From: Nitrospirota bacterium
GTDB lineage: Bacteria > Nitrospirota > Thermodesulfovibrionia > Thermodesulfovibrionales > Dissulfurispiraceae
Assembly: GCA_004321915.1 (NCBI GenBank)
Contig: SCQE01000048.1
Location: forward strand, 1 to 46,794
Length of the DNA stretch: 46,794 bases
Direction of reading: 5' to 3'
Part shown: in pieces, positions 1 through 46,794 of the stretch
Layout: each line of letters opens with the position of its first letter
Position numbering within the stretch: the first letter of the stretch is position 1
Translations under genes and position numbers: made by a program
Notes under the pieces: generated by a model
Told to the model about the DNA's origin: nothing
What the model saw: only the letters and a program-made list of their open reading frames with translations
Database searches by the model: none

Positions 1-11
1 GCCACATGATT

Positions 12-119
12 TGTCATTCCCGCGAAGGCGGGAATCCAGAAATATCTTGAAAATACTGGATCCCCGGGTCAAGCCTGAGGATGACAGATATGAGGCTTTG
101 TCATGTTAGTTCTTAGTAA
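12..119. repeat. Dispersed palindromic element, copy A
   Basis: A ~108-bp element opens with TGTCATTCCCGC and contains two arm hairpins: ATTCCCGC/GCGGGAAT (12-40 region) and a GGATCCCCGGG.../...GAGGATG stem (58-83), so the whole is an imperfect inverted repeat ending in ATGACA. The same element occurs at 7069-7180 (copy B, sharing also the downstream ~35 bp ending TTCTTAGTAA) and at 46698-46781 (copy C). No transposase is linked; it behaves like a small non-autonomous (MITE/REP-like) repeat. It lies just upstream of the histidine kinase gene and could contribute to its leader. Confidence 0.85.
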
Positions 120-159
120 TATGATCGCTTGCCCATGTCTTTCGAAATGAGGAGAACTG

Positions 160-2634
160 ATGCTTAAATTCAGATCGCTCACCGCGAAGTTCATATTCAT
201 CAGTCTGATTATGATCGCGTTTTTCGCGGCCTTTGTAATTGCGACCTATGTCTTTTCGCATCACATAGATGACGAAGCGAAGAGGCTCAATCTCGCTGGC
301 CGGCAGCGCATGCTTCTTGCAACCCTCGCCTATAAGACGATGCTTATCGTCAACATTCCGCCTTCGGAGGAAAAGACAAGTCACACAATAGGGATCGGGA
401 CGTTAATGTCCCGGTACGGAGATTCCCTCTATGCTTTGAGAGACGGTTCCGAAAAGTTAAAACTGGGGGGCATCCCGGCCCACAACAAGGAATCTTTGTC
501 AAAACTGAATGAGCTGATCGTTCTTTGGGAAAAGACCCAGAAACCCGCGCTGCACAAAGTCCTGAAAACCCCGCCGGAAGAAAAAAACAAGACATGCGTC
601 ATTTGCCACACCGCAATCAGGGACAGACTTCCAATGGTCGAGGATTTTGTGAAATCCATCGAGACGTACAATGCTAAGGAATTTGATATCTTTGACGGTT
701 TCCGCTCATACACTATCGTGATTTTCTGCGCAGCAGCGGTGTTTATAGTTTTGTATGTAAGAAGCAGCATAATCCTCCCGGTCAGGAAGTTGAGAAAAGC
801 GGCGTCTAATATCGGCGAGGGGAAGTTCGACATAGCTGTAGACGCAAAGAGTGAAGATGAGATAGGAGAGCTTTCAACGAGTTTCAACCTGATGGCTCGG
901 TCCCTCGGAATGCTTGTGGACGAGAAAACGACGCACCTGAGAGAGCTTGACGTGCTGAACAAGATTTCGACTGCGGCAAGCCGCACACTGACGCTCAACG
1001 TCCTTCTCGATAACGTAATGGATGAAATTTTGAGGCTGGAACCCCTGAAACTCGAAAAGAAGGGGGCGATATTTCTATATGATGAGAAGGAAAAGGCCCT
1101 GAGCCTTGCCGTATCTCGTAATTTCAGCGATGAACAGAAGGCCGGGTGCGGGCTTGTTACGGAGGGGGAATGCCTGTGCGGGATCGTCGCCGGGCAAAAA
1201 GAGATGCTGCTCTCTACAAGCAATACGGAGGACAAAAGACATACAAAGATATATCCCGACGCAAAAGAACACGGGCACATAATACTTCCCTTGAAATCGA
1301 GGGACAAAATGCTCGGCGTTCTCTGTCTGTATCTGTCTTCCGGGACAAGGCTTTCCGCAGAGGAGAGAGAGCTCTACAAATCCATCGCCGATATCATTGC
1401 GGTCGCCATGCAGAACGCCATCAACCATCGGCAGGTCGCAATGCTTGCCCAGTCGCTCGACAGCAGCAATGACGTGATCGTGATAACCGACACGGAAGGC
1501 AGGATAATCCATATAAACCCTGAAACCGTCAGGCAGCTCGGCTATTCGCCGGAAGGGTTGTTCGGGCAGTATGTGTCCGTCATCCAGTCGCCCCACAATC
1601 CTCACGGTCTCGGGGAAGAGATATTCAGGAAAACCATGGAGGGCGGGTGGGGTGGTGAACTCTTAAACAGAAGAAAAGACGGTTCCGAGTATCCAGTGCT
1701 TCTGACAACCTCGCCTGTAAAGGATGCCGACGGCAACATCATCGCTCTTGTAGGCATTGCAAGGGACATTACCGAACGGAAAAAACTGGAAGAGTTGATG
1801 AAAAAATACAACGAAGAGCTTGAGGGTCAGGTGAAGGAAAGGACCATGGATCTTGAGCAGGCGCGTCTTCAGGCCGATGCCGCAAGCCGGGCGAAATCCG
1901 ATTTTCTGGCCAATATGAGCCATGAGCTGAGAACGCCTCTTAATTCGATACTTGGATTTTCGGACATCCTCAACCGCGGGTTTTACGGACAGCTCAATGA
2001 CAATCAAAAAGAGTACGTTCAGATTATCGCGGAGAGCGGCAGGCATCTGCTGAGTCTTATAAACGACATTCTCGACCTTTCAAAGGTCGAGGCAGGCAGG
2101 CTTGAGCTTGAGTTGAGCAGGTTCAGGATCAAAGAAATACTTGAGGGTTCGGCAATGATGCTCAAGGAAAAGGCCTTGAAGCACGATATACGCATGACCC
2201 TGAATATCGGGCCCGATGCCGATATCAAGATAGAGGCCGATGTCAGGAAGGTAAAGCAAATAATGTTCAACCTCCTGAGCAACGCGGTGAAGTTTACGCC
2301 TGACGGGGGCTCGGTTTTCGTGGAGGCACGGAAAATCGGCATTGAAAATAACGCCCCCCAACCCCCTCTTGATTTAAGAGGGTGCGCGGGGGAGTTAATC
2401 GAAATCATTGTCGAAGACACAGGCATCGGCATCAAGCCTGAAGACATAGAACGGTTGTTCAAGCCGTTCCAGCAACTTCAGTCTGCATATGTGAAGGAAT
2501 TTGAAGGCACAGGCCTCGGACTTGCCCTTACAAAACGGCTAGTAGAGCTTCACGGCGGCAGTATCCGGGTCGAGAGCGAATACGGAAAAGGCAGTAAATT
2601 CGCGTTTGTATTGCCGGTGAAGCAGTGGGAATGA
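160..2634 (+). CDS. Membrane heme-c sensor histidine kinase (PilJ/NarX-like sensor, HAMP, GAF, PAS, HisKA, HATPase)
   Basis: An 824-aa membrane sensor kinase. TM1 is at about residues 9-31, followed by a periplasmic domain whose start ([20 protein letters not shown]) is typical of the type IV pili/NarX sensor family. That domain contains a heme c motif CVICH at residues 146-150. TM2 is at ~180-202, then HAMP (~205-255), GAF (~290-420), PAS (~425-540) and HisKA with phospho-acceptor His588 in SHELRTPLN. The HATPase has N box [10 protein letters not shown]1 EDTGIGI and G2 GTGLGLAL. The start is supported by GGAG at 151-154. It is followed 1 nt later by a CheY-like gene, so it is probably a phosphorelay. 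Sensing of redox state or a gaseous ligand through the heme is inferred. An in-frame repeat insert (residues ~730-745) lies between HATPase strands. Confidence 0.9.
2349..2395. repeat. In-frame palindromic repeat insert inside the histidine kinase gene
   Basis: The segment holds C-rich and G-rich ends around the hairpin CCCTCTT-gattt-AAGAGGG (about 2364-2382). It encodes [14 protein letters not shown], which interrupts the HATPase domain between a beta strand and [13 protein letters not shown]. The sequence type (CCCCC..CCCTCTTGATTTAAGAGGG..GGGGG) resembles the hairpin repeats found between genes, such as 32646-32713 here. Length is a multiple of three, so the kinase frame is kept. Confidence 0.7.
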
Positions 2635-2635
2635 T

Positions 2636-3016
2636 ATGCCGAAGAAAATCCTCATAGCTGACGATAACGACAGTAACCGGCGTTTGCTGCACGACATACT
2701 CGCCTATTATGGATACGAAGTGCTCGATGCCGAGAACGGCGAGGCATGCATCTCGGCGGCGGTGGAAAAAAGCCCCGATCTCATCCTACTCGACATCCAG
2801 ATGCCTGTAATGGACGGTTTTACTACTGCGAGAAGATTGAGGGAAGACAACCGGACGTGCGCGATCAAGCTTATCGCACAAACCTCTTTTGCCATGAAAG
2901 GGGACAGCGAAAAGGCCAGAGAGGCGGGATTTGACGCCTATATATCAAAGCCCATAAACATCGATGAACTGCTTGCGCTGGTCGAGGTAGTCTTAAAGGA
3001 GGGGCCGTATGCCTGA
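2636..3016 (+). CDS. Single-domain response regulator (CheY-like)
   Basis: A 126-aa stand-alone receiver domain. The acidic pocket is D9/D10, the phospho-acceptor is Asp53 in [13 protein letters not shown], and the conserved Thr/Lys lie in QTSFAMKGD and ISKPIN. There is no output domain. The ATG begins one base after the kinase stop codon, and the gene overlaps the next gene by 8 bp, so the three are translationally coupled. It probably acts as a phosphate shuttle or sink between the heme-motif kinase and the HD-GYP regulator downstream. Confidence 0.93.
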
Positions 3017-4529
3017 GACTGAAAGTTCCGTGATACTCTGTGTTGACGACGAGCCGAACAATCTTGCGCTCCTTGGGGCGCTCCTCGCAACCGAGGGATA
3101 CGGTGTGCTTAAGGCCGGGAACGGCATGGAGGCATTGGAGCAGCTGGGGACGCAAAGGGTGGACCTCGTGCTGCTCGATGTAATGATGCCTGTAATGGAC
3201 GGCTTTGAGGTGTGCCGGAAGATAAAGGACGACGAAAGGCTGAGGCATATACCGGTTGTCTTCATTACGGCGCTTAACGAGAAAGAGGACAGGATCGAAG
3301 GCATCAAGGCGGGCGCCGAGGAGTTCCTTTTAAAGCCGTTCGACCATGCCGAAGTGCTGGCGCGGGTCAAAATGCTGCTAAAGGTAAAGGCGCTGAATGA
3401 AAGGCTGAAAAGCGCCTACGACAGCATCATAGACATAAACAGTTACGGCGAACAGACGATAAAGACCTTCGACAAGATGAATTTCAACCTTCAGCGCAAA
3501 GTTGCAGACATAGTCAGCCGCATAATGCACCGGAAGGAGGGCGCGTCCGACAGGCCCCGGAACGTGATCGTCAGGATGCTCAACGAAAAGGGGAAGCATG
3601 AATGGTATCGCTATGCCTATACCTTCGGACAGATCGAAAAGGCGGGCATCGATCTCGACATAAGCATGAACATTTCCGAACAGGATGAGTCCAGCACCTT
3701 TTTCTGCAACGGGTTGGATGTTGTTCGGCGTTTCGGTCCGCTGTCGAAGATATTAGAGGAGTCTCTGAATATGCGGGCAGAGAATATGGTCTATTATCTG
3801 AGCGAGCCCTTATGCGTCTTTGGCGTCAATTATGGAAGGGATGTCACTCCGTATGATGCGGCGGTGCTGAACAGTCTGGTCATGCATACCCTGTTTTTGA
3901 GGTCCCTCGCCTCGGACATCAAAGAGATCGAAGACGCCTTCGAATATACCGTGCATGCCCTCGCGAGGGCGGCCGAAGCGAACGACGAAGACACCGGCAA
4001 TCATATAGTGCGCGTAGGCCATTATTGCGCAATTATAGCAAAGATACTGGAATTGGATGAGGAATTTATCGATAAGATAAGGCTTCAGGCCCAGATGCAT
4101 GATGTCGGTAAAATACATGTGCACCCTGATATCCTCAAAAAGCCGGGCAAACTCACGGATGATGAGTGGAAAGAGATGAGGAAACATCCTGCGTACGGCA
4201 CGAAGATCCTCGGAGAACACAGGAGGCTTTCAATGGCTAAAATAATAGCCTTCACCCACCATGAACGCTGGGACGGCAGCGGCTATCCGCAGGGTCTTAA
4301 AGGCGAAAGCATCCCGATCGAGGGAAGGATCATAAGCATAGCCGACCAGTACGATGCGCTCAGGAACGCGCGGGTTTACAAACCGGCCTTCGATCATGAT
4401 ACAAGTTATCGCATCATTACAGAGGGCGACGGCAGGTCCGTACCGTCTCACTTTGATCCGCAGATACTGAAGGCCTTTACAAACAATGCGGCAATGTTTG
4501 AAGAAGTGTATGAAAGGCTTAAAGGATAG
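3009..4529 (+). CDS. Response regulator with HD-GYP c-di-GMP phosphodiesterase domain
   Basis: A 506-aa protein. The receiver domain (residues ~8-122) has phospho-acceptor Asp57 in [12 protein letters not shown] middle region (~135-300) has no family I can name; it may be a divergent GAF-like sensor. The HD-GYP domain (~310-500) has catalytic HD at H364-D365 ([10 protein letters not shown]) and the GYP motif at 425-427 ([11 protein letters not shown]), so hydrolysis of cyclic di-GMP is expected. The RBS AAGGAGGGG lies inside the upstream receiver gene. This is the likely output of the kinase-CheY-HD-GYP cassette, linking a heme-sensed signal to c-di-GMP level. Confidence 0.92.
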
Positions 4530-4721
4530 CAGTCCGGGGCGGTGGGGTTTTGCTCTATGGATTTAACGGAATATTCATTGATTAGATAATGCGGACAGGG
4601 CAGGCTGAAACCGGGTTATGGCACGCCACCCCGAAATGGCTGAAAGGCAATCGTAATAGAAGGGAATAACAGTCTCATTATAGACTACACAACACTGCGG
4701 GAATGACGGAAGTCGTTTGCG

Positions 4722-6776
4722 TTATTCTTCCTCCCCAAAGATTCTGTCGTAGTATTCGGGATAGATTTTCTTTGCGCATTCGGGACATATGGAGTGAGTA
4801 AACTCGGCTTCAGAATGCTTCCTGATATATACCTCTATCTGATTCCAATAGCCTTTGTCATCGCGGATTTTCTTACAAGAGGAGCAGATAGGAAGAAGGC
4901 CGCTTAATGTCTTGACCTCATCAACTGCACTCTTTAATTCATGTATGAGCTTTTCACGCTCCTGTTCGAGTCTTTTGCGTTCGGTAATGTCCTTTGCGAT
5001 ATGAACAAACTGAACGATTTTTCCCGACCCATCTTTTACTGGATAGGCGCTCACCTCTACAAAAAGCCTCTCCCCGTTTTTGTCATAGTGAATATGTTCC
5101 TCAATAGTCGGGTTGCCCGTCTCCATGAGTTTGCATACAGGGCATGGGTCTTCCGGAGGCTCGCAGGGACATTCCCTTGCATGAGTTGCTTTGTAGCAAT
5201 AGTTTCCGACAAGTTCCTTTATTGAAAGGCCGGTTTGCTTTAATGAGGCCTTGTTGGCCCACACAACCTTAAAGTCTTTCGATAGCAGGAGAATGCTTTC
5301 TGTAATGCCATCCGTTATGTCCTCAAGCATCTGTTTGGCTGAAACCATATCCTTCTCTGCCTGCTTGCGTTCGGTAATGTCCTCTATTATCCCCATAATC
5401 GCTGCTACATTGCCTTTTTCATCATGCATCGGCGCAGTCGAGAGCGCTACCGGCACCATAGAGCCGTCCTTTCTTTTTCGCACAGTCTCCCATGATTTGA
5501 TACTCTCGCCCCTTAAGGCTTTTTGCCGGAAATCCGTATGTTCTTCTTTTTTATTGTCAGGCACAATCGGCAGCGGACGGCCGAGGACTTCCTCTTTTGT
5601 CCAGCCAAACGTCTTTTCAGCGGCAGGGTTCCATAAGAGCAGGTTTCCATCAGTATCAATGATCACGATAGATAGGGGTGATCCATTTATAAGCGCTTGA
5701 AGCCTCTCATTCAGGGTCCTGAGCGAATTTTCGTTTAGTTTGCGAACATATGCAAAAGTCAGTAATGCAAGCAAAAGCAGTGTCGCCAGTATCAGGATAA
5801 TATAATAATTTCTCTCATATTCGGTGATTGTTGTGTCTTTCTCAAACGAAATTATGTACGCCCCAGTTGTCCCGTCAAAGTTTTTTACAGGCAGAAAAGA
5901 TACCACATAATGCCCGCTGCCCACTTTGCCGGCTTTAGCATATATTGCGAAGATCTTTTCATTTTTGATGTCTTCTGAAATCTTATCTTTTGTGCGACCC
6001 GCAATTGTCTGGAGTATCTCTTTCTGAAGATGCCTTCTCTTGTCCGCATCTGTTCCCATCTCCGATATTTCATACATATACTCATTGCTTATGTCGCTTT
6101 TCATGTAACGCGTTTGTTCATCTTTGAATATTTTTTTCAGCACACTGTCCTGTTTGACTATAAGCAAATAATCGGACGGGAACAGCTTTTCCATTTCTTT
6201 CCTCAAGCCGTTAAATGAGATGGCCGTTTCTACGCTTCCAATATGAAGGTCTTTATAAGCAAGCGGAAAAATAAACCTGAACCCGCTGTAAATCCGCCCT
6301 TGTTCAAAGCCTTCTATGTATCTCTTTTCAGTATTGACAAGCTTTACCGAGTATCTGAATCCGGACAGATTGTCTCCAAACTCATCGGGTTTATGCACCC
6401 TTAAAAAGCTTGTGCCGTCGGGGAGGTGAAACTGAAGCAGCTTAAAATCTTCTTGTTTTAATTTCTGGAAAATGGGATTAGTTTTCCGGAAAAGCCTGCC
6501 GCGTATGAGTTTTCTTTTCGTCTCATCTGCAGGATACGCATCCTTGAAAATTTCTATAATGTCGGGTCTGCTTATGGCCTCACTGAACAATGTTCGGGAC
6601 AGAAGGCTGTAAGAGTTAAAGACCGCCCGGTATTCTGTCCGGAGCCGTTCAGCGCTTTCAGTTAGGTGCTCTCTCTTGAGACTGCTGAAATAGCGGTCCA
6701 GCAGGGAAAAAGACAAAAGTTCAAGCATTATGAATACCGCAATGAAATATTTAAGGTCAAACAGTTTTTTCAGCAT
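4722..6776 (-). CDS. Membrane PAS sensor protein with Cys-rich C-terminal tail, no kinase domain
   Basis: A 684-aa protein. It has TM1 at ~9-27, a long periplasmic double-Cache-like domain (~30-320; includes the DGTSFLRVHKPDEFGD pattern of the two-component 'double sensory' family), and TM2 at ~325-343. Two PAS domains follow (ALINGSPLSIVIIDTDGNLL and ITDGITESILLLSKDFKVVW), each ending in a PAC motif DITERK. The C-terminus is a ~60-residue domain with CSSC and CPEC motifs (ICSSCKKIRDDKGYW ... SICPECAKKIYPEY), known as a recurrent tail on PAS proteins. No HisKA, GGDEF or methyl-accepting domain is present, so the output is unknown; the four Cys could bind zinc. The gene stands alone, convergent to the HD-GYP gene. 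Confidence 0.85.
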   Translation of the reverse strand: MLKKLFDLKYFIAVFIMLELLSFSLLDRYFSSLKREHLTESAERLRTEYRAVFNSYSLLSRTLFSEAISRPDIIEIFKDAYPADETKRKLIRGRLFRKTNPIFQKLKQEDFKLLQFHLPDGTSFLRVHKPDEFGDNLSGFRYSVKLVNTEKRYIEGFEQGRIYSGFRFIFPLAYKDLHIGSVETAISFNGLRKEMEKLFPSDYLLIVKQDSVLKKIFKDEQTRYMKSDISNEYMYEISEMGTDADKRRHLQKEILQTIAGRTKDKISEDIKNEKIFAIYAKAGKVGSGHYVVSFLPVKNFDGTTGAYIISFEKDTTITEYERNYYIILILATLLLLALLTFAYVRKLNENSLRTLNERLQALINGSPLSIVIIDTDGNLLLWNPAAEKTFGWTKEEVLGRPLPIVPDNKKEEHTDFRQKALRGESIKSWETVRKRKDGSMVPVALSTAPMHDEKGNVAAIMGIIEDITERKQAEKDMVSAKQMLEDITDGITESILLLSKDFKVVWANKASLKQTGLSIKELVGNYCYKATHARECPCEPPEDPCPVCKLMETGNPTIEEHIHYDKNGERLFVEVSAYPVKDGSGKIVQFVHIAKDITERKRLEQEREKLIHELKSAVDEVKTLSGLLPICSSCKKIRDDKGYWNQIEVYIRKHSEAEFTHSICPECAKKIYPEYYDRIFGEEE

Positions 6777-6873
6777 ATATCCACCGTTCTTATTTGCCGC
6801 TCAATGCGCGACATTACTGTCGTCGCAGAGGGATTAATTTAAAACCTTTTATTATATATTTCATTTTTGGGTA

Positions 6874-6902
6874 TTGACAAGCGGTCGAATGAACTCAATA
6901 AT
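6874..6902 (+). promoter_or_regulatory. Candidate sigma70 promoter
   Basis: A perfect -35 TTGACA (6874-6879), a 17-bp spacer and AATAAT (6897-6902). It points right, but the next start codon is ~370 bp away. Confidence 0.4.
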
Positions 6903-7001
6903 CCGGTCAGCGTATGATTATTATCATGTTGCCTAACGCACGTTTCTGTTAAGGTCAGATAGGGACAAAAAAATTGTAGTTTCATTTCCAAGTCTGTTTT
7001 G

Positions 7002-7030
7002 TTGATTTGCCGGTTGTTTTGGGATACAAT
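7002..7030 (+). promoter_or_regulatory. Candidate sigma70 promoter for the cytochrome c'-like gene
   Basis: TTGATT (7002-7007), a 17-bp spacer and TACAAT (7025-7030). A transcript from here would carry repeat copy B in its 5' leader before the ATG at 7272. Confidence 0.45.
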
Positions 7031-7068
7031 GCTGATAAGAGTCTGTCCATAAATTACGGCCTGCGTTC

Positions 7069-7180
7069 TGTCATTCCCGAAGGTCTTAATCGGGAATCTA
7101 TTTTTCTTAAGTAATTATGGGTCCCCGGGGCAAGCCCGAGGATGACAGATATTGGGCTTTGTCATGTTAGTTCTTAGTAA
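7069..7180. repeat. Dispersed palindromic element, copy B
   Basis: Begins TGTCATTCCCGA and ends TTCTTAGTAA like copy A (12-119). The outer segments are nearly identical and the centre is diverged. The right half keeps the GTCCCCGGGGCAAGCCCGAG / GATGACAGATAT.. structure. It lies in the probable 5' leader of the cytochrome gene at 7272. Confidence 0.8.
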
Positions 7181-7271
7181 ATAGACATACGGAAAAAGTT
7201 CGAATAAACGGTAAGAGACCGGACAGCGGTCAGAGAACTTATTAACACCGGCTGGATTAAAGGAGGGGAAT

Positions 7272-7703
7272 ATGTACAAGAAGAAGTTCGTATTTGCGTT
7301 TGTGTCAGTCGTACTGACTGTTGTAGCCGCTACGGCAGGGAACCACGAGCATAAGGCTGTTGCTTCCGGCGCCAACCCGCTTGTCGAAGAGATGATTATA
7401 CTCGACGGCGTGTTCCGCGAGGTGGTCTCTGCGGTTGCTCTAGGGGACAGCGAAAGGGTGCATAAGGCCCTGCACTCTATGCATGGGACAATGGAAAAGA
7501 CCCATGAAGGAGTTCATCACGGAACGGTGAAGATACCGAAAAACAGCCACCGCGTTAAAGAGTTTGTGAAGATGGACAAACAGTTCCATCACGAACTGGA
7601 GGCGCTTGCGCATGCGGCACATAAGAACGACACAAAGAAGATGACCGCATTGACGCAGAAGCTCCTTGCAGGCTGCGTATCGTGCCACAAGACATTCAGG
7701 TAA
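7272..7703 (+). CDS. Periplasmic cytochrome c'-like monoheme protein
   Basis: A 143-aa protein with a Sec signal peptide (residues 1-~22, ending ATAG). The helical body is rich in His, and there is a single C-terminal heme motif CVSCH (LAGCVSCHKTFR) right at the end of the chain. A helical protein with the CxxCH at the C-terminus is the layout of cytochrome c'/c-556. Expected location is the periplasm; role in electron transfer or gas binding is not fixed by sequence. RBS AGGAGGGG lies just before the ATG. Unusually many His (HEHK, HHGTVK, FHHELEALAHAAHK) might add metal binding. Confidence 0.8.
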   Translation: MYKKKFVFAFVSVVLTVVAATAGNHEHKAVASGANPLVEEMIILDGVFREVVSAVALGDSERVHKALHSMHGTMEKTHEGVHHGTVKIPKNSHRVKEFVKMDKQFHHELEALAHAAHKNDTKKMTALTQKLLAGCVSCHKTFR

Positions 7704-7710
7704 GTCTTTG

Positions 7711-7737
7711 GGCTTTTATTTCGGCCCTTTAAAAGCC
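7711..7737. promoter_or_regulatory. 8-bp inverted repeat between the cytochrome gene and lolA
   Basis: GGCTTTTA (7711-7718) and TAAAAGCC (7730-7737) flank an 11-bp loop. It could be a weak terminator of the upstream gene or an operator overlapping the lolA promoter, whose TATAAT sits at 7739-7744. Confidence 0.4.
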
Positions 7738-7749
7738 GTATAATAAGGC

Positions 7750-8382
7750 ATGACAAAATATATCGTTAGTTTATTGCTGACTGCATGTTCGTTCTTTGTT
7801 CTTTGCTTCACTGCTTCAGCCTCAGAGCCGGACGAAACCATAAACAGGATACAGAAAGCTTACGCAGGCATAAGCGATGCAAAAGGCGGCTTTGTGCAGA
7901 AGAGCTTCCTGAAGGATTTCAAGAGGACCGACACTTACAAAGGCCTCTTCTATCTTAAGGCGAAGAAGATGAAGTGGGAATATCACGGCAAGAATCCGCA
8001 GACAGTTTTCATAAACAGCGACGAAATAATAATCTACCAGAAGAACGAGAAGCAGGCCTTAAGAGGCAGGTTTGACAAGGCCTCTTACGGGCAGGCGCCG
8101 ATAGCCCTGCTGGCCGGGTTCGGGGATATAAGGAAGGAGTTCGAGGTTTCCCAATCAGGCGAACGCAGGCTTTTGCTCAAACCGAAAAAGCCTATGGGCG
8201 CCATCGCTTTTGTGGAGCTTCTGGTCGGCGACGGGGAGTTCCCCATCGAAGGGCTTGTTATAACCGACAAACACTCAAACAAAACAGATATAAGGCTTTA
8301 CGACATTACCATGAACTCCGGCATAAAAGATAAGACTTTTGACTTTTCTCCGGCTGAAGGCGTAAACATAATAGACAGGTAG
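7750..8382 (+). CDS. lolA: Outer-membrane lipoprotein carrier protein LolA
   Basis: A 210-aa protein with a signal peptide (1-~24, ..TASA). Mature-region features match LolA: an AYAGISDAKGGFVQKSF start, LRGRF.., a central KPMGAIAFVELLV strand, and the C-terminal F-F-P-x-GVxxI signature (TFDFSPAEGVNIIDR). It carries lipoproteins through the periplasm to the outer membrane, so the organism is diderm. The ATG is 5 bp beyond a TATAAT (7739-7744) and has no properly spaced Shine-Dalgarno, so a transcript from that promoter would be leaderless. It can also be read through from the upstream cytochrome gene. Confidence 0.88.
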   Translation: MTKYIVSLLLTACSFFVLCFTASASEPDETINRIQKAYAGISDAKGGFVQKSFLKDFKRTDTYKGLFYLKAKKMKWEYHGKNPQTVFINSDEIIIYQKNEKQALRGRFDKASYGQAPIALLAGFGDIRKEFEVSQSGERRLLLKPKKPMGAIAFVELLVGDGEFPIEGLVITDKHSNKTDIRLYDITMNSGIKDKTFDFSPAEGVNIIDR

Positions 8383-8414
8383 CGGACATAATAAAGCGAC
8401 ATCGGGAGGGGAAG

Positions 8415-9686
8415 ATGAAGCGTTCTTGGATGATACTCGGCATACTGATTTTATGCTCCTGCATACCTCAAAAACATCCGGATACGCCTGTAGAGCCTGC
8501 GAAGCTGTTGTTCATAGACGGGGTCGTTCAGTCTGTCTCGGGCAGCGAAGCGACAATCTCGCTGAAGCTGCCTGATACCCAGAGATCCCCTGACAATCCC
8601 ATCAGCGAACTTGCGCAGCAGGTTGTGAACAAATGCCTCTTCATAGAAGGCATCAATACCGAGGTCAATAATATAGCCGGCACGGTGAAAGAGGCGCGCG
8701 GCGGAAATGTGGTCATAACGTTTGCCGCGCCTGCGGTGTTTGCCGCGAATTCTTCGGTCAAGCTGAAGATACCCAAGAAGACGCTCGCCATAGTCGATTT
8801 TGAGGTGATAAGAGGACGTGAGAAAGCTGCCGGCAGGGTCACGCTCGAAAGCCTGACCTCCTCGCTGATAGATTCAGGTCAGTTCACGATAGTCGAAAGG
8901 TCCAAACTCAAATCGGTGATCAGCGAATTACAGCTCAGCCTGAGCGGTCTGACCAAAGAGACGCCCGAAAAGATCATGGGCAATCTGATAACGGCCGACC
9001 TGATCCTTACCGGAACTCTTGCCGAGATAAGCGGCGTGTGGGACATAAACCTAAGGCTTGTGAATGTGAGGACCGGCGAAGCTGTGGCTGCGGTGACCAT
9101 GAAGACCCCTTTATTTAAGCCGGCCGAGCTGCGCGACGCAGGCGGCCTTAACGAAGATTTTGAGGTAAGCACGGCCAATTCGGCTTGGGGCATCGGGTAC
9201 AAAGGAAAAGGCGTGTTCGTAGTCAAGATGGACAAGACCCAAGGCGCAGACGGATCGAAACAATCCATGCGCATGGATGTTGATTTTACAGGCTCTCCAA
9301 AGGATATGCTTGCACGGATAGATAACATGAAAAAACGGGACCTCTCCATGTATACAGGCATAGAGTTTTATGTAAAGGCCGATCCGCAGGTGACAGGCCA
9401 TTTGAGGATTCTCACTTCCGACAGGGATGATCCCAATACTATGGATGCGTGGGTCGCGCTGTTTGAGACCGAAGCTGAATGGAAGCTCGTGAGGGTTTCG
9501 TTTGACGACCTCTTTGTGGGCCGGGGATGGGTCAAAGGGGGCGCGTCAAAGTTTGGCGCAAAGGCAGGGAAGCAGGTAATAGACCTAAGCAGGGTGGAGG
9601 CGTTCAGTATCGGAGCGTATTCGGAAAACAATCCTCCGGTCAAGGGCTCGATGTGGATAGACAAGGTGCGGTTTTATACTGATTGA
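8415..9686 (+). CDS. Lipoprotein with CsgG/FlgO-like domain and C-terminal carbohydrate-binding-like domain
   Basis: A 423-aa protein. The lipoprotein signal is MKRSWMILGILILCSC (lipobox near Cys15/17). Residues ~115-235 form a CsgG/FlgO-type module (LAIVDFEVIRG.., FTIVERSKLKSVISELQL, ADLILTGTLAEISG, NVRTGEAVAAV), known in outer-membrane assembly lipoproteins. Residues ~245-423 look like a CBM11/CIA30 jelly-roll domain (LNEDFEV..SAWGIG, MRMDVDF, YTGIEFYVKAD, WKLVRVSFDDLF, WIDKVRFY). Sits 32 bp after lolA and may share its transcript. The last 13 bp overlap the end of hypF on the other strand. The two-domain combination suggests a surface or periplasmic assembly role; substrate unknown. Confidence 0.75.
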   Translation: MKRSWMILGILILCSCIPQKHPDTPVEPAKLLFIDGVVQSVSGSEATISLKLPDTQRSPDNPISELAQQVVNKCLFIEGINTEVNNIAGTVKEARGGNVVITFAAPAVFAANSSVKLKIPKKTLAIVDFEVIRGREKAAGRVTLESLTSSLIDSGQFTIVERSKLKSVISELQLSLSGLTKETPEKIMGNLITADLILTGTLAEISGVWDINLRLVNVRTGEAVAAVTMKTPLFKPAELRDAGGLNEDFEVSTANSAWGIGYKGKGVFVVKMDKTQGADGSKQSMRMDVDFTGSPKDMLARIDNMKKRDLSMYTGIEFYVKADPQVTGHLRILTSDRDDPNTMDAWVALFETEAEWKLVRVSFDDLFVGRGWVKGGASKFGAKAGKQVIDLSRVEAFSIGAYSENNPPVKGSMWIDKVRFYTD

Positions 9687-12208
9687 CGCTTTAGACGCTC
9701 TCGCAGGATATAAGCCTGTCCGAGCGATATGCCTGCATCGTTGCAGGGGACCTTCCGGTTGGTATGGATATGAAACCCCGATTTTGTGAGAAGCTCTAAT
9801 ACCCTTTTTAATAAATATCCGTTTTGAAAAACTCCGCCGCTCAGGGCAATAGTTTTAATCCCGGATTCGAGCGAAATCTTTTCTACAGTTTGCTTTACAG
9901 CCGCTGCGACCGCATTGTGAAATTTTGTGGAGATAATCTCTTGGGCGATATTGCCGGCAACATCGCTTATTACACCCATTATAGTTTTTGAAAAGTCTAT
10001 CACCGCAGGAGCTTTGCCGATTATATCGAAATCATAGGCATCATACTTATTTTCCATCACAAGGTTTTCGAGCGCTATCGCAGCTTCTCCCTCAAAGGTA
10101 TTGCGCTCGCATACACCGGCAAGCGCAGCAGCAGCGTCAAACAGCCTTCCAGCGCCGGAAGAAAGCGGCGAAAACTGTTTGTTCGCCGAGAGCTTTAAAA
10201 CATTCTCGATGTTGTTCTCGCCGTATTTGCGGATAAAACCTATGTCTTCAAGCTTTTGCCGCGCACCGTCTTTATACGAATACGCAGCATAGCTGACTGC
10301 CGTCCTCCAGCACTCCCTGATAGCGCTCTCGCCCCCCGGAAGCGGAATGTATTTAAAATGCGCTTCCCTCGCAAAACCCTGCAGGTCGCACAACATAAAC
10401 TCCCCGCCCCAAAGGTTGCTGTCTGTGCCGTATCCCGTTCCGTCGAGCGCAACTCCGATAACCTTCTCCTTTATTCCGTTCTCCGCCATCACCGAAGCGA
10501 TGTGCGCATAGTGGTGCTGGATTCCGTAGCAAGACAGTCCATTTTTTTCTTGACTGCCGACCGCCGACTGTTGACTGTTTGTTGTTGACCGCTGACTGCT
10601 GACTGCTGACTGTTGACTGTTTCTTGTTGACCGCTGACTGCTGACTGCTGACTGTTGACTGTTTGTTGTTGACTGCCGACTGTTCTCCATCGCCCACCTT
10701 GTCGAAAGGTATCCGGGGTGGAGATCGTGGGCTATGGCAGAAGGGGTTGCCCTATAGACTGATTTCAGGTTTTCGAGTGTCTCTTCGAAGAACCTGACCG
10801 TCTCCATGTTTTCCATGTCGCCGATATGCTGGCTCACTATTGCGTAGCTGCCTTTAGTCAGAGTGAAGGTGTTTTTAAGGTCTGCGCCGCAGGCTAGCAC
10901 CTCCGGACCGTCTTCAGTCAGGGCTATAGGTTCGGGCACAAAGCCGCGCGCGCGCCGGACAAATGACATAGATGACTGCTGACTGTTGACTGTCTGTTTC
11001 TGACTTCTGACTTCTGACTTCCCACTTATTTTTACCACCGAATCATCCACCCGCATAAATATGTCCCTGTTGTGGAACAGGAATGCATCCGCAATCCCCG
11101 AAAGCCTTTCAAGGGCCTCGTTGTTATCTGCCACAAGCGGTTCTTCGGACAGATTGCCGCTCGTCATTACAAGGGCCGAAAAGTGAGGAGTAGGAAGTGG
11201 GATGTGAGAAGTGAGCGGGCAATGAAATAAAAGATAATGCAGCGGCGTGTACGGCAGCATAAAACCGATGTGTTTATTGTTCGGAGCAATTTTGTCAGGC
11301 AGTTTTTTCCATTCTGACGGCTGACTGCCGACTGCCGACTGCTTTTTTAATAGAACTATAGGCCTGCGTCTGTCTTGCAGAAGTCCTTCTTCTTGCGCAG
11401 AGACTTCGCAGAATTTTTTTATTACCTGAATATCCGGAGACATAAGCGCAAAAGGCTTATTGCTTTTGCGCTTTTTTTCTCTTAGTCTGAGCACGGCATT
11501 TTCATTAAGCGCATCGCAGGCCAGATGAAAGCCGCCGAGCCCTTTTATTGCAAGAATTTTCCCCTCTTTTAATAAATCAATCGCCTTTATTATTGAATCC
11601 TGACTGTCGACTGCCGACTGTTGACTGTTGACTGTTTGTTGCCGACTGTTTGACAGGCTTATCTGCGGTCCGCACTCAGGGCAGGCATTGGGCTGGGCAT
11701 GGAACCTTCTGTCATCGGGGTTATTGTACTCTGCCTCGCATTTTGGGCACATCCTAAATGAAGACATGGTCGTGTTCGGCCTGTCATATGGGACCCTTTT
11801 TGTTATCGAATAGCGCGGCCCGCAGTTGGTGCAGTTTATGAACGGATAGAGATGCCGTCTGTCTTCAGGGTCCATCATTTCTTTCAGGCAGTCTTCGCAT
11901 ACGGTAACATCCGGGGACACATGGGTAAAGCTCTCGCTGTCCGAGCTTTCTATTATGGTGAAATCTTTGTATCCGATATGCGGAAGTTCTGCGGTCTGAA
12001 TAGAGTCTATGCGCGCGAGTGGAGGGGGGGCTTTCTTGAGCGCTTGTAAAAAGGCCCCGGCGTCGGCCCCTTCCAATTCGATGCTAACGCCTTGCGCGGT
12101 ATTACTTACATATCCCTTGAGTCCGAGTTCTTTTGCGAGGGTATAAACGAAGGGCCTGAAACCGACACCCTGAACTGTGCCTGAAATTTTTATGCTAAGA
12201 CGGTTCAT
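9674..12208 (-). CDS. hypF: Carbamoyltransferase HypF, NiFe-hydrogenase maturation (with repeat inserts)
   Basis: An 844-aa protein, longer than the usual ~750-770. Order: N-terminal acylphosphatase domain (SGTVQGVGFRPFVY), zinc-finger region (CEDC, CTNC, CPKC, CPEC), YrdC-like domain (KAIDLLKEGKILAIKGLGGFH), and Kae1/TobZ-like C-terminal domain (HHYAHIASVMAENG, ALDGTGYGTD, GGVFQNGYLL, CNDAGISLGQ). It converts carbamoyl phosphate into the cyanide ligand donor for the NiFe centre, delivering it to HypE. No other hyp or hydrogenase gene is in the window. The extra length comes from five low-complexity inserts (residues ~185-203, 289-298, 331-343, 394-412, 508-553), rich in Ser/Gln/Asn, encoded by a dispersed DNA repeat. 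Confidence 0.93.
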   Translation of the reverse strand: MNRLSIKISGTVQGVGFRPFVYTLAKELGLKGYVSNTAQGVSIELEGADAGAFLQALKKAPPPLARIDSIQTAELPHIGYKDFTIIESSDSESFTHVSPDVTVCEDCLKEMMDPEDRRHLYPFINCTNCGPRYSITKRVPYDRPNTTMSSFRMCPKCEAEYNNPDDRRFHAQPNACPECGPQISLSNSRQQTVNSQQSAVDSQDSIIKAIDLLKEGKILAIKGLGGFHLACDALNENAVLRLREKKRKSNKPFALMSPDIQVIKKFCEVSAQEEGLLQDRRRPIVLLKKQSAVGSQPSEWKKLPDKIAPNNKHIGFMLPYTPLHYLLFHCPLTSHIPLPTPHFSALVMTSGNLSEEPLVADNNEALERLSGIADAFLFHNRDIFMRVDDSVVKISGKSEVRSQKQTVNSQQSSMSFVRRARGFVPEPIALTEDGPEVLACGADLKNTFTLTKGSYAIVSQHIGDMENMETVRFFEETLENLKSVYRATPSAIAHDLHPGYLSTRWAMENSRQSTTNSQQSAVSSQRSTRNSQQSAVSSQRSTTNSQQSAVGSQEKNGLSCYGIQHHYAHIASVMAENGIKEKVIGVALDGTGYGTDSNLWGGEFMLCDLQGFAREAHFKYIPLPGGESAIRECWRTAVSYAAYSYKDGARQKLEDIGFIRKYGENNIENVLKLSANKQFSPLSSGAGRLFDAAAALAGVCERNTFEGEAAIALENLVMENKYDAYDFDIIGKAPAVIDFSKTIMGVISDVAGNIAQEIISTKFHNAVAAAVKQTVEKISLESGIKTIALSGGVFQNGYLLKRVLELLTKSGFHIHTNRKVPCNDAGISLGQAYILRERLKRQSV
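10550..10686. repeat. Short-unit repeat insert 5 in hypF (42-bp periodic)
   Basis: This ~137-bp stretch is made of GACTG-type heptamers/hexamers with a higher-order 42-bp period (two full units and partials) on the + strand. In the hypF frame it reads as 14-residue repeats NSQQSAVSSQRSTR. It is the largest of the five inserts and lies just before the KNGLSCYGIQHHYAH motif. Confidence 0.85.
10972..11027. repeat. Short-unit repeat insert 4 in hypF
   Basis: TGACTGCTGACTGTTGACTG followed by a run of TTCTGAC units. In frame it encodes SEVRSQKQTVNSQQSS between VVKI and FVRRARGFVPEPI, two conserved HypF segments. Confidence 0.8.
11180..11217. repeat. Short-unit repeat insert 3 in hypF (variant AAGTG(A/G)GA unit)
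   Basis: AAGTGAGGAGTAGGAAGTGG then GATGTGAGAAGTGAGC, encoding LTSHIPLPTPHFS in frame between TPLHYLLFH and ALVMTSGNLSEEP. The unit differs from the GACTG family but has the same tandem short-period character. Confidence 0.6.
11314..11342. repeat. Short-unit repeat insert 2 in hypF
   Basis: Four GACTGCC/GACGGCT-type units, reading as KQSAVGSQPS in frame between PIVLLK and EWKKLPDKIAPNN. Confidence 0.7.
11600..11655. repeat. Short-unit repeat insert 1 in hypF
   Basis: Tandem GACTGTC/GACTGCC/GACTGTT units, reading as SNSRQQTVNSQQSAVDSQD in frame between the zinc-finger region (CPECGPQISL) and the YrdC-like domain (SIIKAIDLL). Confidence 0.8.
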
Positions 12209-12431
12209 TATTTATATGGTGCGGGCAGAGTCCGATCACATTAAATTATACTGCAAATTCAACTGCGGGTTCTATTTAGGTGGGGTGCTACGAATAGGAA
12301 AAGAGTTACTTGCAAGAAAGAAAATAAAATTATTCAAGCTGTTGTGTAAATATCGAAACTATAGTGTTGACATTGCTAGTTATTTTTGTTAGTATTTATA
12401 TAAATATCGATTTTATTTGGGAGCTATATAT

Positions 12432-12650
12432 ATGGAAGAAGAAAACAGAAATGAGCGTTTTAAAAGGATAGCAGCCAAAAGGACCAATGATATTCTTGAA
12501 AAAATCAGAATATTGGGAAACTGCTCTAATAAGAGCTCTTATGATTATTCGGAAGATGAGGTTAATAAAATTTTTTCGGAGATTGATAAGCAATTGAAGT
12601 TGACTAAGGCTAAATTTCTGGCTGGGAAAAGGGAGAGATTTAAGCTGTGA
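12432..12650 (+). CDS. Small charged protein, first gene of the AT-rich four-gene operon
   Basis: A 72-aa protein starting at ATG 12432, chosen because GGGAG (12419-12423) is 8 bp upstream; a TTG five codons earlier overlaps that site and is rejected. Composition is helical and charged: NERFKRIAAKRTNDILEKIRI, then GNCSNKSSYDYSEDEVNKIF, then EIDKQLKLTKAKF. I recall similar small proteins (..KRTNxxLxxIRLIGNLSNRSxYxYSExDVxKIF..) in defence-type gene neighbourhoods, but have no function for them. Its stop overlaps the next start as GTGA. Base composition is far more AT-rich than hypF. Confidence 0.7.
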   Translation: MEEENRNERFKRIAAKRTNDILEKIRILGNCSNKSSYDYSEDEVNKIFSEIDKQLKLTKAKFLAGKRERFKL

Positions 12651-13270
12651 AAAACAAAATGTTCGTGAAAGAAAAGTTGTTAGTAGTTATCTATCATATG
12701 TCAACAAAACAGAAAACCCCCTTAAAATATGAAGATGTATATGTAAACTCGTTTAAAAAATATCCTAATGATTTTCAATTGCGGGGATATCCAGCTTATC
12801 CAGATACAGAACTTATGTCAAAAAAAATATATGACCTTCGCAAGAATGGTGCATTACAAGTACATAGAAAATTCATAACGATTACAGAGAAAGGGAAAAC
12901 AGCGGCTGAAAAAATAATACAGTCCAGAACTAAGTATCCCGATAAAGATACGACATCGAAAACAATAGGACGGGACATTATAAACCAGATTGACAGAATA
13001 AAAAAAACCGAAGTATTTCAATTGTTTGCTGATGATAAAAAAGACCAAATAGTTGATACTGATTTCTTTGCTTATTTAGGCACCACTGTACGGACAGAGC
13101 GCACAGATTTTAAAGCACGAATTAAAACAATTCAAGATGTTATAGAAATTATTAAAGCAAACGATGAGTATAAGTTAATTGTTAATTTGCATAGTTATTT
13201 GTTTGACAAATTTAAAGACCTAATAAAAACTAAATTATCAATTGGGTACCCTAGGAGGGGACATGAGTGA
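12647..13270 (+). CDS. Winged-helix-like protein of the AT-rich operon
   Basis: A 207-aa protein with a GTG start in the overlap GTGA with the 72-aa gene. The N-terminal ~90 residues (KEKLLVVIYHM, LKYEDVYVNSFKKYPNDFQL, SKKIYDLRKNGALQV, FITITEKGKTAAEKI) read as a winged helix-turn-helix with a terminal beta wing. The C-terminal ~100 residues are helical without a family I recognise. It overlaps the next gene by 8 bp. Probably the DNA-binding or accessory subunit of the GHKL/alpha-CTD system; this role is inferred from co-location only. Confidence 0.65.
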   Translation: MKNKMFVKEKLLVVIYHMSTKQKTPLKYEDVYVNSFKKYPNDFQLRGYPAYPDTELMSKKIYDLRKNGALQVHRKFITITEKGKTAAEKIIQSRTKYPDKDTTSKTIGRDIINQIDRIKKTEVFQLFADDKKDQIVDTDFFAYLGTTVRTERTDFKARIKTIQDVIEIIKANDEYKLIVNLHSYLFDKFKDLIKTKLSIGYPRRGHE

Positions 13271-15188
13271 GTCATTAAAAATCATAGAAGAGAAAAATAT
13301 TTTCGATGATAATTTCCTTGATGTTACTGGAAATGAATTTAGATTTAGCCACGAGAAAGGACTCTCTGAATGGCTGAAAAACTCTGCAGACGCTTATCTT
13401 AGGGCTGAGAGGGATGATGAGGATAGTTTTATTGTTTTTAGATTTAGAGACAAAGATACTGTTGTATTTGAATGTATAGATTTTATTGGCATGGCTTCAG
13501 AGGATATAGATAAAGCACTAAAGCGTTGGGGCGATCCTGAAGCAGCTAAGCGCGGAACCGGCAAAAGGGTATTTGGCGGACATGGAAATGGTGGCAAATT
13601 CTACATGAGGCAGATGTTTAAACAATCGCATTTTATAACATATAGATTAGGCAAGCTTAATGTATTTGGCTTTAATGAAAATCGCCGATATGGGTTTGCA
13701 GATGGCTTTAAGGACAAGAATGTTACTCCAGAAGAAGCAATGAAATTTGCAGAAATAGATGATATGGATTTTCCACCAACCATACGGAAAAATATTTTAA
13801 ATGGAAATTTTGGATTTACTGTAGCAAGAGGGGGTCATCCAGATAAAATAGTTAGGAAAAAATTTAATCTACATAAACTTTGTGATAGATTTAAAAATTA
13901 TCCCCAAGCAAGAATTATACTAAAATACAAACCTGTTTCAATTGTTTATAACGATAAAACAGTCATTTCACGTCTTTTTCCAGAAGAAATCTCGCCTTTG
14001 CTAGAATTTCAGACCCCATTAGAAATTCCAATACCTCTGACACTTGTATGGAATGACGATGGGGATAAGGAAACTATTTCATTTGCTAATGATAAATTTC
14101 CTGCGGGCAAGCTCGTTCTTTATACATCAAATGAGCCGCTCTCAAGAAATAGCCGTCTTGGTGATTTGAATCGCATTGATATTATTGGCGAAATAGGTGT
14201 AATAGCTTCATATCATATGCAGGAATTAGGCTACATTAATCGCTTGTCCTCAGCAGAATTTATTTATGGTGAGTGTAAATGTCCGTTGCTTGAGGATCAA
14301 GATGATGATTGTGTGAAAAACGATAGAAGCACTCTTGTCGAAAACCATAAAACAAAAACACTACGAAAGTGGATAGGGGAACAAATAGATAAACTCGCTG
14401 AGAAGATAGAGGAAAAAGAAAAGAAAGAGATACGAGCAAAAAATATTGAAATGCTATCAGAAATAAATAAAATTCTCAACGATTGGAAAAATAAATTCAT
14501 GTCAAGAGTGATGAGAGAAATACTTGGAGGTGGGGGAGAAGGGATTGGTGCGGGTTTTGGAACGGGGGGCAGCAGCGGTGGTGCCGGGGGTGAAAGAAAT
14601 AAAAGAAAGAATGGGGATATCGGAAGTGGTGAAGGAAAAAGACAAGGTGGAGGAAGTTCGGAATTTAAACCTAAACAAACATTTCCTAAGGTGCTTCTTT
14701 CTGGCATAGATGAAGATCCTCTTGACCCCGCTGGCAATAAATTGGAGCTTTTAGATAGACAAGAACCAGTTTATCAGCGACCTCAAGATGTTCCTGTTGG
14801 TATATACTGGATCAATACATCGAGAAAACTTGCACAGTACATCATTGATAAGCACGGCGTAAAATCAATGAAGTGGCGTGATTATCATCTGCAGAGAATA
14901 ATAGATGTTATTTGCAAAGAGGCATTATATAAATTAGAGAAGCAAGATCCCGAAAATTTTAATGCTGCAAGGGTTGATGGAGAGATTATTAATAAACTTG
15001 TGGGCAAAGCGCATGACAGCGCAGTTGAATCGCTTGGTGGTTACATATTTGAGGAGGACTATAAAACCCCAAGGGAAGAATTGCTTGAAAAAATATCTGG
15101 GCTTAGAAACCTTGATTCTGAAGAGCAAAAGATACTTTTAAGAGAGATAGAAGATGCAATTGCTTTTGTTAAGGGCAAAGGAGAATAA
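13263..15188 (+). CDS. GHKL-fold ATPase (MORC/Hsp90-like), AT-rich operon
   Basis: A 641-aa protein starting at ATG 13263, fixed by RBS GGAGGGG at 13254-13260. The GHKL ATP-binding fold is shown by motif I SEWLKNSADA (catalytic Glu36, Mg-binding Asn40), motif II DFIGM (Asp73, Gly76) and the glycine lid GTGKRVFGGHGNGGK (residues 98-112). A middle domain follows (~190-400), then a Gly/Ser-rich linker (~419-466), then a helical C-terminal domain (~470-641) without a known match. There is no His-kinase dimerisation domain and no MutL endonuclease motif, so it fits the MORC-like group of ATP-driven clamp proteins, several of which occur in restriction or antiphage loci. The next gene begins 2 nt after the stop. 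Confidence 0.8.
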   Translation: MSESLKIIEEKNIFDDNFLDVTGNEFRFSHEKGLSEWLKNSADAYLRAERDDEDSFIVFRFRDKDTVVFECIDFIGMASEDIDKALKRWGDPEAAKRGTGKRVFGGHGNGGKFYMRQMFKQSHFITYRLGKLNVFGFNENRRYGFADGFKDKNVTPEEAMKFAEIDDMDFPPTIRKNILNGNFGFTVARGGHPDKIVRKKFNLHKLCDRFKNYPQARIILKYKPVSIVYNDKTVISRLFPEEISPLLEFQTPLEIPIPLTLVWNDDGDKETISFANDKFPAGKLVLYTSNEPLSRNSRLGDLNRIDIIGEIGVIASYHMQELGYINRLSSAEFIYGECKCPLLEDQDDDCVKNDRSTLVENHKTKTLRKWIGEQIDKLAEKIEEKEKKEIRAKNIEMLSEINKILNDWKNKFMSRVMREILGGGGEGIGAGFGTGGSSGGAGGERNKRKNGDIGSGEGKRQGGGSSEFKPKQTFPKVLLSGIDEDPLDPAGNKLELLDRQEPVYQRPQDVPVGIYWINTSRKLAQYIIDKHGVKSMKWRDYHLQRIIDVICKEALYKLEKQDPENFNAARVDGEIINKLVGKAHDSAVESLGGYIFEEDYKTPREELLEKISGLRNLDSEEQKILLREIEDAIAFVKGKGE

Positions 15189-15190
15189 TC

Positions 15191-17146
15191 TTGCAACTTA
15201 ATTTGCCGACAATGCAAAAGAAAGAAAACGAATTACATAACAGTATTCTTGAAGTTCCAATAGAGGAACTAAATCTTTCTGTGCGGGCATATAATGTTCT
15301 TAAAGGGAACGGGCTTGATACTATAAAAGATGTAATTAGCTTTGGATTAAATAGAATAATTAAGTTGCGAAGCGCTGGCATAAAAAGTGTTAAAGCAATA
15401 TCGGATGCCATTGCATTTGCCATGACTGAGGATTTTAGTACGCATTCCCATAAAGAACAAGAAGTTGAAAAAGCTTTACTCTCTTTTGAAGAAGTTGCAA
15501 AAAAAACTTTAGAGAAGAAGCTACTTAATGCCTCACTAAAAGATTTAAATCTTTCTTTAAGAACATTTAATGCACTAAAAAAGATCGGGATAGAAACAGT
15601 TCATGACATTTTGAATTATGGCTTAGACAATATAGGCAAAAAAACTAGTAGCGAAATTAAGAGTGCTATTTCTATGCTTGAAAATCAGCAACAAAGTATT
15701 GTTGAAAATATTACATTTCGTGAGGCAGTGGATAATATTTTTGCCAACGTGAGTCAGAAAAATCTGCCTGTAATTGAGATGCGATATGGGTATGCTGATG
15801 GGAAGCGCAAGACTCTTGAGGAAATAGGAAACACAAAGGGATTGACCAGAGAAAGAATTCGACAAATTATACTGAAAGAAATTAGGCGGATAACTCATTA
15901 TCGGGCGAGAAACTCATTAGAATTAATTATAGAAAATATTGAACGATTACTTTTTAAATATAAAGGAATTATAGGCATAAAAGATATATTTAATGATAAG
16001 TATTTCAGTGCTGCGTCTCGTAATCATGTGATATTTGTATTAAATCTTTTAGCAGACATTTATGAAGAACATTATAGATTTATTGATAAGTATTTTTTTA
16101 CAAGCTTAAACGATAATGAAATCAAAAACCTTCATGGCATTATGCGAGAAGCTGCGTTAAAGTGCAAATTCCCAATAGAAGAAAAGACTTTCATAAACAA
16201 TATAATCTCAACAGTTGGTTCTATATCAGAATATTATTTAAGTTACTATCTGCTGAATAAAGAACGAATTCAAATGTCAAAAGGGATGATACTATCTCCT
16301 GGAGGGCTTTCTATGCCGCAGCGCATTAAGCTACTTCTATCGGATGTTGATCGTCCAATGCATTTCTCAGAAATTGCTGAACTTTATAAAAAACATTTTG
16401 GAGAAGAAAATTGCAAAGCTTCCGACATTGAACATGCAATACATGCAAGAATTGGCGATTCGAAAGATTTTATTATCATAGACCCGGGGACTTTTTTATT
16501 AAAAAGCAAATTCAAACTACCTAATAACATTGACGAAATTATTGAGAAGTCAGGAGAAATATTGCGAGAACTTAATAGTATTTCTGATACAAAATTTCTT
16601 ATCGAAAAATTGAAACAGCAAAAGATAAATTTAGGTTCCATCAATGCTTATTCGTTAAAGCCTATTTTGCTTGAACGAGGAGGTTTTGTATCATATCACA
16701 AATTTGAAATAGGATTAGAAGAATATATAAATAAATATGATAGGAAACCTCTGAACGAGTTGATTTTTGAATTGTTTGAATCGCTTAGAAGACCATTACA
16801 TGTCAAAACAATATGGAAAGAAATATTAAAGCAAAGGGGATTCCCTGAATATGCTGTATCACAAAAATTAGCAGATGATCCAAGATTTATTAGAATCGCA
16901 CCGGCAACTTACACTATTGCATCTAATATTGAACAATATGAAGAAAAGCGCATTATAATTACTAATTTTGCAAAAGAATGGGTTCAACTAAAAGGAAGTG
17001 GTATCTCCGCTTTTTTTGTAAATGAAGTGTTAAAAGCATCAGATAAAATTAAAGATTTATCATTAGGAATAGTAGAGCATGTTCTTGCTACAAGCGCTGA
17101 ATTTGTTAAATTACCAGATGGATTTTATAATTTAAAGACACAGTAA
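15191..17146 (+). CDS. Alpha-CTD x2 / sigma region 4 / HARE-HTH fusion protein
   Basis: A 651-aa protein. The start is TTG 15191, chosen for AAAGGAG at 15177-15183; an ATG seven codons later lacks such a site. Two RNAP alpha-CTD-like helix-hairpin-helix modules lie at ~20-75 (IEELNLSVRAYNVLKGNGL) and ~112-165 (LKDLNLSLRTFNALKKIGI). A sigma70 region 4-like HTH is at ~195-240 (RKTLEEIGNTKGLTRERIRQ). After a helical middle come HARE-HTH-type winged helices at ~375-445 (RPMHFSEIAELYKKHFG) and ~520-580 (RRPLHVKTIWKEILKQRGF). It lacks sigma region 2, so it is not a working sigma factor. Expected to bind DNA and perhaps engage RNA polymerase or imitate it. Partner: the GHKL ATPase upstream. Confidence 0.75.
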   Translation: MQLNLPTMQKKENELHNSILEVPIEELNLSVRAYNVLKGNGLDTIKDVISFGLNRIIKLRSAGIKSVKAISDAIAFAMTEDFSTHSHKEQEVEKALLSFEEVAKKTLEKKLLNASLKDLNLSLRTFNALKKIGIETVHDILNYGLDNIGKKTSSEIKSAISMLENQQQSIVENITFREAVDNIFANVSQKNLPVIEMRYGYADGKRKTLEEIGNTKGLTRERIRQIILKEIRRITHYRARNSLELIIENIERLLFKYKGIIGIKDIFNDKYFSAASRNHVIFVLNLLADIYEEHYRFIDKYFFTSLNDNEIKNLHGIMREAALKCKFPIEEKTFINNIISTVGSISEYYLSYYLLNKERIQMSKGMILSPGGLSMPQRIKLLLSDVDRPMHFSEIAELYKKHFGEENCKASDIEHAIHARIGDSKDFIIIDPGTFLLKSKFKLPNNIDEIIEKSGEILRELNSISDTKFLIEKLKQQKINLGSINAYSLKPILLERGGFVSYHKFEIGLEEYINKYDRKPLNELIFELFESLRRPLHVKTIWKEILKQRGFPEYAVSQKLADDPRFIRIAPATYTIASNIEQYEEKRIIITNFAKEWVQLKGSGISAFFVNEVLKASDKIKDLSLGIVEHVLATSAEFVKLPDGFYNLKTQ

Positions 17147-17154
17147 AATTAAAG

Positions 17155-17910
17155 ATGACTTCTATAAACAACAAAATTCTCCAAAAGATTGATTCCCTCA
17201 AATCGGCCCTTGACCGCTATCGTCCTTTTCCTGACCATGTTGTGAGCCAGCTGAAAGACTATTACCGCATCGGCCTGACATACTCATCGAATGCCATTGA
17301 AGGAAATACGCTCAGCGAATCAGAGACAAAGGTGGTTATTGAAGACGGCATAACCATAGGCGGTAAATCCTTGAGGGAGCATCATGAAGCTTTGGGGCAT
17401 GCAAAAGCTTATGACCACATCTATTCGCTGCTCGACAAACCCGTATCCGAAGAAAATATTTTATCCCTGCATAAGATTTTTTTTCAGCATATAGACAGCG
17501 AGAATGCCGGCAGGTACAGGCAAAGGAATGTTGTCATCACTGGAACGGATTACCTGCCGCCCGATCATCAAAAAATTCCGATGCTAATGACAGAGCATGT
17601 CGAGAATCTGAATACAAAGCGTGGGGACATACATTTACTGGAACATACGATAAATCTACATGCCGAATTTGAGTCAATACACCCTTTTACGGACGGCAAC
17701 GGAAGAATAGGGAGACTTTTATTGACTGTTATGAGTTTGAAGAACGGCTACTGTCCAGTGGTTATTCCGCCGATAAGGCGGGTTGAATATATAACCGCAC
17801 TGCAGAAAACAAACAAAGGGAATACAGCTCCCCTCACTGCCTTAATCTTGAGCGTTATCTATGAAGAGATGAAATCCTTTAAGAAGGTCATTGAGACTCT
17901 ATCTAATTAG
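17155..17910 (+). CDS. Fic-family adenylyltransferase (AMPylase)
   Basis: A 251-aa protein. The Fic core motif HPFTDGNGR is at residues 176-184 (catalytic His176), followed by IGRLLL. The N-terminal inhibitory helix motif S-x-x-x-E-G lies at S45-E49-G50 in TYSSNAIEGN, so it belongs to the self-inhibited class with the inhibitor inside the protein. It transfers AMP (or another nucleotide part) to target hydroxyls; target unknown. It starts 8 bp after the alpha-CTD fusion gene and could be co-transcribed. Its GC content is clearly higher than that of the four AT-rich genes, so it probably has a separate origin. It converges with the DtxR gene (9-bp gap). Confidence 0.88.
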   Translation: MTSINNKILQKIDSLKSALDRYRPFPDHVVSQLKDYYRIGLTYSSNAIEGNTLSESETKVVIEDGITIGGKSLREHHEALGHAKAYDHIYSLLDKPVSEENILSLHKIFFQHIDSENAGRYRQRNVVITGTDYLPPDHQKIPMLMTEHVENLNTKRGDIHLLEHTINLHAEFESIHPFTDGNGRIGRLLLTVMSLKNGYCPVVIPPIRRVEYITALQKTNKGNTAPLTALILSVIYEEMKSFKKVIETLSN

Positions 17911-17919
17911 ATTACGTCT

Positions 17920-18585
17920 TTAGACCACATTCTTTACGAATATCTCTCTGCCGAGTTCCGGGTCTATGGCGATAGTCGTCTCATCTATCTGCAAAACTAT
18001 CGAGGGCCTTTTCTGTATAAGTTTAATGATCGTTCCGGGAATGATACCTATCGAGCTCAGCCTGCTTATCCTCGATGCGTCGGAAGGCGTGATGAAAACT
18101 ATCCTGCCTTTTCTGCTTACCTCGAAGTCGGTCAAACGCATGACAACGGGTTTGACGTCCATCTGGTATTTTTTGCAGCACTCGCCCCTCGGGATATGCT
18201 TTCCGTGGGGGCATGTGGTCGGGTGTCCGAGAAAGGTGCAGACGCTGTCGGTGAGTTCTTCGCTCAGGATATGTTCCATTTTACAGGCGTCTTCTTCGAC
18301 AATGTCGTGGGACAGGTCGAAAACATCGGTAAAAAGCCGCTCTGCAAGCCTATGCCTGCGGATGAGTTTTTTTGCGAGCTCTCCGCCCTTGTCCGTAAGC
18401 TGTATCGAATCGGCGTCGACCGATGCGAGGCCTTCTTTTGTAAGCTCGTCTATCAATGATTTTACGTCCGCATCCTCGGAGCTTAAATGAAAGCGTTTAA
18501 GGTCTTTGTGCCCTTCTTCTTTAAAGAGCCAGAGGAGTTCGAGCGCTTCGTCCACCCTTTCGTACGGTTTGCAATAATCGGACAT
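17920..18585 (-). CDS. DtxR/MntR-family metal-dependent repressor
   Basis: A 221-aa protein. It has an N-terminal winged helix that is weakly conserved, the dimerisation/metal domain (RHRLAERLFTDVF, ACKMEHILSEELTDSV with the C-x-x-E-H metal ligands, FLGHPTTCPHGKHIP), and a C-terminal FeoA/SH3-like domain (~150-221). It should repress metal-uptake genes when Fe(II) or Mn(II) binds. An unusual Cys pair follows the CPHG motif (GECCKKYQM). Placed 21 bp after rnhB on the same strand, so it probably ends the rpsP-rnhB transcript. The HTH is divergent, so DNA target cannot be predicted. Confidence 0.85.
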   Translation of the reverse strand: MSDYCKPYERVDEALELLWLFKEEGHKDLKRFHLSSEDADVKSLIDELTKEGLASVDADSIQLTDKGGELAKKLIRRHRLAERLFTDVFDLSHDIVEEDACKMEHILSEELTDSVCTFLGHPTTCPHGKHIPRGECCKKYQMDVKPVVMRLTDFEVSRKGRIVFITPSDASRISRLSSIGIIPGTIIKLIQKRPSIVLQIDETTIAIDPELGREIFVKNVV

Positions 18586-18606
18586 GGTTCCTCCGCAGTT
18601 TAAGGC

Positions 18607-19227
18607 TTATCCCGCAAAAAGCGGCAAAGACATTACTTTCTGAAAACTTTTCCTGTGGATGGGACAGGGGCCGTGCTGTTTAAGCATGGCGAGGTGTGTT
18701 TTTGTCCCATAGCCTTTGTGCTTGTCGAAACAGTACTCGGGATATTTGTCGTGATACGCCACCATCATCCGGTCGCGTGTCACCTTAGCAATTATCGAAG
18801 CGGCCGCAATGGATGCGCTCTGGGCGTCACCCTTTATGATCGGGACCTGCCTTATGTCGAGCGCAGGGATTGTGACCGCATCGATCAGGAGAATGTCCGG
18901 TTTGAGGGCCATTGCGGAAACGGCCTTGTACATCGCGAGCCTTGTGGCGCAGAGAATGTTGATCCTGTCTATGTCGTCGGCATCCACAATACCTATCCCT
19001 ATGGCCGAAGCCGATTCGTTTATCTTTACAAATAAAGCTTCACGTTCGGCTTCAGGGACTTTTTTCGAATCGCGAACGCCCTCGATCCTCAAGCCTTCCG
19101 GCAGAATGACCGCCGCCGCCACAACAGGCCCGGCAAGAGGACCTCTACCTGCCTCGTCGAGGCCCGCAATCAATGAGCCGGGTTTAAGTCCCCTGCTGAA
19201 CGCTGCGTCGTGCTCGTACAGAGGCAT
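18607..19227 (-). CDS. rnhB: Ribonuclease HII
   Basis: A 206-aa protein matching RNase HII: GLDEAGRGPLAGPVVAAAVIL at residues 22-42 holds the first two acidic catalytic residues. Further motifs are DSKKVPEAER, LLIDAVT, and IKGDAQSASIAAASIIAKVTRD. It cleaves the RNA strand of RNA-DNA hybrids, including single ribonucleotides. It lies 11 bp after rplS, the usual order in this operon. Confidence 0.95.
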   Translation of the reverse strand: MPLYEHDAAFSRGLKPGSLIAGLDEAGRGPLAGPVVAAAVILPEGLRIEGVRDSKKVPEAEREALFVKINESASAIGIGIVDADDIDRINILCATRLAMYKAVSAMALKPDILLIDAVTIPALDIRQVPIIKGDAQSASIAAASIIAKVTRDRMMVAYHDKYPEYCFDKHKGYGTKTHLAMLKQHGPCPIHRKSFQKVMSLPLFAG

Positions 19228-19238
19228 CCGGCTAAGCG

Positions 19239-19619
19239 CTATTCCGCTGAAGCTTTTTGCGCGGCAGCCTTTACGGCCTCTCTTGATTTTTCCTTTACCT
19301 TCGCATGCTTGCCTTTTTTGCCGCGGAGATAGTAGAGCTTGGCCCTTCTTACGTCGCCGTGCTTGATGACCTCGATGCTCGCTACCGAAGGCGAATGCAC
19401 AGGGAATATCCTCTCTACGCCCACGCCGAAAGACACCTTTCTAAGCATAAAAGTCTCACGCACGCCGCTGCCTTTTCTGGCTATCACGGTGCCTTCAAAA
19501 GGCTGAAGCCTTTCCTTGTCGCCTTCGACAACCTTTACGTGGATCCTCACGGTATCGCCGATATTGAAAGACGGCACGTCCCTTCTGAACCCCTCTTCAA
19601 CAGCTTTTATCAAACTCAT
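19239..19619 (-). CDS. rplS: 50S ribosomal protein L19
   Basis: A 126-aa protein with clear L19 motifs: [43 protein letters not shown], and [15 protein letters not shown]. The lysine/alanine-rich tail ([20 protein letters not shown]) is longer than in E. coli L19. The start is supported by AGGAGG just upstream. Part of rpsP-khpA-rimM-trmD-rplS-rnhB. Confidence 0.97.
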
Positions 19620-19679
19620 TTCGCCCTCCTGAAAATCACAGCATCCAAATTAAATGCAGACAAAGCCCGCTTGTATATT

Positions 19680-20384
19680 CTAATCAGCCCTTCCTGAATT
19701 CGTCCCTTCAAGAAGGTCCGGCCTTCTCGTCAATGTCCTTTTAAGCGCCTCCCGCCTTCTCCACTCCATAATCATCTTATGGTTTCCTGAAAGCAGGACC
19801 TCCGGGACTTGCCGTCCCATAAACTCGGAAGGCCTTGTGTAGTGGGGGTAATCGAGCATGCCCCAAGAAAAAGACTCTTCCTTATTCGATTCTTCGTCCC
19901 CGAGCACTCCGGGGAGCAAACGTGAAATAGTGTCTATTATAACTAATGCGGGCAGTTCTCCTCCAGTCAAAACATAATCGCCGGCAGAAATCTCGGCGTC
20001 GACCAGAAGTTCCTTGGCCCTTTCGTCAATACCTTCATATCTTCCGCAGATCAGAAGGATGCGGCGCTTCTCGCTCGAAAGCTCTTCCGCCATGCCCTGA
20101 TCGTATGTCCTGCCCTGCGGGCTGAGCATAATGGTGAGCCTTTCGACGCCGTCCGATTTTATCGCGGTAACGGCATTGTAAAGAGGTTCCACTTTCATGA
20201 CCATCCCTGCGCCGCCGCCGTAAGGGTAGTCGTCTACGGTCTTATGCTTGTCGGTCGTATAGTCGCGGAGATTGTAAACCTTCACGTCTATCAGACCTTT
20301 TTCGATGGCCCTTTTCATTATGCTTTCCCCCAAGTACGCGTCGAACATTCCGGGGAAAATGGTTATCACATCAAAGCCGAACAC
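19680..20384 (-). CDS. trmD: tRNA (guanine-37-N1)-methyltransferase TrmD
   Basis: A 234-aa SPOUT methyltransferase: [11 protein letters not shown] at the N-terminus, [24 protein letters not shown], and the knot loop [16 protein letters not shown]. It methylates G37 of tRNAs to prevent frameshifting. GTG start, 4 nt after the rimM stop codon, so translation is likely coupled. Confidence 0.97.
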
Positions 20385-20388
20385 GTTT

Positions 20389-20904
20389 TTATTCCTCGAT
20401 AGTTTCCATAGGCTCTATAATAATTTTTCCGGCCTTCAGGTCTATTTTTTTTACCACCTCTTTTATAGCCGGCACCAGCAGCTCTCTGCCTCTGCTTTTT
20501 ACGACATACACATCGTTGCTTCCCGTGGCGATGATCGCCTCCACTTTTCCTAAGATATCGCCTGCCGGGGTCGCCGCCTCAAGCCCTATTATCTGGTGCT
20601 GATAGTACACGCCGTCCGGAAGGGGCGGGGAATCTTTTGCGTCTACTTTTACGAGCGCGCCCCTTAGTTTTCGCGCATCCTCGGGGTTATCTATGCCTTT
20701 GAAAGAGATCAGCGGCATGTTCTTATGGGACCTTAAAGATCGGATCTCCATCCAGCGTACGCCGTCTCTCGCAGATTCCACAGCTACTCTCTCCAAAGAT
20801 TTGAAGCGTTCGGCGTCCGGGGTCATCGGCGTGACGATCATCTCGCCTTTGATCCCCCACTCCTTGGCTATTCTTCCTATGGCAATCAGACTGTCTTTTT
20901 CCAT
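20389..20904 (-). CDS. rimM: Ribosome maturation factor RimM
   Basis: A 171-aa protein. It has an N-terminal RimM barrel ([20 protein letters not shown]) and a C-terminal PRC-barrel domain ([44 protein letters not shown]). It assists 30S head assembly. Preceded by two hairpins (20936-20996) that could lower expression of this gene and those after it relative to rpsP and khpA. Confidence 0.95.
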
Positions 20905-20935
20905 AATACAAACAATTTCAGCAAGAAAATCACAA

Positions 20936-20962
20936 AACCACAGGGCTGCTCTCCCTGTGGTT
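20936..20962 (-). terminator. Hairpin 2 between khpA and rimM: terminator or attenuator
   Basis: A perfect 10-bp stem AACCACAGGG/CCCTGTGGTT with a 7-nt loop. On the minus strand it is followed by TTTTGTGATTTTC, a fair U-tract. It lies 32 bp before the rimM start. Confidence 0.65.
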
Positions 20963-20974
20963 CATTTCAATAAT

Positions 20975-20996
20975 AAGGGGCGTTTAAACGCCCCTT
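20975..20996 (-). terminator. Hairpin 1 between khpA and rimM: perfect 22-bp palindrome
   Basis: AAGGGGCGTTT/AAACGCCCCTT is a perfect palindrome 27 bp past the khpA stop codon. On the minus strand it is followed by ATTATTG, a weak tail. Together with the hairpin at 20936-20962 it splits the operon. Confidence 0.6.
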
Positions 20997-21022
20997 TCGG
21001 ATATTCAGGATCAGCTTTAAAG

Positions 21023-21253
21023 TTATTCGAGAATCTCGAGCACGCAGCGTTTTCCGATCTTGGTGCCTGCCGCGCCTAAAATAGTCCTCATGGCGCGGGC
21101 TGTCTTGCCCTGCTTGCCTATGACTTTACCGAGGTCGGTTTGAGCGACCCTCAGTTCAAACACCGTAGTTTTTTCCCCTTCAATCTCGGTCACCTTCACA
21201 TCTTCAGACTTGTCAACCAGCGCTTTTGCCATCGATTCGACCAGTGTTTTCAT
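21023..21253 (-). CDS. khpA: KH-domain RNA-binding protein KhpA
   Basis: A 76-aa protein with a single KH domain; the core loop [18 protein letters not shown] matches GxxG (IGKQGK). An RNA chaperone-type protein encoded between rpsP and rimM in many bacteria. Start ATG 21253 is preferred over the GTG one codon before because GGAGG (21261-21265) is 7 nt from the ATG. Confidence 0.94.
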
Positions 21254-21298
21254 CACTCCACCTCCATGAGATTTTCGGAATTCGGGGTACGGGGATTG

Positions 21299-21535
21299 TT
21301 ATGCGTTTGCCTTCTGCAAAAGCTTTTTGACTCTCTCTGTCGGCTGCGCCCCGTTTGAGATCCAGTACTTTGCCCTTTCGGAATCTACCTTGATCTCGGA
21401 CGGTTCTTTTTTGGGGTCATAGGTCCCTATAATCTCTATGAAAGGTCCGTCGCGCCGGGCGCGGGAATCCGCCACTATTATCCTGTAAAAGGGCTTCTTG
21501 TGTGCGCCCAACCTTGTAAGTCTTATCTTTACCAA
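21299..21535 (-). CDS. rpsP: 30S ribosomal protein S16
   Basis: A 78-aa protein with S16 motifs [29 protein letters not shown] and [10 protein letters not shown]. The first codon is TTG, 7 nt after AGGAGG, and no ATG is available in frame nearby. First gene of the operon; the usual ffh neighbour is absent upstream, replaced by a divergent solute-binding gene. Confidence 0.96.
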
Positions 21536-21570
21536 CTAAACACCTCCTGATTAAATTCTAAAGAGTAAAA

Positions 21571-21600
21571 ATAATACTACATTTGCGGCGAATAATGCAA
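21571..21600 (-). promoter_or_regulatory. Candidate promoter of the rpsP operon
   Basis: On the minus strand TTGCAT (21600-21595), an 18-bp spacer and TATTAT (21576-21571), ending 36 bp before the rpsP start. Confidence 0.5.
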
Positions 21601-21666
21601 CGCTAACCTTAATCTTTTCATTGGGATACGTTTGCCGGAGAGATTTTCGTTTTGCAGGGAATCTGA

Positions 21667-21672
21667 TATAAT
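21667..21672 (+). promoter_or_regulatory. Extended -10 promoter for the solute-binding/kinase pair
   Basis: TGATATAAT (21664-21672) is an extended -10 box with a perfect TATAAT, 30 bp before the ATG at 21703. The -35 (TTTTCG at 17 bp) is poor, as expected for extended -10 promoters. Confidence 0.5.
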
Positions 21673-21702
21673 TGGAATAATCAAAGGGCAAAGGGGAAGC
21701 GG

Positions 21703-22440
21703 ATGCGGCTTAAAAGGACCATGTTCATTATCGTTGTTCTTTGCTCTCTTCTCTTTGCCGTGCCTGCATTGTCCCAAACAATAGTCTTTAACACCGCCAA
21801 CGACCCTCCCAATTCAACCTATGACCATAACGGGATCTGCGACAGGATCATGACAGAGGCCTTCAGACGGCTGGGCATGAAACTGGAGATCGTAGACCTT
21901 CCCTCGGAGCGCGCTCTAATAAACGCCAACGAGGGTATAAACGACGGCAATTTTGCAAGAGTCGAGGGATTGGACAAACTGTATCCCAACCTGATACGCG
22001 TTTCGGAGGCGATCACCACCTTCGAGTTTACGGCCTTCTCTAAAAAAGCCTCTTTAAAGACCGCCGGCTGGGACGGGCTGAAGCCGTACAATGTCGGCAT
22101 TATCACAGGATGGAAGATACTCGAAAATAACATCTTGGGTGTGAAGTCCCTCACAAAGGTCAGGGACGAGAAACTGCTCTTCAATCTATTGATCAACGAC
22201 AAGGCCGATATTGTTGTTTATGACCGGATGCAGGGCAAGTTTGCACTTAAAGAATTAGGAGCAAGAGACATCAAAGTTTTACAGCCGTCCCTTGCCGTAA
22301 AAGGCATGTATCCTTACCTGCACAAGCGCCACGCTGATCTTGTCCCTAAGCTCGAACAGACACTCCGGGCCATGAAAAAAGACGGGACTTTTAAAAAAAT
22401 AGTCGGAGAGACGCTGCGCAACCTTTCTATTAAGGAGTGA
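21703..22440 (+). CDS. Periplasmic solute-binding protein (SBP_bac_3 type), kinase-linked
   Basis: A 245-aa protein with a signal peptide (1-~25, ..VPALS). It has the two-lobed family 3 binding fold: IVFNTANDPPNSTYDHNGICDRIMTEAFRRLG at the start, and MKKDGTFKKIVGETL near the end. No ABC transporter genes are nearby. The next gene is a membrane hybrid kinase starting 3 bp later, so this protein is best read as a ligand-sensing partner. Ligand unknown; amino acid or other small organic acid is common in the family. Confidence 0.8.
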   Translation: MRLKRTMFIIVVLCSLLFAVPALSQTIVFNTANDPPNSTYDHNGICDRIMTEAFRRLGMKLEIVDLPSERALINANEGINDGNFARVEGLDKLYPNLIRVSEAITTFEFTAFSKKASLKTAGWDGLKPYNVGIITGWKILENNILGVKSLTKVRDEKLLFNLLINDKADIVVYDRMQGKFALKELGARDIKVLQPSLAVKGMYPYLHKRHADLVPKLEQTLRAMKKDGTFKKIVGETLRNLSIKE

Positions 22441-22443
22441 CCG

Positions 22444-24639
22444 GTGCTCAACATATCGAAAAATTCTATCGCATATAAGATGACCCTTGCGGTGCTTGTC
22501 TTCAGCCTTGCCTTGACCATCATTTCAGCGGTAATCGTGTTTGCGTTGAATTATCACGAGGTTATGGACAATATTGAAGTCGAACTCGTACAAATGCGCG
22601 AGACCAACATACCCGGCATAAGCTCAAGCCTATGGGTAATGGATATGCATCAGCTTCAGGTGCAGCTGAATTCTCTACTGAACATTCCCCACATAGCCCA
22701 TGTGAAAATCGAATCAAAAGATAGTGTGGTAGCATCTGCAGGGACGCTCAGTCCGGGCAGGGCCATATATCGGACATTCCCTCTCAATTTTACGTTCAAC
22801 AACAAGACGACGCAATTGGGCGCTCTACATGTGCAAGTCTCCATGACCGACATTTATAAAGACCTTCTTGCGAGGACATACATAAGGCTGTTGTTTCAGG
22901 CCGCGCAGATATTGCTCGTATCGTTTTTCATGCTCTATATCTTCCGCACCATCGTAACGGACCGCATTGCCGCCATAGAGAATTACATGAAAGGACTCGA
23001 TGCCGACAGGCTGGGCGACCCGATAGTCTTGCCGAAACTGCGCATTCTCGGGGGTGAAGACGAATTGGACCATGTGGCGGGCGTTATGACTTCGATGGGC
23101 GCCAATCTCAGGAATGCCTTTCTGGAACTTGAGACAGAGAAGGAGCGCCTTGCCGTTACGCTCCGCTCCATCGGCGACGGGGTCATTACAACGGACACTC
23201 ACGGGACAGTGGTGCTCATGAACAAGGTTGCCGAAGACCTTACAGGCTGGTCAAATGAGGACGCGGAAGGAAAGCCTCTCGCCGAGGTCTTTGATATAAT
23301 CAACGAAAACACGCGTGAACGGTGCGAAAACCCCGTGACCAGAGTGCTGCATACAGGTTTTATCGTAGGGCTTGCAAACCATACCGCGCTTATAAACAAA
23401 GACGGTTCCGAGATTATAATAGCGGACAGCGCAGCGCCTATAAGAGACCGTGAGAGCAGGATAATAGGCGTTGTGCTCGTATTCAGGGACATAACGAGCC
23501 GGTATAAAATGGAAACCGAAATGCAGAGGATCGAGAAACTCGAATCGCTCGGTCTGCTTGCCGGAGGCATAGCTCATGACTTCAACAACCTCCTGACAGC
23601 GATAATGGGGAACGTCAGCCTTGCCGGAATGCAGATAGGGCACGAACATAAAGCGGCGGGAAGGCTCGTAGAAGCGGAAAAGGCGACCCGGCGCGCCACT
23701 GATCTCACCCAGCAACTGCTTACCTTTGCTAAAGGCGGCGCGCCGATCAAAAGCCTGACATGTATCGATGAGGTGGTCAAGGAGGCTGTAGGCTTTGCCT
23801 TGTCCGGGGCCGATGTGAAATGCGAATACACAATTCCCGAAGGACTGTGGAGCGCCGAGATCGACAGGGGCCAGATAGTTCAGGTATTCAACAACCTTAC
23901 GATCAATGCGATTCATGCCATGCCGGGCGGGGGCAGGATAGAAATCCATTTTGAGAATGTGGCCCTCGCGCCCGGGCAACTGCCCGATTTGCCTTCAGGC
24001 GGCTATGTCAAGATTTCGTTCAGAGACCACGGCACAGGCATCCCCGAAGGACATCTGACCAAGATATTCGACCCCTATTTCACTACAAAAAGCCAAGGCA
24101 GCGGACTCGGCCTTGCCACGACGTTTTCCATAATCAGCAAGCACGGCGGACACATTACGGTCGATCCCGGACCCGGCATCGGCGCTACGTTTTTCATCTA
24201 TCTGCCTGCATCTAAAGACAGCGTATGCCGTGAAGAAAGCGCGAGGATATCCCCATCCGTACGCCGCGGGAGGGTCCTTGTCATGGACGACGAGGCATTA
24301 ATAAGAGACGTGGCCGGACAGATGCTGAGCGCTTTCGGATACGAAGCGGATTTTGCGGAAGACGGGGCAAAGGCGCTTGAAAAATACGCCAAGGCCAAGG
24401 AAGAGCAGAGACCGTACAGCGTCGTGATAATGGACCTGACCATTCCGGGAGGAATGGGCGGCAAAGAGGCCGTAAAAAAACTTTTAGAGACGGACACGGA
24501 TGCAACGGTGATCGTATCGAGCGGTTATTCCACAGACCCGATAATGGCCGACTACAGGAAATACGGGTTTAAAGGCGTAATCACCAAGCCTTACAATGTC
24601 GACCGGATGAGAGAGGCGCTTTCAGGTCTTACCTCTTAA
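22444..24639 (+). CDS. Hybrid sensor histidine kinase with C-terminal receiver
   Basis: A 731-aa protein with a GTG start after AAGGAG (in the end of the upstream gene). It has TM1 (~12-34), a periplasmic domain (~35-145), TM2 (~150-172), a HAMP-like linker, PAS (~230-350), and HisKA with His378 in GGIAHDFNNLLTAI. The HATPase shows FNNLTINAIHAMPGGG, DHGTGIP and GSGLGLAT. The receiver (~615-731) has Asp664 in VVIMDLTIPGG. The HDFNN-type His box followed by a receiver is a known class (PAS hybrid kinases). Coupled to the solute-binding gene, and no separate output regulator is next to it. Confidence 0.9.
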   Translation: MLNISKNSIAYKMTLAVLVFSLALTIISAVIVFALNYHEVMDNIEVELVQMRETNIPGISSSLWVMDMHQLQVQLNSLLNIPHIAHVKIESKDSVVASAGTLSPGRAIYRTFPLNFTFNNKTTQLGALHVQVSMTDIYKDLLARTYIRLLFQAAQILLVSFFMLYIFRTIVTDRIAAIENYMKGLDADRLGDPIVLPKLRILGGEDELDHVAGVMTSMGANLRNAFLELETEKERLAVTLRSIGDGVITTDTHGTVVLMNKVAEDLTGWSNEDAEGKPLAEVFDIINENTRERCENPVTRVLHTGFIVGLANHTALINKDGSEIIIADSAAPIRDRESRIIGVVLVFRDITSRYKMETEMQRIEKLESLGLLAGGIAHDFNNLLTAIMGNVSLAGMQIGHEHKAAGRLVEAEKATRRATDLTQQLLTFAKGGAPIKSLTCIDEVVKEAVGFALSGADVKCEYTIPEGLWSAEIDRGQIVQVFNNLTINAIHAMPGGGRIEIHFENVALAPGQLPDLPSGGYVKISFRDHGTGIPEGHLTKIFDPYFTTKSQGSGLGLATTFSIISKHGGHITVDPGPGIGATFFIYLPASKDSVCREESARISPSVRRGRVLVMDDEALIRDVAGQMLSAFGYEADFAEDGAKALEKYAKAKEEQRPYSVVIMDLTIPGGMGGKEAVKKLLETDTDATVIVSSGYSTDPIMADYRKYGFKGVITKPYNVDRMREALSGLTS

Positions 24640-24681
24640 AAACAAACACTGAAACCAAGACTGAAAAAAAAATCCGAATGT

Positions 24682-24704
24682 GATAGTATTGATATATATG
24701 ATAT
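24682..24704 (+). promoter_or_regulatory. Shared promoter/operator-like motif, copy 1
   Basis: GATAGTATTGATATATATGA + TAT, inside a GTGATA...TATCAC inverted repeat (24681-24706). Nearly the same 23-bp sequence recurs at 25492-25514 before the protein kinase gene. It lies 16 bp before the antitoxin ATG, a natural spot for autoregulation by the RHH protein. Confidence 0.55.
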
Positions 24705-24719
24705 CACCGGAGGGTCAAA

Positions 24720-24965
24720 ATGACTTCACAGATACTGGTAAGGATTGACAAAGACATAAAGGACAAGTTCCAACGTTTGAGCAGGTTCGAGCACAAATCC
24801 GTCAACGAAAAGCTCGGTGAACTGATGAAAGACTACGTGGAAGAACACAATATTGAAAACGCAATGAAAGGGCTCTGGAGTGAAATAGGCGGCTCCATGA
24901 AAAAGAAGGGGTATAAGGCGTCCGACGTGGCAAAGACTATCAAGAAAGTCCGTTCGGGGAAATGA
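24720..24965 (+). CDS. RHH-like antitoxin of a PIN toxin-antitoxin pair
   Basis: An 81-aa protein. The N-terminus (TSQILVRIDKDIKDKFQRLSR) looks like a ribbon-helix-helix DNA-binding strand and helix; the charged C-terminal half would wrap the toxin. RBS GGAGGG 24709-24714. Stop and next start overlap as ATGA, the typical antitoxin-toxin layout. An inverted-repeat motif upstream could be its operator. Confidence 0.75.
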   Translation: MTSQILVRIDKDIKDKFQRLSRFEHKSVNEKLGELMKDYVEEHNIENAMKGLWSEIGGSMKKKGYKASDVAKTIKKVRSGK

Positions 24966-25372
24966 GGGCGGTAATAGACACGAATGTGTTTGTTTCATCG
25001 TTTTTCGGAGGAATTCCCTTCAAAGTCATTGAACTCTGGTTTTCCGGCAAAATGACCCTCTGTGTGTCAAAGCCGGTGCTGAAAGAATATTTCGATGTCC
25101 TCAAGAGATTTGAGTTTGGCGACGGTCCCCTCTTGTACAGGCTGATGTCTGCCTTCGAGAAGAGTTTCAACCTCCTGTTTGTAAACAACCCCGCTGAACA
25201 GTTGTGGATAAAGGAAGACCCGGCGGACAATAAATTCATCGCCTGCGCTGTTGCGCTTAAAGCCGAATACATTATCTCGGGAGACGCGCATCTTAGAAAA
25301 ATGAAAAATATCGGGAAGATCAAGATTGTTTCTCCTGCAGAAATGATCGCCATTTTGGAGGCTCAACGGTGA
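24962..25372 (+). CDS. PIN-domain toxin (putative TA ribonuclease)
   Basis: A 136-aa PIN domain. The acidic residues needed for Mg-dependent RNA cleavage are present: Asp6 in AVIDTNVFVSS, Glu in VLKEYFDVL, Asp in EDPADNKFIACA, and Asp in YIISGDAHL. Overlaps the antitoxin by 4 bp. Belongs to the 'putative toxin-antitoxin system toxin, PIN family' type. Confidence 0.85.
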   Translation: MRAVIDTNVFVSSFFGGIPFKVIELWFSGKMTLCVSKPVLKEYFDVLKRFEFGDGPLLYRLMSAFEKSFNLLFVNNPAEQLWIKEDPADNKFIACAVALKAEYIISGDAHLRKMKNIGKIKIVSPAEMIAILEAQR

Positions 25373-25491
25373 CGGGAATAAACAAAGAGAATACCTGCCA
25401 TTATACCGCCTGCTTGAAAGCGGCGGAAAGGTGCCGAAGATGAGGAACGTTAGTGGTAGAAATAGGGGATGTGTCCTTGTATGAATAATGA

Positions 25492-25514
25492 GATAGTATT
25501 GATGCATATGATAT
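25492..25514 (+). promoter_or_regulatory. Shared promoter/operator-like motif, copy 2
   Basis: GATAGTATTGATGCATATGA + TAT matches the motif at 24682-24704 at all but two positions. It sits 43 bp before the Hanks-kinase ATG, so the kinase may be under the same control as the TA pair. Confidence 0.5.
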
Positions 25515-25557
25515 GTATTCCGGTCTTTCTCGGCTTTTCAATAAATGCAGGTAAATT

Positions 25558-26928
25558 ATGACGACATTGAAAGACCTCAAATATGTGGCTCTCAAAGGTG
25601 AGGGCTACTTTTGCAAAGTGAAGCAATATACCGATGAGGAGACTGGGAAAAGTTATGCCTTGAAACAATTGAAAAAAAAGCATTATTCGAGGGAAGACTA
25701 TCGCTATCGATTCTTACGGGAAATTGGGCTTCTCAACAAACTGAGTGGCTGTAAAAACGTTATTCGTCTTATAGATCATGGCAATGATATTGACAATAAA
25801 AGCTTGTGGTATCTCATGCCTTTTGCAAAATATAATTTGTATGATTACATCAAAGCAGAGAATGCTACACTAACGCAACGCCAGAAATACGAGATTGTAG
25901 AACAAATTATACATGCGCTGAAATTTGCTCATGAGCAGAGTATTTTGCACCGCGATATTTCACCGAATAATGTGTTGGTATTTCGTAAAGATGGTAACCT
26001 CAATATTAAGGTCACAGATTTTGGTTTAGGCAAAAGCACTGAATCATTATCATATTACACGGGTTCAAGTGCATCAGGTTATGGACAGATATTATATGTT
26101 TCCCCCGAACAAAAAGTGCATCTAAAAGATGCAACAGTCAGGAGCGATATTTATTCACTTGGCAGACTGGTTTACTTTGTGTTTACAGGGAAGGATCCCG
26201 ACAACATAAAGCCATTTGAATTATCTTCTCTTGTGGCAAAAGCTATTGAGGACAACCCCGAGGATAGATTCCAGAATATCGGGGAGTTTGAAAAACACTT
26301 CATAGCATTGAAGGAATTACATCTCGACGAGACAATCCCAATTGATTACGTCACCATGCAAGAAGTAGTAGACTCTCATGGGCATATCGACATAGTGAAA
26401 CTTCATGAATTATTAGTACGGGGTAACTATGTTGATCACGTTTATCATGACTACATCGATCCTGTTAACACTTATCTACTTACTGATGATAACCTGTCGA
26501 ACTATTATCAAGCTGTTGGAAGCGGAATTCGTGACTTCGTAAAGACATATTCTGAAAGGCTAGATGAATGCTATCAAACTGTGCGTTGGCCATTTTCGGC
26601 AATGAATACATTTGGGAGGGTCTTGAGGAAAATCATTGAGACTGTTACTGATGATGACACAAGATTGCTTTGCTTCAAACAGCTATGGTATTTGGCGTTT
26701 GTTGTCGACCAATGGGCCGTTCAAACGGATCTGAAAGCAGTGCTTAATGACAAATACGTTACCGAAGAGATTCAAACTCAACTTGCTGAGTTCATCATAG
26801 AATCCAAGATAGAAGTAGATATGAGTCAATTCAGAGGCATGAAGATTCCTAAGATCGTGAATATAGGAATAACTAAGGGTAACGAAAGAGCCCGTCAGAA
26901 AAAACAAAAGTATGAGGATGCAGATTGA
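25558..26928 (+). CDS. Soluble Hanks-type serine/threonine protein kinase
   Basis: A 456-aa protein. Kinase domain is residues ~8-265: G-loop KGEGYFCKV, Lys36 in YALKQL, catalytic loop HRDISPNN (Asp133, Asn138), DFG at 154-156, and SPEQ in place of APE. The C-terminal ~190 residues are helical with no family I know. There is no membrane segment or PASTA repeat, so it is cytoplasmic. AT-rich compared with flanking genes and next to a TA pair and a fic fragment, so it is probably horizontally acquired; lone Hanks kinases of this type include antiphage examples, but the role here is inferred. Confidence 0.85.
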   Translation: MTTLKDLKYVALKGEGYFCKVKQYTDEETGKSYALKQLKKKHYSREDYRYRFLREIGLLNKLSGCKNVIRLIDHGNDIDNKSLWYLMPFAKYNLYDYIKAENATLTQRQKYEIVEQIIHALKFAHEQSILHRDISPNNVLVFRKDGNLNIKVTDFGLGKSTESLSYYTGSSASGYGQILYVSPEQKVHLKDATVRSDIYSLGRLVYFVFTGKDPDNIKPFELSSLVAKAIEDNPEDRFQNIGEFEKHFIALKELHLDETIPIDYVTMQEVVDSHGHIDIVKLHELLVRGNYVDHVYHDYIDPVNTYLLTDDNLSNYYQAVGSGIRDFVKTYSERLDECYQTVRWPFSAMNTFGRVLRKIIETVTDDDTRLLCFKQLWYLAFVVDQWAVQTDLKAVLNDKYVTEEIQTQLAEFIIESKIEVDMSQFRGMKIPKIVNIGITKGNERARQKKQKYEDAD

Positions 26929-26961
26929 TAATGCTTTGATACGGATATGTGGGAGCTGACT

Positions 26962-27114
26962 ATGCCATTTAACCCGACATTCACCATAACCTCAAGAATC
27001 AACAAGGCCTTTGTTGAAATCGAGCGCATTCGCGTTTTTTTAGATGCGGTTAAAGGGAAATTGAATAGCGGCTTGCTATTGGCGGGAAATGGGATTTTTC
27101 AAACTGAGCAGTAA
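26962..27114 (+). pseudogene. Truncated N-terminal fragment of a Fic-family protein
   Basis: A 50-codon frame starting after GGGAG. The first ~30 residues (FNPTFTITSRINKAFVEIER, then IRVFLDAVK) resemble the N-terminus of a second type of Fic protein (N-P-x-(F/Y)TIT..I..AL.EIE.a.GfL), then the frame drifts and stops. The Fic core motif is absent. I read it as a decayed remnant. The sequence to 27368 holds no further recognisable part except a short frame near 27178-27243. Confidence 0.4.
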
Positions 27115-27368
27115 TTTATGAAAAGCGATAAGATAAACACAGTAAAGGCATGATTTCAGAAAGCTGAAAAAGATTTTAGACCCGCCTCTCGGCTCATCCG
27201 GATGCTTAACGTCCTTGGCGTAAAACCTATTTTTTCAAAGTAAACAGCCTTGTTTCTTCTATAGTTTTTCTTTATAGTTGCGTCCCGTCAGTATAGATAA
27301 AAATAATTGGACTGTCCTCTGCACGCGCAATTAAACTCAATAATATCTGTTGTTATAAGGAGACTTTA

Positions 27369-28169
27369 ATGAAAAAAACAAATGTGACATTGAAAGATGT
27401 AAGCGCGGTATATTCGGGGCCTGAGGGCGTTCTTTGGGAGCTTATCATGGGAGAGCAGATCCATGTGGGCGGGTTTGGGAGCTCTATGGCTTTGGCGCAG
27501 AAGGCCGATATCAAAGAGGGGCAGAAGGTGCTCGATCTCTGCAGCGCGCTCGGCGCGGGCCTCCGCTTCCTCGTCAAGAACTTCAAAGTTCAGGGCTTCG
27601 GTCTTGACGGCACCGAACATATGGTGAATGAGGCGGTAAGAAGAACTGAACAGGACGGTCTCAAGGGCTCGATAGAGTATAAGCTCGGCGATGTGACGGC
27701 CATCCCGTGGGCCGAAAACAATTTCGACGTTGTATGGGGCGAGGACGCATGGTGTTATGTCGTGGACAAAGACAAATTAATATCCGAAGCGGCGCGGGTC
27801 TTGAAAAAAGGCGGGACAATCTCTTTTACCGATTGGGTCGAAGGGCCGAAAGGTCTGTCCGATGAGGATGCAGAGCGGATCAATACCTTCATGAAATTCC
27901 CTTACATGGAGAGTCAAAAGGGATATGAGGCGCTGCTCAAAAAGCACGGCCTGACCCTGAAAGTATCTGACGACCTCACCTCCGAGTTCGCGGACTACAT
28001 ACAACTTTACCTAGATATGGTATCGAAGCAGCTTAGCTTTGACGCGCTTCGCATCATCGGCTGGGACATGAATATGATGCAGGCCATCGGCGGTGAAATG
28101 GCGTTTATGCTCCAGAAGGCGCGCGAAGGCGGTTTCGGCAGAACGAGAATAGTTGGAGTAAAGGAGTAG
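27369..28169 (+). CDS. SAM-dependent methyltransferase (class I)
   Basis: A 266-aa Rossmann methyltransferase: motif I VLDLCSALGAGLRFL (slightly unusual: C and A in place of G), acidic residue in GFGLDGTEHMV, IEYKLGDVTAIPW, NNFDVVWGEDAWCYV, and RVLKKGGTISFTDW. Resembles small-molecule N-methyltransferases of the sarcosine/dimethylglycine type. RBS AAGGAG. It starts a tight operon with three 2-hydroxyacyl-CoA dehydratase-like genes and their activator (3-bp gap to the next), so its substrate may be linked to that reductase system. Substrate unknown. Confidence 0.85.
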   Translation: MKKTNVTLKDVSAVYSGPEGVLWELIMGEQIHVGGFGSSMALAQKADIKEGQKVLDLCSALGAGLRFLVKNFKVQGFGLDGTEHMVNEAVRRTEQDGLKGSIEYKLGDVTAIPWAENNFDVVWGEDAWCYVVDKDKLISEAARVLKKGGTISFTDWVEGPKGLSDEDAERINTFMKFPYMESQKGYEALLKKHGLTLKVSDDLTSEFADYIQLYLDMVSKQLSFDALRIIGWDMNMMQAIGGEMAFMLQKAREGGFGRTRIVGVKE

Positions 28170-28172
28170 TTT

Positions 28173-29261
28173 TTGAGAATAAGGGACGCCTGCGCCGAAC
28201 GGCTTGCCTCGGAACGCGCCGCACTCACAAAATTCAGGGCTTCGGGCGGAAAGGTAGCGGGTTATACCTGCAACGCCTTTCCAGCAGCCGTATTGGCGGG
28301 GTCCGGACTTTGGCCTGTGCGCGTACTCTGCGGAACGTCGTCTGATTCGGAAAGCGCAGGCGAGAAAATAGTAAGGGCGGATGTCTGTCCGCTGGTCAAG
28401 AGCCTGCTTGGAAATGTTGCGGAGGGAAAAAGCCTGCACGCTGAAATAGACCTATGGATAGGCCTCTACACCTGTGACCAGATGCGGCGCGGAATGAACT
28501 GCCTTTCTGAGCAGTTAGGAAAAGAAGTCCATCCGGTGCAGCTTCCGGCAACCCGCACAGATGATGTGGCAGGGTATTATGCCGTGCAGGTTAAGCGTCT
28601 TGTATCAGACATCGAGACTCGCCATAATCTCCCTTTTGATGAGAAGCAGTCGCTCTATTGGACGAATGAGTATAACGATGCAGCAAAAGTGCTTTCTCAG
28701 GCCGCGCGTGCCGGATTCATATCGCCCTTGGATATTCACGCAATGTTCCATCTTCTTTTCAACTCAAGACCTTTCGGCCTTGCGCGTTTTTTCGAAAAGA
28801 TCATTATATCGTCGGACGCATTCAGACCCGAAAAAACCGTGGTATTGACCGGCAGTCCGCTTACGCTTGAAGATACTGTCCTGCTTGAAGAGCTTGAAAA
28901 CAGAGGGTTCGGTGTAATTCCCCTCAACTGTACAGGACTGAATGCGGTGGAGTATGAGAAACACGTGGAGATCGGCGATAATACCATCGAATCGCTTGCG
29001 CTCGCTGCTTTTCATAGGCCGCCCTGCTCGCGGGCAAGACCGAACACGGTTGTATATGAACGTATCAAGCAGACGATTACGGATACAGGGGCAAAGGGAC
29101 TTATAGTCAAATGCATGAAGTTCTGCGACCAGTGGTACACTGAGCGTGAGAGGATGCGGCGGACATTCGATATTCCGGTGCTGGTATTTGATTCCGATTA
29201 TGCGGCAGGCGGCAGAGAGCGCCTGCTGAGCAGAATAGACGCATTTCTGGAGATGCTTTGA
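28173..29261 (+). CDS. 2-hydroxyacyl-CoA dehydratase / benzoyl-CoA reductase family protein (HgdB-like), paralog 1
   Basis: A 362-aa protein with a TTG start after GGAG overlapping the upstream stop. Cys positions fit Fe-S binding in the family: GYTCNAFP, ADVCPLVKS, LYTCDQMRRG, RPPCSRARPN, and VKCMKFCDQWYTERERM. The family binds [4Fe-4S] or double-cubane clusters reduced to very low potential by an HgdC/YjiL-type ATPase, which is encoded four genes down. Whether this subunit is catalytic or structural is not clear. Confidence 0.82.
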   Translation: MRIRDACAERLASERAALTKFRASGGKVAGYTCNAFPAAVLAGSGLWPVRVLCGTSSDSESAGEKIVRADVCPLVKSLLGNVAEGKSLHAEIDLWIGLYTCDQMRRGMNCLSEQLGKEVHPVQLPATRTDDVAGYYAVQVKRLVSDIETRHNLPFDEKQSLYWTNEYNDAAKVLSQAARAGFISPLDIHAMFHLLFNSRPFGLARFFEKIIISSDAFRPEKTVVLTGSPLTLEDTVLLEELENRGFGVIPLNCTGLNAVEYEKHVEIGDNTIESLALAAFHRPPCSRARPNTVVYERIKQTITDTGAKGLIVKCMKFCDQWYTERERMRRTFDIPVLVFDSDYAAGGRERLLSRIDAFLEML

Positions 29262-30685
29262 AAGACGATGTACGCAGATTAACGGTAATGGAATGGGAAG
29301 AGAGGATGCCGCTCGTCCCCGAGGAATACCGTGCTCAATGCACATTCCTCCGTTCACTCGTGCCGGGCGGGGTGCGCTATCTCTTCAGCCCTTACGAATA
29401 TTCGTGCCGCGGCGATGTATTGCTCAGGCGGCTCAAGTTCGATTCTTCGCTTGCTGCACTCCGGCTGTGGGCCTTTCTCTTCAGCGAAAAAGACAGACTG
29501 TTCCTCGCAAAAGAAAAAGGCTGGAAGGTTTTTGCGGCCATGAAAGACCTCGGCCCTGTGCCGGTACTGGCTTACGCAGTGCCTGAAGCGCTCACCTTTT
29601 ATGCGGATGAATTATGGTGGGCGCCCTGTTTTGCAGAGGAGTCTCACCTCCTCGACGAAGCCGCTAAATTGGGCGCGGGCGAAGAGCTCTGTTTTGTGCG
29701 GGCCGCGCTCGGCGCAATGGTAACGCTCGATTATTTTCCGCCGCCCGATTTGTGCATAGCCGGTGTTGGAGCTTGCTGCGACGATTTTTCGGCGGTGATG
29801 CAGCTGATAGAATCCATCGGCTATAAGACCCACTGGTGGGAAATGGCCGCGCGTTTTGAACAGTCGTCGCCGCTTATCACCGAGAGGTTTCTCCGCACCA
29901 CCTTCGGCAACTCTCCGTATCAGGAATCGGCCCGCGCCTTTGTATCCGGGCAGTTGAGGGGTGTTCTCAAAGCCCTCGAAGAGGCGAGCGGCAAAAAGAT
30001 TACGGATGAAATGCTCGATAAGAGCCGCACGCTATTCAACAATATCAGGCAGCGCGTAGCTCTCTTGAGAGATTTGGTTTATGGCGTAAAGAGGCCGCCC
30101 CTGCCGGGGCTTGAGATGATGCTCGCCGAATTTATAGCCATTCATGCCTGCTCCGAACCTGACGAATGCATTCCTGTGCTGGACGACCTTATACGCACTG
30201 TTCAGCAGAGACTGTCCGAAGGGGCATCTCCGCTTTCACCAAATCCCATACGCGTATTCTGGGCCACTCCGCCTACAGACGCAGCGCTTATCACGCTGCT
30301 CGAAGACCTAGGCGGCTGCATAGCCGGTACAGAATATATGATAAGCCATGCCTTCTATCAACTTGCAACAGACAAGCCTGTCGTAGATGCGGTCGCTGAA
30401 AACTGTATGGACGACCCCATGATAGGCTCGACAGCCTTCAGGGCAAGGCGCATCATCGAAGGCGCGAAAAAATACGGGGCAGAGGGCGTGATAATATCCG
30501 GAATATCCGGCGCGAGCCACTGTCCGTTTGACGAGGGCGCGATAGCCGAAGCAGTTCAAAAGGAGCTGAACATACCGGTGCTCTCTTTCGATGTGCCTTA
30601 TTCTCCCGGAAGATTAAATGAACAGGTGGTGAACAGAATGCAGGGTTTTATGGAACTTCTGAGCAGACGCAGGCCCTCGACCTGA
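29258..30685 (+). CDS. 2-hydroxyacyl-CoA dehydratase family protein, divergent paralog 2
   Basis: A 475-aa protein with a TTG start overlapping the previous stop (TTGA). It keeps the family layout in diverged form: LFSPYEYSCRGD, ELCFVRAALGAMVTLDYF, CIAGVGACCDDFSAVM, YKTHWWEM, and a C-terminal half with GVIISGISGASHCPFDEG and VLSFDVPYSPGRLNEQVVNRMQGFMELL. Longer than paralogs 1 and 3. The frame stays open past its TGA (30683-30685) into the next gene. Confidence 0.75.
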   Translation: MKDDVRRLTVMEWEERMPLVPEEYRAQCTFLRSLVPGGVRYLFSPYEYSCRGDVLLRRLKFDSSLAALRLWAFLFSEKDRLFLAKEKGWKVFAAMKDLGPVPVLAYAVPEALTFYADELWWAPCFAEESHLLDEAAKLGAGEELCFVRAALGAMVTLDYFPPPDLCIAGVGACCDDFSAVMQLIESIGYKTHWWEMAARFEQSSPLITERFLRTTFGNSPYQESARAFVSGQLRGVLKALEEASGKKITDEMLDKSRTLFNNIRQRVALLRDLVYGVKRPPLPGLEMMLAEFIAIHACSEPDECIPVLDDLIRTVQQRLSEGASPLSPNPIRVFWATPPTDAALITLLEDLGGCIAGTEYMISHAFYQLATDKPVVDAVAENCMDDPMIGSTAFRARRIIEGAKKYGAEGVIISGISGASHCPFDEGAIAEAVQKELNIPVLSFDVPYSPGRLNEQVVNRMQGFMELLSRRRPST

Positions 30686-30760
30686 GGTCCCAAATCTTCG
30701 CCGGTCGGCGATAAAGAAAGATGTGTTCAGGAAAGTCCGGCAGACTACTTCAAGGACTCG

Positions 30761-31858
30761 ATGTTCCTAGAAGTGGATTTGGTCAGGGACGCCAAGAGGC
30801 ACGGCAAAGGTGTCGTGGGGATATATTGCGAATTCACGCCGCGCGAACTCATACTCGCCGCAAACGCTCTGCCTGTCTGCCTTTGCGGCGCCAATAACCG
30901 CACCATCCCGCCTGCTGAGACGGTGTTGCCTTCAAACCTCTGCCCGCTCATCAAGTCGTCCTTCGGTTATATCCTGACAAACCGTTGCCCGTTCTATATG
31001 GTTCTCGATTTAGTGGTTGCCGAGACGACCTGCGACGGGAAAAAGAAGATGTACGAGTTGATAGCAGAGAAAAAGCCTGTGCATGTCCTCGAACTGACTC
31101 AGAAAGTGGATGAGCAGGAGGCGTTCGACCACTGGCTTGCGGAAGTCCGGAAACTCAGGAAGAGACTGGAACAGACATTCAACCGCACTATAACGGATGA
31201 TGATCTGCGGGAAGCTATCCGCATGATGAATAAAGAACGCGGCCTGCTGAAAGAGGCGTTCGAATTAGGTAAAGAAGAACCGGCAGTACTGACCGGAAAA
31301 GAACTCTCAGATATCCGCTATCGCGTGGCAGGAGTGGCCGGTCATCTCAAGATGCTCGATGAATTTATATCTGAAGCAAAGCGTAGAAAAGAAACAGGAC
31401 GCTTCGCTGCAAAGGCAGGCGCTCCTAGGATAATGCTTACAGGCTGTCCTACGGCGCAAGGCACGACAAAGCTTATAGAGGTCATAGAGGAGTGCGGGGC
31501 TGTAGTCGTGGCACAAGAAACCTGTTCCGGATTAAAACCTCTCGACCTGATGGTGGATGAAGATGGAGACCCGCTTGAAGCGATCGCGCGGAAATATTTC
31601 AAACTACCCTGTTCCTGCATGACACCGAATACAGGACGCACCGAACTTATCGAACGGCTTGCGCGGGAATTCAGGGTTAACGCGGTAATAGACCTCGTAT
31701 GGCAGGCATGCCACACCTACAATGTCGAGTCATATCTCATAGACAAGTTTGTTCGCGAGAAGTTAGGCATTCCCTACATGAAGATAGAGACCGACTATTC
31801 GGACTCCGACCGCGAGCGGCTTAAGGTGAGGGTGCAGACCCTTGTGGAGATGCTGTGA
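30761..31858 (+). CDS. Double-cubane cluster protein, YjiM-like 2-hydroxyacyl-CoA dehydratase paralog 3
   Basis: A 365-aa protein close to the YjiM type: GVVGIYCEFTPRELILAANA, LPVCLCG, NLCPLIKSSFGY, TTCDGKKKMYELIA, LTGCPTAQGT, LPCSCMTPN, and QACHTYNVESYLID. YjiM-type proteins bind an unusual [8Fe-9S] double-cubane cluster and are reduced by a partner ATPase, encoded next. ATG 30761 has AAGGA 4 nt before it. The chain seems ~20 residues short at the N-terminus compared with E. coli YjiM as I recall it; the missing part could be encoded upstream in the same frame, which has no usual start codon. Confidence 0.85.
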   Translation: MFLEVDLVRDAKRHGKGVVGIYCEFTPRELILAANALPVCLCGANNRTIPPAETVLPSNLCPLIKSSFGYILTNRCPFYMVLDLVVAETTCDGKKKMYELIAEKKPVHVLELTQKVDEQEAFDHWLAEVRKLRKRLEQTFNRTITDDDLREAIRMMNKERGLLKEAFELGKEEPAVLTGKELSDIRYRVAGVAGHLKMLDEFISEAKRRKETGRFAAKAGAPRIMLTGCPTAQGTTKLIEVIEECGAVVVAQETCSGLKPLDLMVDEDGDPLEAIARKYFKLPCSCMTPNTGRTELIERLAREFRVNAVIDLVWQACHTYNVESYLIDKFVREKLGIPYMKIETDYSDSDRERLKVRVQTLVEML

Positions 31859-32628
31859 TGCTGACCTGCGGCGTTGACATAGGCTCCCGCTCCATAGAGA
31901 TTGTTTTATTCGACGGGGCTGCGGTTGTCGAAACGACCGTGGCCAATTCCGGCTCATCTCCTGTGGAGAATGCGAAAAAAGCGTTCAGCGACACGCTGTC
32001 CTCTGCCGGGGTAAGAAGAGAAGAGGTCGCAAAGGTGGTTGCGACAGGTTACGGAAGAAATTATTTTAAAGAGGCGGATACGGTTTCGTCCGAGATCCTC
32101 TGCCATGCAAAGGGCGTATCGTATCTTTTTCCGACCGCATGCACGGTCATAGATATCGGAGGTCAGGACTCCAAGATGATAAGCCTCGATACAAACGGCA
32201 GGGTCTCGAACTTTGTCATGAATGACCGCTGCGCGGCAGGCACAGGCAAATTCATAGAGATGGTCTCTCTGATGCTCGATGTGCCCCTCGACAGTATGGG
32301 AGTTGTTACGGAAGTCTCGAACGAGGTATGCGAGATATCCTCCATGTGCGCGGTCTTTGCGGAATCCGAAATCATCGGCCTTACACAGAGCGGGACTGCC
32401 GTGGATGTGGTGCTGCGCGGCGTTTTCAGGTCGGTTGCAAAAAGAACTCTGGCCATGTCGGGAAAGGTTGGACTCACAGCTGATGTGGTCTTTACCGGAG
32501 GGGTGGCGAGAAATGCCGGAGTGGTGCGCGCCATAGAACACGAGACTGGGCTAAAGCTGCTCGTGCCGCCCGAACCTCAGATAACCGGAGCGCTTGGAGC
32601 CGCAATTATCGCTGCGTCAAAGGCATGA
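31858..32628 (+). CDS. ATP-dependent activator/reductase (HgdC/YjiL, BadF/BcrA family)
   Basis: A 256-aa ASKHA ATPase: CGVDIGSRSIEIVLFD (phosphate 1), VIDIGGQDSKMI (phosphate 2), FTGGVARNAGVV (adenosine), and GALGAAIIA. The dimer-bridging [4Fe-4S] cluster Cys lie in NDRCAAGTGKF and SSMCAVFAESE. It uses ATP to inject a low-potential electron into the partner protein(s) encoded just upstream. Start taken at ATG in the overlap TGATG; a GTG one codon earlier is possible. Only one activator serves three dehydratase-like paralogs. Confidence 0.92.
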   Translation: MLTCGVDIGSRSIEIVLFDGAAVVETTVANSGSSPVENAKKAFSDTLSSAGVRREEVAKVVATGYGRNYFKEADTVSSEILCHAKGVSYLFPTACTVIDIGGQDSKMISLDTNGRVSNFVMNDRCAAGTGKFIEMVSLMLDVPLDSMGVVTEVSNEVCEISSMCAVFAESEIIGLTQSGTAVDVVLRGVFRSVAKRTLAMSGKVGLTADVVFTGGVARNAGVVRAIEHETGLKLLVPPEPQITGALGAAIIAASKA

Positions 32629-32645
32629 GCACATTTAAAACATCA

Positions 32646-32713
32646 CCCTCCCTTTGATCCTTCCACTCAAGGGAGGGAAAATAAAAATATCCCTCTCCCC
32701 CGGAGGGAGAGGG
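32646..32713. repeat. Double-hairpin intergenic repeat
   Basis: Two stems: CCCTCCCTT/AAGGGAGGG (32646-32677) and CCCTCTCCC/GGGAGAGGG (32691-32713), followed by a GGGTGAGGGGG run. This kind of C/G-rich double hairpin occurs as a dispersed repeat in many genomes; the insert in the kinase gene (2349-2395) has a related composition. It may end transcription of the reductase operon, although no U-tract follows. Confidence 0.65.
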
Positions 32714-32783
32714 GACGGGTGAGGGGGAACAGCCGTAGAATTTCTTGATGCAAAATAAATTATTATGATAGGGTAACTTTAGA

Positions 32784-33179
32784 ATGGAACAAAAATTGAA
32801 ACTTTCAGGAAAGCTGACAACACTCAAGGTACAAAAGGAGACCCCGGAGACGAACGGCCCCTTCTGTCCGATAAAACCGCCGCAGGAAGGCAAAGGAGGC
32901 GTTGCCTTGAAAGGGGGAGCAGTAAGCTCGGCCTTCATGAGCGCCTTTCTCTGAAACATCAATATCGTTCTGGCCGGTCTGGGGCTGGGAAGCGTGGCAG
33001 CAGGCGAGTGGCTCGCAAGGTACCGTTTTTTCTTTATGCCGCTCACCGCAACATTGCTGGCATTCTCCTTTTATAAAACATACCGCGGGAACTGCGTTGC
33101 GCCGAGGAGAAACAAGATAATATTGTGGGCGACGGCAACGGTAAGCATAGGGCTGACACTATATTCTCTCTTTAAATGA
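32784..33179 (+). CDS. Candidate selenoprotein: MerT-like small membrane protein with Sec at in-frame TGA (residue 57)
   Basis: One 131-residue frame read through TGA 32952-32954. The part after TGA aligns from memory with mercuric transporter MerT: TM1 (SSAFMSAFL-U-NINIVLAGLGLG), TM2 (FFFMPLTATLLAFSFYKTYR), loop Cys (YRGNCVAPRRNK), and TM3 (IILWATATVSIGLTLYSLF). Sec57 falls at or next to the Cys-Cys pair of MerT TM1. Starting 21 nt after the TGA, the loop GGUCU (32976-32980) tops a stem formed by UUCUGGCC and a G-rich arm, the bacterial SECIS pattern (GGUCU is also the loop in E. coli formate dehydrogenase genes). AGGG lies 10 nt before the ATG. Next genes make c-type cytochromes, so a redox or thiol role beside metal transport is possible. 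Alternative: two broken pieces of a pseudogene. Confidence 0.65.
32955..32995 (+). promoter_or_regulatory. Candidate bacterial SECIS element
   Basis: Lies right after TGA 32952-32954. The stem uses UUCUGGCC (32968-32975) on the 5' side and the GG(GG)CUGGGAA arm (32981-32992) on the 3' side, with G-U pairs and a small bulge. The apical loop is GGUCU at 32976-32980. The spacing from TGA to loop (21 nt) is in the range known for SelB-binding elements. Confidence 0.6.
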
Positions 33180-33183
33180 CATC

Positions 33184-33948
33184 ATGATCTTTTGTGGAGT
33201 AGGAGAAGAAGGCCGTTCGCTGTTTTATGTCATGCTGCTGCTAATCCCTGCGGTGCTTTACGCTATGGGGCTAAGCGAAGGCAGGAAGGGCGGATATTTT
33301 TTTTCAGCTGCCGTAATTTTTCATATAACAACCCTGATACTCAGGGGCCTTGAACTCGGCGCTCTGCCGTTCACAGAGAAGCATGATAACATCTCGCTCA
33401 TGGCCTTGTTCCTCGCGCTTTTTTATTATTATTTCAACAAAGGAAAACGTATCAAGCACCTCGACATCATCTCGCTTCCAATAGTCTCCGTCTTGCTCTG
33501 CATTGCGGCCTCTTACGAGCCGCTCAACACCATCCCTCCGTTCCAGAAATCGCCGTGGTTCTATCTGCATTCGTTTTTTTACTCTCTCGGTTATGCTCTT
33601 TTCGGGACCGCGGCCTGCATAGGCGTGTCGTATCTGCTGACAGGCGATGCGGAACATGAAGGGGACCAATATAAAGGGGCTGTCATCGGATGGATTTTAT
33701 TTTCGGTCTCTCTGGTGACCGGCGGAATCTGGTTTTTTACGGCATACGGCACTTACTGGCTCTGGACGCCGAAAGAGCTCTGGATATCCGCCACATGGTT
33801 TTATTACGGTCTATACCTGCATCTGCGCCTTGTAAAAGGTTTTAAGGGGAGACCTGCAGCCGCAATCGGGATTGCAGGTTTCTGCATCGCGCTATTCACA
33901 TACTTCGGACTCGGCACGGTCATACCATGCCCGCCGACACAATTTTAA
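33184..33948 (+). CDS. CcsA/ResC-like cytochrome c biogenesis membrane protein
   Basis: A 254-aa multi-pass protein (about 7-8 TM segments). The periplasmic heme-handling motif near the C-terminus reads YGTYWLWTPKELW, equivalent to the WWD motif of CcsA (WGxxWxWDxxE) but with Thr in place of Asp. Putative axial His residues are conserved: FHITTL near residue 40, KHDNISLMALF, SPWFYLHSFFYSLGYALF, and YLHLRLVKG. It should transport or attach heme with the ResB-like protein encoded next (system II). Starts 4 bp after the selenoprotein stop codon, which suggests one operon. Confidence 0.82.
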   Translation: MIFCGVGEEGRSLFYVMLLLIPAVLYAMGLSEGRKGGYFFSAAVIFHITTLILRGLELGALPFTEKHDNISLMALFLALFYYYFNKGKRIKHLDIISLPIVSVLLCIAASYEPLNTIPPFQKSPWFYLHSFFYSLGYALFGTAACIGVSYLLTGDAEHEGDQYKGAVIGWILFSVSLVTGGIWFFTAYGTYWLWTPKELWISATWFYYGLYLHLRLVKGFKGRPAAAIGIAGFCIALFTYFGLGTVIPCPPTQF

Positions 33949-34697
33949 AACCCATGAAGATCCTGAAAACGATAAACAACTTCTTCCTTTCGCTCAAAAT
34001 AATGTCTGGCTTCTTTTTTGTCTTTATTTTAGTGGCCTGCGCGGGCTCGCTGTTTCTGACACAAAATCTGGCCTTTTTTTCGGGCATAGACGAAACGCCG
34101 CTTTTCAGATGGCTTTCCGAAAATAAAAACCTGAAGCTGATATGGTGGATATATGCTTTAATCGTCCTGTTAGGCATTATTGCGACCGGAACAATATTCT
34201 GCACTATAGAGGGTCTCTTAAAAAGGGTCAATAGAAAACTGCTTGTTGCGAAGCTGTCTCCTCAGATCATGCATATAGGAGCGCTCCTGATGCTGTTCGG
34301 GAACCTGCTTACCGCATCTGCGGGCTTCAAGGCCGACATACTATTAAAAGCAGGCGAAGTCAGGACAGTTCTCGAAGATAAAGCGGTACGCCTCGAAAGC
34401 GTAAGCGTGGAAACGGACAAAAACGGCTACCCTACGAATTGGGAGGCGGGACTGCGTTGGATAGAAAACGGTTCTGAATCCGTTGAACATAAAATAAGCC
34501 CGACCCATCCTCTTTATTTCGGGCAATACGGGATTTACTCACAAGCGGTAAGCGCCGGAGAAAAAACAGCATTGATACGGGTCTGCAAAGACCCCGGCGC
34601 GATCTGGGCACTCGCAGGCGGCTTGCTGCTGATAGCAGGGGGTCTCGGCTTTTTCTACTCCCACTTTTATGTCAAGCCGTTATCCGGCCGGACATAG
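33927..34697 (+). CDS. ResB/Ccs1-like cytochrome c biogenesis protein
   Basis: A 256-aa protein. It has TM segments at ~27-48, ~75-95 and ~112-130, then a periplasmic domain (~135-220; ILLKAGEVRTVLEDKAVRLES, PTHPLYFGQYGIYSQ) and a last TM (~228-246). This is a compact version of ResB, which is usually longer. It overlaps ccsA by 22 bp if it starts at 33927; an ATG at 33954, just after the ccsA stop codon, fits the family N-terminus (MKILKTINNFF) equally well and neither has a good RBS. Works with CcsA to ligate heme to apocytochromes. Confidence 0.75.
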   Translation: MPADTILKPMKILKTINNFFLSLKIMSGFFFVFILVACAGSLFLTQNLAFFSGIDETPLFRWLSENKNLKLIWWIYALIVLLGIIATGTIFCTIEGLLKRVNRKLLVAKLSPQIMHIGALLMLFGNLLTASAGFKADILLKAGEVRTVLEDKAVRLESVSVETDKNGYPTNWEAGLRWIENGSESVEHKISPTHPLYFGQYGIYSQAVSAGEKTALIRVCKDPGAIWALAGGLLLIAGGLGFFYSHFYVKPLSGRT

Positions 34698-34922
34698 GAG
34701 AGTATCTTTATCATTTGATCTTGAACTCGGCGTTATTTTGTATTTGAGTAATGCGATGACCAAGTTCTCAAATCAGTACGGGGCGCTGCGACATACGCTT
34801 TATTGCGATAAGGCCGGCCTATGGGTCAACTCTTATGGATAGATATTATCTATTTGCCATATAACTTATTCCTATTGCTACAATAATTTGTTTTTATTTA
34901 TGAGGATGTTCGGGGGGGGAAC

Positions 34923-35021
34923 ATGAACAAAACAGGATATTTCAAAAAACTCGCCTATCCGAATATTTACCGGACCACGCCGGCCGAATGGACAGAGGCC
35001 GGAAGGGCGCTCGAAAAATAG
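34923..35021 (+). CDS. Possible 32-aa leader ORF before the YedF-like gene
   Basis: ATG 34923 follows a strong purine-rich RBS (GGGGGGGAAC). It encodes NKTGYFKKLAYPNIYRTTPA then EWTEAGRALEK and ends in TAG 9 bp before the next start. I do not recognise it. It could be a real small protein coupled to the next gene, or a remnant of an N-terminal domain. Confidence 0.4.
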   Translation: MNKTGYFKKLAYPNIYRTTPAEWTEAGRALEK

Positions 35022-35029
35022 AAGGCCTT

Positions 35030-35383
35030 ATGTCGGATACAAAAGCAAAGGATATGCTTTTAGTGTTTGCAACGGATTCGATAGGCAAGGAGGAAGATAT
35101 AGGGAAAGTCCTTGTGAAAGGTTTTTTTGAAACAATAAAGACCACAAAGGAGATACCGCACACTATTTTCTTCATGAATGCCGGGGTGAACCTCACTACC
35201 CGCAATATAGAGATCGTCTCTCTCCTGAAAGAACTTCAGGCCATGGGTGTCGAAATATTTTCTTGCGGCACATGTCTCAAATATTACGGCCTTGAAGCTG
35301 AGCTTAAAGTCGGCTATCGCGGAACAACCAACCATATTGTCGAGGGCATGAAAGATTTTGCCAAAACCGTATGGATAGGGTAA
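35030..35383 (+). CDS. YedF-type DsrE-fold protein (selenium-metabolism-associated), C-terminal domain only
   Basis: A 117-aa protein, starting at ATG 35030 with AAGG just before. It matches the C-terminal half of YedF: LLVFATDSIGKEEDIGKVLVKGFF, TIFFMNAGVNLTT, SLLKELQAMGVEIFSCGTCLKYYGL. The Cys pair CGTC is in place. Full-length YedF has a TusA/SirA-like N-terminal domain with CPxP, absent here. YedF-type proteins occur in selenium-using genomes by family knowledge, which agrees with the selenoprotein call at 32784. Exact biochemical role (Se or S relay) is unproven. Confidence 0.75.
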   Translation: MSDTKAKDMLLVFATDSIGKEEDIGKVLVKGFFETIKTTKEIPHTIFFMNAGVNLTTRNIEIVSLLKELQAMGVEIFSCGTCLKYYGLEAELKVGYRGTTNHIVEGMKDFAKTVWIG

Positions 35384-35934
35384 CCGGTTACAGTTCGAAG
35401 ATAAACGATGAAAGCTCTTGCTTTGTTGTTTACCTCACGCCCCAGTTCGCTAAAGAACTCAAAGAACTAAGACGCCAAGGGGGCCGCACGGCGGCGGCGG
35501 CCCTAAAAGCGGGTTCTCTGATGACCTGCCTTACGACAACGAGGCAGGTTGATTTCATGAAGGCGGGCAAGCTCACCATAAACGGCGAATACCGGATCAA
35601 GGACTGCTATAAATTCGACCTCGGCGGCGGATTCAGGGCGGTTTTTCTAAGGAATGATTCGCGCCTGATATTCGTTTTCATCGGGACCCACGACGACTGT
35701 TTCCGTTGGATAGAACGGCATACCGGTTGCAGGTTGGAATTTAACGACCAAGACGTACTTGTCCCTGTTGTCCGCGATGAGTTGAGCGCGCATGACTCCC
35801 TGCCAGAGGATGTATTGCTTGAACGGGAATACGTAATGCGATACGAGGAAGGTCTGCTTAAACAGATCGACGACGATATTCTGAAAAAAATATTCGCAGG
35901 ACTTACGGGGAGCGACGCTGTCGCTGCGAAATAA
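35371..35934 (+). CDS. Uncharacterised protein with RelE-like N-terminal half
   Basis: A 187-aa protein overlapping the YedF-like gene by 13 bp. Residues ~15-115 (FVVYLTPQFAKELKELRRQG, INGEYRIKDCYKFDLGGGFRAVFL, RLIFVFIGTHDDCFRWIERH) have the strand-helix order of the RelE/ParE mRNA-interferase fold; the catalytic set is not clear. The C-terminal ~70 residues are acidic and may be a fused regulatory tail. No antitoxin gene is adjacent, so I do not call it a toxin. Coupling to a YedF-like gene is notable but unexplained. Confidence 0.5.
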   Translation: MDRVTGYSSKINDESSCFVVYLTPQFAKELKELRRQGGRTAAAALKAGSLMTCLTTTRQVDFMKAGKLTINGEYRIKDCYKFDLGGGFRAVFLRNDSRLIFVFIGTHDDCFRWIERHTGCRLEFNDQDVLVPVVRDELSAHDSLPEDVLLEREYVMRYEEGLLKQIDDDILKKIFAGLTGSDAVAAK

Positions 35935-36226
35935 AAATAAAATAATCTGGGCCGCCATAGCGCTTAATGCGCTTATACTGGCTATCGCGGCCCCTTTTAC
36001 GGTCGATATATCTCCGTCCGACGGACCGGCGGTCCTTGTAACGCTCGATGTATGCAGCCCGTCATCCCCGTCTTTATCGCCCGACGCGAACAGCCCAGCC
36101 TTTAACGAGCCCTTTTTTATGTTCGATTTTATCTTTTCCGGTTTTGAACATCTTGTTGCCGTATGTATGACGGAAGCGCCTTACGCAAGCTCTTCACCCG
36201 AGGTCCCTCCCCCTAAAAGTTTATAG
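35918..36226 (+). CDS. Small exported protein with a probable CTG start
   Basis: An open frame with no ATG/GTG/TTG at its head. CTG 35918 is 5 nt after GGGGAG and a second CTG is at 35924. Translation gives a basic N-region (RNKNK), a hydrophobic segment (IIWAAIALNALILAIAAPFT) and a ~75-residue tail rich in Ser/Pro with two Cys. Codon use with GC-rich third positions is coding-like. It lies between the RelE-like gene and the split-Soret cytochrome. Function unknown. Confidence 0.4.
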   Translation: MSLRNKNKIIWAAIALNALILAIAAPFTVDISPSDGPAVLVTLDVCSPSSPSLSPDANSPAFNEPFFMFDFIFSGFEHLVAVCMTEAPYASSSPEVPPPKSL

Positions 36227-36277
36227 TTCGCCGCGGACATCAGGAACAAAAAACTTAAAACTACAGGAGGGAACGAA

Positions 36278-37057
36278 ATGATAAAAGATTCGATATCGAG
36301 AAGGGAAATTCTGACAACTGCAGGACTTATAGCCGGAGGCGCGGCGCTTTCACAGTTCGCCGGGCTTGTCGCCAAGGCCGAGGCAAAGGGCGGGCCGACG
36401 GAGAAATGGCCGTGGCCGTATGAGAAACTGGACCCCGAGAAAACGGCTGAACTGGCATACAACGAATGGTACAGGGTGTTCTGCGGCAACGCCGTTATCA
36501 GCAGCATCTTCAGCCAGCTCAGGGACAAAGTAGGCGAGCCCTACAAGTCTTTCCCCGTAGATGCCTTTGTTTTCCTTGAAGGCGGCATGGTCGGCTGGGG
36601 GACCGTCTGCGGCTCGAATGCAGGGGCGAACATCGTTGCGAATGTGATCATAGGGCCGAGGATTGCCGGACCGGAATGTGAAAACGGCGCGCAGATCGGA
36701 AACGATATGCTGCAGTGGTATTCCGAGACCGCCCTGCCCACTTTTACGCCGAAAGAACCGAAAGTCAAGGCCGCCATAGCGCAGACCGTAAGCAATTCCC
36801 CGCTCTGTCACGTATCGGTCGGCAAGTGGATGAAGAAGAGCGGCTACCCTATCGCAAGCGCCGAGAGGAAGGACCGCTGCGCGCGTGTTACGGCAAGCGT
36901 CGCCTACCATCTTGTTCAGGACTTGAATGCTTGGAAAGACGGAACATACAAACCTAAGGCAACTTGGAAAGCGGTTTCCAATGTCGGGATTACGGCCCAG
37001 CAAAACTGCAACGAATGCCACGGCTCGAACATTCCTACTCCGCCGAAGAAGAAATAG
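36278..37057 (+). CDS. Split-Soret cytochrome c / C_GCAxxG_C_C family protein, Tat-exported
   Basis: A 259-aa protein. The N-terminal twin-arginine signal is ISRREILTTAG followed by a hydrophobic run to ~32. The C_GCAxxG_C_C layout appears as FCGNAVISSIF, GWGTVCGSNAGAN, PECENG, and SPLCHVSVGKWM. A heme c motif CNECH sits near the C-terminus. This is the composition of split-Soret cytochromes known from sulfate reducers, and such proteins are periplasmic redox proteins of unclear partner. RBS AGGAGGG. Heme attachment would use the CcsA/ResB genes 2-3 kb upstream. Confidence 0.83.
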   Translation: MIKDSISRREILTTAGLIAGGAALSQFAGLVAKAEAKGGPTEKWPWPYEKLDPEKTAELAYNEWYRVFCGNAVISSIFSQLRDKVGEPYKSFPVDAFVFLEGGMVGWGTVCGSNAGANIVANVIIGPRIAGPECENGAQIGNDMLQWYSETALPTFTPKEPKVKAAIAQTVSNSPLCHVSVGKWMKKSGYPIASAERKDRCARVTASVAYHLVQDLNAWKDGTYKPKATWKAVSNVGITAQQNCNECHGSNIPTPPKKK

Positions 37058-37065
37058 CATTATAT

Positions 37066-37100
37066 TCTGCATGGTTGGGAGAAATTCCCAATCATGCAGA
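37066..37100 (+). terminator. Hairpin after the split-Soret cytochrome gene
   Basis: TCTGCATGGTTGGGA pairs with TCCCAATCATGCAGA (15 bp, one G-U) around a 5-nt loop, 8 bp past the stop codon. No U-tract follows, so terminator or mRNA-end protection is possible. Confidence 0.55.
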
Positions 37101-37198
37101 CAAATCGACTTATTGACCATAAAACGACCGCACGGATGCTTGTAGCAGGGACTACGGGGCATATGACATAATATAAAAATAAAATAAGGAGGATTTTT

Positions 37199-37645
37199 AT
37201 GAGAAAAAGATGGTTGTCTGTTTTTATTGTATTGCTGGCATTAATGTTTTCCTGCTACGCTTTTGCCGAAAAAGCCGGGGGCAAGGCAAAGGGTAAAAAG
37301 CGCGGAGCTTCAAGCAACATACTCTATGTTTGCAACTGCGGACCTGAATGCAAATGCAACACGGTCTCGACAAAACCGGGCAAATGCTCCTGCGGAGAGG
37401 CGCTTGTGCCTATGCATATTCTGAAGATCGAAAAAGACGAGGCGCTGCTCTGCACCTGCGGTAAGGGATGCTCCTGCAAATTGGACCCTAACGATCCGTC
37501 CAAATGCGGCTGCGGCAAGGATGTCAAACGTGTAAGCATTAAAGGGCTTTACGCATGCGCATGCGGAGAAGGCTGCACCTGCAACAGGGTCTCCGATAAG
37601 CCCGGAAAATGCAGATGCGGTAACGAGTTAAAGAAGGTTGAGTAA
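37199..37645 (+). CDS. Secreted Cys-rich triple-repeat protein, probable metal binder
   Basis: A 148-aa protein with a signal peptide (1-~23, ..CYAFA) and a Lys/Gly linker. Three tandem ~35-residue repeats follow, each with six Cys as CxCGxxCxC-(8)-CxCG: YVCNCGPECKCNTVS..CSCG, LLCTCGKGCSCKLD..CGCG, and YACACGEGCTCNRVS..CRCG. A total of 18 Cys in periplasmic repeats points to metal (Cu, Hg, Zn) or thiol chemistry, like a periplasmic metallothionein; this is inference. Strong RBS AAGGAGG. With a MerT-like selenoprotein and selenium regulator in the same region, metal or selenium handling is plausible. Confidence 0.7.
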   Translation: MRKRWLSVFIVLLALMFSCYAFAEKAGGKAKGKKRGASSNILYVCNCGPECKCNTVSTKPGKCSCGEALVPMHILKIEKDEALLCTCGKGCSCKLDPNDPSKCGCGKDVKRVSIKGLYACACGEGCTCNRVSDKPGKCRCGNELKKVE

Positions 37646-37665
37646 AGAGATTTTGTCAGCTTCCC

Positions 37666-37691
37666 GGAGGGCGGGCTTTGCTTCGCCCTCC
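37666..37691 (+). terminator. Hairpin after the Cys-rich repeat gene
   Basis: GGAGGGCG/CGCCCTCC, 8 bp with a 10-nt loop, 20 bp after the stop codon. The tail is not U-rich. Confidence 0.5.
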
Positions 37692-37758
37692 GATGCATTT
37701 CAGGAGGTATCTGTAGTTAACCCCTTTCCGGAAATATTTTAATGCAGAAGGACTGCCT

Positions 37759-38667
37759 GTGGACATTCATCACCTGAGGATATTCGTCTCAGTCTTTAAG
37801 AATAGAAGCTTTTCGAGGGCCGCCGAAGCGCTCCTGCTGACACAACCCACGGTCAGCGACCATATAAGGGCGCTTGAGGAAGAGCTCGGGTGCAGATTAT
37901 TTGACAGGCTGACCAGAAAGATCATCCCGACCGCGGAAGCGGAGCTTCTGTATAACCAAGCTGTCGGAATAATAGAAAAAACGGACGGGATAAAAGGCGT
38001 AATCGGACAGCTCAAAAAAGAGATCGCCGGAACGCTCATAATAGGGGCAAGCACGATCCCCGGAACATATATACTGCCCGGGATCATCTCGTCATTCCGG
38101 GAATCGAACCCCTCGGTTTCTTTCGATGTAAGGGTTTCCGATACTAAAGGGATAATAGATATGATAGCCAAGCACGAACTCCTTATCGGGATCGTCGGCT
38201 CGAAGCTGGCCAATACTCAGATACAATACTCCAATTTCCTTCAGGACGAGATGATCGTGATAGCCGCCCCCTCGTTCGCTGCGCGAGGAACTGTATCTCC
38301 GATCAAGCTTCTGGAGTTTCCATTCGTCATGCGGGAAGAAGGCTCAGGCACTAGGCAGGAGTTCGAGAAGATATTCGATGGCAGGAACATAGACATGCAT
38401 AACTTAAGGACGGCGGCGGTCTTCGGCTCGACCGACGCTGTTAAACAGGCTGTCATGGCGGGCATGGGGGTTTCGATAGTCTCGCGCCGCGCTGTCGAAA
38501 CCGAACTGAAATTCAAGGCGGTCAAAGAGATCAAACTCAAAGATGTCCGGATGAAAAGGAATTTCCATATAGCCGTCCACAAAAACCGCGCGCTTTCCCA
38601 TCCCTACCGGATCTTTCTCGAATATCTGGTCGCCCAAAAACAGCAACAATCCTTTTCAAGCAGGTAA
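37759..38667 (+). CDS. LysR-family regulator, resembling the selenium-metabolism-associated group
   Basis: A 302-aa protein with a GTG start after AAGGA (37748-37752). The N-terminal HTH (MDIHHLRIFVSVFKNRSFSR, AAEALLLTQPTVSDHIRALE) is followed by the co-inducer-binding domain (~90-295). From memory, the closest named group is the selenium-metabolism-associated LysR regulators found next to selenium genes; I could not check this. It lies alone after the YedF/cytochrome genes on the same strand. The inducer is unknown; selenite or a sulfur/selenium metabolite is a guess. Confidence 0.8.
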   Translation: MDIHHLRIFVSVFKNRSFSRAAEALLLTQPTVSDHIRALEEELGCRLFDRLTRKIIPTAEAELLYNQAVGIIEKTDGIKGVIGQLKKEIAGTLIIGASTIPGTYILPGIISSFRESNPSVSFDVRVSDTKGIIDMIAKHELLIGIVGSKLANTQIQYSNFLQDEMIVIAAPSFAARGTVSPIKLLEFPFVMREEGSGTRQEFEKIFDGRNIDMHNLRTAAVFGSTDAVKQAVMAGMGVSIVSRRAVETELKFKAVKEIKLKDVRMKRNFHIAVHKNRALSHPYRIFLEYLVAQKQQQSFSSR

Positions 38668-38744
38668 TAAAAACGTAAATCCATCTGCGGCCAGACTGAT
38701 ACCGCAGCGTAATCAGCAAAAGCAACCTTAGTCATCACACCAAA

Positions 38745-38766
38745 GCCGCCGGGATTGACCGGCGGC
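38745..38766. terminator. Hairpin after the LysR gene
   Basis: GCCGCCGG/CCGGCGGC, a perfect 8-bp stem with a GATTGA loop. No clear U-tract. The rest of 38668-38881 holds nothing I recognise. Confidence 0.4.
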
Positions 38767-38881
38767 GCTCATCCATCAAGTTGCCGGTCACCTGTCCTGA
38801 TTGTCAGCAACGGTATGTCGAGAAAATTTGTTATTATAGAAAGTCCTTAATACATCCTGACGGGGTGCGAACATAACTCAA

Positions 38882-39619
38882 ATGAATTCTTTGACGGACA
38901 ACAGTATCTTCGACTCATGCAGAATTCTTTTCGGCCATGAGGCGGACATCAGCAACGCTTTTTTATGCTATCTGCAGCCTTCGGGAGTAAAAGCCGCCTT
39001 CAGGCAAAAGGCGCTGCTTACGCATCCGGACAGGCACATAATGTTCGATGAGCAGACCAGAAAAAAATATACCGATGAATTCATCGAAGCCGACAGGGCA
39101 TACAAACTGCTGATCGGCTATTTAAAGAAAAGGGACAATGCAACACTCAAAAAATCCGCGACCGAATTCGGGACACGGCCTTCGAATTCCGCCCGCGATT
39201 ACGGAAAATATTATTCGGGGCCGCTTCCTTCACGCAGACTTCTCTGGGGAGAGTTCCTTTATTTTTCGGGCCGGATAACATGGCTTTCGCTTATAGAGGC
39301 CATAGTCTGGCAGAGGAAGCAAAGGCCCCGCTTCGGGGAGATAGCGAAACGCTGGGGCTACCTTTGCGATAGAAAAGCCGCGCTTATTCTCGCCAAAAAG
39401 AGACCGTATGAAAAAATAGGGGAGACCGCTGTAAGGGTTGGCCTGTTGAACCTGTATCAGGTAAATGCCGTCCTTTTTTACCAAAAACTCAAGCAGGAAA
39501 AAATAGGCGGCTATTTCATAAAAAAAGGCTGTCTGACGGAAGCGGACGTCAACGCGCTGTTTGAGGAATTCAAAAGGCATAACGGCAATATGGGCTCACC
39601 TTTTAGCGGCCGCTGCTAA
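38882..39619 (+). CDS. J-domain protein with T2SSE_N-like C-terminal modules
   Basis: A 245-aa protein. The J-domain core has HPD at residues 48-50 (RQKALLTHPDRH) followed by EFIEADRAYKLL, so it should stimulate a DnaK ATPase. The C-terminal half (~125-235) contains two small repeats (WGEFLYFSGRITWLSLIEAI, FGEIAKRWGYLCDRKA / IGETAVRVGLLNLYQVNAVL, IGGYFIKKGCLTEADVNALF) like the N-terminal module of type II secretion/pilus ATPases. No zinc-finger or peptide-binding domain as in DnaJ. Specialist co-chaperone; partner unknown. Confidence 0.75.
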   Translation: MNSLTDNSIFDSCRILFGHEADISNAFLCYLQPSGVKAAFRQKALLTHPDRHIMFDEQTRKKYTDEFIEADRAYKLLIGYLKKRDNATLKKSATEFGTRPSNSARDYGKYYSGPLPSRRLLWGEFLYFSGRITWLSLIEAIVWQRKQRPRFGEIAKRWGYLCDRKAALILAKKRPYEKIGETAVRVGLLNLYQVNAVLFYQKLKQEKIGGYFIKKGCLTEADVNALFEEFKRHNGNMGSPFSGRC

Positions 39620-39624
39620 AACCG

Positions 39625-41355
39625 TCAGATCTTCTTGAACATCTTTTTCAGCTCTTGCAGGGTGATGATTATCCTTGTCGGTCTGCCGTGCGGGCAGCTG
39701 TCCGGATATTCGGTTTCGGAGAGATCTTTCAGCAGTTCGGCAACTCTGGTTTTATCGGGACTTTCTCTTTTTCCCCGTATCGAACTGTGGCAGGCAAGCC
39801 TTGCCGCCACGGCCTTTCCTGCAGAACTTACGGATTCGATGGATAGGCCGTCATCCTGCAACGAATCCTTGTTTAGAAGGGAATCCGCAGCATCGGAGAT
39901 CAAGGAATCGATGTCCGCCTCGCTTAAAAAACCGGGAAGGCTTCTGACGATAACGCTTCCTTTTCCAAAGTCCTCGATCTCTATTCCGAGCCGGTTCAAA
40001 AGGGCGAGGTTTTCTACGATCACTTTGTAGGCCCCTGCTTCAAGTCCTGTCTGCCTCGGGAAAAGCAGGCGGTGGGGAATCAGCCCGACCTGTTTCAGAA
40101 GCCGCTCATAGTTTATTCTCTCGTGCGCGGCGTGATAATCGAGAAGCATAAGACCCTCGGCGCAGCGCAGCGCGATAAAGGTGTCGCCGAGGTAAATAGG
40201 CTCTATCTCGGACGGTAAATCCGAATACGGAATGGCTTGCGGTTCGGCAACAGACCATGCGTCGGGCCTGAATATCTGCGTGTAATCGAGCGGTGACGCG
40301 CCGCCTGTTGAAAAAGCAGTGTAAGGTTTTCGGTATGCGGTTGCTTCAGGAGATTCTTCGTATTGCTTGTTTCCGCTCTTTCTCAACGCTTCGACGACCG
40401 CTATCCGGACGAAACTTACTATGCTGCTTTTGTCGGAGAAGCGCACCTCGCGTTTAGCAGGATGCACATTAAAGTCCACCTTTGCCGGGTCCATATCGAT
40501 AAAGACAAAGAATACCGGGTGTTTGTCTTTAGGCATCATGTTCTCGTATGCTTTGTAAACGGCATAGGACACGGCTGCGTCTCTGACCGGACGCCTGTTG
40601 ATGAAAACATACTGGTTGGTTTTGTTGTTCCTGAAATTTAGCGGGTTTCCTGCAAACACCTTCGCCGAAATATCGCCCCCCTGTTTTTCCGATTCGATCA
40701 GATCGTCGACGAACTCTTTACCGAAGATCTGCGCCAAACGTTCACGCAAGGATTTTGCGGGAGACAACAGCAATGTCTCGGAGCCGTCCGTTCTCATGGT
40801 GAAGGATATCTGAAAATGAGAAATCGCCTCCTGAGTTACGGCATTGATAATGTGGTAGTTCTCGGTGCTGTCGGTCTTTAAGAACTTGCGGCGCGCAGGC
40901 GTATTGTAGAAAATGTCTCTTATTTCGATGGACGTGCCTGTCATCGGACAGTCCCGCAGGTCTCGCACTTCTCCGCCCTCTATTTCCAAGCATGTGCCTG
41001 TTTCTCCGGCGAGGGCGGTCGACAACCTTACCTTTGCAACCGATGCGATGGATGAAAGGGCTTCTCCCCTGAACCCCATGGTGCGGATATTGAAGAGATC
41101 GTTTTCGCTTTTGATCTTGCTCGTAGCATAGCGCTCAAAAGCAAGCAGTGCGTCATCTTTCGACATGCCTGTTCCGTTGTCGGATATGCGTATCAGCCTT
41201 CTGCCTGCTTTTTCTACCTCTACCTGAATATTGACGGCGAGCGCGTCTATAGAGTTTTCTAACAGCTCTTTTACGACAGAGGCCGGCCGCTCGACAACCT
41301 CTCCCGCAGCTATCTTGTTCCTGAGCAGTTCTGGAAGGACGCTGATAACGGACAT
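39625..41355 (-). CDS. mutL: DNA mismatch repair protein MutL
   Basis: A 576-aa protein. GHKL motifs: LLENSIDA (N box), RISDNGTGM, and ATSKI..TMGFRGEALSSIA. C-terminal endonuclease motif DYHAAHERINYE, a variant of DQHA(x)2E(x)4E, plus ACHSSIRG and SCPHGRP, so it is likely a nicking MutL. Start taken at ATG 41355 (MSVISVLPELLRNKIAAGEV); a GTG 18 bp upstream overlaps a TATAAT (41371-41366) that sits 9 bp before the ATG and would give a nearly leaderless mRNA. No mutS in the window. Converges with the J-domain gene (5-bp gap). Confidence 0.95.
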   Translation of the reverse strand: MSVISVLPELLRNKIAAGEVVERPASVVKELLENSIDALAVNIQVEVEKAGRRLIRISDNGTGMSKDDALLAFERYATSKIKSENDLFNIRTMGFRGEALSSIASVAKVRLSTALAGETGTCLEIEGGEVRDLRDCPMTGTSIEIRDIFYNTPARRKFLKTDSTENYHIINAVTQEAISHFQISFTMRTDGSETLLLSPAKSLRERLAQIFGKEFVDDLIESEKQGGDISAKVFAGNPLNFRNNKTNQYVFINRRPVRDAAVSYAVYKAYENMMPKDKHPVFFVFIDMDPAKVDFNVHPAKREVRFSDKSSIVSFVRIAVVEALRKSGNKQYEESPEATAYRKPYTAFSTGGASPLDYTQIFRPDAWSVAEPQAIPYSDLPSEIEPIYLGDTFIALRCAEGLMLLDYHAAHERINYERLLKQVGLIPHRLLFPRQTGLEAGAYKVIVENLALLNRLGIEIEDFGKGSVIVRSLPGFLSEADIDSLISDAADSLLNKDSLQDDGLSIESVSSAGKAVAARLACHSSIRGKRESPDKTRVAELLKDLSETEYPDSCPHGRPTRIIITLQELKKMFKKI

Positions 41356-41396
41356 AATATTTGTATTATACACGTTGAGAGGGCTGAGCGGACGCC

Positions 41397-42041
41397 CTAA
41401 CCGTTCCAGCCGAACTCGCCTATCAGCGGCACAAAGACGCAGGGAGTATGATACTCTTTTAAAAGCGTGTTGTTCCGTTTCGTTGCCTTTATGAGTACTT
41501 GTGAGTACCTTTCTCCGACAGGAACTACCATAATGCCGCCGTCTTTCAGCTGTTCTATAAGCGGGGCCGGAATGTCCGGTGTTGCGGCGGTTATGATTAT
41601 GCCGTCAAACGGCGCATTTTCCGGCAGCCCCAAGGTTCCGTCCCCCACATGAGCGAATATATTATCAAGCCCTATTGCCCTAAATTTACTTGCCGCCCTC
41701 ACGGATAAAGCCGGTATTCTCTCGATAGTATGGACCTCCTTAGCGAGCGCAGCGAGCACTGCCGCCTGATACCCTGAGCCCGTGCCTATTTCGAGCACCT
41801 TTTCGTAGCCTTTAAGTCCGAGCAGTTCGGTCATTATCGCCACCATGTAAGGTTGTGATATCGTCTGGTTCTCGCCGATAGGCATAGCCATATCAGCGTA
41901 AGCGCTGTCTATGATAGCGTCCGGGACAAAGAGGTGGCGGGGCACGCTGCGCATGGCTTCGAGCACCCGAACATCCGAAATCCCGCGCGGGACCAGCTGC
42001 GTATCGACCATTCTGTCTCGAAAGAGCTTAAAATCATCCAT
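41397..42041 (-). CDS. pcm: Protein-L-isoaspartate O-methyltransferase
   Basis: A 214-aa protein with the family signature: FRDRMVDTQLVPRGISDVRVLEAMRSVPRHLFV, PIGENQTISQPYMVAIMTELL, VLEIGTGSGYQAAVLAAL, and PFDGIIITAATPDIPAPLIEQL. It methylates isoaspartyl residues in aged proteins so they can be repaired. Its start overlaps the end of the FAD oxidoreductase gene by 8 bp. Confidence 0.95.
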   Translation of the reverse strand: MDDFKLFRDRMVDTQLVPRGISDVRVLEAMRSVPRHLFVPDAIIDSAYADMAMPIGENQTISQPYMVAIMTELLGLKGYEKVLEIGTGSGYQAAVLAALAKEVHTIERIPALSVRAASKFRAIGLDNIFAHVGDGTLGLPENAPFDGIIITAATPDIPAPLIEQLKDGGIMVVPVGERYSQVLIKATKRNNTLLKEYHTPCVFVPLIGEFGWNG

Positions 42042-43428
42042 TGCGCTTCAATATCTCCCTTGCTGCTATGACGCCTGAGGCCGATGCCTGAATAAGTCCC
42101 CTGCTTACGCCCGCGCCGTCGCCTATCGCAAAGAGGTTTTCTATGGCGGTTTCCAAGCAGTTGTTCAGCTTGACCTGCATGGAATAAAATTTGACCTCTA
42201 CCCCGTAAAGCAGTGTGTGACTTGAATTTACGCCGGGCGCTATACGGTCGAGCGCCTTAAGCATTTCTGTTATATCGGCAAGATACCTGTAAGGCAGGAC
42301 AAAGCTAAGGTCTCCGGGAGTTGCGTCCTTGAGCGTAGGGGACACTATGCCTTTTGAAATTCTTTCGGGCGTCGAACGCCTGCCCTTCAATAAATCGCCG
42401 AGACGCTGGACAATCACCCCGCCGCCGATAAAGTTCGCAAGCCGGGCAATATACATGCCGTAGGATATAGGTTCGTCGAAAGGCTCTGTGAAGAAGGTGC
42501 TCACGAGTATCGCAAAGTTGGTATTGTCCGTACGCTTGCCTGCATAACTGTGGCCGTTGACCGTCCAGATGTCCTTGAAATGTTCCTTTACAACCTCTCC
42601 ATAAGGATTTACGCAGAAAGTCCTGACCCTGTCGTCGAATTTCTTCGAATAGAATATTATCTTCGGCTCGTAGGTTATTGCGGTGAGCGGCTCCATAACC
42701 GCCGCCGGCACCTCGACCCTTACGCCTATGTCCACAGGATTCTTGAGCAGTTCGAGCTTCAGCCTCCGCGCTTCGGACTCGAGCCACTTTGCAGAAGCGC
42801 GTCCGGGAGCGAGTATCACATATTCAGCGGCTATCTCTCTGCCGTCCTCAAGTCTCACGCCTCTGACCGCACGGTCTTCGATTATAATGTTCTCAGCCGA
42901 AACGCAAAAGAGCGTATCCACCCTTCCGTTTATCGCCTCACGCATTTTTTTGAGCACATCCCTGCATCTGTCTGTGCCTATATGGCGTATCTTCGAAGGC
43001 ATGAATGTGAGTTCGTTTTGGGCGCATAAGGTCTTGATATCTCCGATTTGTGATTCGTCGCCCCCGTAAACCTCGCCCGGCGCACCGTACCGCACATACA
43101 CATCGTCCACATAATTGATAAGCGACTGCAAGGTTGCTGCGTCAATATATCTCGAAAGAAACCCTCCGATTTCGTGGGAGAGCGTAAGCTTGCCGTCGCT
43201 GTACGCGCCGGCGCCGCCCCATCCGCTCACCACACCGCACTCTTTGCATGAAGCGCAGTTGACCCCTTTGCTTTCCATAGGGCAATCACGCTCGTTTATG
43301 TCGCTCCCTCTTTCGATTATAAGGATGCTCAGGTTATTATTCGCGTTCAACAGTTCGAGGGCCGCAAATATCCCGGCAGGCCCTGCGCCCACTATCACGA
43401 CGTCGTATTTTTTCTTATGCCCGGACAT
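42034..43428 (-). CDS. NAD(P)/FAD-dependent oxidoreductase (COG2509-type flavoprotein)
   Basis: A 464-aa protein from ATG 43428; an in-frame extension to 43581 is rejected because it would overlap the divergent helicase gene and the FAD motif begins right after this Met. N-terminal dinucleotide fold KKYDVVIVGAGPAGIFAALEL, then a Cys cluster NCASCKECGVVSGWGGAGAYSDGKL, typical of this uncharacterised dehydrogenase family. C-terminal FAD-binding GVEVKFYSMQVKLNNCLET..NLFAIGDGAGVSRGLIQAS. Substrate unknown; anaerobes commonly encode it. Confidence 0.85.
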   Translation of the reverse strand: MSGHKKKYDVVIVGAGPAGIFAALELLNANNNLSILIIERGSDINERDCPMESKGVNCASCKECGVVSGWGGAGAYSDGKLTLSHEIGGFLSRYIDAATLQSLINYVDDVYVRYGAPGEVYGGDESQIGDIKTLCAQNELTFMPSKIRHIGTDRCRDVLKKMREAINGRVDTLFCVSAENIIIEDRAVRGVRLEDGREIAAEYVILAPGRASAKWLESEARRLKLELLKNPVDIGVRVEVPAAVMEPLTAITYEPKIIFYSKKFDDRVRTFCVNPYGEVVKEHFKDIWTVNGHSYAGKRTDNTNFAILVSTFFTEPFDEPISYGMYIARLANFIGGGVIVQRLGDLLKGRRSTPERISKGIVSPTLKDATPGDLSFVLPYRYLADITEMLKALDRIAPGVNSSHTLLYGVEVKFYSMQVKLNNCLETAIENLFAIGDGAGVSRGLIQASASGVIAAREILKRNG

Positions 43429-43504
43429 GGTCTGAATGAAATTAATTGAAAGCCTTCTGTAAGATAAATATATCACTAAATAAGGCGTCCGTAAACCAAA
43501 ATTA

Positions 43505-45397
43505 ATGGAAAAACATAACTCAGCCGATAGCCTCTCGTCCGAATCCTCTGCATTTCTGCGCAGGGAGGTCGCATCCGCCATGCCCGATTACGAGGTTAGA
43601 GACCCGCAGGTGGCGATGATGACCGCCTGCGCCAAGACCATCGAAAAAGGCGGCTCCCTGCTCGTCGAAGCAGGCACAGGCACAGGCAAGACCTTCGCGT
43701 ATCTGATACCCATTATCCTTTCCGGAGTGAAGGCCATAATCTCTACGCGGACCATCAATCTGCAGGAGCAGATAGCATCCAAAGACTTGGCCTTCCTTTC
43801 GAAGATAAAGCCGTTCGATTATGCGATAGCCAAGGGCCGCGCAAATTATCTCTGTTTGAGGCGGCTCAATGCCTTCCGCACAGATGATCCTCAGGAGACC
43901 GAAGAGTACAAGATACTGGCCCGCTGGTCTTCCGGGACCAAGACCGGGGACATCGAAGATTACGAGGCGCGCAGAAGCCTGATATGGGAGCGCGTATCTT
44001 CGGATGCTGACGCATGCAAAGGGAACAGATGCCCCTTTTATAAAAAATGCTTTTATTATTTCGCGAGAGGCAGATGGGAAGAGGCGCAGATCGTCGTAGC
44101 AAATCACGCGCTCGTCGGCATAAACGCTATGTTCCATGCAGACTCAAAGATACTGCCGCAGGCCGAAGCACTGATACTCGATGAGGCGCATGCTCTCGAC
44201 GGCGTGCTTTCCGAAGTGGCAGGAATAACGCTTTCGCAGAAAGGCTTTGAGCGCGCCCTAAACCGCTTTTTGCGGACCGATGAACGCGGGCTTTACAAGG
44301 GCATACTCTCACAATCGCCCGACCTCTTTCCGGTGATAGAGGCGTTGCGCAGCGAACTGTCGCTGTTCTGGGTCAGCGCAAGAAACAGGCTGAAGCACAG
44401 AACAGCCATAAAAGGCGAATTCAGCCTTCGAGATTTTGCATTGTCCCTTGCGGACTCGATATTCTCGGCATCCGACAGGATAAAGAACTCTACGCTCGGC
44501 CTCTTCCATGAGGACGACGAGCTCGAAATGCGTGCAGGACTGATAAAACTCCATGCCTTTGCAGAAGGGCTGAAGGCGTTTGCGGAAGGCGAGATAGAGG
44601 ACAACGACAATTATGTGAGGTGGGCAGAGATAGAGGAGCGCAGGACAGCGCTCAGGATGTCTCCTGTTTATCCGCGCGATTTCGTGAGGCAGAGCCTGCG
44701 GCCTGATTTCAATACGGTGCTGCTTACCTCTGCCACGCTGTCTGTTTCCGGAGACTTCGGGTTCATAAAAAATCTGTTAGGCTTTGACGATACTGCCACG
44801 CTGTCTCTCTCATCGCCTTTCGACCTTAAAAATATGATAGAGGTGAAGGTCTTTAAAGGCGTCAACCATAAAGAGGCCGACTCTGCTGAGAAGCTGGCGG
44901 AGGCGATAATCGAAGAGGCCTCAAGGAAGGACGGCGGCCTGCTCGCCCTATTTACCTCGCGTGATGTTATGAACAGGACATGGGAGCGCTCCATAGAAGC
45001 GCTCAGTTCTATGGGGCTGAATCCGCTGATGCAGGGTGAATTACCGAACAGCACGCTCTTGGAAATAATGCGGGATTCGACCAATACTGTCCTCTTCGGT
45101 CTCGATTCATTTTGGGAGGGCGTGGATGTGAAGGGCGATGCGCTGAAATCCATAGTCATAACAAAGCTGCCGTTCGAGGTGCCGACAGAGCCGATAGTGC
45201 AGGCGCGCACTGAAGTGATAGAGAAGCAGGGCGGCAACTCTTTCTACGAATATTCCCTGCCGAAGGCTGTGCTTAAATTCAAGCAGGGCTTTGGAAGGCT
45301 CATCAGGTCAAAGACAGACAGCGGCAGGATCATCATCTGCGACGACAGGATAGAGACCAAGATGTACGGCAGAAAATTCCGGGAAGTTTATAAATAG
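43505..45397 (+). CDS. DinG/XPD-like ATP-dependent DNA helicase
   Basis: A 630-aa superfamily 2 helicase. Walker A is AGTGTGKT (~residues 56-63), motif Ia ISTRTINLQEQI, DEAH box ILDEAHAL (~225), motif III LLTSATL, and C-terminal motif VI FGRLIRSK. A likely [4Fe-4S] cluster is bound by Cys in NYLCLRR, ACKGNRCPFYKKC. It unwinds DNA (5'-3' in the family), for example at R-loops or damaged forks. Transcribed away from the flavoprotein gene, with 76 bp between the starts. Confidence 0.9.
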   Translation: MEKHNSADSLSSESSAFLRREVASAMPDYEVRDPQVAMMTACAKTIEKGGSLLVEAGTGTGKTFAYLIPIILSGVKAIISTRTINLQEQIASKDLAFLSKIKPFDYAIAKGRANYLCLRRLNAFRTDDPQETEEYKILARWSSGTKTGDIEDYEARRSLIWERVSSDADACKGNRCPFYKKCFYYFARGRWEEAQIVVANHALVGINAMFHADSKILPQAEALILDEAHALDGVLSEVAGITLSQKGFERALNRFLRTDERGLYKGILSQSPDLFPVIEALRSELSLFWVSARNRLKHRTAIKGEFSLRDFALSLADSIFSASDRIKNSTLGLFHEDDELEMRAGLIKLHAFAEGLKAFAEGEIEDNDNYVRWAEIEERRTALRMSPVYPRDFVRQSLRPDFNTVLLTSATLSVSGDFGFIKNLLGFDDTATLSLSSPFDLKNMIEVKVFKGVNHKEADSAEKLAEAIIEEASRKDGGLLALFTSRDVMNRTWERSIEALSSMGLNPLMQGELPNSTLLEIMRDSTNTVLFGLDSFWEGVDVKGDALKSIVITKLPFEVPTEPIVQARTEVIEKQGGNSFYEYSLPKAVLKFKQGFGRLIRSKTDSGRIIICDDRIETKMYGRKFREVYK

Positions 45398-45470
45398 ATA
45401 GTTTTTGTATCGTGTGCCTGTTTTTTTGGATATAATTTAAGAATCAAATCTATTTTATGGAGGGATTAAG

Positions 45471-45698
45471 ATGAAGATTCTGAAGGTTGTCCTTTGTATG
45501 CTTGTCGCGCTTGGGCTTGCGTTGTCCACGGCCTTTGCCGCAGGCGACGCCGTAAAAGGAAAAGCCCTGTACAATGACGCCAAGTTCGGCGGAGGAACAA
45601 GCGGAAAATCCTGCAACTCATGCCATCCTGACGGGAAAAGGCTCGAAGGGGCTGCCGATAGAAATATGGAATTAGGGACAGCGACCGTTAAAACATAG
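45471..45698 (+). CDS. Short monoheme cytochrome c, probably C-terminally truncated
   Basis: A 75-aa protein with a signal peptide (1-~23, ..AFAA), then GDAVKGKALYND and heme motif CNSCH (KSCNSCHPDGKRLEG). Related small cytochromes continue another ~40-60 residues with an axial Met; here the frame ends in TAG at 45696-45698 after ATVKT. A TATAAT lies at 45431-45436 and a good RBS (GGAGGG) upstream. Either a degenerate gene or an unusually short cytochrome. Confidence 0.65.
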   Translation: MKILKVVLCMLVALGLALSTAFAAGDAVKGKALYNDAKFGGGTSGKSCNSCHPDGKRLEGAADRNMELGTATVKT

Positions 45699-45759
45699 CT
45701 TCACAGCAACCATGCCGTGATAAAATATTAACAGTTACCTTAAGCGAAGGAGGGACGCC

Positions 45760-45948
45760 ATGGAAACTTTAAAACAGGAAGCCATCAGGGTAATTTCAAA
45801 GCTGCCCGAGACTTCAAGCCTTGACGACATAATGTACGAGCTTTATGTCGTTGACAAGGTAAAAAAGGGCAGAGAGGCAGTAGAGCACGGAGAAACGATT
45901 TCGATTGAAGATTTAAAAAGAGAAATGCAATCCAGAAAGGAATTATGA
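45760..45948 (+). CDS. Small antitoxin-like protein
   Basis: A 62-aa protein (ISKLPETSSLDDIMYELYVV then KKGREAVEHGETISIEDLKREM). This resembles the RelB/StbD-like antitoxins normally paired with ParE-type toxins, but here it is followed by an MNT-HEPN pair, overlapping the MNT gene as ATGA. RBS AAGGAGGG. Confidence 0.6.
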   Translation: METLKQEAIRVISKLPETSSLDDIMYELYVVDKVKKGREAVEHGETISIEDLKREMQSRKEL

Positions 45949-46319
45949 ATACTTCAAGGCAAAAAACGAATCAAAAAACAGCGAGAACAAGTCGCAGAGC
46001 AGAGCCTCTGTCCCGTGAAGATATAATCGCAACATTACGAAAAGCGATGCCTTCTTTAAAAAACAGCTACGGCGTAAAAAGAATAATCATTTACGGTTCT
46101 TTTGCTAAAGGGACTCAGAGGAAAAAGAGCGATGTTGATATTCTGGTTGACCTCAAAAAGCCGATAGGATTTGAATTTGTATCTCTTGCGGACGAGCTTG
46201 AAAAGATACTCGGCAGAAAGGTTGATTTAGCAACTTATAATCATTATAGGAGCAGTTTTCAGAACCCTCGGTACAAGCACATTGCGGAGGACATAAAAGG
46301 GAGCTTGGTTTATGTCTAA
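45945..46319 (+). CDS. MNT-domain nucleotidyltransferase antitoxin (MntA-like)
   Basis: A 124-aa protein with the minimal nucleotidyltransferase motif GSFAKGTQRKKSDVDILVDL (GSxAxG..SDxD). In HEPN/MNT systems this protein neutralises the HEPN RNase by adding AMP units. It overlaps the HEPN gene by 8 bp. N-terminal ~25 residues are basic and of low complexity. Confidence 0.85.
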   Translation: MNTSRQKTNQKTARTSRRAEPLSREDIIATLRKAMPSLKNSYGVKRIIIYGSFAKGTQRKKSDVDILVDLKKPIGFEFVSLADELEKILGRKVDLATYNHYRSSFQNPRYKHIAEDIKGSLVYV

Positions 46320-46662
46320 GAAACGAAGGGACAAAGATTTTGTTGGAGATATTTTAGAGGCGATAGAAAATATCAGTTCTTACACAAACGGGATGACTTA
46401 TAAAGAATTTCTTGATGACCGCAAAACGCGGGATGCTGTTGTAAGAAATTTCGAGATAATCGGGGAAGCGGCAAAAAACATTTCGGCTGATTTTAAGGCA
46501 AAGCAGACTGATGTTCCTTGGAAAACCCTTGCCGGTTTTAGAGATAAGTTGATACATTTTTATTTTGGAGTTGATTACAAAATAGTCTGGAATATCATAA
46601 AAAAGCAGATGCCTAAACTGAGAAAACAGATTGCTGCAATTGTACAATCCCAAGAAAAATAG
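46312..46662 (+). CDS. HEPN-domain toxin (HepT-like, DUF86)
   Basis: A 116-aa HEPN RNase: the RX4HXY motif appears as RDKLIHFY, preceded by FEIIGEAAKNIS and VPWKTLAGF. Expected to cleave RNA when the MNT partner is lost. Complete pair with the upstream MNT gene. Confidence 0.88.
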   Translation: MSKKRRDKDFVGDILEAIENISSYTNGMTYKEFLDDRKTRDAVVRNFEIIGEAAKNISADFKAKQTDVPWKTLAGFRDKLIHFYFGVDYKIVWNIIKKQMPKLRKQIAAIVQSQEK

Positions 46663-46697
46663 CGTCAGTTCCAGTTACTAAGGAATACATTTACAAT

Positions 46698-46781
46698 GCC
46701 ACATGATTTGTCATTCCCGCGAAGGCGGGAATCCAGAAATATCTTGAAAATACTGGATCCCCGGGTCAAGCCCGAGGATGA
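46698..46781. repeat. Dispersed palindromic element, copy C
   Basis: Matches window positions 1-84 at 83 of 84 bases (one T/C difference at 76/46773). After 46781 the sequence diverges (GTGCGCCTGAGAG to the end). Lies just after the HEPN gene at the right end of the window. Confidence 0.85.
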
Positions 46782-46794
46782 GTGCGCCTGAGAG

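Follow-up and report, generated by a model that had tools for sequence, protein, structure and literature searches.

A four-gene cassette encoding a MORC-like GHKL ATPase and a protein with RNA polymerase alpha-CTD and sigma region 4 domains in Nitrospirota and other bacteria

The window, a stretch of 46,794 nucleotides from contig SCQE01000048.1 of a Nitrospirota bacterium, contains a cassette of four genes encoding, in order, a small protein, a protein of about 200 amino acids (P0003), a GHKL ATPase (P0002) and P0001, which we refer to as the reader. The three upstream ORFs, at 12432 (72 aa), 12647 (about 200 aa) and 13263 (641 aa), overlap at their ends, and a gap of only 2 nt separates the stop codon of the GHKL gene from the start of P0001. 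The P0001 ORF is real; its start codon is TTG and an AGGAG is found approximately 7 nt 5' of the start. The features of the window, and those of related loci discussed below, are listed in Table 1.

Table 1 Features of the window and of related loci
Location	Feature	Coordinates	Strand	Basis
Window	Promoter with flanking repeats, possible operator	12342..12410	+	
Window	Putative operon promoter, TTGACA-N17-TAGTAT with TG	12367-12395	+	sequence match
Window	Small protein, 72 aa, first cassette gene	12432..12650	+	motif ERFKR.A..RTN...LGNCSN..Y.Y.E.E..KIF.E
Window	Conserved ~200-aa protein P0003, putative winged HTH	12647..13270	+	present directly upstream of GHKL
Window	MORC-like GHKL ATPase P0002, 641 aa from ATG 13263	13263..15188	+	motifs, model, Foldseek, VIA
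Window	P0001 (reader), 651 aa, alpha-CTD x2 / sigma4 / HARE-HTH x2	15191..17146	+	ORF; profile, PDB and structure matches
Window	Alpha-CTD 1, residues 19-75; R32/N35/G63/K65/S66 kept	15245..15415	+	Pfam, structure, contact residues
Window	Alpha-CTD 2, residues 111-166; R124/N127/G149/K151/T152/E155 kept	15521..15688	+	Pfam, contact residues
Window	Sigma region 4, residues 174-238	15710..15904	+	Pfam, PDB search, contact residues
Window	-35 recognition helix TRERIRQI of sigma4	15845-15868	+	
Window	HARE-HTH 1, residues about 368-441, RNAP delta-subunit-like	16292..16513	+	Pfam, structure
Window	HARE-HTH 2, residues about 519-578	16745..16924	+	Pfam, structure
Window	Fic-domain protein, 251 aa, canonical HPFTDGNGRIGR	17155..17910	+	Pfam, PADLOC
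Window	Stretch absent at the corresponding site of same-genus G230	12277..17169	.	G230 alignment 12276 -> 17170
L044 (Nitrospirota)	Reader: alpha-CTD x2 + sigma4 + HARE			
L046 (Daviesbacteria)	Reader, single chain beside GHKL ATPase: GyrA_C propeller + HHH + alpha-CTD x2 + sigma4	2970-5435		
L052	Reader: alpha-CTD + DnaA_C + sigma4	10919-12694		
L056	Reader: DnaA_C + sigma4	3830-4939		
L048	Reader: DnaA_C + sigma4	7603-8643		
L058, L059	Readers: sigma4 + HARE			
L054	Reader: sigma4 + weak HNH			
L055	Reader: sigma4 + zinc-finger-like repeats			sequence
L045, L053	Readers: alpha-CTD + sigma4			
L045	Order: ATPase, C5-methyltransferase, alpha-CTD/sigma4 protein, Vsr			
L047	Order: ATPase, C5-methyltransferase, Vsr			
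L055	C5-methyltransferase upstream			
L048	N4/N6-methyltransferase and IceA-like nuclease upstream			
L051	Apparent N4/N6-type methyltransferase		opposite	sequence only

Three Pfam families were matched in P0001, all above their curated cut-offs: RNA_pol_A_CTD (E 1.1e-23, two stretches, best at residues 11-73), Sigma70_r4 (E 1e-7, residues 194-227), and HARE-HTH (E 2.7e-9, two stretches, best at 523-575). A sequence search of the PDB matched residues 174-244 to sigma region 4 of RpoD/SigA (best 7e-12) and also returned the alpha-CTD, at 5e-8. The structure model of P0001 has a pLDDT of 66 and a pTM of 0.35 and is trustworthy domain by domain only; at that level, residues 16-79 align with the alpha-CTD 1z3e (Z 11.0, 64 aligned, 1.4 Å), the sigma4 part with known sigma4 structures (Z 9-10), and residues 369-441 with the HARE domain of the RNAP delta subunit 2m4k (Z 9.1, 73 aligned, 2.3 Å). 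HARE-HTH, alpha-CTD and sigma4 domains are therefore found within a single chain, and the Pfam and NCBIfam matches to it cover only region 4 of sigma, with none to regions 1, 2 or 3, and only the CTD of alpha, with none to the N-terminal assembly domain. A first-pass annotation made from the letters alone had proposed tandem alpha-CTDs followed by a sigma region 4 helix-turn-helix, with no sigma core and no melting region 2. The profile and structure comparisons it called for agree with that description, which had missed the two HARE-HTH domains of the C-terminal half; the two further cassette genes, and the DnaA and gyrase modules, restriction-modification (R-M) neighborhoods and mobility described below, also lay outside it.

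Residues of E. coli sigma70 and alpha that are known to contact DNA were located in P0001. R584, E585, R588 and Q589 of sigma70 are retained as R220, E221, R224 and Q225, as are the counterparts of K593 and R596. The alpha residues R265, N268, G296 and K298 are retained in both CTDs, as R32, N35, G63 and K65 in the first and R124, N127, G149 and K151 in the second. Because these residues are retained, the domain assignment is not a matter of chance, and neither the alpha-CTD nor the sigma4 reading head has the look of a relic; both appear functional. In the model, residues 170-295 also superpose on chimeras of sigma4 and the flap, such as 8d5v (Z 9.9, 95 of 97, 2.4 Å), which provides a lead, from a model with pTM 0.35, that P0001 may cap its own sigma4 through a likeness to the beta-flap tip.

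The P0002 ATPase itself gave no match in Pfam, NCBIfam or PADLOC, and HATPase_c_3 matches weakly to 7 of 16 members of its family (best E 0.0022). The family alignment contains an invariant KNS.D.Y (N-box) and GGHGNGGKFYMR, together with a conserved D..GM, and the N-box, D..G and glycine-rich motifs of GHKL ATPases are all present in P0002. The best Foldseek matches of the P0002 model (pLDDT 81) are MORC2 and MORC3; residues 11-386 align with MORC3 with a VIA Z of 20.0 (304 aligned, 3.7 Å), with which Hsp90 ties at Z 19.5. An S5-type transducer follows the GHKL domain in the MORC3 alignment and in the model. Co-evolution of an Ig-like GHKL insert with DnaA_C/zinc readers was considered and rejected: the five inserts form one clade, and common descent therefore explains their co-occurrence with those readers.

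An ATPase-guided scan of the genomes of 85,000 species yielded 17 loci, from the Nitrospirota, CPR bacteria, Elusimicrobiota, Verrucomicrobiota, Planctomycetota, Myxococcota, Ignavibacteriota and Chloroflexota, and the cassette thus reaches across at least eight bacterial groups of phylum level, CPR bacteria among them. A protein with the sigma4 recognition helix is encoded on the same strand within 4 kb of the ATPase in 13 of the 17 loci; two of the other four (L049 and L057) are truncated where their contigs end. The outer flanks of the loci contain no sigma4 motif in 84.5 kb. Since the loci were found via the ATPase, the sigma4 linkage is no search artefact. Using P0001 as the query, tblastn matches in the phylum, phages and plasmids were mostly ordinary sigma factors matching over region 4 only, and were rejected; a single-sequence scan of genome contigs with P0001 found no relatives because its patterns are poorly conserved. 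No relative of the P0002 ATPase was detected in virus collections, and a plasmid search gave one distant match of 26% identity.

Two roles had been suggested for P0001 in the first-pass annotation: a decoy or block at promoters, or an anchor for the GHKL ATPase on transcribed DNA. Recurrence of the gene pair in the 13 of 17 independently found GHKL loci favors the anchor over the decoy, and no specific evidence for the latter was encountered, so that the modules, the absence of melting and the GHKL link stand from that interpretation and the decoy or block does not. A protein that occupied UP and -35 elements in competition with host or invader RNAP, switching transcription off with no central role for the ATPase, would be expected to keep its -35 and UP contact residues intact and to lack a melting region, as P0001 does. 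However, the tight linkage to the GHKL ATPase across many phyla runs counter to such a role, DnaA_C readers with few or no promoter modules besides sigma4 fit it poorly, and blocking -35 sites throughout the host would be toxic; we regard it as very unlikely.

The reading that we prefer, in which P0001 is the DNA-recognition subunit of the ATPase, must also be weighed against regulation of the cassette itself. Two 15-nt direct repeats, 12342-12356 and 12396-12410 (TTGTGTAAATATCGA / TTATATAAATATCGA), bracket the putative cassette promoter and may constitute an operator. The promoter-like match by itself does not exceed what chance would give over this region (3 found versus 2.5 expected), so the argument is carried by its position and the repeats. 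The reader could be a controller-like regulator acting at its own (or an R-M) promoter, leaving the GHKL ATPase as the actual machine; its modules are those of promoter readers, and this operon has a putative promoter flanked by repeats. Against this, the match within chance weakens the case, the ~200-aa protein is the likelier regulator, and the readers are large, multi-domain proteins, some with HNH-like or GyrA-propeller domains, which would be unusual in a regulator. We consider a purely regulatory reader unlikely. The gene for the ~200-aa protein, whose winged-HTH label comes solely from weak PADLOC WH matches (E 0.006), is directly upstream of GHKL in 14 of the 17 loci, and two of the remaining three run off the end of a contig. 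The small 72-aa protein gave no significant family match in Pfam, NCBIfam or PADLOC. Similar ORFs of 73-96 aa directly precede the ~200-aa gene in L044, L046, L048, L049, L052, L055 and L056, and a small ORF with the LGNCSN motif is found ahead of that gene in at least eight loci, the window included.

Around a fixed core, the reader modules vary among alpha-CTD, HARE-HTH, DnaA domain IV, a GyrA C-terminal propeller and an HNH-like zinc domain (Table 1). When 15 third proteins are aligned, the sole invariant positions are the initiator M and R220; E221, R222 and Q225 are almost invariant, and RER..Q of the recognition helix is the best-conserved stretch. The DnaA-box residues R399, D433, H434, T435 and T436 are kept in the DnaA_C domains of four proteins. 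Across the reader modules, most DNA-contact residues are retained. With sigma4 and alpha-CTD on one side and DnaA_C on the other, the reader family thus uses promoter- and origin-reading modules. It is possible, if doubtful, that the sensor imitates the host transcription and replication machinery (sigma4, alpha-CTD, DnaA domain IV, gyrase CTD), and that the clamp is loaded on invader promoters and origins; if so, escape by mutation would cost the invader its use of the host machinery. In L052, L056 and L048, which are from CPR and unclassified genomes, DnaA domain IV is fused to sigma4 and zinc-ribbon-like repeats. A trypsin-like protease gene lies straight after the sigma4 reader at L048:8760-9686.

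The GC content of the cassette is 35%, compared with 49% in the flanks and chromosome. In G230, a genome of the same genus, hypF directly adjoins the Fic gene and all four cassette genes are missing, a difference equally compatible with insertion here or loss there. Given the low GC and this cassette-free site within the genus, the cassette is horizontally mobile. In G354, from another family of the same order, the surroundings of the cassette differ, and a Fic gene again comes after it. The Fic gene was considered as a core member of the cassette and rejected, being present without it in G230 (beside hypF), G116 and G304 and not a neighbor in other phyla; it is linked to the cassette twice in Nitrospirota, yet separable. 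The FeoA-type iron-dependent repressor beside Fic (window 17920-18585) has no counterpart at this position in G230, so that the two genomes differ locally in a second respect. In G026 (L035 and L040) the cassette lies over two contigs, with frame breaks inside the ATPase and reader genes, and stand-alone nucleotidyltransferase-like genes are found near the split cassette. G251 and G219 contain reader fragments and no detectable ATPase. The G251 fragment (L034:7102-8409) is an orphan C-terminal part that lacks alpha-CTDs and sigma4; its identity to the G354 reader is 73%.

Between the window and G354, identity is 77% for the ATPase, 74% for Fic, 59% for the ~200-aa protein and 37% for the reader. 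The readers form two groups, window/G026 (48-64%) and G354/G251 (73%), a grouping that is not mirrored in the GHKL identities, the three ATPases being 73-79% identical. The reader is the fastest-diverging part of the cassette, as expected for a specificity subunit.

DNA methyltransferases accompany the cassette in five of the 17 loci, L045, L047, L055, L048 and L051 (the last from sequence alone), and no nuclease is seen at most of the 17. Among the neighbors of the window cassette no R-M gene (methyltransferase, nuclease, helicase) was recognized, and the R-M neighbors elsewhere could be ordinary defence-island company. The lack of an adjoining nuclease here, and the DnaA and gyrase modules, suggestive of replication and topology, would fit a housekeeping chromosome or replication factor, i.e., a MORC/Hsp90/MutL-like ATPase with a DNA adaptor and no part in conflict. 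Such a role is quite improbable given the sporadic distribution of the GHKL gene (with the window's genome counted, it occurs in 2 of 295 phylum genomes and 2 of 230 class genomes), the low GC, absence from the same site within the genus, the broken copies in G026, the orphan fragments in G251 and G219, and the R-M neighbors at other loci.

Several known systems share parts of the cassette. HARE-HTH proteins combining RNAP alpha and sigma features were reportedly described by Aravind and Iyer in 2012, and P0001 likewise has HARE-HTH, alpha-CTD and sigma4 in one chain; neither the GHKL/small-protein cassette nor the DnaA_C and GyrA_C variants are known to be described there. In MZA, a sigma4-bearing protein (MzaA) is encoded with defence genes, and MzaB is a MutL-type GHKL protein. 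P0001 119-248 matches the MzaA C-terminus (E 1.3e-12), whereas the full-length MzaA match reaches 47.4 bits against a cut-off of 800, and PADLOC and profile searches found no MzaB-E homologues among the cassette proteins. In PADLOC, the product of the downstream Fic gene matches PDC-S04 and SoFic, although in other phyla Fic does not belong to the cassette. PglW of BREX type 2 has an alpha-CTD-like domain followed by HTH modules (PMC12839542), and the PADLOC PglW model matches the alpha-CTD/sigma4 stretch of P0001, which however lacks a kinase or NERD domain and has no BREX partners. The closest parallel in kind is the MORC/paraMORC GHKL ATPases, which sit in R-M operons (PMC2292703) and share with the cassette the GHKL and transducer fold, C5 methylase and Vsr neighbors at some loci, and a sporadic, mobile distribution. 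They differ in the partner, here a reader with sigma4, whereas sigma and RNAP terms are absent from that paper, and in that the window cassette shows no SFII helicase. We file the cassette with this kind of conflict system. PADLOC has no model for the ATPase and does not list the cassette; the cassette, its phylum reach and the DnaA/gyrase variants are absent from the literature searched, outside which the 2012 HARE-HTH and 2020 MZA papers fall.

The cassette looks like an undescribed DNA-defence system of restriction type, whose targets may be located by modules borrowed from promoter and origin recognition. With modest confidence, we favor a conflict system of this type in which P0001 is the DNA-recognition subunit and directs a MORC-like ATPase clamp to DNA resembling promoters. 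The sigma4 and alpha-CTDs of the reader would read promoter-type DNA, i.e., a -35-like box with an adjacent A-tract, and its HARE-HTH wings would probably sense whether that DNA is modified, HARE-HTH domains having been proposed as modified-base sensors (PMC10853773, PMC11037411). By contacting the ATPase, the reader would place the GHKL dimer on that DNA to act as a MORC/paraMORC-type clamp or looping ATPase; the DNA might then be silenced, or cleaved with resident or associated nucleases in a restriction-type manner. At loci with a methyltransferase, methylation might protect self DNA; the window cassette lacks such a gene.

In eukaryotes, ATPases of the MORC type silence DNA, and to our knowledge it is not understood how their bacterial relatives choose DNA. 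The cassette adds an unlisted candidate defence system whose range covers at least eight phylum-level groups and takes in CPR bacteria. By pairing the ATPase with a separate reader composed of modules of known specificity (-35, UP, DnaA box), it makes target choice directly testable.

Follow-up and report, generated by a model that had tools for sequence, protein, structure and literature searches.

The window analysed here, a stretch of 46,794 nucleotides that makes up a Nitrospirota contig (SCQE01000048.1), contains a frame for a small membrane protein with a TGA in its middle, and the question is whether that TGA ends a peptide or is read as selenocysteine (Sec), and what a protein with Sec at that position would do. 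The product around codon 57 would read ...GGAVSSAFMSAFL-U-NINIVLAGLGLGSV..., and we call the gene Sec-MerT. Our overall reading, held at a probability of roughly 0.8, is that the gene specifies a MerT-superfamily selenoprotein, that its UGA would be decoded by means of SelB and a downstream hairpin, and that the protein may serve to transfer a soft metal or metalloid. The features under discussion are collected in Table 1. G-numbers (such as G058, G105 and G177) denote the genomes compared, and L-numbers (such as L065 and L066) denote loci.

Table 1. Sec-MerT, its neighbours and the loci compared with them; positions without a prefix are those of the window.
Feature	Position	Strand	Remarks
SAM-dependent methyltransferase, ArsM/DVU_1556-like	27369..28169	+	NCBIfam, below cut-offs; also in G105 and G202 clusters
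Double-cubane reductase-like paralogue 1	28173..29261	+	129 bits, cut-off 350
Double-cubane reductase-like paralogue 2	29258..30685	+	56 bits, cut-off 350
Double-cubane-cluster-containing anaerobic reductase	30761..31858	+	458 bits, above the cut-off of 350
BadF/BcrA-type activase ATPase (acyl-CoA dehydratase activase)	31855..32628	+	over cut-off
Sec-MerT gene	32784..33179	+	131 residues, MerT family, one UGA; translated with TGA as U; start ATG 32784, closing stop TGA 33177-33179
UGA codon 57, predicted Sec	32952..32954	+	UGA in 12/12 of the clade; Cys in distant MerT
SECIS-like hairpin	32968..32990	+	apical loop from 32976; consensus fold of 12 sequences
CcsA/CcsB-like cytochrome c assembly protein	33184..33948	+	separated from the Sec-MerT stop by 4 nt
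ResB-like protein	33927..34697	+	
Selenium-associated YedF, C-terminal DsrE part only	34988..35383	+	TIGR03527 129 bits, cut-off 110; start codon uncertain
C_GCAxxG_C_C family protein	36278-37057		
CxC-repeat protein	37199-37645		
Selenium metabolism-associated LysR regulator	37759..38667	+	NF040786 300 bits, over cut-off 250
YedF copies compared	34988-35383; L066:1229-1567; L067:7765-8406		
Second SelB-like matches	G105:C185:66-965; G202:C16:16815-17708; G097:C24:38801-39679		
UGA-containing neighbours of Sec-MerT	L071:895-1476, L071:1751-3250; L072:3-410, L072:632-2197		

A tblastn-type search of 199 related genomes returned 10 further Sec-MerT genes, and a profile built from the 11 sequences then available added one more in G202. 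The homologues of the window gene are therefore spread over 11 other genomes, one of them from another class of Nitrospirota, and the 12 carriers represent 12 genera. The relatives are 36-75% identical to the window protein. Each of the 12 frames holds exactly one TGA, always in the same column, which bears out the proposal of a preliminary description of this DNA that a single frame continues through 32952-32954. That description had allowed that re-sequencing might change the TGA, but the same codon is found again in 12 independent assemblies, and therefore it is no sequencing error. Amino-acid changes are far fewer than synonymous ones both before and after the TGA. Between the window and G177, dN/dS is 0.08 upstream of the TGA and 0.10 downstream. 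Between the window and G105, pS is 0.58 and pN 0.07 upstream, and pS is 0.85 and pN 0.11 downstream; pS is 0.58-0.89 in the comparisons with G105 and G111, close to saturation of the synonymous sites, and pN stays at 0.07-0.17 on either side. The low dN/dS and pN on the two sides indicate that the frame has been maintained as protein both before and after the TGA.

The protein matches one family across the TGA. The NCBIfam model merT_RC607 (NF033560) aligns with residues 46-130 (E 8e-10), covering positions 9-94 of its 97, at 39 bits where its cut-off is 130. This disposes of the concern, raised in the preliminary description, that the two halves might come from unrelated families. Both merT_RC607 and the NCBIfam model MerTP match all 12 members at E<1, and Pfam MerT (PF02411) matches the window protein at E 0.076, below threshold. 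A structure model, poor in quality with a pLDDT of only 60, places helices at 44-79 (kinked at 58), 81-101 and 108-130, and the hydropathy is in rough agreement with these three. A PDB profile search with Sec-MerT gave nothing significant. We hold with high confidence that Sec-MerT is a membrane protein of the MerT superfamily.

In the distant stop-free MerT-like proteins matched by the profile, the column of Sec57 holds a Cys, which is the second residue of the Cys-Cys pair of the first transmembrane helix (TM1). The TGA had been said to fall at or next to that pair, and the presence of either Cys or TGA at position 57 across species had been named as support for Sec; both hold, with TGA in 12 of 12 in the clade and Cys in distant MerT. 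Inside the UGA clade there is no Sec-free homologue, and the comparison with Cys rests on those distant proteins. A tree of 38 sequences has a branch, supported at 100/99, that sets the UGA forms apart from the rest; the search behind it may have missed Cys forms nearer to the UGA clade. The remaining cysteines are less constant. The first Cys of the TM1 pair is kept in six members, which read FCU, and is Leu or Ile in the other six (FLU, IU, ILU); the window has Leu-Sec at the pair position, not Cys-Cys. The downstream part had been described as MerT-like with a loop Cys, and it is indeed MerT-like, as the profile alignment through the TGA shows, but the loop Cys (C103) is present in just 4 of 12 and absent in 8. 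None of the 12 has a second Cys pair in the cytoplasmic loop, which contains one Cys at most. The four closest homologues share the loop Cys and an N-terminal GP(F/V/M)C, a combination not seen in the FCU subgroup. Since the first TM1 Cys is lost in half of the members and the loop Cys in two thirds, one cannot be sure of metal transfer in the manner of MerT.

In bacterial SECIS elements, a G is found among the first two loop bases, about 21 nt from the UGA. Downstream of the Sec-MerT UGA, a predicted hairpin has its apical loop 21 nt away. The preliminary description had a hairpin with a GGUCU loop beginning at that distance; the hairpin and the position of the loop hold up, but the stem starts earlier, at 13 nt. 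A single hairpin model fits all 12 homologues, with up to eight pairs, a single bulged base and a loop of six bases that opens with (A/G)GU; the window loop begins GGUCU, and in the homologues the (A/G)GU is followed by variable bases. The codons in this segment are frozen. All 12 sequences write Leu63 as CTG and Ala64 as GCC, followed in each by GGT or AGT. At fully conserved residues, a pair of sequences shares its codon 77% of the time within the hairpin vs. 27% outside. Compared with synonymous shuffles, 9 of the 12 hairpins fall in the most stable 10% (combined p 2.7e-7, for sequences that are related and not independent). The window hairpin taken alone has no extra stability over dinucleotide shuffles (z about 0); therefore, a single sequence is insufficient to show the hairpin, and it is the conservation that does so. 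The stem is nearly invariant and for that reason shows little covariation. A search of Rfam gave no match to SECIS or to anything else. Judged by its loop and spacing, the hairpin is a candidate SECIS-like element.

The source genome has what is needed to decode such a codon. Its selA, selB and selD score 616, 357 and 362 bits, each above its cut-off, and it has a tRNA-Sec (selC) with anticodon TCA at 71 bits; the selD gene carries an in-frame TGA of its own. Thus, the absence of these genes, which the preliminary description had named as evidence against a selenoprotein, does not apply. The genes are necessary but do not discriminate, since Sec use is widespread in the group: selA is present in 175 of 199 relatives and its phylogenetic profile is uninformative. 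Three Sec-MerT carriers, G086, G097 and G105, have no selA in their draft genomes. Of these, G086 and G105 have selB, and G097 gives a partial selB match only, with neither selA nor a full selB seen in an assembly that is 96% complete. Second, shorter SelB-like matches of about 180-195 bits, confined to the N-terminal half, occur in frames of 380-409 residues.

The competing reading is that the TGA is a true stop, leaving a 56-codon peptide or a decayed gene, with the downstream part translated from the GTG at 32994. A mechanical list of open reading frames does give a separate 61-residue frame from that GTG. This reading does not explain why one and the same TGA is kept by all 12 genomes with strong purifying selection on either side, why the MerT profile runs across it, or why the codons following it are frozen as a hairpin would require; nor would a decayed gene retain one TGA without any other stop. 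We regard it as very improbable. The read-through is beyond chance on this comparative sequence evidence, and the UGA at 32952 is almost certainly decoded as Sec. Genome-wide reassignment of UGA is ruled out by the TGA that closes Sec-MerT itself and by the full set of Sec genes. A minus-strand open frame of 146 residues (32606-33046) overlaps Sec-MerT; it is probably spurious, and gene finders could call it instead.

What lies around the gene in the window is a set of genes on one strand, in the order methyltransferase, three double-cubane-reductase-like genes, activase, Sec-MerT, CcsA-like, ResB-like, YedF and, later, LysR. The two double-cubane-like genes within 28173-30685 score far below the cut-off and may be divergent partner subunits. 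The YedF-type gene and the selenium-type LysR had been noted before, and both exceed curated cut-offs. The YedF copies in the window and in G105 cover positions 79-194 and 87-194 of TIGR03527, without the TusA domain; in G050, a full-length YedF with the TusA domain adjoins Sec-MerT. The stretch from YedF to LysR also encodes a member of the C_GCAxxG_C_C family and a small protein in which three CxC-rich repeats occur.

Elsewhere, Sec-MerT is found in two kinds of setting. The double-cubane/activase cluster is beside it in 4 of 12 genomes, namely the window, G177, G105 and G202, where the clusters of the last two are read partly from sequence resemblance; the methyltransferase of the cluster is recognised in G105 and, from its sequence, also in G202. 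CcsA and ResB directly follow Sec-MerT in only two, the window and G105. Members of the FCU subgroup have as neighbours a TsoA-like gene (G135, G058) and MbdU-like genes (G135, G058, G097, G083) with UGA codons of their own. The setting is not that of mercury resistance. The source genome has no MerA over the cut-off, and the scanned window neighbours of Sec-MerT match no mer family. MerA over the cut-off occurs in two carriers, G135 and G058, and in both it adjoins a stop-free MerT match on a different contig from Sec-MerT. With MerA beside a stop-free MerT and Sec-MerT beside TsoA/MbdU genes on separate contigs, we take it that the two types of MerT are used apart. Sec-MerT is thus linked to the double-cubane/activase/ArsM-like cluster or to TsoA/MbdU genes and not to mer operons. 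The arrangement of double-cubane-like genes with a methyltransferase and an activase is seen again in other genomes (L066 and L070).

In MerT, the first-helix pair consists of two cysteines, which pick up periplasmic Hg(II). On the comparative evidence, SelB with charged tRNA-Sec would decode the UGA as Sec57, the hairpin helping, and the product would be a three-helix inner-membrane protein with Sec57 in helix 1 at the position of the second MerT Cys. The selenolate, which as a ligand for soft metals is stronger than a thiolate and more readily deprotonated, would bind a soft metal or metalloid and hand it inward across the membrane, as the MerT cysteines do with Hg(II). Likely partners on the cytoplasmic side are those encoded in the window: the ATP-driven activase, the double-cubane reductase, which would supply electrons of very low potential, and the ArsM-like methyltransferase. 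The imported cargo would then be reduced or alkylated by the linked reductase and methyltransferase. Such neighbours point to anaerobic reduction or alkylation and not to resistance of the MerA type. We consider the odds of the transfer role itself to be about even, and that Sec-MerT supplies the double-cubane/methyltransferase system is a tentative suggestion. With the neighbouring Cys lost, the site departs from the classical bidentate type; we speculate that in the four closest members the N-terminal GPxC may complete it. The most specific version is a conjecture that we think more likely wrong than right: Sec-MerT would form the entrance, at the membrane, to an undescribed anaerobic pathway that depends on Sec. 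There the double-cubane reductase with its activase and the ArsM-like methyltransferase would reduce or alkylate a soft metal or metalloid that Sec57 carries without an adjacent partner Cys; mercury, arsenic or selenium itself could be the cargo.

The main rival to the transfer role is a redox role, in which a MerT-derived Sec protein uses Sec57, the GPxC and the loop Cys to pass electrons or thiols across the membrane, for instance to CcsA/ResB or the double-cubane system. Its attraction is that CcsA and ResB directly follow in the window and G105, that the first TM1 Cys is absent in the window's group, which removes the bidentate metal site of MerT, and that the extra cysteines are there in the four closest homologues. 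But these cysteines are not seen in the FCU subgroup, G177 and G202 keep the double-cubane cluster without CcsA/ResB beside Sec-MerT, and membrane electron carriers of the DsbD/CcdA type have conserved Cys pairs, which Sec-MerT has not. The earlier suggestion of a thiol redox supply for CcsA/ResB is not supported, since the double-cubane cluster is next to Sec-MerT in twice as many genomes as CcsA/ResB. We judge a redox role unlikely, if less so than the remaining candidate, a standard mercury importer of a mer operon in which Sec merely replaces Cys. Family membership, the position of the Sec and the two genomes with MerA would fit such an importer, but that MerA adjoins the other MerT in both genomes, while Sec-MerT sits with TsoA and MbdU, and neither a MerA over the cut-off in the source genome nor another mer family among the scanned window genes accompanies it; we find it improbable. 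Transfer of a soft metal or metalloid is the role we prefer.

Sec-containing MerT proteins as such are already known. A putative mercuric transport selenoprotein of PF02411 (ABB16073.1, motif C/SxxU) is listed in PMC9312934 and PMC13188914, and two Sec-containing MerT proteins were counted in ocean samples (PMC2398784). ABB16073.1, like the present family, belongs among the MerT-superfamily membrane proteins for which comparison predicts a single UGA-encoded Sec; by the listed motif, which is what was compared, it differs in having C/SxxU where the present family has AxxU or LxxU/IxxU (FLU, ILU, FCU). The MerT/CopZ fusion-like selenoprotein NF045683 also has a MerT domain with Sec, and 6 of the 12 members match it weakly (best E 4e-7). 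However, the best member reaches 30 bits where the cut-off is 375, and the window protein has no CopZ/MerP domain and no match. The NF045683 search gave many matches with internal TGA, TAG or TAA and was not used as evidence; several of them span a MerT-like and a MerP/CopZ-like part and may be two adjacent genes. The best curated match, the Bacillus RC607-type MerT (NF033560), is a small three-helix membrane protein, as the window protein is predicted to be, but the window protein has Sec for Cys, no first Cys and no mer operon. No relative was found in the named genomes with patterns that wrote the Sec codon as Cys and were blind to UGA forms, nor in the viral contigs and plasmids scanned.

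What is new is a stand-alone Sec-MerT subfamily that lies under every curated cut-off tried, although it may be included in Haft and Gwadz 2023 or Haft and Tolstoy 2025. The link of Sec-MerT to the double-cubane cluster is absent from the literature examined. The gene would encode a membrane selenoprotein that is clearly stable in evolution yet is cut short or missed by gene callers, and Sec in a MerT-type helix is now tied to a double-cubane reductase system. To our knowledge, the natural substrates of such systems are largely unknown. The 12-member UGA clade with its frozen hairpin is a clean set for work on SECIS elements and on transport by Sec.

TsoA and MbdU (NF045695, NF045648) are credited to Haft and Tolstoy 2025 by PMC13188914. 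TsoY was rejected as an identity for Sec-MerT, having no match in the 12 genomes, where the control gave no match either. Neighbourhoods with TsoA/MbdU occur in the FCU subgroup, whereas the window's subgroup sits in the double-cubane/activase/methyltransferase cluster. Among the UGA genes beside Sec-MerT, the TsoA-like gene reads RUIKEC and the MbdU-like gene has at least two UGA codons, in CUPS and TUPSG, making three adjacent UGA genes. G111, also a carrier, has a UGA-containing TsoA-like gene reading HUIKEC (L065:8501-9022) about 3.4 kb from its Sec-MerT.
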